Shown: positions 1 through 50,593 of the stretch, piece by piece
Layout: each line of letters starts with the position of its first letter
Numbering within the stretch: position 1 is the first letter of the stretch
DNA from: Methanothrix sp.
GTDB taxonomy: Archaea; Halobacteriota; Methanosarcinia; Methanotrichales; Methanotrichaceae
Assembly: GCF_024518575.1 (NCBI RefSeq)
Contig: NZ_JANIHG010000009.1
Span: 1 to 50,593, forward strand
Direction: 5' to 3'
DNA length: 50,593 nucleotides
Position numbers and translations under genes: made by a program
Notes under the pieces: generated by a model
Database searches by the model: none
Told to the model about the DNA's origin: nothing
What the model saw: only the letters and a program-made list of their open reading frames with translations

Positions 1-74
1 CATTTCCTGCACCTAAAAGATTATCAACATCCTGGTATATACAGCGGCAGTCGATAACAATCTGGACGATGTGA

Positions 75-2222
75 ATGAACCGAAGAGATGCTCCATTCCT
101 TGCGATCGCTGTGATGCTCGGTCTGGCCATACGGCTTGCTCCCGCACTGTACAGGGGCGATATGATCTTCGACGGTTATGATGAGTACTACCATCTAAGA
201 AGGATCTTTTACACATTCCACCACTTCCCACACACGCTCTGGTTCGATTCGTACATAAACTACCCCCATGGCCTTGAGATCTCATGGCCTCCTCTCTTCG
301 ACATCGTCGTTGCGGCCATTGCGCACGTCGTCGCGCCTGTGCTCGGTGACGGCTCTGTTGAAACGGTCGCAGCGGTGATCTCCCCGATCCTTGGCGGCAT
401 TCTTGTGGTGGTTGTTTACGCCATCGCGAGAGAGGTTTTTGATGGGAGAACCGCTCTGATCTCGGCATTCCTCCTGGCGGTATGCCCCTACAGCGTCATA
501 AGAACATCATTCGGCTCGCCGGATCACCACGGCCTTGAGGTGCTTCTGTTCTCTGTGATAGTGCTCCTGCTGCTTTACACACTCAGAGGAGGGCACATCT
601 GGATCATATCTGCGGGCATCGCAATGGCGGCTCTCGCCTACACATGGGCAGGTGCACCGATTTATCTTCTCCTCATACCTTCATTTGCAGTTCTGCGAGC
701 CATTCTGAGCATAAGGGATGGCAGCGCATTTGATTACAGGCCCATGCTCGTGAGCCTTGCTGTCGCATCTGCTCTCGTCCTTCCATTCGGCTTCAGCAGC
801 TGGCTGCACATATCCTTTCTGTCCATTCTGATCCTCACTACAGTTGTTCTTCTGACGGCCATCACGGAGCAGCTGGCTCTCAGGAAGAATCTGCCATGGA
901 TCGTTCTGCCTGCGTCCCTGACAGCTTTTGCTCTTATAATCATATTCATCAACTACAGCCGGCTTCAAAGCGCCATCGTCTACCTGGTCGGGGGAGGAAT
1001 GACAGGAAAGATAGCAGAGGCTGAGCCGCTCTTTGTCAATACAGACCCTCTCACGCCGCTGACGCTCTGGCTACTGCTTTACATCCTGGGAGCCGCTCTT
1101 CTCCTTTATGAGATCATGGGAGGAAGTGTTAAGAGAGATGCTGGACTGCTCCTTCTGATCTGGGCAGTCCTAGCGCTCGCTCTGACGTTCGGGCAGAAGA
1201 GGTTCATCTACGTCTCATCAACAGTTGGGCCCATCCTGATGGCTCTGCTGCTCCTCAGGGCGATCATCTGGATTAGATCATACCCATCGCGCAGGTTCAT
1301 AGCCGGAGCGGCTCTCGCCATTATGATAGCTCTACCCCTCACAGATCTCCCTGTCATCGTCAGCTCCGAGCCCGCGATCACCCAGGACTGGGTCGAGTCG
1401 CTCGAATGGTTGAGAGACAACACACCTCCGACGAGCTACTTCGAGGAGCCCTTCCAGGTCCCTGAGTATGGTGTGATGTGCTGGTGGGACTACGGAAACT
1501 GGATCGTCTACATAGGAGAGCGTCCGGTGGTTGCAAACAACTTCCAGACAGGGGTCGTGGAGGGGTCGAGGTTCTTCTTATCCGAGAATGAGGAATCGGC
1601 TGTGAAGATTCTGAAAGAGAGGCGTGCCAGATACGTGATCACGGATCTCACAATGATCTACGGGAAGCTCCAGGCGATATGCAGCTGGCTCGGAGAGGAT
1701 CCGTCCAAGTATCAGAGGATTTACACAAAAGATGGTGTGGTGACAGTGCACAATCTGGAGCGGCTCAACAGGACCATGCTAGCGGGTTTGCATCTCGATG
1801 ACTGCAGCTACATGGAGCACTTCCGTCTCATCCACGAGTCGAGAAGCTTTGCGGGGCCGTATGGTGTGAGGCCAGCTGCGATGATCAAGATCTTCGAACA
1901 CGTCCCTGGCGCGGTCATCAGGGGAAGCGCAAGGGATGACAGGATCGTTGTCGCTGTCCTGAACCTCAGCTCGAACCTGGGCAGGCCATTCCAGTACGTG
2001 AACTACGCCGTCCCGCGCAACGGGAGCTACGAGATCAGGGTTCCGTACTCGACTGAGGGCGCGTATGGCGTAAAATCTGCAGGTCCCTATCAGATCGTGG
2101 AGATCACACCGGCCACCGATGGCTGGGGGGATGTGGCTTTCGTGAACATCACAGAGGAGGATGTCCTGGATGGCAGGATCGTGGAGCTAGGCACGCCAGT
2201 CTCCGCCGTCCCTGAACCATGA
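75..2222 (+). CDS. aglB: Oligosaccharyltransferase AglB (STT3 family)
   Basis: Membrane enzyme that transfers a lipid-linked glycan to Asn in N-glycosylation sequons on the outer face of the cell membrane. The 715-residue protein has a hydrophobic N-terminal two-fifths with many membrane segments and a soluble C-terminal domain. The acidic first-loop motif is at Asp36 (GYDEYYH, 34-40), a second DHH motif follows in SPDHHG, and the STT3 signature WWDYG is at 470-474. A TATA-like GGTATATAC near 31-40 sits upstream. The 3' end overlaps the convergent flavoprotein gene by about 36 bp. The window's glycan cluster lies 10 kb away, so AglB is not in its operon, although its substrate could be made there (inference). 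Confidence 0.95.
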   Translation: MNRRDAPFLAIAVMLGLAIRLAPALYRGDMIFDGYDEYYHLRRIFYTFHHFPHTLWFDSYINYPHGLEISWPPLFDIVVAAIAHVVAPVLGDGSVETVAAVISPILGGILVVVVYAIAREVFDGRTALISAFLLAVCPYSVIRTSFGSPDHHGLEVLLFSVIVLLLLYTLRGGHIWIISAGIAMAALAYTWAGAPIYLLLIPSFAVLRAILSIRDGSAFDYRPMLVSLAVASALVLPFGFSSWLHISFLSILILTTVVLLTAITEQLALRKNLPWIVLPASLTAFALIIIFINYSRLQSAIVYLVGGGMTGKIAEAEPLFVNTDPLTPLTLWLLLYILGAALLLYEIMGGSVKRDAGLLLLIWAVLALALTFGQKRFIYVSSTVGPILMALLLLRAIIWIRSYPSRRFIAGAALAIMIALPLTDLPVIVSSEPAITQDWVESLEWLRDNTPPTSYFEEPFQVPEYGVMCWWDYGNWIVYIGERPVVANNFQTGVVEGSRFFLSENEESAVKILKERRARYVITDLTMIYGKLQAICSWLGEDPSKYQRIYTKDGVVTVHNLERLNRTMLAGLHLDDCSYMEHFRLIHESRSFAGPYGVRPAAMIKIFEHVPGAVIRGSARDDRIVVAVLNLSSNLGRPFQYVNYAVPRNGSYEIRVPYSTEGAYGVKSAGPYQIVEITPATDGWGDVAFVNITEEDVLDGRIVELGTPVSAVPEP

Positions 2223-3560
2223 GTCTATGTCGGATGCGGCTCTCTTTCCCGCGCCCATCGCGCTGATCACGGTTGCGCTTCCGGTCGCTATATCCCCTCC
2301 CGCCCACACCCGCTCGATCGATGTTCTTCCCCTTTCATCCACATCCACAGTCCCCCATCTTGTTCTTCTGAGACCTGGAATGCTCCTCAGCACGAGGGGA
2401 TTTGGAATCGTGCCGATCGCTATGATCGCTGTGTCGATCTCCATGCTGAACTCGGAGCCCTTCCTCTCAACAGGCCGTCTCCTGCCGCTGGCATCCGGCT
2501 CCCCAAGCTCCATCCTGATGCACTCCATCGCTCTGACCATCCCCTCGCCCTTGAACCCTATTGGATTCGTTAGAAAATCGAAGATCACACCCTCCTCCTT
2601 CGCGTTCTCGATCTCCTCGAGCCTCGCTGGCATCTCGGCCTCTGATCTTCGATAGACTATATGCACCTCATCTGCCCCGAGCCGCAGCGCGGATCTGGCT
2701 GCGTCCATGGCTACGTTGCCGCCTCCGACTACAGCGACCTTTCTGCCTCTGTTTATCGGGGTATCGAACTCGGGGAACCTGTATGCCTTCATCAGGTTGA
2801 TTCTTGTTAGATACTCATTCGCAGAGTATATCCCGCCGAGGTTCTCGCCAGGGATGTTCAGGAATCGCGGGGCCCCAGCGCCTATTCCCAGGAATATGGC
2901 ATCGTACCTTCTGAGAAGATCCTGGACCTTTACAGTTCTGCCCACGACAGAGTCGAGCTCGATCCTGACACCCAGCGACCTCACGTAATCGACCTCTTTA
3001 TTCACGATGCTCTTGGGCAGCCTGAACTCCGGTATTCCATAGGTGAGAACTCCACCAGCCTCGTGCAGCGCCTCGAATATCGTCACTTCATAACCCATCA
3101 GCGCGAGATCTGCTGCACATGTGAGCCCTGCAGGCCCGGAGCCGACAACCGCGATGCTCTTCCCTTTAGTGCCCTCTCTGACTTCCCGGCTATAATGACC
3201 GAAGTCTGCTGCGTACCTCTCGAGCCTCCCTATCGCGACGGGCTCGCCATTCCTTGAGAGAACACAGCTGCTCTCGCACTGCTCCTCCTGAGGGCAGACC
3301 CTGCCGCATATCCCGGGCAGGCTGTTCTTGCGCTTGATTATCCTGAGCGCCCCATCAGCATCGCCCCTTCTGAGCGCATCTATGAACTGCGGTATCTCAA
3401 CTCCGACAGGACAGCCCTCGACACATCCAGGCTTCTTGCACCCGAGACACCTTTCAGCCTCGCGAAGCGCGTCCTCAGTGGTATATCCGAGAGCCACCTC
3501 TGAGAAGTTCCTGCGCCTCACCTCAGGGGGTTGCTTTGGCATCTTCACTCTGGGAGACAT
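2187..3560 (-). CDS. gltA: Glutamate synthase small-subunit-like / NfnB-type FAD-dependent oxidoreductase
   Basis: Flavoprotein of the GltD/GltA family, which passes electrons from NAD(P)H through FAD and Fe-S clusters. With the start chosen here (457 residues), one cysteine set is at 38, 41, 46 and 50 and a second at 85, 89, 95 and 99, the two 4Fe-4S motifs of the family. A dinucleotide fold VVGSGPAG follows at 138-145, and a second VAVVGGGNVAMDAA lies further on. The reading frame extends 10 codons upstream to TTG 3590, but the ATG at 3560 has GGGTGG just before it and a TATA-like TGTAAATATCC at a fitting distance. The FMN-type GltB-like partner is 29 kb away. Homotetrameric archaeal GltA or ferredoxin:NADP transhydrogenase subunit B are both possible; sequence alone does not separate them. 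Confidence 0.85.
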   Translation of the reverse strand: MSPRVKMPKQPPEVRRRNFSEVALGYTTEDALREAERCLGCKKPGCVEGCPVGVEIPQFIDALRRGDADGALRIIKRKNSLPGICGRVCPQEEQCESSCVLSRNGEPVAIGRLERYAADFGHYSREVREGTKGKSIAVVGSGPAGLTCAADLALMGYEVTIFEALHEAGGVLTYGIPEFRLPKSIVNKEVDYVRSLGVRIELDSVVGRTVKVQDLLRRYDAIFLGIGAGAPRFLNIPGENLGGIYSANEYLTRINLMKAYRFPEFDTPINRGRKVAVVGGGNVAMDAARSALRLGADEVHIVYRRSEAEMPARLEEIENAKEEGVIFDFLTNPIGFKGEGMVRAMECIRMELGEPDASGRRRPVERKGSEFSMEIDTAIIAIGTIPNPLVLRSIPGLRRTRWGTVDVDERGRTSIERVWAGGDIATGSATVISAMGAGKRAASDIDSWFRDGGDWRA

Positions 3561-3738
3561 TCTGCCACCCAGATGATGGACCTCTGCCAAATATCTGACG
3601 GATATTTACAGATGCTCGGATCTGATGCGGATCCTAAGCATTCAGTAAAACACACAGCTTTTCTGGGTTCGAACCTCTGGACAATGTCCCCGCAATAACG
3701 AATCTCAGAATTCTGTCTTTCAGAGGACCTCCCAAGAG

Positions 3739-3747
3739 TTTAAGTAT
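3739..3747 (+). promoter_or_regulatory. TATA box of ribBA, leaderless spacing
   Basis: TTTAAGTAT is centred 26-27 bp before the ATG at 3770. Archaeal initiation at that distance would start the transcript on the start codon itself, and no ribosome binding site lies before the ATG. Confidence 0.6.
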
Positions 3748-3769
3748 TTTTCACCACCTCCGCAGTATC

Positions 3770-4978
3770 ATGCCTTTCTCTACAGTGGATGAGGCGATAA
3801 AGGACATTCGCGATGGAAAGTTCGTGATAGTGCTGGATGACGAATCCAGGGAGAACGAGGGAGATCTGGTGATGGCCGCTGAGAAGGTCACGCCCGAGGC
3901 CATAAACTTCATGGCGAAGCATGCGCGCGGCCTGATCTGCGTTCCGCTCACCGCCGAGCGCATCCGCCAGCTGGAGCTCCCGATGATGACACAGCAGAAC
4001 ACGGAGAGCATGGGCACGGCGTTCACGGTATCGGTGGATGCCAGGCGCGGTGTCACCACAGGGATCTCGGCGTTTGATCGCGCGACGACTATCCGGACGC
4101 TGATAGACCCATCCACAACACGCGCAGACCTCGCGACTCCTGGCCACACGTTCCCGCTCCAGGCACTCGACGGCGGAGTCCTGAGGCGCGCGGGGCACAC
4201 AGAGGCCGCAGTGGACCTGGCGCGACTCGCAGGTCTGTATCCTGCGGGCGTGATATGCGAGATCATGGCTGAGGACGGCACCATGGCGCGGCTTCCGGAG
4301 CTCGAGAGGTTCGCGGAGAAGCATGGGCTCAGGATGGTGACCATCGAGGATCTCATAAGATACAGGATACGGAGAGAGAGGCTTGTAAGGAGAATCGCAG
4401 AGGTCGAGATGCCAACTGAGTACGGCGACTTCAGGGCCGTGGGGTACGAGAGCATGCTCGATGGGCAGTGTCACGTTGCGCTTGTCGCCGGAGATCCAGC
4501 AGCTGATGACGCCCTCGTAAGGGTACACTCGCAGTGCCTCACCGGGGACACGTTCAGGTCGAAGAGGTGCGACTGCGGCGAGCAGCTCAGCAGGGCGCTG
4601 CGGATGATAAGCAAGAACGGAAATGGCGTTCTGGTGTACATGAACCAGGAGGGGCGCGGGATAGGGCTCGCGAACAAGCTGAGAGCCTATGAGCTCCAGG
4701 ACGGAGGCAGCGATACGGTCGAGGCGAACCACAAGCTTGGATATCCCGCGGATCTGAGGGACTACGGGATAGGCGCCCAGATACTCCTGGACCTCGGGAT
4801 AAGAAAAATGCGGCTACTGACAAACAACCCCAGAAAGATAGTTGGCCTGCAGGGATACGGGCTGGAGATAGTGGAGAGGGTCCCACTCGAGGTCGAGCCA
4901 AACGAGATCAACAGGCACTACCTTGAGACGAAGAGGGACAAGCTGCACCACATGCTTCTGCTCTCCGATCCGAGGTAA
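3770..4978 (+). CDS. ribBA: Bifunctional DHBP synthase / GTP cyclohydrolase II (RibBA)
   Basis: Catalyses both entry steps of riboflavin synthesis. The N-terminal domain (about 1-200) turns ribulose 5-phosphate into 3,4-dihydroxy-2-butanone 4-phosphate. The C-terminal domain (about 205-400) opens GTP. The DHBP-synthase acidic loop [11 protein letters not shown] is at 23-33 and RRAGHTEA at 139-146. The cyclohydrolase II zinc ligands are Cys256, Cys267 and Cys269 (SQC, then RCDCG), followed by the NQEGRGIGL loop at 292-300. The 402 residues match bacterial and plant RibBA fusions. Many archaea use the unrelated cyclohydrolase III (ArfA) with a separate RibB, so the fusion suggests acquisition from bacteria (inference). 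The gene stands alone and is probably leaderless. Confidence 0.95.
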
Positions 4979-5095
4979 GATGTGACTTCCTCCCCACCCT
5001 GAAGACCGGTGTCTGCGTCCTGGTCGCTCCCATCATGGAGGGGCGCCCTGACAGCCCCTCCTCTGTGATGCCATCTCCGGACGCTGGAGATGCAT

Positions 5096-5533
5096 TCACT
5101 CTATCGCTATCCTCTTCTTCGCGGATACGAGCTTTGGCACCACGATCTCAAGGATGCCGTCCTTGAGCTTTGCCTTCGCCTCATCAGCCCTGACCTCACC
5201 CGGCAGGGTTATGATCCGCTCGAAGCTCCCGCGCCTCTCCCTCAGGAAGTAGCTGCCATCCTTCAGCTCCCTTCTGGCCTTCAGCCTCAGACCATCCTCT
5301 GTGATCGTGACCTCCACATCCTTCTTGTCTACGCCGGGAAGGTCGACTGTTATCACAATATCGTCATCCCTCTCCTCGATGTCGACAGGCGGGACCTCGC
5401 CCATCTCCTCCATCAGTCCGGTCAGACGCTCCTGGAACCTCCTCATCTCCGTTGAATCGATGCCCATCTCCTCAAGCATGCGGTTTATTCTCTTCTGAAA
5501 CCATCTTATGTCCTCTGGGGATATAACAGCCAT
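5096..5533 (-). CDS. hsp20: Small heat-shock protein, Hsp20/alpha-crystallin family
   Basis: ATP-independent chaperone that holds unfolding proteins. The 145-residue protein has a helical N-terminal segment of about 50 residues, then an alpha-crystallin domain with VTVDLPGV-type strands, the GSFERIITLPGEV strand and the LKDGILEIVVPK end signature. An ATG eight codons further upstream (5557) is open, but the TATA-like TAAATTAATAG at 5560-5570 puts the transcript start near 5538, downstream of that codon. The ATG at 5533 is preceded by GGTGATCGG, so it is preferred. Monocistronic, converging on ribBA. Confidence 0.92.
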   Translation of the reverse strand: MAVISPEDIRWFQKRINRMLEEMGIDSTEMRRFQERLTGLMEEMGEVPPVDIEERDDDIVITVDLPGVDKKDVEVTITEDGLRLKARRELKDGSYFLRERRGSFERIITLPGEVRADEAKAKLKDGILEIVVPKLVSAKKRIAIE

Positions 5534-5736
5534 CCGATCACCATAAATAAATTGCATCTATTAATTTATCAGCCTTGCGATGGGTGATGGGCCTGACGAA
5601 CAGGCTGAGGCTGCTGAACCCCCCAGATATGCATGCTGAAAATGCACAGGGGAAAATGCCCAAGGGGGCCGCGCGCTCCTGTCATTGAAATCCGCAGCGA
5701 TACGTTATCAGCATACTGGAGCACAGCACTACATTC

Positions 5737-5742
5737 TTAAAT
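5737..5742 (+). promoter_or_regulatory. TATA box of the YjbQ gene, leaderless spacing
   Basis: TTAAAT lies in TTCTTAAATC, centred about 26 bp before the ATG at 5765. No Shine-Dalgarno sequence precedes that ATG. Confidence 0.5.
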
Positions 5743-5764
5743 CTGAGACTGAGACTCACATCAC

Positions 5765-6157
5765 ATGATAGAGATTGCGACCACTAGAGTCAGAGAGGTG
5801 GTGGACATCACCCCTCAGGTCCAGAGAGCTGTCAGGGAGAGCGGTGTGGTTGATGGCATCTGTCTGGTGTACACACTTCACACCACCACAGCTTTGATCG
5901 TGAACGAGGCGGAGAGCGGTCTTTTAATGGATATCATCGATAAGATAAAAGAGATCGTGCCTGGTGTGGGGTATAAGCATGGTGAGAACGGTCCTGCCCA
6001 TCTTCAGGCCTCGATCCTGGGCAACAGCGTTCTTCTTCCCGTTGATAATAACATGCCTCTCCTGGGAACGTGGCAGAGGGTGCTCTTTTTGGAGCTGGAC
6101 GGGCCGAGGCGGAGGCGTGTTGGCGTAAAGGTGATCGGAAGTCAGGGGGCGCCCTGA
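5765..6157 (+). CDS. YjbQ family protein (UPF0047)
   Basis: Compact 130-residue protein of the YjbQ family, widespread in archaea and bacteria. Family members have been reported to have weak thiamine-phosphate synthase activity, and their true role is unsettled. Family features seen here are the HTTTALIVNE strand (residues 39-48), GENGPAHLQASILG in the middle and the LGTWQRVLFLELDGPRRRRV C-terminal block. Length is normal for the family. It is monocistronic with a leaderless-type promoter, and no neighbour hints at a pathway. Confidence 0.9.
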   Translation: MIEIATTRVREVVDITPQVQRAVRESGVVDGICLVYTLHTTTALIVNEAESGLLMDIIDKIKEIVPGVGYKHGENGPAHLQASILGNSVLLPVDNNMPLLGTWQRVLFLELDGPRRRRVGVKVIGSQGAP

Positions 6158-6365
6158 GCGGCACGGATTTGTCTCTCCACGATCCAAAGCGCCTGAGGAT
6201 GACGCGGGGATAACACATCAGAAAAATCCTCTGCATGCTGTTCAGCATGATCGCCAATGGAGTACAAGAGGAGCCCGGTGTCAAACCAAAATGTGTACGC
6301 GTTGGCTCCTCCTCTCATGCAACAGATAAGAGCGTCCGCATATTTTTATGATCACTGCGGCTCGT

Positions 6366-8600
6366 TCAGCATGTGGAAGATCCGGGCACCTCGCCGCCCT
6401 GCTGCCCTCCGGAGATGATGCTCTTGGCTGACTCCTGCCAGGAGATGATCTTTTTGATGCTGATGCCGGTCGACTCTGAGATACTAACAGGATCTGTGGA
6501 TACAAGCGCCTCAAGCGTCTTTATTCCCGCGCTCTCGAGGCGTTCCCTGCTCTTCGGACCAATTCCCGAGATGTCCCCAAGCTCAGGCACACGTTGCGTT
6601 TCTGCTCCCTTTTTCGCCTGCCAGTTGTTGAAGTTGCAGTATGGACATCCGAGATCCCATGGCCTCTTCCCGCGATTTATGATTCTGATGTGGTACATGC
6701 CGTGCGTCTCGCATCTCCGTTCCGTGACCACTATCATGCCACCCCTGGGAAGAGGAAGCGTGAACCTGCACTCAGGATAGCCGGAGCATCCCACGAACCT
6801 TGCACCGCGCCTCCCGCGCCTTATAATCAGATCTGAGCCGCACAGGCTGCACTTGCCAACGATCCTGTCGACGCGAAGCCCCTCCCTCAGCGAATCTTCG
6901 ATCTCCTTCCTGTGGGCGAGAAGCTCATCGAATACAGCCTCGAGCATCTGCCTCGACTCCTCGATGACCTCCCCCTTTGTGATCTTCTGCTCCGCGATCT
7001 TGAGCATGTCATTCTCAAGGGTCCGTGTCATCTCTGGCTTCGTGATCGCAGGGGCGTGACGCTGGAGAGCATCCACAACAGCGTACGCTGTCTTCGTCGG
7101 TCTTATCGGGTTGCCATGGATGTAGGCTCTCGCATAGAGCTTGCTTATTATATCATGTCTTGTCGACTTGGTGCCCAGGCCGAGCTCGTCCATGAGCCGC
7201 ACGAGACGCCCCTGCCCGAACCTGGCCGGCGGCTGGGTCTCCTTAGAGAGAACCTCATGGCCGAGAACCTTCAGCACCTCTCCCTCCTCGAGCGAAGGAA
7301 GAACGTTCTCCTCAGCCCTGCTGTATGGATAGTACCTCCTCCATCCCGGGTCCAGTATCCTGGAGCCGTTCGCCCTGAAGAGCTCATCCCCGATCTCAAA
7401 GCTGATGCTCGTCGTCTCCCAGACGCACTCTCCAGAGAGTGTCGCGAAGAACCGCCTCACAACGAGCTCGTATATCCTCCACTGATCCTCTTTGAGATCA
7501 TTTTTATCAGCGACCGACGTCGGATATATGGGGGGATGATCCGTGGTCGAGCGTTTTCCTTTTGTTGGCGTGATGCTGCCCTTCATCAGCTCAAGAGCAT
7601 CATCACGGAACGGGCCTGATGACAGCATCTCGAGCAGCGATCTCAGATCGATCGATGGAGGGTACACGGTGTTATCTGTTCTGGGATAGCTGATGTAACC
7701 GTTTGTGTAAAGATCCTCTGCGATCCTCATCGCGTTTGCTGCCGTGAATCCGATGCCGCTGGCCGCGCTGATGAAGCTGGTGGTATCGAAGGGCGTTGGT
7801 GGCCTATCCCTCCGCTCCCCCCTGGAGACCGATCTCACGCGTGCGACGTCGCTCAGAGAGTTAACTATCCGATCGACCTCGTCCTTGCTCCAGATCCTGG
7901 GTTTCGCGTGCCTCGCCCTAACTCCCTTCTCGAGATCTGCGTAGATCTCCCAGTAGGGCTTCGGCTGGAACGACTCTATCTCCCTCTCGCGATCCACGAT
8001 CAGAGCCAGCGTTGGAGACTGGACCCTTCCCACAGAAAGGAACTCCTTCCCGAGCCGGCCTGATGTTATCGATATGAACCTTGTCAGGGTTGCGCCCCAC
8101 ACGAGGTCTATGATCTGCCTCGCCTCGCCTGATGCGGCAAGATTGAAGTCTACCTCCCCTGGCTGAGAGAACGCCTTCAGGATCTCGCTCTTTGTTATGG
8201 CGCTGAACCGCACCCTGTCAGATTTTACAGAAGGATTGACCTCCTGCAGTATGCGTAGTGCCTCAACACCTATGAGCTCGCCCTCTCTGTCGTAGTCTGT
8301 GGCGATCGTGACATGATCCGCTTTCCTGCCGAGCTTTCTGAGCGCAGCGACTATCCGCTCCTGTGTGGGTTTCGATACTATCTCCGCCCTGATGAGATCC
8401 CTGTAATCGACCTTATGCCAGTTGTTGTAGCTCTCAGGATAATCAAGGCCCACGATATGGCCGCTGAGGCCTATGACAACACGATCATCAAAACGAAATG
8501 TATCGACCCCGGAGACCTTCGCAACAGCCGGTTTCTTGCCGGCAAGAATCTCAGATATCCGCCTCGCAGCATCGTGCTTCTCAGCAATGATGAGGTGCAT
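6366..8600 (-). CDS. topA: DNA topoisomerase I (type IA)
   Basis: Relaxes negatively supercoiled DNA by cutting and passing one strand. The 744 residues begin with a Toprim domain containing the acidic ATDYDREGELI motif. The catalytic tyrosine is Tyr305 in YISYPRTDN. The C-terminal third carries a topoisomerase zinc finger (CSLCG, then CSGYPEC), a second cysteine pair (CPYC) and a terminal helix-hairpin-helix segment (ISGIGPKSRERLESAGIKT). ATG 8600 has GGAG just upstream. The 198-bp space to the divergent S8e gene holds separate promoters. No reverse-gyrase helicase domain is fused to it. Confidence 0.96.
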   Translation of the reverse strand: MHLIIAEKHDAARRISEILAGKKPAVAKVSGVDTFRFDDRVVIGLSGHIVGLDYPESYNNWHKVDYRDLIRAEIVSKPTQERIVAALRKLGRKADHVTIATDYDREGELIGVEALRILQEVNPSVKSDRVRFSAITKSEILKAFSQPGEVDFNLAASGEARQIIDLVWGATLTRFISITSGRLGKEFLSVGRVQSPTLALIVDREREIESFQPKPYWEIYADLEKGVRARHAKPRIWSKDEVDRIVNSLSDVARVRSVSRGERRDRPPTPFDTTSFISAASGIGFTAANAMRIAEDLYTNGYISYPRTDNTVYPPSIDLRSLLEMLSSGPFRDDALELMKGSITPTKGKRSTTDHPPIYPTSVADKNDLKEDQWRIYELVVRRFFATLSGECVWETTSISFEIGDELFRANGSRILDPGWRRYYPYSRAEENVLPSLEEGEVLKVLGHEVLSKETQPPARFGQGRLVRLMDELGLGTKSTRHDIISKLYARAYIHGNPIRPTKTAYAVVDALQRHAPAITKPEMTRTLENDMLKIAEQKITKGEVIEESRQMLEAVFDELLAHRKEIEDSLREGLRVDRIVGKCSLCGSDLIIRRGRRGARFVGCSGYPECRFTLPLPRGGMIVVTERRCETHGMYHIRIINRGKRPWDLGCPYCNFNNWQAKKGAETQRVPELGDISGIGPKSRERLESAGIKTLEALVSTDPVSISESTGISIKKIISWQESAKSIISGGQQGGEVPGSSTC

Positions 8601-8797
8601 TCATCTCCGGAGACTCTTACAGGAAATATAAGAATCTGTCGGGATCGACGGTGGATCATCAACTCCCGGTGATTTTTCTGAATTGATCTGCAGGGAATAC
8701 GCTAGAGAATAGTCATTCAGCGCTCTCGGGCCCGTGCAGCTTGATGGCCGTAAAGTCTATATAAGGATCTGAAAAAGGGGAACGGAGGTTATCGATC

Positions 8798-9181
8798 ATG
8801 AAGTGGCAGGGAAAGTCGGCTAGAAAGCCCACTGGTGGAAGGCTTGTTCCAGCCAGAGGGAAGAGGAAGTATGAGCTGGGCAGAGAGCCAGCAGAGACGC
8901 TCATCGGCGCAATCCGGGTCAAGAAGATCCGCACACGTGGTGGCAACCAGAAGCTCCGCCTTCTGAAGGCAGATATGGCCAACGTCTCGGATCCGGTCAC
9001 GGGCGCCACAAAGTTGGTGAGGATCGAGACAGTGGTGGACAATCCGGCGAACCGGCATTACGTGAGGAGAAACATAATCACAAGGGGCGCTGTGATCAGG
9101 ACCGAGATCGGCGAGGCCAGGGTTGTGAGCAGGCCCGGGCAGGACGGCGTGGTGAATGCTGTTCTCCTGCCGAAGCACTGA
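8798..9181 (+). CDS. rps8e: 30S ribosomal protein S8e
   Basis: Small-subunit ribosomal protein found in archaea and eukaryotes. The 127 residues start [15 protein letters not shown] and contain the [15 protein letters not shown] core and the C-terminal [11 protein letters not shown] and [15 protein letters not shown] strands of the family. GGAGGT lies at 8784-8789 before ATG 8798, and a CTATATAAGG TATA box lies near 8757-8765. It is transcribed alone. Confidence 0.96.
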
Positions 9182-9677
9182 TGTGCAGAGGCAGGACACC
9201 CTGATCCCCTCCAGCCATTGCGCCCAATACATGGTGCAGCTCCATCATGCGGGACACAATGCGGCAAACATGTTTCTGTGAGCCTGAGCGATTTTGCCTC
9301 GAGATCGAATAATGGATATTCCGACTCATAATAACGATCGGCTTTTGGAGCGATATTCAGCGTATCCGAGAGATAGATTTGCTTTGCAGACAGAAAATTT
9401 TGAGAAACAAGATCTTTTTAATGTCTCATCGCAGATGAGATATTAAAAAATGATATCCGTATGGCGTGGTAGGGCGCGGGACATAAACTTATCTTGCAGG
9501 TTTTGATGTCTCATCTCCGCAGATGATATCCGGATGGAGCCGGGGCTCCGCTTTGAAAGAGCATTTATTCTGGCAGATACAAAAAACTGCTAACGACTCT
9601 CATGAGCAGGCAGCGCGGCTGATCTCCGGGGCATTGTATCACTGCAAGAGGTCGCAACATATGAACTGGCGCCGTCA
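9182..9677 (+). other. 496-bp intergenic space with an imperfect direct repeat
   Basis: Lies between two convergent gene ends. No convincing coding region is seen. A direct repeat with the core ATGTCTCATC, GCAGATGA and TATCCG occurs at 9421-9464 and 9505-9536; the first copy has about 15 extra AT-rich bases inside. The first copy also holds the inverted repeat TCTCATC-GCA-GATGAGA. A small RNA or a decayed mobile element is possible, and nothing decides between them. Confidence 0.4.
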
Positions 9678-11810
9678 TCAGTTTTTGCAGCATGCAAACG
9701 TCTTCCCCCATTCCCTCAGCTTCTCTCTTATCAGAAGCCTGCACCTCTCAGGATCTGCCATCACCATCTCACTCTGAACCCACTCTGGGAGATACACCCT
9801 GACGCCACCCAGACCCCTTGACGCGAACCTGCTGTCGCAGAGTAGTATTACTCCCCTCTCGCTCTCCGCCCTTATGACCCTGCCAGCCGCCTGGAGCCCG
9901 CGGTTGATCGCTGGAAGGGTGTACGCTATCAGCGTGCCCCGCTTTTTGCCGTACTTCTGGGTGTAATAGGAGATGACCTCCTTCTGGATTTCATCAAAAA
10001 CGGATAGAGGCAGGCCGATCACAGCCACCCCGTTGAGAGCCTCGCCCTTGTAGTCTATTCCTTCCGCGAGCTTTCCTCCAGAGACTCCGAGCAGCACAGC
10101 GCCCGCGCTCCTGCCTGCCCTGAAGAACTCCTCCAGGATCTGAGGAACATCCTCTGCAGATCTGGGCTCTGTGAACACCCGCTTGCCTGCGCTGCGCGCG
10201 AATCTGGTACATGCATCCCTGTACGAGGCCATCATGGGGTAGGATGTGAAGAACACCGCGACGTTTCCAGGGACCTCCTCTATCAGGGCGCTGATGTAGC
10301 CGGATATCAGATTCCTGTTCTCCGGGTTATCCCTTGCGCTGAGCTGCGTTGTCGCTCTATCCGCTGCTATGATCAGGCGGTTGCTCTGGGGGAATGGGTT
10401 TGGCAGTGAGATCTTTCTGGCTCTGCCTGGCTCGCCCAGACAGTACAGCTCATACGCATCGATCGGCGAGAGGGTGCCACTGAGCATCAGGGTTGCATTG
10501 ACGTTATCGACGACCTTTCTTATGACAGGCGCGGGATCGATCTTCGTCACCTCCAGCCGCGTCCATCTCCTCTCCCCTGAAGATGTGGTAACGATCTTTC
10601 TCTGGTATGACGAATCGTGCTCAGCCTCCTCGACCTCTCTCAGGAAGAGAACCATCGTGGCGAGGCTTGGCTGTATATCCCCATACAGCGTTTCGTGATC
10701 GCTCTCTGCAAGCTTCATCTCCGCGATCGCAACCGCCACATCGCTCAGATACGATAAAGCGAGATCTATATCGTCGATGCCATCGTACACGTACTGCCTG
10801 AAGAGCTCCCCATCGAGAAGCATCTCCCCATCCTTAGATCTGGCTTCTCTGGCTGCTATGAACCTCTGGATTCTTGGTATGAGCTGTCTGGCCGTCTTCA
10901 GACCCTCTCTACGCCAGTCGTGATGCTCCTCCCCAAGCCTCGCCTGGCCCAGAGCCTTCTCGAATCTGTTGATCTCGCGCTCTGCCAGCTCCAGGATCCT
11001 GGGTGTGAGTATCCGGGTGTTCATCTCCCTCACAGAGTCGCCAAGGTTGTGGGCCTCGTCCACGATCACTGTCATGCGGTCTGCCTCAAGGCCGAGCCAC
11101 TGGATTATAGCATCCTGAAAATCCGGGCTGAATAGGTGATGGTAGTTCAGGATTATGACATCGCTGCTCTTCGCATGGAGCGACATCACCTCATAAGGAC
11201 ACACCCCCCTGCAGGTCTTCTCGAGGGCATCAACAGGCACGATCCTCCTGCTCATTCTCTCCGCAGCGTCCAAAGCTGCTGACGAAGACCTGAAGTATAC
11301 CTTCCCGTTGATCTCGAACGCCTCTTTGCTTCTCAGGTAATAAGGGCAGACAGTCCTCTCTCCAGGAGGCTCATCCGGTATCTCGTCCCTGGAGGGGTCG
11401 TACACATCGTTATACCCCCTCTCGATCCGTGACGCCATGTAGTTCTTTGAGCCCTCTCTGAGCCTCATGCAGGCGAAGTAGATGCTCTCTCCCCAGATCT
11501 CAGATGCAAGCGGGCATGCCTTCTGCTTTCCTATCAGGTAGGAGACGGTGGGTCTGTGTCTCGTGTTTGACCAGATCCTGCTTATCTCATCAAGATAAAC
11601 CCCTATCTGGCTCACGGTCCTGACTGCCACCGCTATCTTTCCGGGCGCAGCTGCTAGTGCCGCTGATATGCAGCTCGTCTTTCCCGAGCCTGTGGGCGCA
11701 TCTATCATCAGAACACTGTGGTCGCCTGCTGAGACCACCTCGTATACGGCATCGAGCATCTTATCCTGATGCGGGCGCAGCGATGGATAGGGGATGTAGT
11801 CGAGATACAC
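9678..11810 (-). CDS. XPD/Rad3-family (DinG-like) DNA helicase
   Basis: Superfamily 2, 5'-3' DNA helicase with an Fe-S cluster, 710 residues. Walker A APTGSGKTS is at 38-46. Cysteines at 99, 114, 155, 200 and 204 lie between Walker A and the DEAH box, where XPD and DinG bind their 4Fe-4S cluster. Walker B DEAH is at 251-254. Motif VI QAAGRVIRAESERG lies near the C-terminus. The start is GTG 11810, close to the transcript start predicted from an upstream AGCTTTTATC TATA-like element. Archaeal XPD homologues act in DNA repair; the exact substrate here is not shown. Confidence 0.93.
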   Translation of the reverse strand: MYLDYIPYPSLRPHQDKMLDAVYEVVSAGDHSVLMIDAPTGSGKTSCISAALAAAPGKIAVAVRTVSQIGVYLDEISRIWSNTRHRPTVSYLIGKQKACPLASEIWGESIYFACMRLREGSKNYMASRIERGYNDVYDPSRDEIPDEPPGERTVCPYYLRSKEAFEINGKVYFRSSSAALDAAERMSRRIVPVDALEKTCRGVCPYEVMSLHAKSSDVIILNYHHLFSPDFQDAIIQWLGLEADRMTVIVDEAHNLGDSVREMNTRILTPRILELAEREINRFEKALGQARLGEEHHDWRREGLKTARQLIPRIQRFIAAREARSKDGEMLLDGELFRQYVYDGIDDIDLALSYLSDVAVAIAEMKLAESDHETLYGDIQPSLATMVLFLREVEEAEHDSSYQRKIVTTSSGERRWTRLEVTKIDPAPVIRKVVDNVNATLMLSGTLSPIDAYELYCLGEPGRARKISLPNPFPQSNRLIIAADRATTQLSARDNPENRNLISGYISALIEEVPGNVAVFFTSYPMMASYRDACTRFARSAGKRVFTEPRSAEDVPQILEEFFRAGRSAGAVLLGVSGGKLAEGIDYKGEALNGVAVIGLPLSVFDEIQKEVISYYTQKYGKKRGTLIAYTLPAINRGLQAAGRVIRAESERGVILLCDSRFASRGLGGVRVYLPEWVQSEMVMADPERCRLLIREKLREWGKTFACCKN

Positions 11811-11929
11811 AGCCTCACTGTGGATCTTCTCGGAGATAAAAGCTTGGCTGCATGGGTTACGCTGTGCATGCTGGAGAGAGTGGCAGCGCAGCGGAACCGC
11901 GCACGCCCCGGGCGCACAGTACTGGAAAG

Positions 11930-11938
11930 CTTAATAAA
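11930..11938 (+). promoter_or_regulatory. TATA box of the 39-residue gene
   Basis: CTTAATAAA predicts a transcript start near 11960. That excludes the in-frame GTG at 11944 and leaves a short leader containing GGTGG before ATG 11971. Confidence 0.6.
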
Positions 11939-11970
11939 TGTTGGTGAAATTAACAGTAGATGGTGGAAAA

Positions 11971-12090
11971 ATGACCCATCACGAGAAGAAGGAAGAGGAG
12001 AAGAAGGAAGAGAGCGCCAAGGTTGAGCCCGTAAAGCCTGGCGAGAAGCGTGGCGGCAAGAAGAAGGGGCTCCTTGACACATGTGTGTGA
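11971..12090 (+). CDS. Small highly charged protein, 39 residues
   Basis: No family is recognised. The peptide starts MTHHEKKEEEKKEE, runs through VEPVKPGEKRGG into KKKG and ends LLDTCV. It is almost entirely Lys/Glu except for a short hydrophobic tail with one cysteine. It has a complete gene architecture: TATA box, GGTGG ribosome binding site 4 nt before the ATG, and a strong hairpin terminator 6 nt after the stop. The base composition fits the host. Its role is unknown; the basic Gly-Lys segment would suit nucleic-acid contact, but that is only a guess. Confidence 0.7.
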   Translation: MTHHEKKEEEKKEESAKVEPVKPGEKRGGKKKGLLDTCV

Positions 12091-12096
12091 GCAGAA

Positions 12097-12130
12097 CCCT
12101 ACCCTTCGAGGGTAGGGGCTGATTGTTTCT
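12097..12130 (+). terminator. Hairpin terminator after the 39-residue gene
   Basis: CCCTACCC pairs perfectly with GGGTAGGG around a TTCGA loop (12097-12117). A T-rich tract ending in TTGTTTCTGTTCT follows. Confidence 0.75.
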
Positions 12131-12576
12131 GTTCTATCCCTGAGGAGCAGGGTTTTCCTGTGCTTCTGGCTGTCGAGGCTTCGTGGATCCAGTTTTTATT
12201 GTTTTATAATTCCTGCGATCCCAGCAGGCGTGGGGATGGCCCCTCCCACTGGTCTCCGGTTCTTTTTCCTGTATTACACAGAGGTCATATCATTATTAAT
12301 ATCAAATTATATAACATCTTACGGCTCCATGATGCAGATACAGGCGGGTCTGGATAGGAAGGGTAATAACTGAGCAGCTCGACCTGAAGGAGGAATGTAT
12401 GCCAGAGGTGGGTGCATCTCCGGGAGGAGGGCTGAAGGAGAAGCGTATGAGCGATTCTGTACAGGAAGATTATGTACAGGAAATTTGCATAATCATGATT
12501 GTATTTTGGTTTTGATATCAACAGCAGACAACTATCATCGCTTCACGTCCCATAATAAAAGGAAGATCTGAAGAGC
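12131..12576 (+). other. Intergenic space before the glycan cluster
   Basis: About 446 bp with AT-rich patches at 12195-12215 and 12280-12320 and a possible TATA element. No reading frame in it looks coding. It presumably holds the promoter of the flippase gene. Confidence 0.3.
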
Positions 12577-14022
12577 ATGAGCGAATACAAGCTTCTCGCG
12601 CAGCGGATAGGTCTGATAGGCCTCGCGAACGTGCTGGTGAACCTCAGCGGCATATTCCTCCTTCCAATTCTCACAAAGAGCCTGCCGGTCGAGGATTACG
12701 GCGTCTGGGCGCAGGTGAACGTCACGATCAGCCTCGCGTCAGTCGTAATCTGCCTGGGGCTATCCGCCTCTATGGTAAGATTCATGGCCGCGTCGAACAG
12801 CAGAGAGGAGATACAGGAGTGCTTCTACTCGATACTCGCAGTGGTGATGCTGACAGGCATATCTGCAACACTCCTGATCTTTTATTTCGCTGAGCACATC
12901 GCTGGAGCTCTCTTCAACGGGAATGTGGCGGTGACAAGGGCGCTGTCGGTGATTGTTTTTGTGGAGGCGATGAATGGGCTTCTGTTCAGCTATTACAGGG
13001 CTACGCAGCGAATGAAGTTATACGCGATATTCAGCGTAGCTGTGGTTTATATCACGATCGTGCTTGCGTACTGGTTCGTCGAACTGGGTTATGGCGTCTA
13101 TGGTGCTGTTCTCGGATTGGGTGTCGCGAAGCTTATTTGTTTTGTGTTTATGCTCACCGTGTTACTACAACATATTGGTTTTCGTTTACCACACTTTTTG
13201 CATCTCCGAGAGTATATGTCCTTTGGGATACCCCTCTTTTCATCATATGTATTTGACTGGGTCGTCAATTCCAGCGATCGGTATATAATAGGCATGCTTT
13301 TAGGTACTGTATGGGTGGGTTATTATAACCCGGGTTATCTGCTTGGTAGCTTAATTACAGTATTTATATATCCAATCAGTACAGTGTTACCTATGGCGCT
13401 CTACAGATATTATGACTGCGGAGATATTAAATCAGTTGAAAAATTACTGAGCTTCACAATTAAATACTTCCTCGCCATAGCCATACCATCTGTATTTGGT
13501 TTGACACTTTTATCAAAACCTATGCTTTTTATGTTATCAACTCCCGATATCGCAGAGCACAGCTATCTAATTACACCATTTATCGCACTTAGCATGGTTC
13601 TTGTAGGTATCGCCACTATATTATCTAATGTGATATATATCGCTAAGAAAACTGCAATATCTATGAAGATCTCGTTAATAGCAGCGGTAATAAACTTGGC
13701 ACTTACATTACTTCTTGTTAGTGTGGTTGGTGTGATCGGTGCTGCTGCAGCAACTTTATTCACATTCTTCTTTATATTTATGGCTACTAATTATTTTGCA
13801 AATATGTTTATTCAAATCAAATTTAATTATAGCTTTGTATTAAAGAGTTTTGTTGCTTCGTTTGTGATGTCTATTCCACTAATTCTCTGGCCTCCAGCAG
13901 GATTCCTCGAGATTTTAAGAGTTATTGCATTGTCAATTATTATATATTTGCAAGTGATATGGTTGCTCAAAGGGATCAAGAAAGAAGAGATTAGGTTTAT
14001 TAAATCCCTGCTTAATCTTTAA
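12577..14022 (+). CDS. Polysaccharide flippase (Wzx/MATE-like membrane protein)
   Basis: Multi-pass membrane protein of 481 residues, almost wholly hydrophobic with about 12-14 membrane segments. It is of the type that moves lipid-linked oligosaccharides or polysaccharide repeat units across the membrane. The N-terminus (LLAQRIGLIGLANVLVNLSG, then ILPILTKSLPVEDYGVWAQ) is typical. It leads a plus-strand pair with the GT2 gene 21 bp later. Oddity: the first about 560 bp use GC-rich codons like the rest of the window, while from about 13,130 onward codons become AT-rich, as in the neighbouring glycosyltransferase genes. This suggests a recombination boundary inside the gene. Confidence 0.9.
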   Translation: MSEYKLLAQRIGLIGLANVLVNLSGIFLLPILTKSLPVEDYGVWAQVNVTISLASVVICLGLSASMVRFMAASNSREEIQECFYSILAVVMLTGISATLLIFYFAEHIAGALFNGNVAVTRALSVIVFVEAMNGLLFSYYRATQRMKLYAIFSVAVVYITIVLAYWFVELGYGVYGAVLGLGVAKLICFVFMLTVLLQHIGFRLPHFLHLREYMSFGIPLFSSYVFDWVVNSSDRYIIGMLLGTVWVGYYNPGYLLGSLITVFIYPISTVLPMALYRYYDCGDIKSVEKLLSFTIKYFLAIAIPSVFGLTLLSKPMLFMLSTPDIAEHSYLITPFIALSMVLVGIATILSNVIYIAKKTAISMKISLIAAVINLALTLLLVSVVGVIGAAAATLFTFFFIFMATNYFANMFIQIKFNYSFVLKSFVASFVMSIPLILWPPAGFLEILRVIALSIIIYLQVIWLLKGIKKEEIRFIKSLLNL

Positions 14023-14043
14023 CGTGTCAACGGAGGTTATGAA

Positions 14044-14829
14044 TTGAGGCCGATCGATTACATCGTACCTACATGGAATTCAGGAACCACTTTAGGTATC
14101 ACGCTAGAATCCATAAAAAAATATGGCAATCCAAATAATATAATAATCGTTGATAGAAACTCTGAAGATGACACACTTGAGATAGCTCGTCGATACGGTT
14201 GCAAAATACTAACATCTAAATCGAATTTGGGAACCGCAAGAGTCGAAGGCGCTAGAGCTGCAGAGACTGAGCTAATCGGGTTTGTTGATTCAGATGTTGA
14301 ACTAACAGAGGGGTGGGTAGAGCTTTTGAGACATGCCTGGAATGGCCAAGAATTATACAAAGATGTTGGGGTCTTCGGTGCATACAGCGAGGGTCCAATT
14401 GTTAAAGATTCGCCGTTGGTTTTATATGGAAGAAATGGTGTGTTCGGCTGCATTATTACATATAGATCTCTAATACTGGATTGTCCTGAAATGGAAAAAT
14501 ATTCTAGCGATGAAGATTTCGCTTATGGTCAGTGCATTTTCCGAAAGGGTCTTAAATGGTATATATTTCCAGTTGTGATGCGGCATCATCACGATCTCAC
14601 TGGTATATCGGAGTACGTCCGAATGCGATGGTATGGGGCGGGTCTCCGCATGCGTGATGGATTCAAATTGGTGAATGTTCGCAGGATTATTGGTGGAGCA
14701 GTTGTTGGTATCCCAATGCATAATCCAAACGCCAATTACCTAGAAAATTGGCGCATTAGAATGAATTATTTCTTAGGATATATTCTGTACAAAAGATATT
14801 ATGAACTTAATCGTAGCAAAAAGAGATAA
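14044..14829 (+). CDS. Glycosyltransferase family 2
   Basis: GT-A fold glycosyltransferase of 261 residues. It begins with IDYIVPTWNS, has the IIIVDRNSEDDTLEIA nucleotide-binding strand and the metal-binding DSD in GFVDSDVEL (about 81-88). The start is TTG 14044, supported by GGAGGT at 14032-14037; the ATG at 14039 runs straight into a stop. The sugar and acceptor are unknown. A broken paralogue about two-thirds identical over its first 79 residues lies on the opposite strand at 16397-16672. Composition is AT-rich compared with housekeeping genes, suggesting transfer. Confidence 0.88.
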   Translation: MRPIDYIVPTWNSGTTLGITLESIKKYGNPNNIIIVDRNSEDDTLEIARRYGCKILTSKSNLGTARVEGARAAETELIGFVDSDVELTEGWVELLRHAWNGQELYKDVGVFGAYSEGPIVKDSPLVLYGRNGVFGCIITYRSLILDCPEMEKYSSDEDFAYGQCIFRKGLKWYIFPVVMRHHHDLTGISEYVRMRWYGAGLRMRDGFKLVNVRRIIGGAVVGIPMHNPNANYLENWRIRMNYFLGYILYKRYYELNRSKKR

Positions 14830-14839
14830 CTCAAAAAGA

Positions 14840-15949
14840 TTACTTTGCTTGGGAAAGCCCATTTTTATATAAATTTACAATGTTATTAGCCGCAACACTC
14901 CATGAAAAACGATTCTCTGCAGTTTTCTTAGCGTTTAAACCAAGCTCTTTCGCCCTCTCTTCATTTTTCAGCAGATAAATTAGTTTCTCAGCAATCATAT
15001 TATCATCTGGCTCCACAAGAAGGCCATTTTTTCCATCTTCTATAGCTTCTGGTATCCCTCCCACAGGAGTTGCCACTATTGGCTTTCCCATGGACATTGC
15101 TTCTAGCAGGGCTATGGGCAAACCCTCTCCTAAAGATATATGGGTATAGATGTCACACAGCGATAATGGAACATATGGATTATCCACATCACCTGTGAAT
15201 ATGATAGCATCCTCCAGACCCTCTCTTTTCGCAAAATCCCTCAACTCCGGGGTATACTTGCCCTCGCGGGTAACTATAAGAACTGCAGCAGGGTACTGCT
15301 CTTTGACTTTTTTAACGGCTTTAATGAGATATTTAAGACCCATCGCTTTATATTTAAGTGCTGTCATACCCAGTGCCAGCAGAATCGGGTATTGGTCCTT
15401 AATTTTAAACTTTCTCTTAAATGCAGCTATCTCTTCTTCAGATACATCTCTTACTGCTACACCTGCATAAGTTATCTCAGTGTTCTTGAAATTTAAACCC
15501 CAGATCTCTTCTACACTTGTTTCAAGCTTCTTCGAAACAAACGTAACATAATCGCATTTATCTAGAAGTTTTTGAAGTCCAATCCTTGTCAGAAGTGGCA
15601 ATTTATCGGTCTTTTCGGGTTCCGTGTGAAATGTATATATCAGCTTAAGTTTTGATCCAAAAACAATTTTATAAATATATGCTGCTAAAAGATAATAATA
15701 CATTCCTCCATGAGCGTGAATTACATCTGGCCTGATCTTCATTAATAAGCGAAATGCCGATAGCAGTTTGGCGGAAAAGAGCCTGTTTTCGTTTATTTTA
15801 TAATTTTCTGGATCGTAGCCTTCCTTAAATGCAACTTTTACATCGACGCCTCTTTTCTTGAGTTCCTCAACCAATCCTTCCACGTAACTTCGTATTCCGC
15901 CTGAGCATCCTTTCCAGTAAGTAGTGGTCATAAGTACTCTCATACTCAT
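14840..15949 (-). CDS. Glycosyltransferase family 4 (GT-B)
   Basis: Retaining GT-B glycosyltransferase of 369 residues. The N-terminal domain begins MRVLMTTTYWKGCSGGIRSYVEGL and contains VIHAHGGMYYY. The C-terminal domain carries the donor-site motif GEGLPIALLEAMSMGKPIVAT followed by VGGIPEAI and NGLLVEPDD. Its ATG overlaps the stop of the upstream GT4 remnant as ATGA, so it stays in the minus-strand operon. AT-rich. It ends 11 bp from the convergent GT2 gene. Confidence 0.92.
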   Translation of the reverse strand: MSMRVLMTTTYWKGCSGGIRSYVEGLVEELKKRGVDVKVAFKEGYDPENYKINENRLFSAKLLSAFRLLMKIRPDVIHAHGGMYYYLLAAYIYKIVFGSKLKLIYTFHTEPEKTDKLPLLTRIGLQKLLDKCDYVTFVSKKLETSVEEIWGLNFKNTEITYAGVAVRDVSEEEIAAFKRKFKIKDQYPILLALGMTALKYKAMGLKYLIKAVKKVKEQYPAAVLIVTREGKYTPELRDFAKREGLEDAIIFTGDVDNPYVPLSLCDIYTHISLGEGLPIALLEAMSMGKPIVATPVGGIPEAIEDGKNGLLVEPDDNMIAEKLIYLLKNEERAKELGLNAKKTAENRFSWSVAANNIVNLYKNGLSQAK

Positions 15950-16425
15950 GCATCCTTCTTATCTCCTAAAACTTGGATATATAGATCTGTCAGTTTCTTG
16001 CCCACAGCTTTATATGAAAATCGCTGTGCATATGATGCTATATCTTTAGATGAATATGTGTCTATATTCTCAAGGATACAATCCAGCGCATGCGCAAACG
16101 CATCTGCATCTCCAGGTGGAACCAAAATGCCCACTTCATCATTTACAATCTCGGGAATGCCACCGACATTTGTAGCCACAACCGGTAAGCCAGATGCCAT
16201 GGCCTCGATGAGAACACACGGCAGATTTTCCCACAAACTGGGCAGCACAAAGACATCAGCATTTCGCATAAACTCTCCTACATCATGTTTTGGTTTAAAT
16301 CCATGAAAGCGGATCACCGAGTCCAAACCAAGCCTTTTTGTCATTATCTCATACTCACATCGCATGGGGCCATCACCTATGATATCAAGTATAAAGTCAG
16401 AGCGTATAGTTCTGAGAATCTTCAG
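15946..16425 (-). pseudogene. GT4 glycosyltransferase remnant (C-terminal half only)
   Basis: About 160 residues homologous to the donor-binding half of a GT4 enzyme: LKILRTIRSDFILDIIGDGP, VLPSLWENLPCVLIEAMASG and VATNVGGIPEIV. The acceptor-binding N-terminal half is missing. The open frame continues upstream to 16485, but that part is simply another frame of the GT2 remnant, so its apparent start is not meaningful. Homology begins at about 16425, exactly where the GT2 homology ends, marking a deletion junction. Translation could reach it only by reinitiation or frameshift. Confidence 0.8.
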
Positions 16426-16672
16426 AGTCCACAAATCCCACCAGTTCTGTTTCAGCATTTCTCGCGCCTTCAAGTCTTGCGCCACCTAATGGCTTTATAG
16501 AACGGATTATCCTGCACCCATGACTGCGAGCGATATCCAGAGTTCCATCAGATGAGTCTCTGTCTACTATTATTATTTGATTGGGATGCCCGAATCTCTC
16601 AATCGATTTGATAGTTAGCTCCAGCGTTGCAGCAGAGTTCCATGTCGGAATTATGTAGTCGATGCTTTCCAA
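16397..16672 (-). pseudogene. GT2 glycosyltransferase remnant (N-terminal fragment)
   Basis: The 91 codons start MESIDYIIPTWNS and match the intact GT2 at 14044-14829 through ETELVGFVDS (to about 16424). The frame then passes into the GT4 remnant's DNA in the wrong frame and stops after about eight residues. The DSD metal site and the whole acceptor domain are lost, so no activity is expected. The start overlaps the end of the upstream GT4 gene by 22 bp, showing it once belonged to the operon. Confidence 0.82.
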
Positions 16673-17646
16673 CCACCCTCACCTTCTGTCAGCCCTCTTA
16701 GGAGACCAATCAGTTGAATCTCTCTCCGCTCTATCCCAAAAAGACTTTCGATTCTTTTACGTGCGGAATCTCTTTTGTCTGACTTCAGAGCAGTACTTAT
16801 AGCCTCAGCAGTCGCTCTCTCATCTCCATAGGGAACGTAAAACCCTGTATCTCCCACCACCTCCGGGAGCGCGCCCCGATCTGTAACCACAGGAACACAG
16901 CCGCATGCCATCGCTTCCGCAAGTGCCATCCCAAACGACTCTATGTAGGAGAGCTGGCAGTAAACCTTTGCTCTTCTGTAGCAGTCGATGAGCTCATCCT
17001 GCGAAACACGCCCGAAAAGCTTCACATTCCGGGTGCTTATGGATCTCAAGGTATTTAAAACGTCCCCGTTAAGTCCGATGATCCAAAATTCGATATCTGA
17101 AAGCAAACGCGCGGCCTTGACAAACGTCTCCAGGCCCTTCAGTTTGATGACATTTGTGGAGCCAGATGCAACAGTGAGCACGAGGTCCTCCTTATCTCCT
17201 TTTTGGTGAAATTTATTTGTATCTATACCATTATATATAACATACATCCGCCTTGGCTTTGCTCTTGTGAGCACCTCCCTCTCTGTGAAGCGTGAAACGG
17301 CCAGAACAACATCGGCATTCTCCAGTGCCAGATCTGCATATTTTCTCTTCAGCCATCCCTGTGTGTACTGGCCGTATCCTATTTCAGGAGCAGACGCAAC
17401 ATCAAATCCACCAGCAACCACTACAGATCTCTTTCCGAGCATCCTGGAGAGAGAAACGCTAAGAAATGAATGGCCAGATGCAAACCAGCTGAACGTGAGA
17501 TCGGAGCGGGAGATCGAGGATAACATCCTCAGAGCATCGCCTGGCTTTCGATACTGCACCCTGTCCACATCAAAATGCCTAGAGAGAATTTCAAAATCCT
17601 GCTGGACAAATGATGAACAATCGTAATATACAAATGTTATCTTCAT
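16651..17646 (-). CDS. Glycosyltransferase family 4 (GT-B)
   Basis: GT4 enzyme of 331 residues, start MKITFVYYDCSSF. Seen in it are the ADVVLAVSRFTEREVL linker, VIYNGIDTNKFHQ, and the donor-site signature ESFGMALAEAMACGCVPVVT followed by GALPEVVGDTGFYVPYGD. It is slightly short because the N-terminal domain is compact. It lies 49 bp after the upstream GT4 gene, in the same operon direction. Composition is intermediate between the GC-rich and AT-rich parts of the cluster. Confidence 0.9.
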   Translation of the reverse strand: MKITFVYYDCSSFVQQDFEILSRHFDVDRVQYRKPGDALRMLSSISRSDLTFSWFASGHSFLSVSLSRMLGKRSVVVAGGFDVASAPEIGYGQYTQGWLKRKYADLALENADVVLAVSRFTEREVLTRAKPRRMYVIYNGIDTNKFHQKGDKEDLVLTVASGSTNVIKLKGLETFVKAARLLSDIEFWIIGLNGDVLNTLRSISTRNVKLFGRVSQDELIDCYRRAKVYCQLSYIESFGMALAEAMACGCVPVVTDRGALPEVVGDTGFYVPYGDERATAEAISTALKSDKRDSARKRIESLFGIERREIQLIGLLRGLTEGEGGWKASTT

Positions 17647-17695
17647 AAAGCGACAACCTTGATGATTCTAATAATACTGTCATACTCTCATAAAC

Positions 17696-18667
17696 CTAGA
17701 CGCTCTCATACACCTCTTTCACCCTCTCCACATTCTCCTCCCAGAACCTGTAGTCACCCTCCTTCATCGGCTCCGGCTCTATCTCCATGCTCTCCTCCAC
17801 GGCTCTTCTCAGATCAGTGCTCCTCACGACCCACAGGTTCTTCCTCCTCTCCTCCAGGGTGATTCCGGATGCGACAACCTGCTTGCCGAGATTCAGGTAC
17901 TCGTTCAGCTTCCATATGCTCTTATCGGTGGAGTAGGGGGTGAGCGCGTTCTCCGTTCTCGGTATTATGCAGATCCTGGCACTGCTAACAAGAGCCGCGA
18001 CCCTCTCATGTGGCTGCCAGCCGAACGCCCTCACATTCTTCTTCGCTCTTCTGAGATACCACCATGCGAACGGCCCCCCACCAACGATCCAGAACTCCTG
18101 ATCCGGGAGATCCCCTGCGACTCTTAAAAGAGAATCGATCCCCTCCTGCTCACAGACCCTGCCAACGAATATCACAGCATTTGAGGTTGCTGATTCAGCG
18201 CCAAGCTCTGCGAAGCTCCTCCTCGGGTAATTCGGTATCACATGAACATCTTTATCAGGTGCATAGGCCCTGGCCTTCTCCCTCAACGGGGTGTTCACTG
18301 TGGTTATCATATCCGCGGCCTCCGCCAGCTGCCGCTCGAAATGCTCGCATGCGCTCTTTGCGATGGAACCGAAGCGTAGCTGCGTCTCCACACCCCACGG
18401 GGATCTGTAATCGTATATCAGGCGTTTGTATCCCGATCCCCTCAATCCAGGAAGCCAGTGGTATATCACATCAGGAACGTTGAAGAGATGAACGACATCA
18501 GGCCTCTCTCTCAAAATGGTCTCTCTGGCCTTCCTGGCTATCGAGATCCAGTTGACTGTATCAAACCTAGGCACGATCGTTTCGTACCCCAGCTCTTTCA
18601 GCGTCGCCTCGAAGAGCCTGAGCCTCGTCGTCTTCTCCGGCTGGTTCGCCAGAAGCAGGACCTTCAT
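17696..18667 (-). CDS. Glycosyltransferase, GT4-like
   Basis: GT-B type protein of 323 residues starting MKVLLLANQPEKTTRLRLFE. The N-terminal domain includes PDVVHLFNVPDVIYHWLPG. The C-terminal domain has VIFVGRVCEQEGIDSLLRVA and FWIVGGGPFAWW. The classical GT4 E-x7-E donor motif is weak here: the equivalent region reads TDKSIWKLNEYLNLGKQVVASG. The gene starts 6 bp after the upstream gene's stop, so translation is probably coupled. Codon use is GC-rich, like the housekeeping genes. Confidence 0.85.
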   Translation of the reverse strand: MKVLLLANQPEKTTRLRLFEATLKELGYETIVPRFDTVNWISIARKARETILRERPDVVHLFNVPDVIYHWLPGLRGSGYKRLIYDYRSPWGVETQLRFGSIAKSACEHFERQLAEAADMITTVNTPLREKARAYAPDKDVHVIPNYPRRSFAELGAESATSNAVIFVGRVCEQEGIDSLLRVAGDLPDQEFWIVGGGPFAWWYLRRAKKNVRAFGWQPHERVAALVSSARICIIPRTENALTPYSTDKSIWKLNEYLNLGKQVVASGITLEERRKNLWVVRSTDLRRAVEESMEIEPEPMKEGDYRFWEENVERVKEVYESV

Positions 18668-18673
18668 CTGGCC

Positions 18674-19795
18674 TCATCCCCCCGCAGCCCTCTCCAGAAC
18701 GCCCTCGTACCTCGCTGCAATAGCGCGCCAGTCATACCTCTCGGCGATCGCCCTGTACTTTCTCTGATCATGTGATCTCTCCAGGATACGTTTAACCTGA
18801 GATATGAAGCTCTCCCTGTCGTCGTAGTAGTACAGGCTGTCTCCAAGAAGCCTCTCGAGCGAGACCATTCTGGTTGTAAGAACAGGCCTGCCACATGAGA
18901 GGTAGTTGAAGATCTTGCCGCCTGCAGCATACTCGTTCTTCTTCATCTTCCTCAGCGGATTCAGACCTATATCCATGGCTGAGATGTACCTGCTGAGCTC
19001 GGAGTACGGCACACTTCCAGTGAATACGACCCTGTCGCCAACTCCGAGCCTCTCAGCCATACCCTTTATGCGCTCGCCATAGTCTGTGAAGAGGCTTGGG
19101 CCTACAACAAGAAGGGTGACATCGAGCTCAGGAAGAGCGCTGACCACGGTCTCCAGATCGACCCAGTACTCCAGCGATCCAACATAGCCGATCACATTCC
19201 CAGTCAGTCCAAGGGCACCCTTGGCCTCATCGATATCCATCGGCCTGAGAAGGCCTGTGTCGACGCCGTTCGGTATCACCTCTATCTCACGAACGCCGAT
19301 GCCCCTGAGATACTCCTTGAGCTCCTGAGTCACGGTTATCACCGTCCTGGCGTGCCTGAGGTTGTATCTGGTTATGGCCCTGACCCCGAGTTTGACAGCC
19401 CTCCCGAATATCGACCCAGGGTAGTATATCGAGGCAGATTCCTCCAGATGATCGAGGTAGTCGAAGACCACCGGCGTTTTTGTCAGGTTTGCCATGAAGG
19501 ACGGGAGGATGTTCGCTGAGAGGATGACGTCAGAGTCCCTGGCAGCATCGCGGATCACGCGGAGATGGGAGAGAGCGCTTGTGATGTAGTAGACAGACGG
19601 ATCCTCGGCCCTGGAGGATCCCGCCCTCACAAGGGCACATCTCGTCCATCTCGGGCTGTTGTCTCTGAACTTCGAGAGCTCAAAGTGCAGGACGCGCACA
19701 TCATGCCTCTCCGCTATGATATCGAATATGAAGTTCAGCCTGTTCGGAAACGGGTGTCTTATCCAGTCGGTTGTCGGTATGACCAGTATCTTCAT
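18674..19795 (-). CDS. Glycosyltransferase family 4
   Basis: First gene of the minus-strand glycan operon, 373 residues. The start MKILVIPTTDWIRHPFPNRLNF resembles GT4 enzymes that handle surface polysaccharides. The middle contains TVITVTQELKEYLRGIG and EVIPNGVDTGLLRPM; the donor domain has IGYVGSLEYWVDLETVV, VGPSLF and EYAAGGKIFNYLSCGRPVLTT. ATG 19795 lies about 30 bp from the TATA-like AATATATAAA that it appears to share with the divergent GlmU-like gene. Confidence 0.9.
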   Translation of the reverse strand: MKILVIPTTDWIRHPFPNRLNFIFDIIAERHDVRVLHFELSKFRDNSPRWTRCALVRAGSSRAEDPSVYYITSALSHLRVIRDAARDSDVILSANILPSFMANLTKTPVVFDYLDHLEESASIYYPGSIFGRAVKLGVRAITRYNLRHARTVITVTQELKEYLRGIGVREIEVIPNGVDTGLLRPMDIDEAKGALGLTGNVIGYVGSLEYWVDLETVVSALPELDVTLLVVGPSLFTDYGERIKGMAERLGVGDRVVFTGSVPYSELSRYISAMDIGLNPLRKMKKNEYAAGGKIFNYLSCGRPVLTTRMVSLERLLGDSLYYYDDRESFISQVKRILERSHDQRKYRAIAERYDWRAIAARYEGVLERAAGG

Positions 19796-19820
19796 CGGCG
19801 ATCTGAGTGAGAATCACCAA

Positions 19821-19830
19821 AATATATAAA
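19821..19830. promoter_or_regulatory. Near-palindromic TATA element between divergent genes
   Basis: AATATATAAA is the only strong TATA-like element in the 73 bp between the GT4 start (19795) and the GlmU-like start (19869). Read on the plus strand it predicts a transcript start near 19852; read on the minus strand, near 19800. Confidence 0.55.
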
Positions 19831-19868
19831 CTAGCTGCATATCTGGTCTCTGTTAAGGGCGTGAGAAT

Positions 19869-21065
19869 CTGAAGGCTGTCATACTTGCTGCCGGAGAGGG
19901 GCACAGGTGCAGGCCCCTGACCCAGACGAGGCCCAAGGTCATGCTCCCTTTGGCAAATATGCCTTTCATGGAGCATGTCGTCCGAGCCCTTGTGGACAAC
20001 GGGATTGAGGATATCGTGGCGGTCGTGGGCTATCAGAAGGAGCGGGTGATGGATTACTTTGAAGATGGCTTGAAGTTCGGCGCCCGCATAACCTACGTCT
20101 TCCAGGAGGAGCGTCTGGGCACAGCACACGCGCTCCGCAGGGCCAAGGAGCACATCGATGATCAGTTTCTGGTTGTGAATGGAGACAACATCCTGGACAG
20201 CAGAGCGGTCAGGGATCTTCTTAATGCAGAGGGCGATTACGTAATCCTCGGCGCGCTCAGGGAGCATGCTGGGGATTACGGGGTTCTCGTGGTTGATGGA
20301 GATACAGTGAAGCAGATCTACGAGAAGCCCGGCAGGGCCTGCGCGGGCATCGTGAACACTGGCGCGTACAAGATGATGCCCGAGATCTTCGAGGAGATAC
20401 CGAAGACGCCCATATCCGAGCGTGGGGGCTACGAGATCACCCAGACGCTGAGCCAGATGATGGAGAAGGGGGTGAAGATCAGGGCGGTCGTAACAAAGGG
20501 CATCTGGGGCGATGCTGTGTTCGCCTGGGATCTGCTCGCTGCGAACAGCATTGCAGCCGGTTTGATGAAGACAGAGATTTATGGTGAGATCGAGGATGGC
20601 GCGGTCATCAGAGGACCGGTCTCGCTCGGAAAGGGCAGTCTGATCAGATCCGGCTCGTACATAATAGGGCCTGTGCTCATAGGAGAGGGATGCGACATAG
20701 GCCCGAACGTCACGATCCTCCCATCGACGACCATTGGGGACTCAGTGCGCGTTGGATCCTTCACAGAGATCAGGAACAGCATCCTGATGAGAGGGTCAAG
20801 GACAGGATCGATGTCGGTGATATCAGACTCTGTCATCGGAGAGGACTGCTGGCTTGGAGATATGTGTTTGATTGAATCAGGCAGGTCGCTTGCAGAGGTC
20901 GAGGGCGAGTTCTACAGAGCTGAGTTTGGAGCAGTGATCGGCGATTCTGTTGTGACGGGAAGCAGAGTTTTGATGATGCCGTGCAGCGTCGTGGGGTCCG
21001 CCGCCAAACTCGGGTCTGGTGTCACGATCCGCGGCAGCGTGGAGCGTGGGAGTCGGGTGGTTTAG
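19869..21065 (+). CDS. glmU: Bifunctional sugar-1-phosphate nucleotidylyltransferase/acetyltransferase (GlmU-like), probable CTG start
   Basis: Makes an NDP-sugar, probably UDP-GlcNAc. The N-terminal nucleotidyltransferase domain is followed by a left-handed beta-helix of hexapeptide repeats from about residue 255 (DGAVIRG, KGSLIRSGSYIIGPVLIG). The first ATG is at 19941, but the signature AVILAAGEGHRCRPLTQTRPK lies upstream of it in the same frame. The frame is closed by TAA at 19854, and the only plausible initiator after it is CTG 19869 (read as Met-Lys-Ala-Val), with GTGA a few bases before it. From CTG the protein has 398 residues, normal for archaeal enzymes of this type. It abuts glmS with no gap, which supports the amino-sugar role. 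Confidence 0.88.
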   Translation: MKAVILAAGEGHRCRPLTQTRPKVMLPLANMPFMEHVVRALVDNGIEDIVAVVGYQKERVMDYFEDGLKFGARITYVFQEERLGTAHALRRAKEHIDDQFLVVNGDNILDSRAVRDLLNAEGDYVILGALREHAGDYGVLVVDGDTVKQIYEKPGRACAGIVNTGAYKMMPEIFEEIPKTPISERGGYEITQTLSQMMEKGVKIRAVVTKGIWGDAVFAWDLLAANSIAAGLMKTEIYGEIEDGAVIRGPVSLGKGSLIRSGSYIIGPVLIGEGCDIGPNVTILPSTTIGDSVRVGSFTEIRNSILMRGSRTGSMSVISDSVIGEDCWLGDMCLIESGRSLAEVEGEFYRAEFGAVIGDSVVTGSRVLMMPCSVVGSAAKLGSGVTIRGSVERGSRVV

Positions 21066-22883
21066 ATGTGCGGAATTGTGGCCTACATAGGCACTGAGAA
21101 GGCAGGCCCCATACTCTTCGATACGCTCAGGAGGCTCGAGTACAGGGGCTACGACTCCGCGGGTATTGCCGTATCATCAAACGGCAGCATGAAGGTTTTG
21201 AAGGCTGCTGGCAGGATATCAGATCTCGAGATCGCCTACAGATCTATGGGGGAGCCGGGGGGATCAATGGGCATCGGCCATACAAGATGGGCCACACATG
21301 GGCGACCCAGCGATGAGAATGCGCATCCACACACCTCTGGAAGCGTAGCGGTTGTGCACAACGGTATAATCGAGAACTATCTCGAGCTCAGGGAGCAGCT
21401 GAGGGATAAAGGGTATGTCTTCACATCTGAGACAGACAGCGAGGTTCTGGCGCATCTCATCAATTACTACTACAATGGGGAGACGAACGGAGAGCTCGCA
21501 GCATCGGTCTCGAGGGCTCTGAAGGATGTCAGGGGATCCTATGCAATAGTCGCCATGGCGTCAGGTCTTCCGTACCTCGTATGCGCGAGGAAGGACAGCC
21601 CGCTGGTGATTGGTATAGGAAGATCCTCGAATTACATCGCCTCTGATGTCCCTGCGCTCCTGCCGTACACGCGCGACGTCATAAGGCTCCGTGATGGGGA
21701 GATCGCGGTAGTTCACAAGGATAAGATCGAGATAATGGATATCTCGGGAGCGGTGCGCGAGCCAGCAATTGAGCGCATCACATGGGATGCAGACGCAGCG
21801 GAGCGCGGCGGCTATCCGCACTTCATGCTCAAGGAGATCCACGAGCAGCCGAGGGCGGTTCAGGAGACGCTTGCCGGCAGGGTCTCGGAGATGGAGGGCG
21901 ACGTCAGGCTTGACATTGGACTTAACCAGTGGGAGATACAGACCCTGCAGAGGGTATCGATACTGGCATGCGGCACATCATACCACGCTGGCCTTCTGGC
22001 ACGCTACTTCTTCCCCCGCACAGCCGGCGTGCCTGTAGATGTTGAGGTCGCTTCCGAGTTCCAGCACATGCAGCTCCGCCCTGGGACTCTACTGGTGGCG
22101 ATATCGCAGTCAGGAGAGACGGCGGACACGCTCATGGCGCTGAAGAAGGCGAAGACATGTGGAGTCAAGAGCCTCGCGATAACAAACGTTGTCGGGAGCT
22201 CGATAACAGAGATCGTAGATGCCACGATATACACGAGATGCGGTCCTGAGATAGGGGTCGCGGCCACGAAGACGTTTGTCGGGCAGCTCGTGGCGTTGTT
22301 CCTCCTGGGGATCAGGCTCGGCAGGGCCAGGAACCATCTGCTCCCTGAGCAGGGAAGAAGGCTGCTCGGAGAGCTCTCGCGCCTGCCAGGACACATCCAG
22401 ACAGTTCTGGAGAGACGGGATCAGATAAGGGAGATAGCCCAGAGGTTCGCTGGCGCGGACATATACTTCTTCATAGGCAGGGATATCCTCTACCCGATAG
22501 CTCTTGAGGGCGCCCTGAAGATGAAGGAGATCGCGTACATACCAGCAGAGGGATATCCGGCAGGCGAGCTGAAGCATGGCCCTCTCGCGCTGATCACCGA
22601 AGGCACCCCTGTCGTTGCATTCGCGACCTGTGGAGATAAGATATACTCCAACATGAAGGAGGTCAGGGCTCGCGGCGGGGAGGTGATAGCTTTCGCCGCG
22701 GAGGGGGACAGGGAGGCAGCTGAGATCACCGACACGGTCGTTGAGCTGCCGAGGACGCTGCCGGTATTCTCCGCGGTCCTCTGCACTGTGGGGGTTCAGC
22801 TACTCGCATATTACACCGCACAGATCCTGGGAAGGGAGATCGACAAGCCCAGAAACCTGGCGAAGAGCGTCACGGTGGAGTAA
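21066..22883 (+). CDS. glmS: Glutamine-fructose-6-phosphate aminotransferase (isomerizing)
   Basis: Makes glucosamine 6-phosphate from fructose 6-phosphate and glutamine. The 605 residues start MCGIVAYIG, with the N-terminal nucleophile Cys2. The glutaminase motifs YRGYDSAGIAV, GHTRWATHG and NAHPH follow. The isomerase half has two SIS domains, with ILACGTSYHAGL, SQSGETADTL, PAGELKHGPLAL and the C-terminal KPRNLAKSVTVE. The ATG follows the GlmU-like stop directly, so the two are co-translated. Together they supply UDP-amino sugar for the glycan genes alongside (inference). Confidence 0.97.
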   Translation: MCGIVAYIGTEKAGPILFDTLRRLEYRGYDSAGIAVSSNGSMKVLKAAGRISDLEIAYRSMGEPGGSMGIGHTRWATHGRPSDENAHPHTSGSVAVVHNGIIENYLELREQLRDKGYVFTSETDSEVLAHLINYYYNGETNGELAASVSRALKDVRGSYAIVAMASGLPYLVCARKDSPLVIGIGRSSNYIASDVPALLPYTRDVIRLRDGEIAVVHKDKIEIMDISGAVREPAIERITWDADAAERGGYPHFMLKEIHEQPRAVQETLAGRVSEMEGDVRLDIGLNQWEIQTLQRVSILACGTSYHAGLLARYFFPRTAGVPVDVEVASEFQHMQLRPGTLLVAISQSGETADTLMALKKAKTCGVKSLAITNVVGSSITEIVDATIYTRCGPEIGVAATKTFVGQLVALFLLGIRLGRARNHLLPEQGRRLLGELSRLPGHIQTVLERRDQIREIAQRFAGADIYFFIGRDILYPIALEGALKMKEIAYIPAEGYPAGELKHGPLALITEGTPVVAFATCGDKIYSNMKEVRARGGEVIAFAAEGDREAAEITDTVVELPRTLPVFSAVLCTVGVQLLAYYTAQILGREIDKPRNLAKSVTVE

Positions 22884-23154
22884 AACATCAGGATCAACCG
22901 ATCCAGAGCTGGAGGACCTCCCGCTGAGGTTACAAGGAGGGGCATGCACTCGAACCTCCGGCAATACGGCTTTGGCGGTCTTTTCAGCCTAACTTAACCA
23001 CTTGATGTCTCGTACGTCCGCACGATGGGCTCATGATCGGCATGTTCTAGCAGATCGATTCGCAATGTGTTCGTGGATATGTTCAGGTACAGGATCATTT
23101 TTATTACCATAATCCTTAAATATAGAACTTATTAATCACCGTTTTGTGATTAGT

Positions 23155-23952
23155 ATGAAGAAAGCGATATTGCTCTTGATTTTATCGCTGATTGCTGTTC
23201 ACTCAGCATATGCTGAGCCGATCAAGATAGTGGCCACGACCTCCACCCTTGAGGATCTCATAAAGGGCGTGGGCGGGGATAACGTCGATGTCACCTACAT
23301 AGTCTCCTCCGGCGTATGCCCTGACCACTGGGATCTTAAGCCATCGCAGGTTGCCGCCCTGAATGAGGCGAGCATAATAGTCCAGCACGGGATGGAGGGG
23401 TGGCTGAAGAACATCACACGGCCTGATCAGAAGGTGATAGTCCTCTCTGGTCCCTGGAACACGCCTCAGATGGCGATAAACAAGACGATGCAGATCGCGG
23501 CTGCCCTCAAAGAGGCCGATCCGGAGCATGCAGAGGAGTATGATCAGAGAGCAACCATACTGGTCGAGCGCTTCCAGAATGTATCCGAAGTGCTGAGCGA
23601 GAGGGCGAGGGCAGCTGATACGAAGAACGTGAAGGTACTGTGCATGGAATGGCAGTCAGGCTTCGTCTCATGGATGGGATTTGATATAGTGAAGACTTAT
23701 GCCTCAGAGGAGAAGCTCTCGCTGAAGGATGTGGACGATCTGATAAAAGTGGGCAGAGAGAACAACGTCACCGTAGTCGTGGACAACCTCCAGAGCGGTG
23801 TCAGGGTTGGCGAGCAGATCGCCAGCGAGATAAACGCCACCCATGTGATCCTCACCAACTTCCCTGGAGCGGTCGAGGGAACAGAGACGCTCGATAAGAT
23901 GATCCTCCACAACGGCGAGGCGCTGCTTGCAGCGGTCAGCGCAGCCGCTTGA
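23155..23952 (+). CDS. Metal-binding ABC transporter substrate-binding protein (ZnuA/TroA family)
   Basis: Secreted solute receptor of the cluster A-I family, which captures Zn, Mn or similar ions. It has a signal peptide MKKAILLLILSLIAV ending near AYA. VATTSTLEDLIKGVGGD begins the mature domain, and CPDHWDLKPSQVAALNEASIIVQHG carries the first His ligand region. A GTG nine bases upstream (23146) is also possible; CTTAAATATA at 23115-23124 puts the transcript start close to it. No permease or ATPase gene is adjacent, so it is an orphan here. The family is clear, the metal is not. Confidence 0.85.
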   Translation: MKKAILLLILSLIAVHSAYAEPIKIVATTSTLEDLIKGVGGDNVDVTYIVSSGVCPDHWDLKPSQVAALNEASIIVQHGMEGWLKNITRPDQKVIVLSGPWNTPQMAINKTMQIAAALKEADPEHAEEYDQRATILVERFQNVSEVLSERARAADTKNVKVLCMEWQSGFVSWMGFDIVKTYASEEKLSLKDVDDLIKVGRENNVTVVVDNLQSGVRVGEQIASEINATHVILTNFPGAVEGTETLDKMILHNGEALLAAVSAAA

Positions 23953-24036
23953 TGCCCACTCCTTTGGAGCTCCCAGACTTTTTTATCCAGGCCGATCGAC
24001 GGTATACCCCGCAGAGCCCGTAACACGGCCAGCCGT

Positions 24037-25239
24037 TCAGAGCAGGCTTCTCCTGTCAGCCAGCCCCAGCAGGTTCAGCAGCCCCAGCAGGTTCTCTCTG
24101 GATATCGACCCGTCGGAGACCTTCTTCAGCACATCCTTCGCATTGAATGCCACTCCCAGGCCTGCATTCTGTATCATTATACAGTCGTTCGCCCCATCTC
24201 CGACTGCAACGATGTTGTCCGGGCTTATCCCCTCCATCTCAGCGAGCCGCTTGACAATCTCTCCCTTCGCTTCTGCATCGATGATCTCGCCCTTGATCTC
24301 TCCTGTCAGACGACCGTCCTGTATCTCGAGCTCATTAGCGAATGTGTAGTCGAAACCCAGGCGCTCCTTCAGGACATCTGTGAAGTATGTAAAACCGCCA
24401 CTTATGAGCGCTATCTTGTAGCCCATCTGCTTCAGGTGGTGTATGAGCTCCTCAGACCCTGGAGTAAGGGTGAGCTGATCAGCTATCTCCTTCAGTGCCG
24501 AGACCGGCATGCCCTTCAGAAGCCTCACACGGCGTCTGAGCGACTCCTCAAAATCGATCTCGCCGTTCATCGCCCTGTCAGTTATCATCCTCACCTCCTC
24601 ATCGACGCCAGCGAAGCTTGCAAGCCTGTTTATTATCTCGAAGTCCACAATCGTCATATCCATGTCGAAGACGATCAGACGCTTCTCCTTTCGCGCCTTA
24701 TCCAGCCTCTGGACCACAACATCGAGTCCAAGACGCTCGCACTCTGACCTTATCCACTCCCTGCACTCATCAGGATCCGCATCCCCGAAGTCCATCACGA
24801 ACTCTATCGATATCAGATCACCGCGAGCTGTCACCGCAGCCCTCTCGATGTTTATGTCCTTGGCAGATGCGACAGATGCAACATCTCTTATTATGCCGAC
24901 CCTGTCCCTTGCGAGTATCGTGACCACGTAGAGGTTCTTTCTGCTTCTTCTTATTCCCCGGTATCTCTCCAGCGGCAGGAACATGCACTGCACGCCCAGC
25001 GTCTCTGAGCGTCTATGCATCTCCATCTCAAGCTCTTTTGGGTTGATTCCGGCTCTGCTGAAATCCGCAACCACAGACATGACGAACAGACCCTGGAGAA
25101 CCCTCTGATCCATGTCCACTATGTTCACGTTCCGCTCTGCAGGGAGCTGGAGTATATCACGTATGAGGCCCGGCCTGTCCCTGCCCACAAACGATATCAC
25201 CCACAGGTCTTTAAAATGATCTTCAGCATCGACGCTCAT
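24037..25239 (-). CDS. serB: Phosphoserine phosphatase with two N-terminal ACT domains
   Basis: HAD-family enzyme for the last step of serine synthesis. Two ACT domains come first (about 10-90 and 100-180; each opens with an R-D-R-x-G turn, GRDRPGLIRDIL and ARDRVGIIRDVA), likely sensing an amino acid. The phosphatase domain follows: nucleophile motif FDMDMT with Asp192, then LISGG, KGEIVKRLAEMEG and GDGANDCIMIQNAGLGVAF. The third motif position is Met where many SerB proteins have Ser. The 400 residues match the double-ACT type of bacteria and some archaea. Monocistronic. Confidence 0.92.
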   Translation of the reverse strand: MSVDAEDHFKDLWVISFVGRDRPGLIRDILQLPAERNVNIVDMDQRVLQGLFVMSVVADFSRAGINPKELEMEMHRRSETLGVQCMFLPLERYRGIRRSRKNLYVVTILARDRVGIIRDVASVASAKDINIERAAVTARGDLISIEFVMDFGDADPDECREWIRSECERLGLDVVVQRLDKARKEKRLIVFDMDMTIVDFEIINRLASFAGVDEEVRMITDRAMNGEIDFEESLRRRVRLLKGMPVSALKEIADQLTLTPGSEELIHHLKQMGYKIALISGGFTYFTDVLKERLGFDYTFANELEIQDGRLTGEIKGEIIDAEAKGEIVKRLAEMEGISPDNIVAVGDGANDCIMIQNAGLGVAFNAKDVLKKVSDGSISRENLLGLLNLLGLADRRSLL

Positions 25240-25508
25240 AATCGGTATGCTCCTTCGGCCAGCTCAAACGTAGGTCTGCTGTCTGAATCCGAGCTCCGCT
25301 GTGCAGATCGCGCACGCTGAAATGCTGACAGCCCTTGATCTCACTTTCATGCACCCCCTGAGAGCGGGCATTCAGATGGCTTCTGCGACTCTGAGGAATC
25401 TGATCTGACCTGTGCTCCTGCGCGCACACAGGAAGTCTGCAGACGGCTGACATTGGGCTTGATGGATGCGTTTCTAGTATTTAGACTTGAAGACAGCCGG
25501 GGTCTGAT

Positions 25509-26285
25509 TCATGAGTCGCACTGACCGCTGGATTCACTGGCTGTCACGGATGCTCTCCACAGTGCCTCTCCAAGATCCCTGTACATCCTGGAGAGGGCAT
25601 CTCCTGCTGTTATCGCCATGCTTCCCCTCTCTCCGGAGACGACCAGAAGCACATCGCCGGTGTCAGGGATCATCAAGCAGATCCCCTTCTCCTTCCACGG
25701 GTAGATTCTGCGCTCTGCGCCCGGGATATCCCAGGCAGATGTATCTGCGGGACATACAGCTCTGATCGATACACCACGGCCCAGCATGCTTCTGATACCT
25801 TCATCGACATGCAGGAATATGTTGTACAGATCCCCCATCCTCTTGAGCAGAGATGGATTGATTATGAGTATATCCCTCTCCGCTCTTGAGAGCATCTCCA
25901 TAACTTTCTCGTACACCCTGCCTGCTCCCTGATGCACCCAGATCCCCATCTCTGCTTCGCGCTCGGTGCCCTCAGCAGAGTACACCTCCTCCAGCGCGCG
26001 CAGCGCAGTCTCTGCATCGGTCATGAAGCTGCTCTTCAGCCGCTCGAGCGCTGCCGCTGGATCCGTCACCCTGTAACGCATTGGCTTGGAGGGTTGGACT
26101 TCCACTATGCCCCTCATCACAAGCCTTTTCAGAGCGCCATAAACTGCAGGCCTGGGTATCCCCGATATCTGATGGATCTCAGAGGCTATCCCTGCCTTGA
26201 GCCTGGTCAGTGCTGTGTAAACCCTTGCCTCGTACTCTGTGAGCCCGAGGTCGCGCAGAGCTTTGATGGCATTCTTCTCCGACAT
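25509..26285 (-). CDS. TrmB-like transcriptional regulator
   Basis: Archaeal winged-helix regulator of 258 residues. The N-terminal HTH is typical of TrmB (LGLTEYEARVYTALTRLKAG, then IHQISGIPRPAVYGALKRL). A wing and short coiled linker follow, then a PLD-like effector domain with ERDILIINPSL. TrmB relatives bind sugars or other small ligands and act from DNA sites beside their targets. It is divergent from the tetraether-synthase gene across only 53 bp and seems to share one TATA element with it, so control of that gene is the obvious hypothesis. Confidence 0.88.
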   Translation of the reverse strand: MSEKNAIKALRDLGLTEYEARVYTALTRLKAGIASEIHQISGIPRPAVYGALKRLVMRGIVEVQPSKPMRYRVTDPAAALERLKSSFMTDAETALRALEEVYSAEGTEREAEMGIWVHQGAGRVYEKVMEMLSRAERDILIINPSLLKRMGDLYNIFLHVDEGIRSMLGRGVSIRAVCPADTSAWDIPGAERRIYPWKEKGICLMIPDTGDVLLVVSGERGSMAITAGDALSRMYRDLGEALWRASVTASESSGQCDS

Positions 26286-26310
26286 CCTGTACGTATCTCT
26301 GATAGAAGGT

Positions 26311-26318
26311 TTTATATG
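26311..26318. promoter_or_regulatory. TATA element midway between the regulator and tetraether synthase genes
   Basis: TTTATATG, within GTTTTATATG, is the only strong TATA-like element in the 53-bp gap. Its centre is about 25 bp from ATG 26339 on one side and about 29 bp from ATG 26285 on the other, so both genes could be leaderless. Confidence 0.55.
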
Positions 26319-26338
26319 TCTTTCCGTAAAGTAACAGT

Positions 26339-27862
26339 ATGGTCGTTATGACATTAAATACAATAGACAGAGTTGTGGCTTCCGTCTGTCCGGTGTGTCT
26401 CAGGACTTTAAGTGCGCGCATATTCCAGCAGGGGCAGACGGTCATGATTCGGAAGTCCTGTCCGGAGCATGGAGAGTTCGAGGATGTCTATTGGTCGGAT
26501 GCCGATCTTTACAGGAGGTTTGTCAGATACGCTGAGACCGGCAGAGGCATAGAGAACTTCATCACAAAAGGAGACTGCCCGTTCAGCTGTGGCCTGTGTG
26601 ATAACCACAAAACATCAACGCTTCTCGCAAACATAGATGTTACGACTAGATGCAACCTCGCATGCCCGATATGCTTTGCAGATGCATCCCCAAAAAGGGT
26701 CTACGAGCCCACAATGGAGCAGATCGAGAGGATGCTGAAGATCCTGCGGGAGGAGCGGCCTGTCCCATGCCAAGCTGTGCAGTTCTCAGGCGGTGAGCCG
26801 ACTGTACGTGAAGATCTCCCGGAGATAGTGGCTCTCGCCAGGAGCATGGGATTCACGCAGATACAGATCGCCACAAATGGCCTGAGGCTTGCGTCCCATC
26901 CTCATCTGGCGCGACGGCTCTGCGAGGCAGGACTGAGCACTGTCTATCTCCAGTTCGATGGAGTGGATGCAGGTCCGTATATCAAAATGAGGGGGAGGGA
27001 TCTCCTCGGCGTGAAGCTCAGCGCGATAGAGTCCTGCAGGAGAGGGGGACTGAGAAGCGTGGTTCTCGTCCCGACGGTGGCGAAGGGCGTGAACGACTTC
27101 CAGTTAGGTGACATCATCAGATTCGCGAGCCAGAATGTGGATGTCATCCGCGGGGTCAACATGCAGCCCATATCCTTTGCTGGGAGGGTCGAGGAGGCGG
27201 AGCGAAGATCAAATAGAATCACCATACCAGACCTCCTGCGTTCGATCGAGGAGCAGACTGATGGGCAGGTCTCGAGGGAGGATTTCTATCCAGTCCCGTT
27301 CGTAGCCCCGATCTCAAGGGTTGTGGAGGTGCTCACCGAGAGACCTACGTTGATCTTCACAGTCCATCCCTGCTGCGGTGCCGCAACATACGTCTACTGC
27401 GAGGAGGACCGGCTGATACCCATAACCAGGTTCGTGGATGTGGAGGGCCTGATGGAGAGGCTCAAGGATATCCTCCGGGATTACAACGGATCAAAGATAT
27501 CGAAACTCAGGATCCAGGGGGCACTCCTGAAGGATCTCCTCGGGTTTATAGACGAGAGCAGAGCCCCGAAGGATCTGCACATCACAAAGCTCCTGATGAA
27601 TGTTCTGAGGACAGGCACGTTCGACTCCCTGCGGGAGTTCCACTCCAGGAATCTGTTCATAGGCGCCATGCACTTCCAGGATCTCTACAACCTCGATCTC
27701 GAAAGGGTGAGCAGATGCGGTATACATTACGCCACTCCGGATGGCAGGATCATACCGTTCTGCACATACAACACGATCCACAGGAGCGAGGTGGAGGACC
27801 GCTACTCCATCGCGGAGACATGCGCACCTGCACAGCGTGTGGAAGTGCCTCCCGTCACGTAA
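26339..27862 (+). CDS. tes: Radical SAM tetraether lipid synthase (Tes family)
   Basis: Homologue of the MJ0619-type radical SAM enzymes that join the phytanyl chains of archaeol lipids into biphytanyl tetraethers. Seen in the 507 residues: an N-terminal rubredoxin-like metal site with CPVC (17-20) and CPEHG (41-45); a second cysteine group C80, C84, C87; and the radical SAM motif C105-x3-C109-x2-C112 in TRCNLACPICFA. The SAM-binding FSGGEPT follows. Further cysteines in HPCCGAATYVYC and a C-terminal CGIHYATPDGRIIPFCTYN match the extra-cluster region of the family. ATG 26348 is an alternative start. Biochemical assignment rests on family resemblance only. Confidence 0.88.
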   Translation: MVVMTLNTIDRVVASVCPVCLRTLSARIFQQGQTVMIRKSCPEHGEFEDVYWSDADLYRRFVRYAETGRGIENFITKGDCPFSCGLCDNHKTSTLLANIDVTTRCNLACPICFADASPKRVYEPTMEQIERMLKILREERPVPCQAVQFSGGEPTVREDLPEIVALARSMGFTQIQIATNGLRLASHPHLARRLCEAGLSTVYLQFDGVDAGPYIKMRGRDLLGVKLSAIESCRRGGLRSVVLVPTVAKGVNDFQLGDIIRFASQNVDVIRGVNMQPISFAGRVEEAERRSNRITIPDLLRSIEEQTDGQVSREDFYPVPFVAPISRVVEVLTERPTLIFTVHPCCGAATYVYCEEDRLIPITRFVDVEGLMERLKDILRDYNGSKISKLRIQGALLKDLLGFIDESRAPKDLHITKLLMNVLRTGTFDSLREFHSRNLFIGAMHFQDLYNLDLERVSRCGIHYATPDGRIIPFCTYNTIHRSEVEDRYSIAETCAPAQRVEVPPVT

Positions 27863-28001
27863 CCCCCTCATTTGCGTAAATCCGGCATGCAGATCGGCAC
27901 AGCGACTTTGCCATTCGAACTGGCCGATCTCTTATGCGCAGCTGCATGCCACACACTCGCACCTTCGCGGATTCGTCCGGACACATGTAGGAGGATAGCA
28001 T

Positions 28002-28937
28002 ATGAGATACTCTGTGGAATTGATCTCTCCAGATAGAAAGATCGAGCTCGCCGAGGAGTATGCGGATCAGGTTCTGTATGAGGTGAAGTCTGAGATATAC
28101 GGATGCTGCATAAAGCTTCTCACAGCAATGCGTGATGTGAAGAGCAGGTGGGAGGAGAGCTTCTACTTCATGTCCCAGAGCATCCGCTCTCACGGGCGGA
28201 TGTATGTTGTGAATGACCCAGGCGGGAAGAACCGCGTTATGTACGATCCCCAGTCTAAGACCGCATTTCTTGTGAATTTCGATTACTATGGATGGATAAA
28301 GTCGCTTGCTTTATCGCTCGCTGGAGACATCCTGGAGGATGAGCACGGTATCCACTCGGTGCATGGCGCATGCCTCGATCTAGATGGCAAGGGAATATGC
28401 ATCATCGGAGGCTCCGGCACAGGAAAGACGACTCACACCTACGGCCTTCTCAGGGATCCCAGGGTGCGGGTGGTATCGGACGACTGGTTCTTCGGAAGGA
28501 TCTACGGCAGAGACGTACTGGGCTACGGATCCGAGAAGAACTTCTACATAAGATCTGAGCTCTCCAGCATCTGGAAGGAGTTCTCCTGGCTTGTGGAGAG
28601 GGCTGAGCTCGATTCCATGGGGAGGGGTGTGGTCGACCTCAGGTGGGCCATAGGTAAGGGCAGGATACTCCCTCTCACCACGATACGGCATGTGTTCATA
28701 CTCAAACGGGATCATTCGGACGACCGGATCGCGCGTCTCTCTCCAGAGGATGCCCTCCAGATAGTCGAAAAAAACGGTTACTTCAACCCCCATCTGCTCG
28801 TCGATGGGGATCTCAAGAGGAGGATCCGGAGCGGGTTCTTCAGGGCGATGCTCTCGAGCTCATCTGTATGGGAGGTCAACACCACAGGAACGCCTGAGGA
28901 GACCCAGTCCATGATAAGAGATGCGATTGGCGTTTAG
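28002..28937 (+). CDS. HPr kinase-like P-loop protein
   Basis: Protein of 311 residues whose C-terminal half resembles the HPr kinase/phosphorylase C-terminal fold. HSVHGACLDLDGKGICIIGG leads into the P-loop GGSGTGKT at 136-143, and a Walker-B-like SDDW follows at 159-162. The N-terminal 100 residues are not recognised. Archaea of this type lack the HPr phosphotransferase system, so the substrate must differ; it might phosphorylate a small molecule or another protein (inference). AGGAGG lies just before ATG 28002. It stands alone between the tetraether synthase and AlaX genes. Confidence 0.7.
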   Translation: MRYSVELISPDRKIELAEEYADQVLYEVKSEIYGCCIKLLTAMRDVKSRWEESFYFMSQSIRSHGRMYVVNDPGGKNRVMYDPQSKTAFLVNFDYYGWIKSLALSLAGDILEDEHGIHSVHGACLDLDGKGICIIGGSGTGKTTHTYGLLRDPRVRVVSDDWFFGRIYGRDVLGYGSEKNFYIRSELSSIWKEFSWLVERAELDSMGRGVVDLRWAIGKGRILPLTTIRHVFILKRDHSDDRIARLSPEDALQIVEKNGYFNPHLLVDGDLKRRIRSGFFRAMLSSSSVWEVNTTGTPEETQSMIRDAIGV

Positions 28938-29072
28938 AGGTTCCTGTGTCTCTTTTTCTGCATCTCGATACCGATCATGACATTGTTTGATTGAGTGTTG
29001 ATCGCAGCATAAACTTCACAGAATCACACCAGAGGGAAACCGATATCTCCAACCTCCTGACATCTCATTATC

Positions 29073-29771
29073 ATGACAAATGCTCTTTATCAGGATGACA
29101 GCTACCTGCGCAGCTTTGATGCAATCGTCACCGATGTTGATGACTCCGGAGTGTACCTCGACAGGACTGCATTCTATCCGAGATCTGGCGGCCAGCCATC
29201 AGATTGGGGAATCCTGATCAGAGGCGATCAGGCCTTCAGAGTTGAAAGCGTGGAGCTGTCCGAGCGTGGCATATGCCATCGCGCTCATGGACTCTCTCCT
29301 GGAGATGAGGTCAGGGGTGAAATAGATTGGGAGAGGAGGTACAGGATCATGCGGAGCCATACAGCGTGCCATATCCTGAGCGCGGTGATATTCAGGGAGA
29401 CCGGAGCGCTGATAACCGGAAACCAGATCGACATTGACAGGTCCAGGGTTGACTTCAGCCTCGAGGCATTTGACAGAAGCATGATTGAGACGTACGTGGG
29501 AATGGCAAACGATCTCATAAAAGAGGGCCACCCAGTGAGGGTGAGGGTTCTGAGTAGAGATGAGGCGATGGGGATCCCGGATCTCGTAAGGCTGGCCATG
29601 AACGTTCCGGAGCGGGAGAGCGTGAGGGTAATAGAGATCGAGGGTGTGGATCTCCAGGCATGCGGTGGCACACATGTCAGGAACACCTCAGAGATCGGGG
29701 AGATGAGGCTCGTTAAGGCGGAGAACAAGGGGAAGAGCAACAGAAGGGTGTACTTCGAGCTGGTGGGATGA
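29073..29771 (+). CDS. alaX: Alanyl-tRNA editing protein AlaX
   Basis: Free-standing editing domain that removes serine or glycine wrongly attached to tRNA-Ala. The 232 residues carry the zinc ligands H96 and H100 (SHTACH) and C197 and H201 (ACGGTH). FYPRSGGQPSDWG at 35-47 is the conserved N-terminal AlaX block. The length fits the mid-size AlaX-M class. The last four bases are shared with the next gene's ATG (ATGA), implying coupled translation with a methanogenesis marker protein, a pairing with no obvious functional reason. Confidence 0.93.
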   Translation: MTNALYQDDSYLRSFDAIVTDVDDSGVYLDRTAFYPRSGGQPSDWGILIRGDQAFRVESVELSERGICHRAHGLSPGDEVRGEIDWERRYRIMRSHTACHILSAVIFRETGALITGNQIDIDRSRVDFSLEAFDRSMIETYVGMANDLIKEGHPVRVRVLSRDEAMGIPDLVRLAMNVPERESVRVIEIEGVDLQACGGTHVRNTSEIGEMRLVKAENKGKSNRRVYFELVG

Positions 29772-30613
29772 TGCACATAATGGAGCTTCTCGGGAGATGC
29801 AGGGTCAAGGTGAAGGACGAGAAGGTGGTTGAGGCCACAGAGCCGCTCATAGAGTGGTGCCCTCTTTTCGACAAGGTTCGTGGGATAAAGAAGATAACAT
29901 CCGAGGCGGCTGCCAGGAATGCCGAGTTCCGCATAAGAGAGCACGGGATGTTCACGCCCAGGCGGAAACTCGAGATGAAGACTTTCGTGAGCTTTGGTGC
30001 CTCTGAGACGCTGATGACAGGCATCTCCAGGGGGCTCATCGAGGCAGCGGTCACGGTTTGTGATGGGGCAGGCACAGTGGTATCCGACTCGCCCTCGCTC
30101 GTTCAGGGTATGGGCGGCTGGATCTCTGGGCTTCTGGAGACCGAGCCGATACCGGAGGTTATAGAATACATCGAGCGGAAGGGCGGCACAGTGCTCTCTC
30201 CCAGGGATGCAAAGATCGATCAGGTGGAGGGCGCGAGAATCGCTGCGCAGAGGTACAAGAGGTTCGCTGTCACAGTCGCAGATGCGGAAACTGCATTCGA
30301 GCTGAGAAAGCTGGAGCAGGAGACAGGCTGCAGGATACTGATTGTGGGGGTACATCTTACTGGCATATCCAGGGATGATGCCGAACGGCTTCTCTCCGCT
30401 GCTGATATAGTGACGGGCTGCGCCTCAAAGCACATACGGGATCTCGTAAAACCTCTCGTGCAGGTTGGAACCGCGGTGCCCCTCTTCGGCCTGACCCAGT
30501 GGGGCAAGGAGCTTCTTGTGGAGCGCGCAAAGGACGTTGAGCAGCCCATACTCATAAACACAATGCCCCTGCCGGTACTGCCGGAGCATAAGCAGCCCAG
30601 GCCCCTGATCTGA
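29768..30613 (+). CDS. Methanogenesis marker protein 8 (DUF2099)
   Basis: Protein found essentially only in methanogens and relatives; function unsettled. The 281 residues contain the family blocks LIEWCPLFDKVRGIKKIT, REHGMFTPRRKLEMKTFVSFGASE, VVSDSPSLVQGMGGWISGLLE and DIVTGCASKHIRDL. The start overlaps the AlaX stop as ATGA; a second ATG one codon later is also possible. It is one of the strongest methanogen markers in the window. Confidence 0.9.
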   Translation: MMHIMELLGRCRVKVKDEKVVEATEPLIEWCPLFDKVRGIKKITSEAAARNAEFRIREHGMFTPRRKLEMKTFVSFGASETLMTGISRGLIEAAVTVCDGAGTVVSDSPSLVQGMGGWISGLLETEPIPEVIEYIERKGGTVLSPRDAKIDQVEGARIAAQRYKRFAVTVADAETAFELRKLEQETGCRILIVGVHLTGISRDDAERLLSAADIVTGCASKHIRDLVKPLVQVGTAVPLFGLTQWGKELLVERAKDVEQPILINTMPLPVLPEHKQPRPLI

Positions 30614-30744
30614 CAGGAGATCATGGCCCAGATCACAGTGCATCTGAGCCCTGCACCCCAGCCTGGAGCATCGGATGCGTCTTTGTCAGGCCTTCGCCGA
30701 AGCGGGAAGAGCGGGGTGAGTCCCTTCGGGGGGAAAAGGCCACT

Positions 30745-31866
30745 TCACCCTTCAACTCTGGCTATCACCTCTGCAGGATCGTACCTCAGGCGTATGATCC
30801 TGCTCCTACCCCGCATCCCGGAGCCTGTGAATCTTGTTTCTACAAGCTTCAGAGCCTCAAGCCTCTTCAGGGTCTCGTAAAACTTCGTGTAGCCCGCCTC
30901 TGCGAACTCCTGATAGATGCGGTACAGCTCCCCGGATTGCGCTTTGCCTTCGGGCTGCTCTGCGATGATCCTCAGCAGAGTACGCTCGTCCCTGCTCAGA
31001 GATCTGATCGCGTGCTCTAGATGCAGAAATCTGGAGCTTCTGAACGCTTTTCTCACATCCTCCTCTGATATGCTCCTGGATGCTCTTCTCTCTGCTTCCA
31101 TTCCGGCGCGCTTGAGCAGGTCTATTCCCACCCTGAGATCGCCGGATTCTGCGGTGAGATCCACCACAAGATCAAGAACGTCCTGAGATAAAACACCTTG
31201 ATGAAGTCCGAGCTGTGCCCTCCGAGAGAGTATCGCGAATATCTCATCTCTTCTGTACGGTGGAAACAGTATCTCCTCCGGTCTGAAGACGGACTCAACC
31301 CTGGGATCAAGGATGTATTTCATGTATGGCTCGCTGTGTGCAGCTATCACACCTGCCCTGAATCCGGGCAGCGACTCATGAGATCGGAGAAGGGTATAAA
31401 GGATGTGATCGATCTCTTTCTCAGAGAAGAGATAGCTGACATCATCCAGAGCCACGATCAGAACGATCTCCCGGGATGAGAGCTCTTTTGCTATTTTATC
31501 GAAGAGGCGCTGAAAGGAGATGCCGCTGGCGGGAGGGGAGATGCCGAAGACCTTTCTGTATATCTTCGAGAAGATGCCGTATCGTGTCCCGTCTATCTGG
31601 CAGTTTATATGGACGGTGATCACGCTTCGTGTATGCTTCTCTATCTCCTCGAACAGCTTTATTATCGCGGTGGTCTTGCCGGTGCCGGGGGGGCCCAGGC
31701 AGAGTGCGTTCACAGGCCTGGCTCCACGAATGGCAGGCCGCACGCAGAACCTGAGGCTCTTCATCTGAGCCTCTCTGTGATCGAAATGCTCCGGCACATA
31801 ATCCAGCTCAAAAACCTCAGGGTCCTTGAAGAGCGTCTCATCCCAGAGAAGCATGTCATCTTTCAT
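30745..31866 (-). CDS. cdc6: Orc1/Cdc6-type replication initiator
   Basis: AAA+ ATPase with a C-terminal winged helix; archaeal members bind origin (ORB) DNA and load MCM. Walker A GPPGTGKT lies near residues 58-65. The Walker B region reads VALDDVSYL, where the catalytic Glu of the usual DE pair is Asp. The winged helix near the C-terminus includes GYTKFYETLKRLEALKLVE. The frame also opens at TTG 31875, three codons upstream. ATG 31866 is preferred because the TATA element at 31894-31904 gives a transcript start near 31873. It is divergent from the Hfq-like gene. The altered Walker B suggests the secondary Cdc6 type rather than the main Orc1. Confidence 0.9.
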   Translation of the reverse strand: MKDDMLLWDETLFKDPEVFELDYVPEHFDHREAQMKSLRFCVRPAIRGARPVNALCLGPPGTGKTTAIIKLFEEIEKHTRSVITVHINCQIDGTRYGIFSKIYRKVFGISPPASGISFQRLFDKIAKELSSREIVLIVALDDVSYLFSEKEIDHILYTLLRSHESLPGFRAGVIAAHSEPYMKYILDPRVESVFRPEEILFPPYRRDEIFAILSRRAQLGLHQGVLSQDVLDLVVDLTAESGDLRVGIDLLKRAGMEAERRASRSISEEDVRKAFRSSRFLHLEHAIRSLSRDERTLLRIIAEQPEGKAQSGELYRIYQEFAEAGYTKFYETLKRLEALKLVETRFTGSGMRGRSRIIRLRYDPAEVIARVEG

Positions 31867-31893
31867 CGGCTTCAATCCACTATTCTAGAACAA

Positions 31894-31904
31894 CTATATA
31901 TATG
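31894..31904. promoter_or_regulatory. Near-palindromic TATA element between cdc6 and the Hfq-like gene
   Basis: CTATATATATG is the only TATA-like element between these divergent genes. On the plus strand it predicts a start near 31925, just before the AAGGAGGGA ribosome binding site at 31929-31937. On the minus strand it predicts a start near 31873. Confidence 0.55.
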
Positions 31905-32183
31905 TCTGTGCATCGAAAGAGTTCTACAAAGGAGGGAGTATATACGACGGACACGCAGGCTGGAGCGCAGGAGCATGAGGAAGCAAAGACAAAGATGCCG
32001 CAGTTCCTGCCGAAGCTTAGGGGCCAGCAGGTAATGGTAAGGATGAACGATGGCAGGCCGCTGAGTGGCAAGCTTGTCTCGTTCAACGCATACGAGATAG
32101 TGCTCGATGCAGGGCCCAGGACATATCTGCTCTTCAAGCACGCCATTGCCAGCATAGAGGTTCCAAAGGGAATCCTAGACTGA
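31902..32183 (+). CDS. Hfq-like Sm (LSM) RNA-binding protein
   Basis: Sm-fold protein. The Sm1-like part is LRGQQVMVRMNDGRPLSGKLVSFNAYEIVL (39-68, split here only for description) and the Sm2-like part is YLLFKHAIASI (75-85). The KHA core in Sm2 is characteristic of Hfq rather than of most archaeal SmAPs; it lines the RNA-binding pore. A charged, disordered tail of about 30 residues precedes the fold. The start is unclear: ATG 31902 lies inside the TATA element, a strong AAGGAGGGA at 31929-31937 is followed in frame only by TAT-ACG-ACG, and the next ATG is 31995 (63 residues), directly before the fold. Confidence 0.8.
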   Translation: MSVHRKSSTKEGVYTTDTQAGAQEHEEAKTKMPQFLPKLRGQQVMVRMNDGRPLSGKLVSFNAYEIVLDAGPRTYLLFKHAIASIEVPKGILD

Positions 32184-32486
32184 GATGCCTGGGAACATCG
32201 TCCACGGTATGCAGCTGAAGATCAGAGCTAGCGGTTATAATCTCAGGGCTTCAGAGAACTTGCAGTGCTGTGTTGAATAATTAAGAGCTCTAAGGTCGAG
32301 AGCTATCGATTTTTACTAGGATTGCAATTCGTATGAATCCAGCCTATGCTATCGGATTCTCAAACAGTATTCAACACAGCAAGCTTTTGGAAACATTTTT
32401 ATAGACGAAGGAAGGAAGCAACCTGTCGGCTCTCATCGGGCCGTGCGTTCGAATTGCAGGAACTGTTGTAAAGAGGGTGTCTTGGA
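32184..32486 (+). promoter_or_regulatory. Space before the GltB-like gene: copy A plus promoter
   Basis: Apart from copy A this 303-bp gap holds a TATA-like ATTTTTATAG near 32395-32404. About 60 nt of leader follow, with AGAGGGTG before ATG 32487. No other gene is seen. Confidence 0.5.
32266..32381. mobile_element. Small inverted-repeat element (MITE-like), copy A
   Basis: 116-bp element with 14-bp perfect terminal inverted repeats TGCTGTGTTGAATA and TATTCAACACAGCA. The interior is non-coding. It is nearly identical to copy B at 50,129 (about six differences). It sits about 15 bp upstream of the TATA-like ATTTTTATAG that precedes the GltB-like gene, so it replaces the normal upstream promoter sequence. 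Confidence 0.85.
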
Positions 32487-34085
32487 ATGAACCTTAGAAG
32501 GCCGAATGCCAATGAGGCCACAGGGACGTTCAACCGCTCGCGGGATGTCGTCCCGATGTCTGGCATATGCAGCAGGTGCGTGGATGGATGCAGAGGCGGC
32601 TGTGAGACCTGGCTCTCATCGTTCAGAGGAAGAGAGGTGCTCTATCCAGGTCCTTTTGGGGAGGTGACTGCGGGAGCCGATAAGAACTATCCTGTGGATT
32701 ACTCGCATCTGAACATACAGGGTTACGCTGTCGGTGCTTACGGTCTCCCTGAGGGAGTCGAGCCGGATCCGGACACCGCGCTCTTCCCGAATGTCAATAC
32801 AGAGACCGAGTACGGCTGGACCAGGAAGGTGAGGATGAGAGTGCCGATATTCACCGGTGCTCTTGGCTCCACCGAGATAGCCAGGAAGAACTGGGAGCAT
32901 TTCGCAATAGGCGCAGCCATATCCGGAATAACTCTTGTCTGTGGAGAGAACGTCTGCGGCGTCGATCCGGAGCTTGTACTTGGAAGCGACAACAAGGTCA
33001 AAAGGTCTCCTGAGATGGACAGGAGGATAGAGACTTACAGGAGGTTCCACGAAGGCTATGGCGAGATCCTGGTGCAGATGAATGTGGAGGACACGCGCCT
33101 GGGCGTTGCCGAGTACGTCTCATCGAAACACAACCTTGAGACCATAGAGCTCAAGTGGGGGCAGGGCGCGAAGTGCATCGGCGGCGAGATAAGGGTGCCT
33201 TCGCTGGAGAGGGCGCTTGTGCTCAAGAGAAGAGGTTATGTTGTGCAGCCAGATCCGGAGGATCCGGCGATCCAGGCAGCATTCAAGGAGGGCGGAATAA
33301 AGGAGTTCGAGCGCCATTCGCGCCTGGGATTCGTTACAAAGGAGGGATTCCTCAGAGAGGTCGACCGTCTCAGAGATCTCGGCTTCAAGCGGATCACGCT
33401 CAAGACCGGCGCTTACTCCATGGTTGAGCTCGCGATGGCCATAAGGTTCGGCGCCGAGGCGCATCTGGATCTCATCACAATAGACGGAGCTCCGGGCGGC
33501 ACCGGAATGAGCCCATGGCCGATGATGAACGAGTGGGGAATACCCACGTTCTATCTGGAGGCTCTTGCGTACGAGTTCTGCGAGCGGTTATCAAGGCGGG
33601 GCATGCGCGTCCCTGATATAGCGATGGCAGGCGGATTCTCAACAGAAGACGGTGTGTTCAAGGCGATTGCGATGGGCAGCCCTTACGTGAAGGCGGTCTG
33701 CATGGGAAGGGCCCTGATGATCCCTGGCATGGTCGGGAAGAACATCCAGAAGTGGCTTGAGACAGGGGATCTGCCAAAGACCGTGGCGAAGTACGGGCAG
33801 CGGCCTGAGGAGATATTCGTGAGCTATGAGGAGCTCAGGGCCAAGTACGGAGAGGATATCAAGAACATACCGCTTGGCGCTGTCGCGATCTACACCTACT
33901 GCCAGAAGTTCAGGACCGGTCTGCAGCAGCTCATGGCAGGCTCGAGGAACTTCAGCATCTCCTCGATATCGAGAAAGGACCTCATGGCGCTCACAGAGGA
34001 TGCCGCCAGGATCTCTGGCATACCCTATGTCATGGATGCGTACAGGGATAAAGCCCTGGAGATCCTCGACTGGATGGGAGAGTGA
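32487..34085 (+). CDS. gltB: FMN-dependent glutamate synthase large-subunit-like protein (archaeal GltB type)
   Basis: Central FMN domain of glutamate synthase without the amidotransferase domain, 532 residues. FMN and substrate-channel blocks include IELKWGQGAKCIGGEI, LDLITIDGAPGGTGMSPWPM, PDIAMAGGFSTEDGVFKAIAMG and the adjoining phosphate-binding AVCMGRALMIPGMVG. An N-terminal cysteine set C28, C31, C35, C39 (ICSRCVDGCRGGC) could bind an extra Fe-S cluster. The NAD(P)H-type partner is not adjacent: the GltA-like flavoprotein is 29 kb away. Electrons may instead come from ferredoxin (inference). Confidence 0.87.
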   Translation: MNLRRPNANEATGTFNRSRDVVPMSGICSRCVDGCRGGCETWLSSFRGREVLYPGPFGEVTAGADKNYPVDYSHLNIQGYAVGAYGLPEGVEPDPDTALFPNVNTETEYGWTRKVRMRVPIFTGALGSTEIARKNWEHFAIGAAISGITLVCGENVCGVDPELVLGSDNKVKRSPEMDRRIETYRRFHEGYGEILVQMNVEDTRLGVAEYVSSKHNLETIELKWGQGAKCIGGEIRVPSLERALVLKRRGYVVQPDPEDPAIQAAFKEGGIKEFERHSRLGFVTKEGFLREVDRLRDLGFKRITLKTGAYSMVELAMAIRFGAEAHLDLITIDGAPGGTGMSPWPMMNEWGIPTFYLEALAYEFCERLSRRGMRVPDIAMAGGFSTEDGVFKAIAMGSPYVKAVCMGRALMIPGMVGKNIQKWLETGDLPKTVAKYGQRPEEIFVSYEELRAKYGEDIKNIPLGAVAIYTYCQKFRTGLQQLMAGSRNFSISSISRKDLMALTEDAARISGIPYVMDAYRDKALEILDWMGE

Positions 34086-34286
34086 GAACCTCCCAGCGTT
34101 CTTTTTTGCGTTCTGCTTGTCAACGTCTGGCTTCTGGGACCAATCATTCATTCGCGGCAGCGCATGGCAGAACCAATGCCGTTGCAGGCAAATTGTCAGT
34201 GGATACGAGCGACAGCAGATTCTTTGCGCTTCTGAAACTCATCTATCAGCAAAAGCATTATCAAACCCCTGTTTGACCTAGGTATA

Positions 34287-35204
34287 ATGAACCGCAAGCT
34301 TTTGATGAAGGGCAAGGTGAAGGAGGCATACGATCTCGGCTCACAGCTGGAGTTCCAGTTCACCGATAACATCTCGGTCTTCGACAAGATCATACCGACA
34401 AAGATACCCCACAAGGGAGAGACGCTCTGCAGAGAGGGCGTCTTCTGGTTCGAGCGCGCTGAGCGGATGGGAATAAGGAACCATTTCATCAGATACCTCC
34501 CGCCAGCCGGGATGATTGTGAGGAAGGTCAGCATAGTGCCGCCGGAGCGTATAACCAGTGAGACGAAAGGACATCTGATACCGCTGGAGTTCATATGCAG
34601 ATGGTATGTTGCAGGCTCGCTCTTCGACCGGCTCGAGTCGGGAGAGATGGAGCCGGAGGCTCTTGGATTTCCGCGGGGGAGAAGGGTCTCCTATGCAGAG
34701 CAGCTGCCAGAGCCCTACATAGAGGTCTCCACGAAGCTTGAGAAGACCGACAGGCTTCTGAGCAGGGACGAAGCGCTGGATCTGGCGAGGCTCAGCCCAG
34801 AGGAGTTCGAGGAGATCGAGGAGACGATAATCAGGATAGATGAGGATATCAGGAGATGCGTGGAGCCCAGGGGTCTCATACATGTGGATGGAAAGAAGGA
34901 GTTCGCCTTCGATGAGAACAGGGAGATCATGGTGGTGGATGTATACGGCACAGCAGATGAGGACAGGTTCTGGGATAAAGCCCTTTACGAGGAGGGCAAT
35001 TACGTCGATCTGAGCAAGGAGTATGTGCGGAAGTACTACAGGCAGATCGGCTACAGGGATTTACTGTACAAAGCTCGAGGCTCGAAGGTGCCGGAGCCGG
35101 ATATTCCGCCCCTGCCAGATGAGATCGTGCGCAAGACTAGTGAGATTTACATCCAGCTCTATGAGAGGATCACGGGCGAGAGGTTCGTGCCAGCAGGCAC
35201 ATGA
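34287..35204 (+). CDS. purC: Phosphoribosylaminoimidazole-succinocarboxamide synthase
   Basis: Purine pathway ligase that joins CAIR to aspartate with ATP. The 305 residues start with KGKVKEAYDLGSQLEFQFTDNIS, the ATP-binding region. IPLEFICRWYVAGSLFDRLESG and EPYIEVSTKLEKTDRLLS are the family blocks. The acidic C-terminal part has FAFDENREIMVVDVYGTADEDRFWD. The archaeal length is slightly longer than the bacterial enzyme. It is a single gene, not in a purine operon. Confidence 0.94.
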   Translation: MNRKLLMKGKVKEAYDLGSQLEFQFTDNISVFDKIIPTKIPHKGETLCREGVFWFERAERMGIRNHFIRYLPPAGMIVRKVSIVPPERITSETKGHLIPLEFICRWYVAGSLFDRLESGEMEPEALGFPRGRRVSYAEQLPEPYIEVSTKLEKTDRLLSRDEALDLARLSPEEFEEIEETIIRIDEDIRRCVEPRGLIHVDGKKEFAFDENREIMVVDVYGTADEDRFWDKALYEEGNYVDLSKEYVRKYYRQIGYRDLLYKARGSKVPEPDIPPLPDEIVRKTSEIYIQLYERITGERFVPAGT

Positions 35205-35340
35205 TCCCTCTTTTGTATCTCTTTGAAGAAACGCTCCAGGCCATCTGGTGATGAACGCGCCAGCAATATGCCTGCACGGCCGCAAAATTGGAGATGCAGG
35301 ATTGAACTTCTGTATCCTGAAAGGTCATGCATGTGGTCTC

Positions 35341-35991
35341 TCAGTTGGACCTCTGGAGAAGCACATCGTACAGCTTCTCCCAGTTGAGGGTTGTCGCGAC
35401 GCAGCCTGCTGTGGTGAGAGAAACGCCTATGGCCGGTATTCCATGGCTGTGGCAGAGTATGAGCCCCTCCTTTATCTCCATCTCGCATCCCACGCCGACT
35501 ATGCCCTTTGGATGGTACCTCTGAATGATGCGCTTTATAAAACTCGATCCCGGAACGACAAAGAACCTGTAACCTCTTGATTCGGCGAGCCTTTTCGCCT
35601 CCCCTATGCCGCACCTGCCGCATCCCACGCATATTATCCCTTCTGGCGTGAGCTTTGCAGGGCAATCGATGGATCGCAGGCACTGGGGCATGAAGACGAA
35701 CCTCTCCTCTACGGGCGTGGCATAGAACTTGCCTCTGTTGATGTAGTTCATCAGAGATATCCCGACGTCGTCCACGATCTTATCGTCTGCACGGGCCAGC
35801 CAGAATATCGCCTTGACGAAGCTCTCCAGAAGGCTTATGCCTATGAGCATCGGCCTGGCCAGGAAATACCTTCCCGTCTTGAAGGAGATGCCGACGAGCA
35901 GCGCGATGATGAGCGAGAGGAGAAATGAGATTATAACAGCAAGCACCACTGCTTTTCCGACAAACAGGTAGACCTGATCGACGTAATTCAT
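35341..35991 (-). CDS. DUF116 membrane protein with cysteine cluster
   Basis: Protein of 216 residues of unknown role. One hydrophobic segment near residues 12-36 anchors it. The soluble part has CLRSIDCPAKLTPEGIICVGCGRCGIGEA, a run of cysteines that could bind an Fe-S cluster or zinc, then VVPGSSFIKRIIQRYHPKGIVGVGC and GVSLTTAGCVATTLNWEKLYDVL, all typical of DUF116. A TATA-like AGATTAATATC lies upstream of ATG 35991. It stands alone. Confidence 0.85.
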   Translation of the reverse strand: MNYVDQVYLFVGKAVVLAVIISFLLSLIIALLVGISFKTGRYFLARPMLIGISLLESFVKAIFWLARADDKIVDDVGISLMNYINRGKFYATPVEERFVFMPQCLRSIDCPAKLTPEGIICVGCGRCGIGEAKRLAESRGYRFFVVPGSSFIKRIIQRYHPKGIVGVGCEMEIKEGLILCHSHGIPAIGVSLTTAGCVATTLNWEKLYDVLLQRSN

Positions 35992-36224
35992 CGGGCAAGT
36001 CTTGGATATCGATGATATTAATCTTACTTCGAACGAATTCGAAAGACAGCCCTTGCGGCCTCACATTATTTCAAACGTTCCATCATAATCTGTATTTGCG
36101 GTATCGCTTCGCCCTTTTATCCATGAAGTCGTATTAAAATTGGATAAGAATGCAATAGCAGATCCTGCAGTGTCGCTGGGTTCTGAGACTCCCGGGCTGC
36201 CTCTCGGGAGCGGCTGTTCTGAGT

Positions 36225-36989
36225 CTACGATATCGGGACCCTCCTGGATCTGCAGCTTCCGCCTCCCAGCAGACACACGACCAGAGATGCGAGGAGGACG
36301 GCCATCACCCCGGTCAGGAATATGCCGTCGAAGATGCCGGCGCCGCCTATCGAGAGTGCAAGTGGTCGGGGGTATGCGGATGGAGGGGCAAGCGCGGGCA
36401 GGACCCCTGGCGTGAGCAGGTTCATAACATCCGCGCCGAGGAGGGTGCCGATAGAGCCGCTGATGTACGCGATCGCTGGCGCGGTTCTGTATCCTCTGCA
36501 GAGGACGACTGATACGAGTGCAGCAGATACCGGCGGGACGTATACAGGTAGAGTTATGCCCACATTCGGGACCGGCTCTGCCATCATGTAAGTGATGAAT
36601 GCCACCACCACTGCTCCGAAGAGTGCTGTGGAGACCGGCGCTCTCCGCCGTCTGAGAAGATCGATGCTCACGAGAACCGGAACGATGCATCCGCCGACAT
36701 TGACCAGGAGACGCACCGGATGGAAGCTCACCGGGATATCAGAAGGAATCGCGTTCATCATATCGATCATGAACGCCGGATAGGTTGTTATAACACCGCT
36801 GTGCAGCGGTATATCTATCATGCTTCCAATTACCGAGCCGAATACCATCAGGCTCGCATGCCAGTGGCCGAATCCGATCTGCTCGAATGCCTCCTCTGTG
36901 ATGCGTATGAAGAGGTATATGAATATCAGCGGAAGGGCCAGAAGCAGAATTACAAGGAGGAGGAAGAAGGGGATTATCAGCTCCAGCAT
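36225..36989 (-). CDS. DUF1614 membrane protein
   Basis: Hydrophobic protein of 254 residues with about seven membrane segments, matching DUF1614. The blocks GSVIGSMIDIPLH, LLVNVGGCIVPVLVS and GGAGIFDGIFLTGVMAVLLA are characteristic. Function unknown. GGTGGATGAG lies before ATG 36989, which follows the AMMECR1 stop by 14 bp, so the two genes form an operon. Confidence 0.82.
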   Translation of the reverse strand: MLELIIPFFLLLVILLLALPLIFIYLFIRITEEAFEQIGFGHWHASLMVFGSVIGSMIDIPLHSGVITTYPAFMIDMMNAIPSDIPVSFHPVRLLVNVGGCIVPVLVSIDLLRRRRAPVSTALFGAVVVAFITYMMAEPVPNVGITLPVYVPPVSAALVSVVLCRGYRTAPAIAYISGSIGTLLGADVMNLLTPGVLPALAPPSAYPRPLALSIGGAGIFDGIFLTGVMAVLLASLVVCLLGGGSCRSRRVPIS

Positions 36990-37003
36990 CTCTCATCCAC
37001 CAC

Positions 37004-37612
37004 TCATCGCGTCTCGCATGCTGGCAGCCTCTTCTCGATCACATCACCATTCGGGCTGGTTTCAGAGAAGATCTGCGCCTCGAAGCACTCTACAACCGTA
37101 TCATCATCGAGCCATGCATCAACAGGAAGCCCGGCCTTGAGGCATGTCTGACACAAAAAGTCCACCGAATCGAAGCCGTACTCCGTCGCGACCTGGGGCA
37201 GGAGCAGGCCGGAATACATGCCACTGGTGACGATCAGCCCGTGCCTCCCGATCTCTATCCGCTCTGGCAGCGTTTTTCTATCGCCATCGATCACCTCTGG
37301 CTCTGTGAGAACAGTCACCTCTATCGTTATATCATCGAGCTCCTCCCGATGTACTCGGGGAAACCTGGGGTCTCTAGTGCCGGCATTTATCGCGGAATCC
37401 ACAATCGCCCTTCCGAGCGGGAGGACCGCTCTGGGATAGCCTATACACCCACGCAGCTCTCCCTTCTTCTCCAGGGTCACGAAAACGCCTCGCTTCTCAT
37501 TGAAGACCCCGGGCAGATCGTGCGGATTTATGATCTCTTTCCTGCTGACGTAAGCGGTCAGCGCCTCCCTGGCCAGCCTGACCGCCCTCCTTCCTTCCTC
37601 CAGTGTGAGCAT
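37004..37612 (-). CDS. AMMECR1 domain protein
   Basis: Conserved protein of archaea and eukaryotes, function unknown. The hallmark GELRGCIGYP lies about one quarter in (LRGCIG motif), followed by TRDPRFPRVHREELDDITIEV and SGLLLPQVATEYGFDSVDFLCQTCLKAGLP. TTG 37618 is possible, but the TATA-like GATTTTAAT at 37636-37644 puts the transcript start at about 37614, so ATG 37612 (202 residues, leaderless) is chosen. It heads the operon with the DUF1614 gene. Confidence 0.9.
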   Translation of the reverse strand: MLTLEEGRRAVRLAREALTAYVSRKEIINPHDLPGVFNEKRGVFVTLEKKGELRGCIGYPRAVLPLGRAIVDSAINAGTRDPRFPRVHREELDDITIEVTVLTEPEVIDGDRKTLPERIEIGRHGLIVTSGMYSGLLLPQVATEYGFDSVDFLCQTCLKAGLPVDAWLDDDTVVECFEAQIFSETSPNGDVIEKRLPACETR

Positions 37613-37736
37613 AAACAAAAATTGACGCGTATCGGATTAAAATCTTGTGAGCAGGTGGACAGGAATAAGCCTGCAGGCATGCCTCCTGGCACACAAGATT
37701 GCGGTGTAGCAGGAGCAGATAAAATAATGGCAGAGG

Positions 37737-39239
37737 TCAGAGGAACCTGAAGCCCTTTGGCATCTCCCCGAACCTCTTCCGGAACTCATCGGGCCAGTTC
37801 TCCGGGTCCAGACCTTTCTGTCCGAGAAATACGCTCGTCCACCTCTCCAGCCCAACTCCACTGCAGCCGCTCCACAGAGTCTCGCCGCTCTGCGCCTTCA
37901 CAGAGAACCCCTTCGGATACTTCTCCCCGTTCACAGATAGGTTCTGGAACTCGATCCAGTTGCCGCTGTAGGGGAGCAGTGCCTCGTAGTCTATTGTGCC
38001 GGCGCCCTCCATCTCGGCAAGCCCGGTCTTCCCCTCCTGCGCCATGAACCAGGGAGTGACCCAGGCCATGCGCCAGCGCAGCTCCAGTATCTCCTCGAAG
38101 ATGCGCCTGTACCTCTCCTTGAGCCGCTCCGCCTCCTCCATGACCTGCTCTTTTGTGCCGAGCCATACGATCTCGATCCTGTGGAACTCGTCTACGCGCT
38201 CTATGCCATGAATGCCTCCGGACTCGTATCTGTGGCTCGTTCCGGACCTGTCGAACACCCTTATGGGGAGCTCATCGTTCGGGAGCGTTGCGCCCTGGAG
38301 GAAGACCCAGAATGTGGGGCACTGAGCATAGCACATCCCGCCGATCGGGTAGTCGATCTTCTCCTTTATCAGATCGAGCGGGACCTCATGGGTCACCTTG
38401 TAGTAATCGATGACCTCCTCCCAGAACGCCGGGTCCCTGCTCTTGGGCGGGCATACGTAGTAGATCTCAGGGTAAACTCCCTGGGCATGCCCGCTCCTCT
38501 TCCACACATCCCATGTGTCGAGCTTTGGGAATATCATCTCCCTGTATCCAAGCGGCTCAAGGATCTCCTCGAGCACGATCTTCTCGAATGTCCTGAATAG
38601 ATGTGTCGACTGCGGGCCGTGTATCCACTGGCCTCTCGCAGATCCATGCTTTATCCAGCCACGCTTCAACATCTCCTGTGTGGGGTCGCCGTTGAACTTG
38701 ATCTCCCTCGGCGGGCTCTCCCAGAGCAGCTCCCAGTGCTCGGCCTTTCCGCCGTAGCTCTGGAGCTTCTCCTCAAGCAGGTTGACGATCCTGTCTGGGA
38801 TGCGGTTCTCGAGCATCCAGGTCCATCCGCGCTTCGGGTCCTCGACGCCCAGGAGAAGCGTGAGGCGTCCATCCTCGTACTTCGACTCCCTGACATAGGG
38901 AATCCTGTGTGTTATCGGGCGATCGGACTCGATCTGTATCTCGAACCTGCTGACATCTATGCCCCTTATCCCCAGCCTGTGTTTTCTGCCGAGGAGATCA
39001 GCCAGCGGTTTCCTGAGCCTCAGAAGGGCATCGTGCGCCCTCACATACCTGTCGCTCTCTATCGTTATCTCCAGCCGGTCCTCTGCGATCCTCCAGCCAG
39101 AAACCCTCGCGCCCATGCCTTCAGGCGCGCCCTTCTTCAGGAGGTCCGCAGCCTGATTTTCGAAGAACTCAGCGAGATCGCCCTCGGCCTTTGCGGCATC
39201 GCCGCTGAGCCTCAGGCTCGCCTCTAAGTGAAATCTCAT
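37737..39239 (-). CDS. serS: Seryl-tRNA synthetase, methanogen (type 2, zinc-dependent)
   Basis: Charges tRNA-Ser. This is the rare SerRS form limited to methanogens and close relatives, 500 residues. The zinc-site residues of that form are present: Cys307 in AQCPTFW, Glu356 in FHRIEIVW and Cys459 in WSGCSG. The motif-3 region ends GVGLERW. The frame opens 7 codons earlier (39260), but ATG 39239 has GGAGGT at the right distance and lies 1 bp after the pcc1 stop, so it is chosen. Last gene of rps15-recJ-pcc1-serS. Confidence 0.96.
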
Positions 39240-39240
39240 C

Positions 39241-39459
39241 TCAAACCTCCGAGGAGCCAATGGCCTCCTCAGCCACCTTGATGTTCATCAGCAGATCATC
39301 GACCGTGGACAGCACTGTGCCTATCCTCTCAGCGCTGAGCTCTATGGCCAATTTACCATCCTCCACAGAGACCTTCATGCTGGGAAGGTTGTCCGGCTCC
39401 AGTGCCTTTGATATCTCCTGCACATCACTGCCCCAGAAGATGAGCTTTACCGATATCAT
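39241..39459 (-). CDS. pcc1: KEOPS complex subunit Pcc1
   Basis: Small dimerising subunit of KEOPS, which makes the t6A modification on tRNA. The 72 residues form the Pcc1 fold, with SALEPDN-type start ([10 protein letters not shown]), [15 protein letters not shown] and [18 protein letters not shown]. The ATG overlaps the recJ stop (ATGA), and serS starts within 2 bp of its own stop, so it is translated as part of a tight operon with tRNA-related and ribosomal genes. Confidence 0.88.
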
Positions 39460-40745
39460 CGCTTCAGCTGGCCACCGATGATCTCATTCAGCTTAAAGAG
39501 AAACTGCTCCTCAGTGCCGGGCGGTATCGAGGCGCCGCTTGCTATGCTGTGCCCGCCGCCCTTTCCGCCAACGCTCTCCGCCGCCTCTCTCAGCGCTATT
39601 GACAGGTCCAGGCCCCTGCGTATGAGCGGCCTGTTGCCCCTTGCAGAGACCCTGACGGTGCCGTCTTTGTTATTCAGAACTATGAGAGGCTTATCAGTAT
39701 AGAGATACCTTATGCCGAGACCTGCTATGACCCCGCCGCCGTGGAGGTTCTCTGCTATCAGGTACCTTATGTTCTCCATCTCTTTATTGTTCCTGCGGAG
39801 CAGATCGATGCCTGTGAGAATCTCCTTTCTGTAATCATCTGCGATCCTTCTGGCCTCAGTGAGCGCAGACCGGTCCCTCAGACAGAGCGTCAGGCCGACT
39901 CCAGGCCTCTCAAGACGGCCGCACGCGTTCAGGAGGAGAACGAGCTCGAAGGCGTTCTCGACCACCTCTTTCTTCAGCCGTATCGTCTCCCCTATCACCG
40001 AATCCGCAGCGAAACTCCCCTGCATGAGAAGCTTGAGGACCAGCGCTGTTGAGAGCCTCGTAAGCGATTCGCCTTTGAGATCCTCCACCTTCCCATCAAC
40101 GCCGACCTCTCTCAGGAACGCCCTCACCCTCTCCTGATCCCCGGTGAAGTCAAGCAGCGGCTCGATTGAGCGCGTGAAGACCTCTGTGATCTCGCCGTCC
40201 TCCGCCATCTTTAGCCCCGGGCGCACCTCGACAGCTCCCGCGGCCAGGCCCTCCTCCAGGATGAGCCTGTTTGCGCCGATCATCGCCTGCCTGTCGCCTA
40301 TCGCGCCCACAAGCGCAAGCCCTGCGAGGTCCCTGTTATCACCCATCTTTCTCACGACAGAGTAAACGACGCCTGACGCGCTCATCTCAAAGGCCCCGTC
40401 GATGCCGAAGTTGTGGGGGTTAAGCGAGATGCAGTCAAGAGAGCCGACAGGCCTGTGATGGTCGAGCACAAAGACGTCGCCATTTATTCCGGATACCACC
40501 TCAGGCTGGCCGCTGCCCATGTCGCAGAATACGATCGGCGGCTCCAGGCCCTCAATGGTATCCGCACTCAGACGCTGCGTCAGTCTAGCCTGGAACGGGA
40601 TCCCGGCGCGAGCCAGAGCGTTGCATAGCAGACCCGCTGAGGATATGCCGTCAGCGTCGTCGTGTGAGACCACGACAACCCTCTCGCACTGGAGAACGGC
40701 TCTGGCTACTGACTCCGCGGCTTTCTCGAACGCCTTCATGATCAC
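39456..40745 (-). CDS. recJ: RecJ-like DHH single-strand exonuclease
   Basis: Archaeal RecJ/GAN-type phosphoesterase of 429 residues. Catalytic motif I SHDDADG is at 27-33 and motif III LDHHRP at 94-99. The DHHA1 domain at the C-terminus has the GGKGGGHSIASGASIP glycine loop. Archaeal homologues trim DNA or RNA ends and associate with the replisome in some species. The ATG overlaps the rps15 stop and its own stop overlaps pcc1. ATG two codons downstream is an alternative start. Confidence 0.92.
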   Translation of the reverse strand: MIMKAFEKAAESVARAVLQCERVVVVSHDDADGISSAGLLCNALARAGIPFQARLTQRLSADTIEGLEPPIVFCDMGSGQPEVVSGINGDVFVLDHHRPVGSLDCISLNPHNFGIDGAFEMSASGVVYSVVRKMGDNRDLAGLALVGAIGDRQAMIGANRLILEEGLAAGAVEVRPGLKMAEDGEITEVFTRSIEPLLDFTGDQERVRAFLREVGVDGKVEDLKGESLTRLSTALVLKLLMQGSFAADSVIGETIRLKKEVVENAFELVLLLNACGRLERPGVGLTLCLRDRSALTEARRIADDYRKEILTGIDLLRRNNKEMENIRYLIAENLHGGGVIAGLGIRYLYTDKPLIVLNNKDGTVRVSARGNRPLIRRGLDLSIALREAAESVGGKGGGHSIASGASIPPGTEEQFLFKLNEIIGGQLKR

Positions 40746-41254
40746 TGCTTTGAGGATATCTGAATCTCAGCAGCCTCGGGCCTGTAATCCCATGTGGCTG
40801 GCAGCCTGCCAACCCGCTTGTAGTACTTAACGAGCCTGCGGATCTTGCTCTCGACGAGCTGGAGAGCCCTCTTGTTGTGTATGTCCTTCGTCTTTGGAAG
40901 CCTGCCCCCGCTCGTATCGCTCACAGCCCCCTTCGGGAGAGCTCTGAGGAGGTGTCGCCTCAGTCCAAGCGCCTTTCTCATCAGGTTGCTCAGATCCTCA
41001 GGTATCTCCGGGAGCGCGTTCCTCTCCCTGAGGAAGCTGCTCAGGCTCTTTCCGAGGACCATCTTGACGTTCGGCACGCCGTACTGATCCCTGAGCGTGA
41101 GCCCGATCATCGCAGTCGACATCCCCCTCTCATGGAGGGTCATTATGGTCTTCTCGAGCTCCTCCTTGCTCACATCACACCACTCAGGCAGCTTATCCAC
41201 CATCGGTGGTCTCGATCTCGATGAACCCTTCTTACGACTATGCATTCTGGCCAT
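40742..41254 (-). CDS. rps15: 30S ribosomal protein S15 (S15P/S13E)
   Basis: Archaeal S15, here 170 residues against the usual about 150. It starts MARMHSRKKGSSRSRPP, then EELEKTIMTLHERGMSTAMIGLTLRDQYGVP, and the 16S-binding RLPKTKDIHNKRALQLVESKI-like helix near the C-terminus. The C-terminal tail RPEAAEIQISSKQ is slightly long. It opens the four-gene operon with recJ, pcc1 and serS. Confidence 0.95.
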   Translation of the reverse strand: MARMHSRKKGSSRSRPPMVDKLPEWCDVSKEELEKTIMTLHERGMSTAMIGLTLRDQYGVPNVKMVLGKSLSSFLRERNALPEIPEDLSNLMRKALGLRRHLLRALPKGAVSDTSGGRLPKTKDIHNKRALQLVESKIRRLVKYYKRVGRLPATWDYRPEAAEIQISSKQ

Positions 41255-41524
41255 TTCAAATCCTCATCATACAATAAGTGCGAAGGCAGAATGATCATCG
41301 TAACTCAGGATAAAAAGCTTGCGCCGTTCGCAGGCGCAGGCCGGGAGGCGTGTGCCAGAGAGGATAGCCATTTCCGGGCTGCGTACCTGGCATCGGGCTG
41401 GAAGCCTCCGATCCAGCAGGCTTACATGAATTATCACACCCCTAGACGCGGGTCCCTGGAATCGATCTCAATGATGGGGGACCACATGCAGAACACGATA
41501 TCTCTGAGCCTCGGGATAAAAGAG
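41255..41524 (+). other. Space upstream of rps15
   Basis: 270 bp that should hold the rps15 promoter on the minus strand. The long open frame through here continues across the tRNA on its antisense strand, so it is not accepted as a gene. Nothing else is seen. Confidence 0.4.
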
Positions 41525-41609
41525 TGCGGGGGATGGGATTCGAACCCACGAACTCCTGCGAGACTGGACCCTGAATCCAGCGCCTTTGACCTGACTTGGC
41601 AACCCCCGC
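41525..41609 (-). tRNA. tRNA-Leu (anticodon CAG)
   Basis: The minus strand folds as a type II tRNA of 85 nt. The acceptor stem GCGGGGG pairs with CCCCCGC and A73 is unpaired. The anticodon arm CTGGA-TTCAGGG-TCCAG gives anticodon CAG. A long variable arm TCGCAGGAGTTCG and a T-arm GTGGG-TTCGAAT-CCCAT follow. No CCA is encoded and no intron is visible. Confidence 0.95.
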
Positions 41610-41998
41610 ATCACGGGATTCTGTATGCGAGCAAACCCCGCACGCATGGCGGGTCTCACATCCTTTTCTGTCAGGCGTTACGTCCCCTGTGGGGATGCTC
41701 CGTTCACCTGAAAGGACACGCAGTGCAGACTGCTCCGATCCCTCTCCTATGTGCCGTGAGAAGCTTACCAGAGGGACATGCCTTCGGCGTTCTCCCTGCC
41801 TGACAGCGAAGTTGACTCACGATCAAAGGATAAAAGGATTACGCATAACAAGGCCGTCTCAGCTCATCATCGAGTCAGACGATGGACTCTGTGATGCACA
41901 CAGCCCTCTGGATACACATGAAGCATGCAGATGGTGAACAGCGCCTACCGTAGGAGCAGAGATTTCGGGACCGAACACGAGATCGATCCGGGCACAAG
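41610..41998 (+). other. Intergenic space, no gene seen
   Basis: Holds the tRNA promoter side and a hairpin TCCCCTGTGGGGA near 41680 followed by GTTCACC. Open frames here have no ribosome binding site or family resemblance. Confidence 0.35.
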
Positions 41999-42008
41999 CT
42001 TAAAATAA
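41999..42008 (+). promoter_or_regulatory. TATA box of the upstream-frame/secreted-protein transcript
   Basis: CTTAAAATAA predicts a transcript start near 42030, just before ATG 42034 of the 31-codon frame and about 100 nt before ATG 42132 of the secreted protein. Confidence 0.55.
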
Positions 42009-42033
42009 GGATCAGTTCTACCATGCATCGCGG

Positions 42034-42129
42034 ATGATGGGGGAAAAGGATGGCTCGGCCTGGCCTTGTGGGAGTTTTCAGGATGTAGGAGGTCGTGTGA
42101 TCAGGCCTAAAGTGAAAGGAACGGTATAG
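42034..42129 (+). CDS. Possible 31-codon upstream open reading frame (leader peptide)
   Basis: It begins at the first AUG of the predicted transcript (MMGEKDGSAWPCGSF), runs 31 codons and stops at TAG 42127-42129, two bases before the ATG of the secreted protein. The peptide has no signal sequence and resembles no known family. The arrangement fits translational coupling or a leader peptide, but the frame could also be chance. Confidence 0.35.
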   Translation: MMGEKDGSAWPCGSFQDVGGRVIRPKVKGTV

Positions 42130-42131
42130 AG

Positions 42132-42878
42132 ATGAGAAAAAAGCTGGTATCCCTGTTGCTGCTTATCGTGCTTCTCGCTGGGATCTGCAGCGCTGCCAAC
42201 TACATGTACGAGAAGTCGGTGGTGAAGGGCGTGGGATACAGGAACCTGGAGATCGTGATATCCACGCAGTACGGGTACAGCGGAGCAAAGCTTGTCGAGA
42301 AACAGTCGGGAAGCGGCAACGTGAACTCCAGAATAGAGCTAGAGGCAGAGAGGCAGCTGAGCAGGAGCTACGATCCGCTCTACACTTCCTGTGACTACCC
42401 GACCGGCAGCGATTACCCGATGGACTACATCAACTTCACATCGGAGCAGGATCTAGAGTACATGCCTGTGAGCTACCAGACGGGCACATACGACCAGAAG
42501 TGGATCGACAAACTGTGCGTTCAGAACTACAGGATCGGTGCGGTCGTGACAGAGATGTACACACATGCTGAGCATCTGCAGAAGAGCACAGAGATCAAGA
42601 CGAGAGCATATGGATTCGCGAACGGATACGCTGACAATGTGAACAGCTGCTGCACAGGAGTCCTTGAGGCGAACATCAACAGCAACGTGATCGGCGTAGC
42701 TCACATCGGCTGGATGTCAAGAGATCCAGAGGCACAGGATATAGTCAAGGGCAGGCACGTCGAGTACGGCCGGAGCATCGAGGATCTCACAGGAGTCTTC
42801 TCGATAGAGAAGTTCATACAGCTCTGGGGCAACTCGACCTGCGGAGCGATAAGCGTCGACTGGCTGCCGTGCATCTAA
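42132..42878 (+). CDS. Secreted protein of unknown function
   Basis: The 248 residues begin with a signal peptide MRKKLVSLLLLIVLLAGICSA. The mature part is rich in Tyr, Ser and Asn, with cysteines at intervals (TSCDYP, LCVQNY, NSCCTG, STCGAIS, LPCI) that could form disulfides outside the cell, and NFT, NST and similar sequons that AglB could glycosylate. No family is recognised. A strong hairpin terminator follows the stop directly, and a long leader with a short frame precedes it. Confidence 0.75.
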   Translation: MRKKLVSLLLLIVLLAGICSAANYMYEKSVVKGVGYRNLEIVISTQYGYSGAKLVEKQSGSGNVNSRIELEAERQLSRSYDPLYTSCDYPTGSDYPMDYINFTSEQDLEYMPVSYQTGTYDQKWIDKLCVQNYRIGAVVTEMYTHAEHLQKSTEIKTRAYGFANGYADNVNSCCTGVLEANINSNVIGVAHIGWMSRDPEAQDIVKGRHVEYGRSIEDLTGVFSIEKFIQLWGNSTCGAISVDWLPCI

Positions 42879-42883
42879 AAAAA

Positions 42884-42917
42884 GATCCCGCATCTGCGGG
42901 GTCTTGGCTTTTTGTTC
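42884..42917 (+). terminator. Hairpin terminator after the secreted-protein gene
   Basis: GATCCCGC pairs with GCGGGGTC around a short loop, followed by TTGGCTTTTTG. It begins 5 bp after the stop codon. Confidence 0.75.
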
Positions 42918-42952
42918 TGAGAACCGCAGAGCGGTACTGTGGACCTCCACGA

Positions 42953-43483
42953 TCACTCTTTTCCGGCTGTCTTCTCGGTCGGTGGCGTGAAGACCCTCTG
43001 CCCCAGCTCCTTATCGAGCATGTAAAGCAGCCCAACGCCCCTCTCTCCCTGGATGAGCCTGAGCTTCTGGACGATCTCCTCTGCGTTTGCCTCCTCCTCG
43101 ACCTGCTCGTTCACGAACCACTGGAGCATGCTCTGTGTCGGATAGTCCTTCACCTCGATAGCGAGGTCCAGGAGCGCATTGATGAGACCCGTGACCTTCT
43201 GCTCATGCGCATGGACATTCTCAAAGACATTCAGCGGGGACTCCCACTCGCTTGGAGGCTCATCGATCCGCATGAGCTTCACCCTTCCTCCCCTGCTGAT
43301 TATGTAGTCATAGAACTTAATCGCATGGAAGAGCTCCTCCTGCGCCTGCGCCCTCATCCAGTTCGCAAACCCCTTCAGCCCCGTGGACTCGAAGTAGGCA
43401 GACATCGATAGGTAGAAGTACGACGAGTAGAGCTCCCAGTTGACCTGCTTGTTAAGCGCATCGAGCAGTCTCTCGTTTATCAT
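42953..43483 (-). CDS. Ferritin
   Basis: Non-haem iron-storage protein of 176 residues. The four-helix bundle carries the ferroxidase residues in [19 protein letters not shown] and [16 protein letters not shown], and [17 protein letters not shown] later. ATG 43483 follows the rubredoxin stop by 2 bp with GAGGGTG before it; the overlapping GTG 43489 is an alternative. The rubredoxin-ferritin pair suggests handling of oxygen stress and iron. Confidence 0.94.
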
Positions 43484-43485
43484 GA

Positions 43486-43644
43486 TCACACCCTCTCAAA
43501 TGCATCCTTCGTCGCGCCACACTCCGGGCAGACCCAGTCATCAGGCAGTTTCTCAAAAGGCGTTCCGGGGTCCACACCATTATCCGGATCACCCTTCTCC
43601 GGATCGTATATGTACCCGCAGATCGTGCATTTGTATTTGTCCAA
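43486..43644 (-). CDS. Rubredoxin
   Basis: One-iron electron carrier of 52 residues, [19 protein letters not shown] then [20 protein letters not shown]: the CxxCGY and CPxCG iron ligands are both present. The start is TTG 43644, with GGAGGTG five bases upstream; no ATG in this frame fits. It is co-transcribed with ferritin and could pass electrons in peroxide or superoxide removal or iron release. Confidence 0.93.
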
Positions 43645-44064
43645 AACAACACCTCCATGAATTTTAACGCATGCAAACTATTTGTGGTTTCCGGCAGCGA
43701 CGAACTCCAGCTGGAAATGTGAGCTGGCCGCAGGGGTGCTGATTGGGCCACTGATCCAAGATCAATTTCTGCTTTCGGCAACCTGCTTGCATCTGACAGG
43801 TTGAAGGAGACTCAAGATCGAGCATCAAAGGTTCTTTTGGTGCAGCACATGGGCATTATGCCCGGATCATTGAGATCCCCAGCCTCCCAGTTTGTATGGG
43901 TTCATGTGAGATCTCGCACGTGTCAGCAGCCTCCCGATCAGAGTTCTCTCCGGAGAAACCGATAGCAATGTGTTTCTCTGTGAGTGCAGAGGGCGAAGCG
44001 AGAAGGCCCCGCCTGAGGAAGTGAGCGAACCCCCCCTTTCGGAGCGATACCTATAAGCATCACG
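43645..44064 (+). other. Intergenic space, no gene seen
   Basis: 420 bp between the rubredoxin start and the IS605-type relic. It contains GC-rich segments (43,990-44,040) but no convincing frame or RNA gene. Confidence 0.35.
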
Positions 44065-44200
44065 ATGACCATTTCCACTTCAAGATATGATCTAGGAAGG
44101 CTGGAAGTTCTGCCTAGGGATCTATCACATACGAGACCAGGAACGCAGTCTCTGGCAGTAAGCCTAGAAGCTCCGCCCTTCAGGGCGGGGAGCGTTCACC
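44065..44200 (+). mobile_element. Relic of an IS200/IS605-family right end (tnpB tail and hairpin)
   Basis: The frame ends in RPGTQSLAVSLEAPPFRAGS, a form typical of the tail of tnpB read into the right end of such elements. The DNA contains GCTCCGCCC-TTCA-GGGCGGGGAGC with a two-base bulge (44170-44193), followed by GTTCACC. In active elements this hairpin is the 3' scaffold of the TnpB guide RNA. No tnpA, no full tnpB and no left end are present, so this is a remnant. Confidence 0.55.
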
Positions 44201-44345
44201 TTGAGACGTTTCAGATGGACTCCAGCGGCGCATGTCGTGTGAGATCTACAGTCTCGAAGATCAATGGCATTTGCAGAGAATGCGAGCTGTGCCATCTCAG
44301 TTACAGCACACGAACCGGGCGCTGCTAAAATAAAAGGGTGTGCGC

Positions 44346-45269
44346 ATGAAGATCATCACCAAGATAGTTCTGGCTTTCACGCTTGTGGCTCTTTCAGGCT
44401 GCATCGGCCCATCCGGTGGGCCTGGAGCAGCTCCGAACTCGACCGCACTGATGGAAGATCTCCTCAAGGCATCTGGAAACATCACCTCGTACAAATTTGA
44501 GTCGTCTAAGATGTCCACAGCGGAGGTTCTGAACCTGACAGAGGGCTATGCTCTGGAGGACAGGCTATCGTATCAGCTGAGAGAGAGCGGAGAGATATCG
44601 ATCGCGAAGAACGTCTCACAGAGCATGCTCAGGGTATCGCAGGAGAGATCGAGGAGATCTGAGAAGTACAGGAACCTGAGCATGTCCGCATCCCGGGAGT
44701 ACTATATAATAAACAACACTCGATACGAGAAGAACAACGGCAACTGGACGCGCCTGTTCATGCCGTATCCGGAGTACGAGCTGCTGCGGGAGAACAGACT
44801 CTACCTCCAGCTGGACATCCTCAACAGATCCACAGCAGAGGTTATCGGCTCTGAGAGGGTGGACGGCACAGACTGCTGGAAAGTGAAGGTATCGCCTGAG
44901 AACAGCACGATCCGCGCTGCCGTGATCGCTCTTGAGGTCAGCGATGTCCTGGGGCTTCCTGCTCAGATCCTTCTGGCGATGTTCAACACCACCGAGCTGG
45001 AGAGGAACAGCAGCATAGACTGGACCGCGTGGATCTCACAGGAGGACAATCGTCTTGTTAAAAGAGAAGGCACTGTGAGGACCAGCATCACCCCTGAGGT
45101 GCTTGGCATCTCGTCTCCTGCTGTCAGGTTCCTGATAAATATCAATGTGGATGAGAGCATGAGGTTCTCAGCTTACGACAGACCTCTTGAGATAGAGCTG
45201 CCGGATGAGGCGAGGAGCGCGGTGATGCTTATACCCGTGGCCAACATCTCCGGTGTCTCGAATGGATGA
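44346..45269 (+). CDS. Lipoprotein, archaeal, unknown function
   Basis: The 307 residues start MKIITKIVLAFTLVALSGC, a signal peptide ending in the lipobox LSGC, so the protein is probably lipid-anchored on the outer cell face. The mature domain alternates polar strands with many NST/NIT/NVS-type sequons, resembling LolA/LprG-like beta-sheet lipoproteins of methanogens in outline only. GTG 44340 is an alternative start. It overlaps the following regulator gene, so the pair is co-expressed. Confidence 0.75.
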   Translation: MKIITKIVLAFTLVALSGCIGPSGGPGAAPNSTALMEDLLKASGNITSYKFESSKMSTAEVLNLTEGYALEDRLSYQLRESGEISIAKNVSQSMLRVSQERSRRSEKYRNLSMSASREYYIINNTRYEKNNGNWTRLFMPYPEYELLRENRLYLQLDILNRSTAEVIGSERVDGTDCWKVKVSPENSTIRAAVIALEVSDVLGLPAQILLAMFNTTELERNSSIDWTAWISQEDNRLVKREGTVRTSITPEVLGISSPAVRFLININVDESMRFSAYDRPLEIELPDEARSAVMLIPVANISGVSNG

Positions 45270-45717
45270 GACCGAGAGGATTCTCCTCAAGGAGAAGCCC
45301 TGCCAGGCTCTCCTCGCGATACTCGAGCTCGATCACGCCTACGCATCTCTCATCTCAAAGAAAATCGACTCGACATTCGCCCACACGCTGCGGATACTCT
45401 CGCAGCTCGAGCAGGCGGGGCTTGTCTCCAGCCGGAGCGCTGGAAGGGTGAGGTATGTGGAGCTGACCGGCCCTGGAAGAAGGGCCGCTGAGGCGCTCCG
45501 GATGCTCAGAGAGGCGATAGAGGATGCTGCAGAGATGAAGAGGCGCATCAAAAGGATACATGAGCTCATAGATGCAGCGGAGAATGCTCCGGGTGACAGA
45601 GAGCTCCTCCTCGGCCCGCTGCGCCGCGATCTCGCTCTGCTCAGGTCCATCTCAGACATGTCTGAGATCGATCTCCTCGAATCAAGGATACGCAGGATTA
45701 TCTCCAGGAGCACATGA
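45262..45717 (+). CDS. Winged-helix transcriptional regulator
   Basis: Regulator of about 151 residues. The N-terminal winged helix has CQALLAILELDHAYASLISKKI, HTLRILSQLEQAGLVSSRSAGRVRYVELT and a GPGRRAAEAL wing. The C-terminal half is a charged helical region, probably for dimerisation. Family: ArsR/MarR/PadR-like; which one is uncertain. ATG 45262 lies within the end of the lipoprotein gene; GTG 45253 is an alternative. It may control the lipoprotein gene or the cobalt transport gene downstream. Confidence 0.8.
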   Translation: MDETERILLKEKPCQALLAILELDHAYASLISKKIDSTFAHTLRILSQLEQAGLVSSRSAGRVRYVELTGPGRRAAEALRMLREAIEDAAEMKRRIKRIHELIDAAENAPGDRELLLGPLRRDLALLRSISDMSEIDLLESRIRRIISRST

Positions 45718-45813
45718 GGATCGTGGTAATATTATAAAATATTTTCATATTAGTTAGTATATCCATGCAAAACCAATTTATAACTAAAGGCGATATGAGC
45801 ATCTGGTGAATAT

Positions 45814-46503
45814 ATGCACATACCGGATGGATATCTCGGGCCATACACGATTGTGGCCACTTGGCTCATAATGATCCCAATCTGGGTATACTCTGCAAGG
45901 CGGCTTGGCAGGGAGCTGAGATCCAGACAGGTCCCGTTGCTTGCGCTCTCCGCAGCATTCTCGTTTGTGATAATGATGTTCAATGTCCCCATACCCGGCG
46001 GCAGCACCGGACATGCTGTTGGAGGAGCTATAATCGGGATAGTCCTCGGCCCCTGGGCAGCTGTGATATCGATATCTGTAGCACTTGTGCTTCAGGCCCT
46101 GATGTTTGGGGATGGTGGGATAACGGCGATTGCTGCGAACTGCTTCAACATGGCTGTACTGATGCCCTTCTCGGCATACTATGTCTATACGATTGTCAGT
46201 GGCAGCTCTGATGTGACATCCGGGAGAAGGACGATCGCTGCGGCAATCGCGGGATATATCTCGCTGACGCTGGCAGCGGCGATGACCGGATTCATGTTCG
46301 GGATACAGCCGCTTCTGCACAAGGATGCTGCAGGATATCCGCTCTACATGCCGTACGGGCTCAACGTGGCGCTTCCGGCGATGATCATAGAGCACGCACT
46401 CGGTTTCAGCTTCCTCGAGGCCATTGTGACAGCGCTGATCTTCGCATACATACAGCGTGCAGACCCATCGCTGCTCGCACACGGCAAACCCTCAAGGGCA
46501 TAG
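45814..46503 (+). CDS. cbiM: Cobalt/nickel transport permease CbiM
   Basis: Substrate-binding membrane subunit of an energy-coupling-factor transporter for Co2+ or Ni2+. The 229 residues start MHIPDGYLGP, the metal-binding N-terminus of CbiM/NikM, with about seven membrane segments and the blocks FNVPIPGGSTGHAVGGAI, VALVLQALMFGDGGITAIAANCFNMA and EHALGFSFLEAIV. GGTGA precedes the ATG and an ATTTATAAC TATA element lies at 45776-45785. Methanogens need cobalt for corrinoids and nickel for F430, so either metal is plausible. Confidence 0.94.
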   Translation: MHIPDGYLGPYTIVATWLIMIPIWVYSARRLGRELRSRQVPLLALSAAFSFVIMMFNVPIPGGSTGHAVGGAIIGIVLGPWAAVISISVALVLQALMFGDGGITAIAANCFNMAVLMPFSAYYVYTIVSGSSDVTSGRRTIAAAIAGYISLTLAAAMTGFMFGIQPLLHKDAAGYPLYMPYGLNVALPAMIIEHALGFSFLEAIVTALIFAYIQRADPSLLAHGKPSRA

Positions 46504-46515
46504 GAGGCTGTGCTC

Positions 46516-46836
46516 ATGGACAAAACACTTAAAAAGATGGTTATAGCGCTTGCAGTTCTCACGGTACTGGTGCCGCTGGGATTGTTCGCGACCGGCGAGA
46601 CCTTCGGCGAGTGGGGCGCTGAGGAGATCAAGGAGAAGCTGGGTTACGTCCCGCATGGCATCGAGTCGCTGGGATCTCTCTGGTCCGCACCGATACCTGA
46701 TTACTCCTTCCCCGGCGTCGAATCCTTCACAGGATCGGCGCTTGCGTATATAGCATCCGCGATAATCGGCGTTGTGATATGCGCAGGGCTGCTCTACCTG
46801 ATCGGCAAGAAGCTCACATCCGGAAGATCCGATTGA
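46516..46836 (+). CDS. cbiN: CbiN/PDGLE-type small membrane subunit
   Basis: The 106 residues have two membrane helices flanking an outside loop (FATGETFGEWG, then IPDYSFPGVESF), the PDGLE-domain pattern of NikN/CbiN partners of CbiM. ATG 46516 is preferred to GTG 46510 because GGAGG ends at 46507, eight bases before ATG. The usual cbiQ and cbiO genes do not follow; an IS630-type relic begins right at the stop. Confidence 0.85.
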   Translation: MDKTLKKMVIALAVLTVLVPLGLFATGETFGEWGAEEIKEKLGYVPHGIESLGSLWSAPIPDYSFPGVESFTGSALAYIASAIIGVVICAGLLYLIGKKLTSGRSD

Positions 46837-46839
46837 GAT

Positions 46840-47333
46840 AGCTGGAAACGGGCAGATGTTACTTTCCGACCTCCCGCTTTTTTATAATTATCCGCATAAC
46901 TGTGACCTACTGCTTCGAGGAACCTGTGGATCCATGCCTTGGCGTAGCTCATGTAACGGGAGAATCTGGCCCGACCTTCTGAGATGATTCTTTTGCGTCT
47001 TCCAGGTTTTTGACAGATGTAACAGAAAGCGGCCTTTTTATGGATTTCCATATGCTCTATTGGATTCAGATCAGGAGAATATGGAGGGAGGTAGACGAGA
47101 TAGATGCCGAGCTCTGCGGTTTTATCTTTCACGATTTTATGAGATGCGAAATTGTCGATTACAGCCACAATGGCCTTGTAATTAACGTTTGCAGCTGTTA
47201 CATCCTCGAAGAAGCTTGCCATTGACTCAGCCTTTGAGTTTTCCTGCTGTGTTGAATGATGTTTGAGGATCCGATAGCCGAGGCTGAATTCATGCAGATT
47301 AAAATTCTGGCAAAAACCGATAGCATCCGACAC
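46840..47333 (-). pseudogene. IS630-type transposase relic
   Basis: The protein fragment contains VIDNFASHKIV and LVYLPPYSPDLNPIE, the second Asp and the Glu of the IS630/Tc1-mariner DDE triad. The N-terminal helix-turn-helix and the first Asp are missing, and the usual Trp after NPIE is changed. The frame runs past its natural end into the antisense of the cbiN-type gene until 46794, showing the element's end is lost. An element-like CTGCTGTGTTGAATG occurs inside it at about 47,243-47,257. Confidence 0.75.
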
Positions 47334-47373
47334 GGAGATGTTTGCTATTCACAGCAGGAACTTATGCCGTTTT

Positions 47374-47491
47374 GTGCTGTGTTGGATAAGTCCTAAAATT
47401 CGTAACCGTAAGGCCATCAGGGTAAAGATGGAAATTAGCCAAAAATCGATGCCTAGTGATGGAATTCCGAAAAAGTTATCCAACACAGCAC
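47374..47491. mobile_element. Small inverted-repeat element (MITE-like), copy C, second subfamily
   Basis: 118-bp non-coding element bounded by 16-bp perfect inverted repeats GTGCTGTGTTGGATAA and TTATCCAACACAGCAC. The repeats resemble those of copies A and B (GTTGAATA there), but the interior is unrelated. It lies immediately upstream of the IS630 relic's 5' end. No clean target duplication is visible. Confidence 0.85.
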
Positions 47492-47765
47492 TGCGTTGTA
47501 GAGTCAGTAGAAATCAGAACAATGTGGATCTGGCAGCCGATACCTCCAAGGCATGGGTCGTGGGCTCTAATTATGAATGAACATGTCCGGATCGAGATCC
47601 ACTGAGTCAATACTTCATGAAGCCGGAGAGTAATTGCTGAAGATCTCAATGATGCGAGTACACAGCCAAGAGATGCCCTTCAGCTCCAAGTACACATCTA
47701 CGCCTCCTTCAGATCATGCCATTTCCAAAAAGCTATTTAATACCCATTGGAAGATTGTGCCTCCC
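47492..47765 (+). other. Space before the MurG-like gene
   Basis: 274 bp holding the CTATTTAATAC promoter and, upstream, no recognisable gene. The open frame that begins at 47634 is not used, because the transcript appears to start near 47764. Confidence 0.4.
47734..47742 (+). promoter_or_regulatory. TATA box of the MurG-like gene, leaderless spacing
   Basis: TATTTAATA is centred about 28 bp before ATG 47766, and that ATG has no ribosome binding site. Confidence 0.6.
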
Positions 47766-48854
47766 ATGGGACACGTGCTCTTCAGCCCTCTGAACTGGGG
47801 TCTTGGACATGCATCTCGCGACATTCCGATAATCAGAGAACTCCTTGCGCGTGGACATGATGTGACGGTGGCATCTAGCGGAAATGCGCTTGAGCTTCTG
47901 CGAAAAGAGTTTCCTGAATGCAGGTTTATGGTCTTTGAGGACTACCCAGTGCCATACAGCTCGACCAGATTCTTCCTGCCGAAGTTCACAGCATATCTCC
48001 CAATAATGATGAAGGCACTGGCAGATGAGCGTAGGCGTCTGGGGCTGATACTCTCAAAGGATAGATACGACATGATCATAAGCGATAACCGCATGGGAGT
48101 ATACTCCAGAGAGATTCCATCGTTTTTCATAACCCACCAGCTAAGGTTCAGTGTTCCCTTCTTCCTCTGGCCAGTGGAGCTCGCGACGCTTTACGTCAAC
48201 GGGTACTTCCATAAGAAGTTCACGGGCATCATAGTCCCAGACAATCCGCCCGGGCCGAATGCAATCAGCGGGAAGCTATCGCGTTCCAATTTCAAGGTCA
48301 CGAATATAAGGACGTTCTACTCAGGCATCCTTTGCAGCACAAAGAAGATGGATGTGCAGGAGGACCTGGACTTCCTTGCAATAATCTCCGGTCCGGAGCC
48401 ACAGAGGACGAAGCTCGAGGAGATCCTGCTTTCACGCATAACAGATCTTCCAGGAGAGAAGGTTGTGCTTCTTGGAAGCCCCAGAAAGAATTATTTCAAA
48501 CAGCTGGACGAGAGCACACGTGTCTACTCATATGTCCCCACCGATGTGAAGGTGGAGCTCATGAACCGGGCTAGGTTCGTGATAAGCAGATCCGGATACA
48601 CAACAATGATGGAGATCGCGGAGCTCGGCAAGAGACACGGACTGTTCATACCGACACCCGGGCAGACCGAGCAGGAGTACCTCTCCAGGTTTTACAGAAA
48701 GATGGGATGGTTCCTCTCCAGGAGCCAGTACAGGCTCGATCTGATGAAAGATGTGGAGAGGGCTATGGACTACACCGGTTTCCCGGATATGCCGAAGACT
48801 GAGGAGAACGTAAAGCACCTCTACGAGGATCTCCTCGCGCAGTATCTCGAATGA
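47766..48854 (+). CDS. MurG-like glycosyltransferase (GT-B)
   Basis: The 362 residues start MGHVLFSPLNWGLGHASRD, the glycine-rich N-terminal loop of GT28-like enzymes. The YDMIISDNRMGVYS block follows, and the C-terminal domain has SYVPTDVKVELMNRARFVISRSGYTTMMEIAELGKRHGLFIPTPGQTEQE, the UDP-sugar site layout of MurG-type enzymes. The longer frame from 47634 adds 44 residues with no family resemblance upstream of the likely transcript start. The sugar and acceptor are unknown. Confidence 0.87.
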   Translation: MGHVLFSPLNWGLGHASRDIPIIRELLARGHDVTVASSGNALELLRKEFPECRFMVFEDYPVPYSSTRFFLPKFTAYLPIMMKALADERRRLGLILSKDRYDMIISDNRMGVYSREIPSFFITHQLRFSVPFFLWPVELATLYVNGYFHKKFTGIIVPDNPPGPNAISGKLSRSNFKVTNIRTFYSGILCSTKKMDVQEDLDFLAIISGPEPQRTKLEEILLSRITDLPGEKVVLLGSPRKNYFKQLDESTRVYSYVPTDVKVELMNRARFVISRSGYTTMMEIAELGKRHGLFIPTPGQTEQEYLSRFYRKMGWFLSRSQYRLDLMKDVERAMDYTGFPDMPKTEENVKHLYEDLLAQYLE

Positions 48855-48920
48855 TCTGCTTCGGACCAAAGCAAGCTTAATGCAGGATATAAAGCAGGCT
48901 GACTTGTGACGGGTGGATAC

Positions 48921-49913
48921 ATGAGGGCCATGGTGCTTGAGAGAGCCGGAGAGCCTCTGAGGCTGCAGGAGATGGATATCCCCGATCCTGGAGAGAGGGA
49001 TGTTCTGATCAAGGTAACTGCGTGCGGTGTATGCCGTACAGATCTCCACATACTCGATGGGGAGCTCTCCGGAGCGAAGCTCCCGCTCATACCGGGTCAT
49101 GAGATCGTGGGGAGGGTCGTGGCGGTTGGGGAGCATGCGGAGCGCTTCCGCACCGGCGACAGGATCGGAGTTCCTTGGCTGGGATACACAGACGGCTCAT
49201 GCAGGTACTGCATGCGCGGGCAGGAGAACCTGTGCGACAACGCGCGGTTCACCGGATACACGATCGATGGAGGATACGCGGAGTATACGGTTGCAGATGA
49301 GCGCTACTGCCTACCGATCCCTGAAAGGTATGATGATCTCAGAGCCGCGCCTCTGCTCTGCGCTGGATTGATCGGATACAGATCGTACAGGCTCGCGCTC
49401 TCGAAGCCCGGCCCGAAGCGGCTGGGCATATACGGATTTGGCGCTGCCGCTCACATAATCGCGCAGGTCGCTCTCTTCGAGGGCATCGATGTTTATGCGT
49501 TCACACGGCCGGGAGATCTGGAGGCACAGGAGTTCGCCCTCTCACTCGGCGCTTCATGGGCCGGAGGATCTGATGAGATGCCGCCGGAGGAGCTTGACGC
49601 TGCGATAATATTCGCTCCTGTCGGCTCTTTAGTCCCAACAGCCCTCAGAGCCACATCCAAGGGAGGGACTGTCGTCTGCGGCGGGATACATATGTCGGAC
49701 ATACCCTCCTTCCCCTACAGCATACTCTGGGAGGAGCGGAGCATCAGGTCGGTCGCAAACCTCACGCGAAGGGATGGGGAGGAGTTCATGTCACTCGCCG
49801 GCGCGCTTCATATCAGAACAGAGGTCCAGGAGTTCAGGCTCGATGAGGCGAATGATGCCCTAGCTTTGCTGAGGGCAGGCAGACTGCGAGGGGCTGCTGT
49901 CTTGAAGATCTGA
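48921..49913 (+). CDS. adh: Zinc-type alcohol dehydrogenase (MDR family)
   Basis: Medium-chain dehydrogenase of 330 residues. The catalytic-zinc residues are present: Cys in TACGVCRTDLH and GHE in LIPGHEIVGRV. In the structural-zinc loop the sequence is TDGSCRYCMRGQENLC: three cysteines remain, but the first ligand of the usual set of four is Asp here. The Rossmann fold has GIYGFGAAAHIIAQVA. ATG 48921 follows GGGTGG; GTG 48906 is an alternative. The substrate is not evident from the sequence. Confidence 0.9.
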   Translation: MRAMVLERAGEPLRLQEMDIPDPGERDVLIKVTACGVCRTDLHILDGELSGAKLPLIPGHEIVGRVVAVGEHAERFRTGDRIGVPWLGYTDGSCRYCMRGQENLCDNARFTGYTIDGGYAEYTVADERYCLPIPERYDDLRAAPLLCAGLIGYRSYRLALSKPGPKRLGIYGFGAAAHIIAQVALFEGIDVYAFTRPGDLEAQEFALSLGASWAGGSDEMPPEELDAAIIFAPVGSLVPTALRATSKGGTVVCGGIHMSDIPSFPYSILWEERSIRSVANLTRRDGEEFMSLAGALHIRTEVQEFRLDEANDALALLRAGRLRGAAVLKI

Positions 49914-49953
49914 TGCGATAAACCCTGATCTGGATGGATGTGGCAAGAGTTAG

Positions 49954-49994
49954 CTGCCAGCCCGTGGGCTCAAAATAACCGAACGGGCTGTCAG
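49954..49994 (+). terminator. Hairpin downstream of the alcohol dehydrogenase
   Basis: CTGCCAGCCCGT pairs with ACGGGCTGTCAG with one mismatch, around a 17-base loop. There is no T-run directly after it, so it may be a processing or stability structure rather than a terminator. Confidence 0.45.
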
Positions 49995-50128
49995 GGATCA
50001 GAAGGCACCGAATGCCGCATGAATCCTGTGAGTTCGCGCGCCGTTTATCTCAATGATATGAATATACACAGTAATACAGGCACACACCCCCAATCTGCGG
50101 AAGTTTGCATACCGCCCACGAGATCACA

Positions 50129-50243
50129 ATGCGGTGTTGAATAATTAAGAGCTCTAAGGTCGAGAGCTATTGATTTTTACTAAGATTGCAATTCGTATGA
50201 ATCCAGCCTCTGCTATCGGATTCTCAACAGCATTCAACACAGC
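50129..50243. mobile_element. Small inverted-repeat element (MITE-like), copy B, with 8-bp target duplication
   Basis: Nearly identical to copy A (about five substitutions and one 1-bp gap), with the terminal repeats GCGGTGTTGAATA and CATTCAACACAGC. It is flanked on both sides by AGATCACA (50121-50128 and 50244-50251), an 8-bp direct repeat that marks it as inserted DNA. Confidence 0.85.
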
Positions 50244-50251
50244 AGATCACA

Positions 50252-50579
50252 GGCAAATTTGATATACATGATCCTCAAAAAGCAGTATGGCGATTCTAAC
50301 CGGGTGCGGGGGAGAGGGAGATCAGAAATTTTGATAGTTTACCCCTTAATTTCCAGTGGAGATTGTAACGAAAAACTGCAACTATTTAGAATATGACTGA
50401 ATATTTATTTTTCACATCAACGATATTTCATAAATATTATTTATATTTTCTAATTTATTTTCTTGTGATGGTCTTGGCCTCGAATCGTCGATGGGTATCG
50501 ATTGCCTCTGGAGAGAGGTCTCATGAAACCTGCATGCGACAGATACTGGTCGTGGGCTATAACAACTGGATGATTCTGC
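50252..50579 (+). other. AT-rich intergenic end of the window
   Basis: Contains the ORB-like box and an about 80-bp run of mostly A and T (50,385-50,465). The open frame 50,393-50,590 shows no family, ribosome binding site or sensible composition and is not accepted as a gene. Confidence 0.4.
50341..50361 (-). promoter_or_regulatory. ORB-like origin recognition box
   Basis: On the minus strand the blocks CTCCAC, GGAAA and GGGGT occur at the spacing of the published archaeal ORB element (as recalled, about 17 of 21 positions match). It lies next to the AT-rich stretch 50,385-50,465. Only one box is visible, so origin function is unproven. Confidence 0.4.
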
Positions 50580-50593
50580 TGCTGTGTTGAATA
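50580..50593. mobile_element. Left end of another copy of the inverted-repeat element (cut by the window)
   Basis: TGCTGTGTTGAATA matches the terminal repeat of copy A exactly and stops at the window edge, so only its first 14 bp are seen. Confidence 0.6.

Follow-up and report, generated by a model that had tools for sequence, protein, structure and literature searches.

A conserved 39-residue small protein of Methanosarcinales whose C-terminal module recurs on DUF1059 proteins and HTH regulators

The locus and its signals

The window, by which we mean the whole stretch of 50,593 nucleotides analyzed here, is one contig of a 1.66-Mb Methanothrix genome. Between an opposite-strand helicase gene and a polysaccharide-flippase-type gene it holds a short gene with closely flanking signals (Table 1). 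The frame at 11971-12087 reads MTHHEKKEEEKKEESAKVEPVKPGEKRGGKKKGLLDTCV and closes with TGA at 12088-12090. An earlier note, made from the DNA letters alone, had proposed a lysine/glutamate-rich peptide gene with its own promoter and terminator, naming a TATA box, a GGTGG ribosome-binding site, and a hairpin followed by a T-tract. Comparison within the genus makes both promoter and terminator probable, since an alignment of the genus copies keeps the promoter block, GGTGGAAAAATG, and the hairpin.

The promoter block reads TACTGGAAAGCTTAATAAAT. It is identical across six genomes of the genus except for one base in one genome, and the DNA 5' of it is more divergent than the block itself. Searched for as a shared element, with up to three mismatches allowed, the block is single copy in the genome. 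The TATA-like sequence within it is present as proposed, and the block probably has TATA function. The GGTGG site is likewise present. The hairpin claim needs some adjustment: the 8-pair stem is found in all seven genus copies, with no compensatory change in its pairs among them, but the T-tract downstream is interrupted (GGCTGATTGTTTC) and weaker than had been stated. The fold of 12085-12200 (116 bases) is mildly unusual at most (z -1.64, with 11 of 200 shuffles as stable), and the terminator scan returned 4 sites versus 0.8 expected from shuffles.

An in-frame ATG at 11938 would give a protein of 50 amino acids through a fully open frame. We dropped this start: the extension is not conserved and the upstream ATG is missing in one of the six genus genomes, which makes the ATG at 11971 the likely start. 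One genus member has a second copy (L031, contig G003:C32, 308-421), near a flippase-type gene, that lacks the conserved promoter block; its stop is altered and the frame reads through (LLDTCVLAEPYPLEGRG), so that it looks like a decaying duplicate. Elsewhere in the window, positions 3867-3970 of the minus strand match a Vibrio antisense RNA family (Rfam RF02820) with 51.8 bits, just above the cut-off of 50, a match that is odd for an archaeon and perhaps spurious.

Table 1. Features of the small-protein locus in the window
Feature	Position	Strand	Evidence
Promoter block with TATA-like CTTAATAAAT	11920..11939	+	Block kept in six genus genomes
GGTGG ribosome-binding site	11962..11966	+	GGTGG(A)AAAATG in 7/7 genus copies
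Gene for the 39-residue small protein, stop included	11971..12090	+	Matches in 104/149 class genomes (own included); purifying selection
Codons 1-15, K/E-rich low-complexity part, predicted helix (residues 3-16)	11971..12015	+	Composition kept; AF2 model
Codons 16-39, conserved C-terminal module AKVEPVKPGEKRGGKKKGLLDTCV, penultimate Cys	12016..12087	+	Six-genome identity; sharing with DUF1059 and HTH proteins
Hairpin CCCTACCC-TTCGA-GGGTAGGG, probable terminator	12097..12117	+	Terminator scan; 8-pair stem in 7/7 copies

Selection and distribution

Across the six genus genomes, 15 of the 19 variable coding columns are third codon positions (binomial p = 6e-5), and the last 24 codons hold 12 variable third positions with zero amino-acid changes. 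In the 15 pairwise comparisons of genus copies, dN lies between 0 and 0.033 versus a dS of 0.09 to 0.73. This third-position excess and the low dN relative to dS, together with matches in 50 of 60 genomes in our first search (E <= 7.1e-4, own genome included), argue that the frame is not a product of chance. The short protein-coding gene proposed by the earlier note is thus almost certainly real, and its 39-residue protein is presumably expressed and soluble.

The gene is carried by all five other searched genomes of the window's genus. Within the class, the 104 matching genomes represent 19 of 31 genera (own included) and include 90 of the 129 better genomes; one of the 104 (G271) is counted solely through its HTH regulator, and for another (G034) a DUF1059 fusion is the only match. 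The earlier note had suggested looking for relatives in Methanosarcinales that conserve the KPGEKRGG and LLDTCV parts, and such relatives are found. Among the 39 named loci, most are from Methanothrix/Methanosaeta, Methanosarcina, or Methanolobus, with one from Methanocrinis and a few under broader names; many methanogens that live on acetate or methyl compounds retain the protein. In the class search, no listed genome of g16 or g5, two genera, gave a match, so the gene is dispensable there.

Phylum-wide, 64 of 392 genomes (own included) match at E <= 0.01, two of them outside the class. A separate search gave weak matches, the best at E 0.004, in 35 genomes that do not belong to the class. 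We inspected the two phylum hits and six of the weak ones (L229-L236); all eight look like chance, and none is convincing. Plasmids gave no match, in a BLAST search whose low-complexity filter may mask part of so short a query, and among viral contigs 21 pattern hits were found, none of them confirmed by tblastn.

Anatomy of the protein

The two parts of the protein evolve differently. Residues 1-15 keep their K/E composition and not their sequence, while residues 16-39 form a module of about 24 residues, AxVxPIxPGDxR(G/V)...(K/R)xLLDTC-x. The description of a lone K/E-rich peptide captures the first half; conservation lies in the C-terminal module, which the protein has in common with DUF1059 and HTH proteins. 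Among 57 distinct terminal modules, taken from similarity-gathered loci with frames of up to 130 amino acids (which leaves out the HTH fusions), the Cys is present in 56 and exactly one residue follows it in 44, in a sample that favors conserved ends and was counted with a pattern that did not demand Cys. The others either end in a short extension, for example YTTSSGKK or EKTE, or continue further. The near-constant Cys and its usual distance from the end suggest that the protein works through its C-terminal end. A single distinct module, at L052 (3058-3159), closes with LLDTGE and so has Gly in place of the Cys.

An AF2 model of modest confidence gives helix 3-16 and a short helix at 32-36 (mean pLDDT 69, pTM 0.21). 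Pfam-A and NCBIfam assign no family to the window peptide or to any of the 22 members of alignment A1, and a profile search of the PDB returned nothing better than E 2.3, for an unrelated chain. We also considered LLDTC-x-stop as a wider tag. The pattern occurs at 56 places in 60 genomes, 42 of them in the family itself, and the 14 places elsewhere equal the 14 of a reversed-pattern control, so by pattern there is no sign of a tag in wider use.

The module on other proteins

The module is portable. Besides its stand-alone form, it is found at the C-terminus of DUF1059 proteins and at the N-terminus of HTH regulators. The DUF1059 fusions occur in four genomes (L040, L041, L051, and L237), and at all four places the DUF1059 domain scores above the Pfam cut-off. 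DUF1059 (PF06348) corresponds to COG5466, a predicted small metal-binding protein. The window peptide has no DUF1059 domain by Pfam, and DUF1059 as a general partner is ruled out, as neither the window genome nor the five others of the genus have a match to it.

The HTH fusions belong to genus g17 and were found in seven genomes (L120-L124, L240, and L241). Their best NCBIfam match is CudC, below cut-off, and the GbsR/CudC-like label rests on that match. A Pfam scan of the regulator gave no family, while a PDB DNA-binding protein matches it at E 2e-4. The window protein, by comparison, has no HTH domain. Regulator paralogues (open frames of 162-222 amino acids) align to the fused regulator only from residue 42-61 onward, which shows that they are without the module. 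In a model built from five sequences, the module on the regulator (residues 1-46, pLDDT < 50) is predicted to be disordered and unpacked against the HTH domain. The HTH versions lack the terminal Cys: five of the seven have LLSP or LLYP at that place, the two others differ again, and some carry a Cys directly before the leucines. Methanosarcina-type loci carry the module in tandem genes and also twice over within single proteins; two interior Methanosarcina modules have Gly instead of Cys. Some Methanosarcina-type modules (L034, L063, L071, L126, and L132) end in PLVSCEKYDEEE or PLVSGEKYDEE, several of them in one protein with a terminal LLDTCK module.

Fusion to a DNA-binding type of regulator could suggest that the module itself touches RNA or DNA through its RGGKKK stretch, the rest of the protein being a spacer, as in a nucleic-acid- or ribosome-binding protein. 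The basic character of the stretch and a median module charge of +3 fit this idea. However, only the Arg of RGGKKK is invariant in the alignments, and the stretch varies to RVVRKS, RGNYRR, or RVGKSR. With the 18 upstream residues added, the median net charge falls to +1 (range -5 to +4). Nucleic-acid binding would also leave the fixed LLDTC-x end unexplained, and we consider it unlikely.

Genomic neighborhood

Neighboring genes vary by lineage and none is universal. Of the 39 named loci, 17 have an ahbC-type radical SAM gene upstream in the same orientation, and in 15 the distance is at most 450 bases; these 17 loci are from Methanothrix, Methanosaeta, Methanotrichaceae, or Methanocrinis or are labeled Methanosarcinales archaeon or uncultured archaeon. 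A prepilin/preflagellin-type peptidase gene stands at most 100 bases upstream in five of the 39, and five have ArsR and ArsM genes downstream. Some loci have redox- or metal-themed surroundings, namely heme synthesis, ArsR/ArsM, flavin/Fe-S oxidoreductases, and, beside the HTH fusion, an AhpD/CMD gene. In the window genome, the ahbC-like gene sits on another contig. Since the neighbors differ and that gene lies elsewhere, the small gene is an independent unit and not a fixed part of an operon.

It is tempting to see a maturase in the radical SAM (radical SAM/SPASM) gene. The small protein would then be a substrate whose C-terminal Cys-x is modified, as in RiPPs or carrier peptides, with the K/E part and VxPIxPGDxR as a recognition leader. 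The fixed C-terminal end and the same-strand gene upstream agree with this. However, the other 22 named loci have no radical SAM (c0-type) gene upstream, and in the window genome the two genes are on separate contigs. In L067, the locus examined, the enzyme scores best against the NCBIfam model AhbC, of heme synthesis, with 346 bits where the cut-off is 650, and its gene comes after hemL, hemC, and cobA/hemD genes. In addition, the HTH fusion is N-terminal, and the tail is conserved rather than hypervariable. A RiPP precursor is expected to have a maturase co-located across its family and a variable core, and we find neither, which makes a substrate peptide quite improbable.

The ArsR/ArsM neighbors, which are found in some Methanosarcina-type loci, might instead hint at a self-sufficient redox or metal buffer or chaperone, with an N-terminal His-His and the C-terminal Cys binding metal and no protein partner. 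An MTHH start does accompany the Cys in the window genus and in many Methanothrix and Methanosarcina copies. However, Methanolobus-type and M. harundinacea-type copies (MEEKK, MAEEKKK) have no His pair, and some 24 conserved residues are more than a metal site needs. We therefore regard a partner-free buffer as very unlikely.

A proposed docking function

The reading we prefer, at a probability of about 0.35, is that the small protein is soluble and largely disordered and attaches by its tail to a shared partner, with the thiol as a redox group or metal ligand. The stand-alone gene would yield a soluble 39-residue protein in which the K/E half serves as a charged, helix-forming spacer and the 24-residue module as a docking peptide ending in the near-invariant Cys plus one residue. 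The module would bind a putative partner common to Methanosarcinales. There, the thiol near the free C-terminus would probably be a redox-sensitive group or one that coordinates a metal or cofactor on the partner, so that redox or metal state could modulate binding or activity. Where this peptide has been fused to another protein, the small DUF1059 protein or the HTH regulator, it would tie that host to the same partner.

Several observations speak for docking. A docking tag is the best reading of a Cys-bearing peptide whose end is fixed and which recurs on unrelated proteins, and neighbors that differ by lineage fit an independent adaptor. The redox- or metal-themed genes near some copies also agree with this reading. 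The variation in neighbors can also be counted against docking, as can the missing gene in g16 and g5. The disorder prediction, made from five sequences, is weak evidence for docking. The thiol is not needed everywhere, given the HTH versions, the two interior Methanosarcina modules, and the LLDTGE variant, all without a Cys at that position. Going further, the module might be a portable, thiol-bearing docking tag specific to Methanosarcinales, with stand-alone copies and tagged proteins competing for a single site on some central complex, metabolic or redox; the redox or metal state of that complex would then be coupled to small-protein control and, via the fused regulator, to transcription. 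We offer this extension as a speculation with the odds well against it.

Relation to described small proteins

Two small proteins of Methanosarcina mazei invite comparison. MtrI (MM_2401) is described as a stand-alone small protein of 68 amino acids, with an N-terminal four-Cys zinc ribbon, four helices, and a Cys40 that serves as ligand to the MtrA cobalt; it is reported only from Methanosarcinales (Methanosarcinaceae, Methanocomedenaceae, and Methanoperedenaceae), in variable genomic context (PMC12774963). The window protein resembles it in being encoded by a stand-alone small gene of Methanosarcinales in variable context, although the Cys of MtrI is functional and that of the window protein only presumably so. 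Measured against that description, the window protein is not MtrI: at 39 residues it falls short of about 68, has a single Cys next to its end and no zinc ribbon, and is common in Methanothrix-type genomes. MtrI offers a precedent in which a stand-alone small protein of a methanogen can place a Cys on the metal cofactor of a core complex.

MtrR (small ORF16) is a hydrophilic protein of 49 amino acids with no membrane domain; it is reported to be uncharged, to lack aromatic residues, and to be confined to Methanosarcina in its conservation (PMC13370731). The likeness is that of one small hydrophilic methanogen protein to another. The window family is K/E-rich and present in 19 of 31 genera, which, against that description alone, sets it apart from MtrR.

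In the accessible parts of the literature on M. mazei sORFs and small proteins, DUF1059, LLDTC strings, Methanosarcinales small proteins, and spRNA, no paper was tied to the family; its Methanosarcina paralogues may figure in the supplementary tables of a Ribo-seq census (PMC11456600). Within the literature and databases searched, the family is apparently undescribed. As one more small protein it is ordinary, and its portable tail is what makes it unusual. It adds a conserved small-protein family to aceticlastic and methylotrophic methanogens just as MtrI and MtrR, the first proteins of this sort, are reported to act on an enzyme of core energy metabolism. If the regulator and the DUF1059 protein share a partner through their common tail, that partner could expose a new control point in methane metabolism.

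Other observations at related loci

At five loci with a module-bearing regulator (L185-L189, regulator r4), a weakly ArsR-like HTH gene lies nearby in all five and an AhpD/CMD gene in four; the families of these neighbors were assigned in L187 only, and the ArsR match is below the Pfam cut-off. Four Methanosarcina-type loci (L057, L060, L069, and L106) have small Cys-rich genes in the same orientation some 0.5-0.9 kb downstream, which are DUF2180 in the two examined, L060 and L069. In many Methanothrix-type loci, a larC-type nickel-cofactor gene, an assignment made from L087 (27-1085) only, lies about two genes before the heme-synthesis genes.

Follow-up and report, generated by a model that had tools for sequence, protein, structure and literature searches.

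A TrmB-family gene and the tetraether synthase gene of Methanothrix diverge from one predicted TATA element in a pairing that recurs in distant archaea

Whether an archaeal membrane forms a monolayer or a bilayer depends on its tetraether lipids, and GDGTs serve widely as proxies for past climate. The literature that we searched, with subscription papers mostly uncovered, described no regulator of tes, no TrmB protein tied to lipid synthesis and no description of a TrmB-like regulator adjacent to tes. In Saccharolobus islandicus, cold raises tes expression (PMC10465181), a response that shows only that tes expression can follow temperature in an archaeon unrelated to the one studied here.

TrmB and TrmBL1, the sugar-sensing regulators of Thermococcales, are proteins of ~340 aa in which an N-terminal winged helix-turn-helix (HTH; PF01978) is joined by a long linking helix to a PLD-like domain, and they act locally on a neighbouring sugar transporter. 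TrmBL2 (PDB 5box and 5bpd) is an abundant archaeal chromatin protein. The best match to the promoter arrangement described below comes from Pyrococcus furiosus, in which BRE-TATA-BRE promoters were confirmed in vitro to fire in both directions from starts 49–50 bp apart, giving mostly antisense non-coding transcripts (PMC6640164).

The window analysed here, a 50,593-nucleotide stretch of Methanothrix DNA, contains a tes gene on the forward strand (26339–27862) and a TrmB-family gene on the reverse strand (25509–26285). The two genes diverge across an intergenic region of exactly 53 bp (26286–26338), as the initial annotation had described. Judged from its sequence, the 507-aa product of the forward gene is the tetraether lipid synthase Tes (GDGT-MAS): it passes the NF045702 equivalog cut-off (690 vs 450 bits), matches the solved GDGT-MAS structure 7tol (E = 3e-175), of which it is a radical SAM ortholog, and carries a CNLACPIC segment corresponding to the radical SAM CxxxCxxC motif. 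Pfam matches to PF04055 (radical SAM) and PF23545 and an N-terminal zinc ribbon complete the assignment.

The divergent gene encodes a 258-aa transcriptional regulator, for which we propose the name TesR. Its PF01978 match is strong (E = 9e-21; 73.9 bits vs a gathering score of 25.6), and it falls below every TrmB/TrmBL equivalog cut-off, with 70 vs 650 bits for TrmBL1, 55 vs 500 for a further model, 47 vs 600 for TrmB and 37 vs 530 for TrmBL2. The PF01978 match places the winged-HTH DNA-binding domain at 26058–26258 (−). In an AlphaFold model built from 20 homologues (mean pLDDT of 86) this domain has helices at residues 17–29, 34–41 and 45–57 plus wing strands, and a C-terminal PLD-like α/β domain, a candidate sensor or dimerization domain, lies at approximately 25545–25949 (−). 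Foldseek searches with this model returned TrmBL2 as the best match (6e-15), then TrmB (9e-11) and then PLD-fold proteins; the C-terminal domain itself matched the TrmB sugar-binding-domain entry 2f5t as well as PLD-fold proteins. The sugar-binding family PF11495 gave no match in a Pfam search of the window regulator and only partial matches in its relatives, covering the first 55–134 of 233 positions. The modelled regulator has the PLD-like domain typical of TrmB proteins; its length of 258 aa and the missing PF11495 match indicate that it lacks the sugar-binding unit of TrmB.

The regulator thus has the winged HTH, long linking helix and PLD-like domain of TrmB and TrmBL1 and, like them, would regulate a neighbouring gene set locally. 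It differs from them in being shorter and in having a lipid enzyme rather than a sugar transporter as its neighbour. TrmBL2 is its closest full-length fold and belongs to the same length class, likewise without a sugar-binding unit; however, the two share ~20% identity in structural alignment, and the window regulator tracks one gene neighbourhood instead of acting as a chromatin protein.

To describe the promoter region we used a 14-position BRE+TATA matrix trained on 85 upstream sites. These came from 400 kb of G002, a complete genome from within the genus, in which a simple codon model called 335 genes. TATA centres in G002 most often lie 24–29 nt from the start codon, with a mode of 26 nt, and most promoters in this genome therefore look leaderless. 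Around the gap, the best matches on the two strands have one centre, 26312.5, and cover the same 8 bp (26309–26316; GTTTTATA on one strand, TATAAAAC on the other). The forward site (26303–26316) scores 4.8 and begins with a BRE-like element for Tes (TAGAAG, 26303–26308), while the reverse site (26309–26322) scores 5.1 and begins with a BRE-like element for the regulator (AAGACA, 26317–26322). Both scores exceed those of 99.9% of genomic positions (threshold 4.5), whereas the best of the other, unrelated sites around the gap reaches 2.4. One TATA element, with a BRE-like element on either side, one per strand, therefore lies at promoter distance from both genes, 26 nt from the Tes start codon and 27 nt from that of the regulator. 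The initial annotation had proposed a single central TATA ~25 and 29 bp from the two start codons and possible leaderless transcription of both genes; the single element is borne out by the matrix, the predicted geometry lies near the mode of the organism, and the distances proposed were close to these. The best forward and reverse sites coincide in all six species of the genus, and the best reading of the sequence is a predicted promoter in which one TATA serves two leaderless genes. Such divergent architecture is uncommon, though not unique, in G002, where divergent gaps of ≤60 bp were found for 4 of 51 pairs. Apart from the Tes locus, one other pair in this genome apparently has a common TATA, in a 50-bp divergent gap at ~1805806–1805855 of C1; one gene of this unrelated pair encodes a predicted secreted protein, the other an HD-domain-like protein.

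The likeness to the P. furiosus promoters is that one TATA is read both ways, and the predicted start-to-start distance of 54 bp in the window compares with 49–50 bp there (PMC6640164). The outcome differs: the window promoter would drive two genes with protein products, one a regulator and the other an enzyme, rather than mostly antisense non-coding transcripts. Competition of both genes for one TBP site is plausible; for the bidirectional promoters of E. coli, basal activity was too low for such competition (PMC12825309). The G002-trained matrix transfers poorly to Bathyarchaeia and Hadarchaeota, and we therefore make no claim of a shared TATA for those groups.

Comparison with related genomes, which the initial annotation had put forward as a check, showed the divergence to be conserved, with a gap of exactly 53 bp in six of six species of the genus and ~52 bp in a genome from another Methanothrix genus (G017, g5). 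Within the gap, conservation is uneven. The 39 Tes-proximal bases (26300–26338) form a strongly conserved core, 35 being invariant in the six-species alignment, compared with 50% of third positions in Tes codons (binomial P = 2e-7, on the assumption that positions are independent), while the 14 regulator-proximal bases are unconserved (6 of 14 invariant). Invariance continues from the gap into the start of Tes: across codons 2–14 (26342–26380), 12 of 13 third positions are invariant among the six species, more than in the rest of the gene. As this conserved stretch exceeds the needs of a promoter core, a functional block of ~80–90 bp spanning the gap and early Tes is suggested, and the nearly invariant early codons possibly reflect a downstream operator or a constraint on translation initiation. 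They include an alternative ATG at 26348 (M4). Since G017 has no start codon at the position of M1, Tes may start at 26348 rather than at 26339, in which case the leader would be ~9 nt. G017 otherwise keeps the divergent arrangement and a shared TATA element within 2 bp, together with the conserved segments TTTATATGTCTTT and, at the BRE-like element of the regulator, AAAGACATATAAA. The core is unique in its own genome, where we found no second copy.

A search with the regulator alone returned relatives adjoining Tes in ANME-2, Hadesarchaea and Bathyarchaeota. In a reverse survey, Tes genes and their flanks from Methanosarcinia, Bathyarchaeia and Hadarchaeota were scored for a TrmB-family neighbour. 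A TrmB-family gene lies divergent from Tes at 52 of 91 loci in Bathyarchaeia, 8 of 23 in Hadarchaeota (9 of 23 when L262, initially misclassified because of an over-long ORF start, is counted) and 7 of 23 in Methanotrichaceae (where the remark on over-long ORFs also applies to G017); the genomes are related and these counts are not phylogenetically independent. Other gene orders occur: tes precedes the regulator at 4 of 5 ANME-2 loci, and the regulator precedes tes at 4 of 47 loci of another Methanosarcinia family (f3). No TrmB-family neighbour of Tes was found in families f2, f4, f5 (0/27) or f6 or among the few Asgard and Nitrososphaeria loci, and an adjacent TrmB gene is likewise lacking for 42 of 47 f3 Tes genes and for most other Methanotrichaceae. 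Since most Tes genes outside the linked groups have no adjacent TrmB gene, the regulator is dispensable for Tes. TrmB genes are rare: in G002, G017 and G205 the Tes neighbour is the single TrmB gene of the whole genome, and in G207, G211, G327 and G335 it is the best-scoring one.

In a tree of 108 regulator sequences, the Tes-linked proteins cluster far more than they do with shuffled labels and fall into two groups, one from Methanosarcinia (SH-aLRT of 99) and a weakly supported one from Bathyarchaeia and Hadarchaeota. The Methanosarcinia group contains three gene orders relative to tes, which argues that the pairing is more than inherited order or synteny. Adjacency to Tes therefore recurs beyond close relatives, as expected of a local Tes regulator, and the regulatory link that the initial annotation had offered as conjecture gains support from this recurrence in distant archaeal groups and from the three gene orders.

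Other lipid and envelope genes accompany the regulator in some groups. In Hadarchaeota, the carS gene (CDP-archaeol synthase; 197 bits vs a cut-off of 148) follows the regulator, overlapping or closely spaced, at 5 of 9 linked loci, which is wherever carS was found in the available flanking sequence; at L089 (3986–5250), L249, L251, L256 and L258 the regulator and carS form an operon-like unit divergent from tes. Among Hadarchaeota that lack the regulator, it is carS that diverges from Tes (L245, L246, L250, L253, L255 and L261). The neighbours of the regulator in ANME-2 and f3 are an HAE3 RND transporter, which carries a sterol-sensing-type domain, and an NPCBM-associated protein, and the regulator stays beside the transporter at loci where Tes is absent (L008, L078, L080 and L082). 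Tes is thus possibly not the sole or ancestral target of the regulator. L157 (9–5273) and L008 (3–3451) have a common order of RND transporter, NPCBM protein, regulator, DUF1232 and methyltransferase genes; tes lies between the regulator and DUF1232 in L157 and is absent from L008, a gain or loss of tes.

A candidate operator emerged in Hadarchaeota, in which the interval from the Tes TATA box to the start of Tes contains a palindrome (TTCACCCCTTTAAGTGGTGAA and variants; general form TTCACCNCTNNNAGTGGTGAA), the geometry of a repressor site. At ≤2 mismatches it is present at 7 of the 9 loci that carry the regulator and 2 of the 12 that lack it (Fisher P = 0.009), figures that are suggestive but partly post hoc as the motif was first noticed in these sequences. 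Within those Hadarchaeota genomes, the best-scoring site is the one in the Tes gap. In Bathyarchaeia, related sites occur at 15 of 50 linked and 11 of 37 unlinked Tes promoters where ~1 is expected; these counts, like the absence of the palindrome elsewhere, are less post hoc than the Hadarchaeota figures. On the 11 unlinked Bathyarchaeia promoters, and on those of L253 and L255 in Hadarchaeota, where the palindrome stands upstream of tes with no adjacent TrmB gene, a regulator encoded at another place may act in trans.

An operator common to all groups was rejected, as the palindrome was present in 0 of 91 Tes promoters of f1 (Methanothrix), f3 and f5 (≥12 of 16 positions); the Hadarchaeota motif was not found in G000 and G002 either, and neither a palindrome nor any other operator could be identified in the Methanothrix gap. 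The recognition helices differ, with RPAVYGAL in the window regulator vs IPYSKIY in the Bathyarchaeia/Hadarchaeota group, so the operator in Methanothrix is expected to be a different one. Three candidates weighed by eye in Methanothrix, AGAARG..CTTTCT around the TATA and, close to the start of Tes, CTGT-N6-ACAG and TAAC-N9-GTTA, were rejected because they are weak and either missing from G017 or no more than chance would yield among short inverted repeats. In ANME-2, a similar AAAACAACA-N4-AGTC element stands before the BRE/TATA of both tes and the regulator (L084, 2150–2360 and 3900–3998; L085 likewise), and it was not found upstream of Tes in L100 or L138.

We favour, with somewhat better than even confidence, a regulator-target pair on a bidirectional promoter, in which the regulator controls Tes and itself, most likely as a repressor. 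In the window lineage both genes would be read in opposite directions from one BRE-TATA-BRE promoter, with transcripts starting at or a few bases from the two start codons. The regulator would bind in or beside the conserved ~90-bp block and thereby control Tes and itself together, probably repressing both until released by a signal, which would plausibly be bound by its PLD-like C-terminal domain. The sequence analysis shows the gene identities, the conservation of the gap and its sequence, the coinciding predicted TATA sites and the linkage that recurs across phyla; that the regulator binds at the gap, represses, controls its own gene and responds to a particular signal is inferred. A temperature or lipid-state switch, as the initial annotation had suggested, would be a speculative form of such control. 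A broader proposal, to which we hold tentatively and with rather less than even confidence, is that dedicated TrmB-like factors beside tes in Methanosarcinia, Bathyarchaeia and Hadarchaeota sense the state of the membrane or of lipid precursors through the PLD-like domain and set tetraether output, and that in thermophilic Methanothrix one bidirectional promoter couples the level of the factor to that of Tes. Local regulators of the TrmB type and shared-TATA promoters are known kinds; their recurrent partnership with a tetraether synthase appears to be new. If the proposal is true, tetraether synthesis would have its first known transcriptional controller in this family, and a regulator family with a defined neighbour, together with a Hadarchaeota candidate operator, makes control of Tes directly testable.

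The same neighbourhoods admit other explanations. The regulator might mainly control an envelope or lipid-transport set, namely the HAE3 RND exporter and the NPCBM-associated-domain surface protein, with Tes a secondary target that is only sometimes its neighbour. In ANME-2 and f3 the regulator adjoins the RND gene both with and without Tes, and the G033 gene order is that of G106 minus Tes (L008 vs L157). Yet no RND gene was found in the examined flanks of Methanothrix, Bathyarchaeia and Hadarchaeota, where the neighbour is Tes, and the second neighbour in Hadarchaeota is carS, a lipid gene; we regard this account as unlikely, though not to be dismissed lightly.

The locus might instead be a plain bidirectional promoter, its TATA common to both genes through promoter symmetry, with any coupling due to competition or co-expression and the regulator acting elsewhere. 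The shared TATA at the right distance from both starts, the documented archaeal BRE-TATA-BRE promoters (PMC6640164) and the unrelated divergent pair in G002 would all fit, but the TrmB gene beside Tes in other phyla and other gene orders would go unexplained, as would the tendency of the Hadarchaeota palindrome to accompany the regulator, and we consider this account improbable. That the two genes are merely coincidental neighbours kept together by slow rearrangement seems very improbable indeed. The genomes are related and within the genus the pair is simply inherited; however, TrmB genes occur at only ~1 per 270 kb in the sampled Bathyarchaeia, where one nevertheless diverges from Tes at 52 of 91 loci, and one regulator group holds three gene orders.

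Downstream of tes, the window encodes at 28002–28937 (+) a protein with likeness to the HPr kinase C-terminal P-loop domain below the cut-off (PF07475, 25 vs 33 bits), and a similar protein follows tes in L074.
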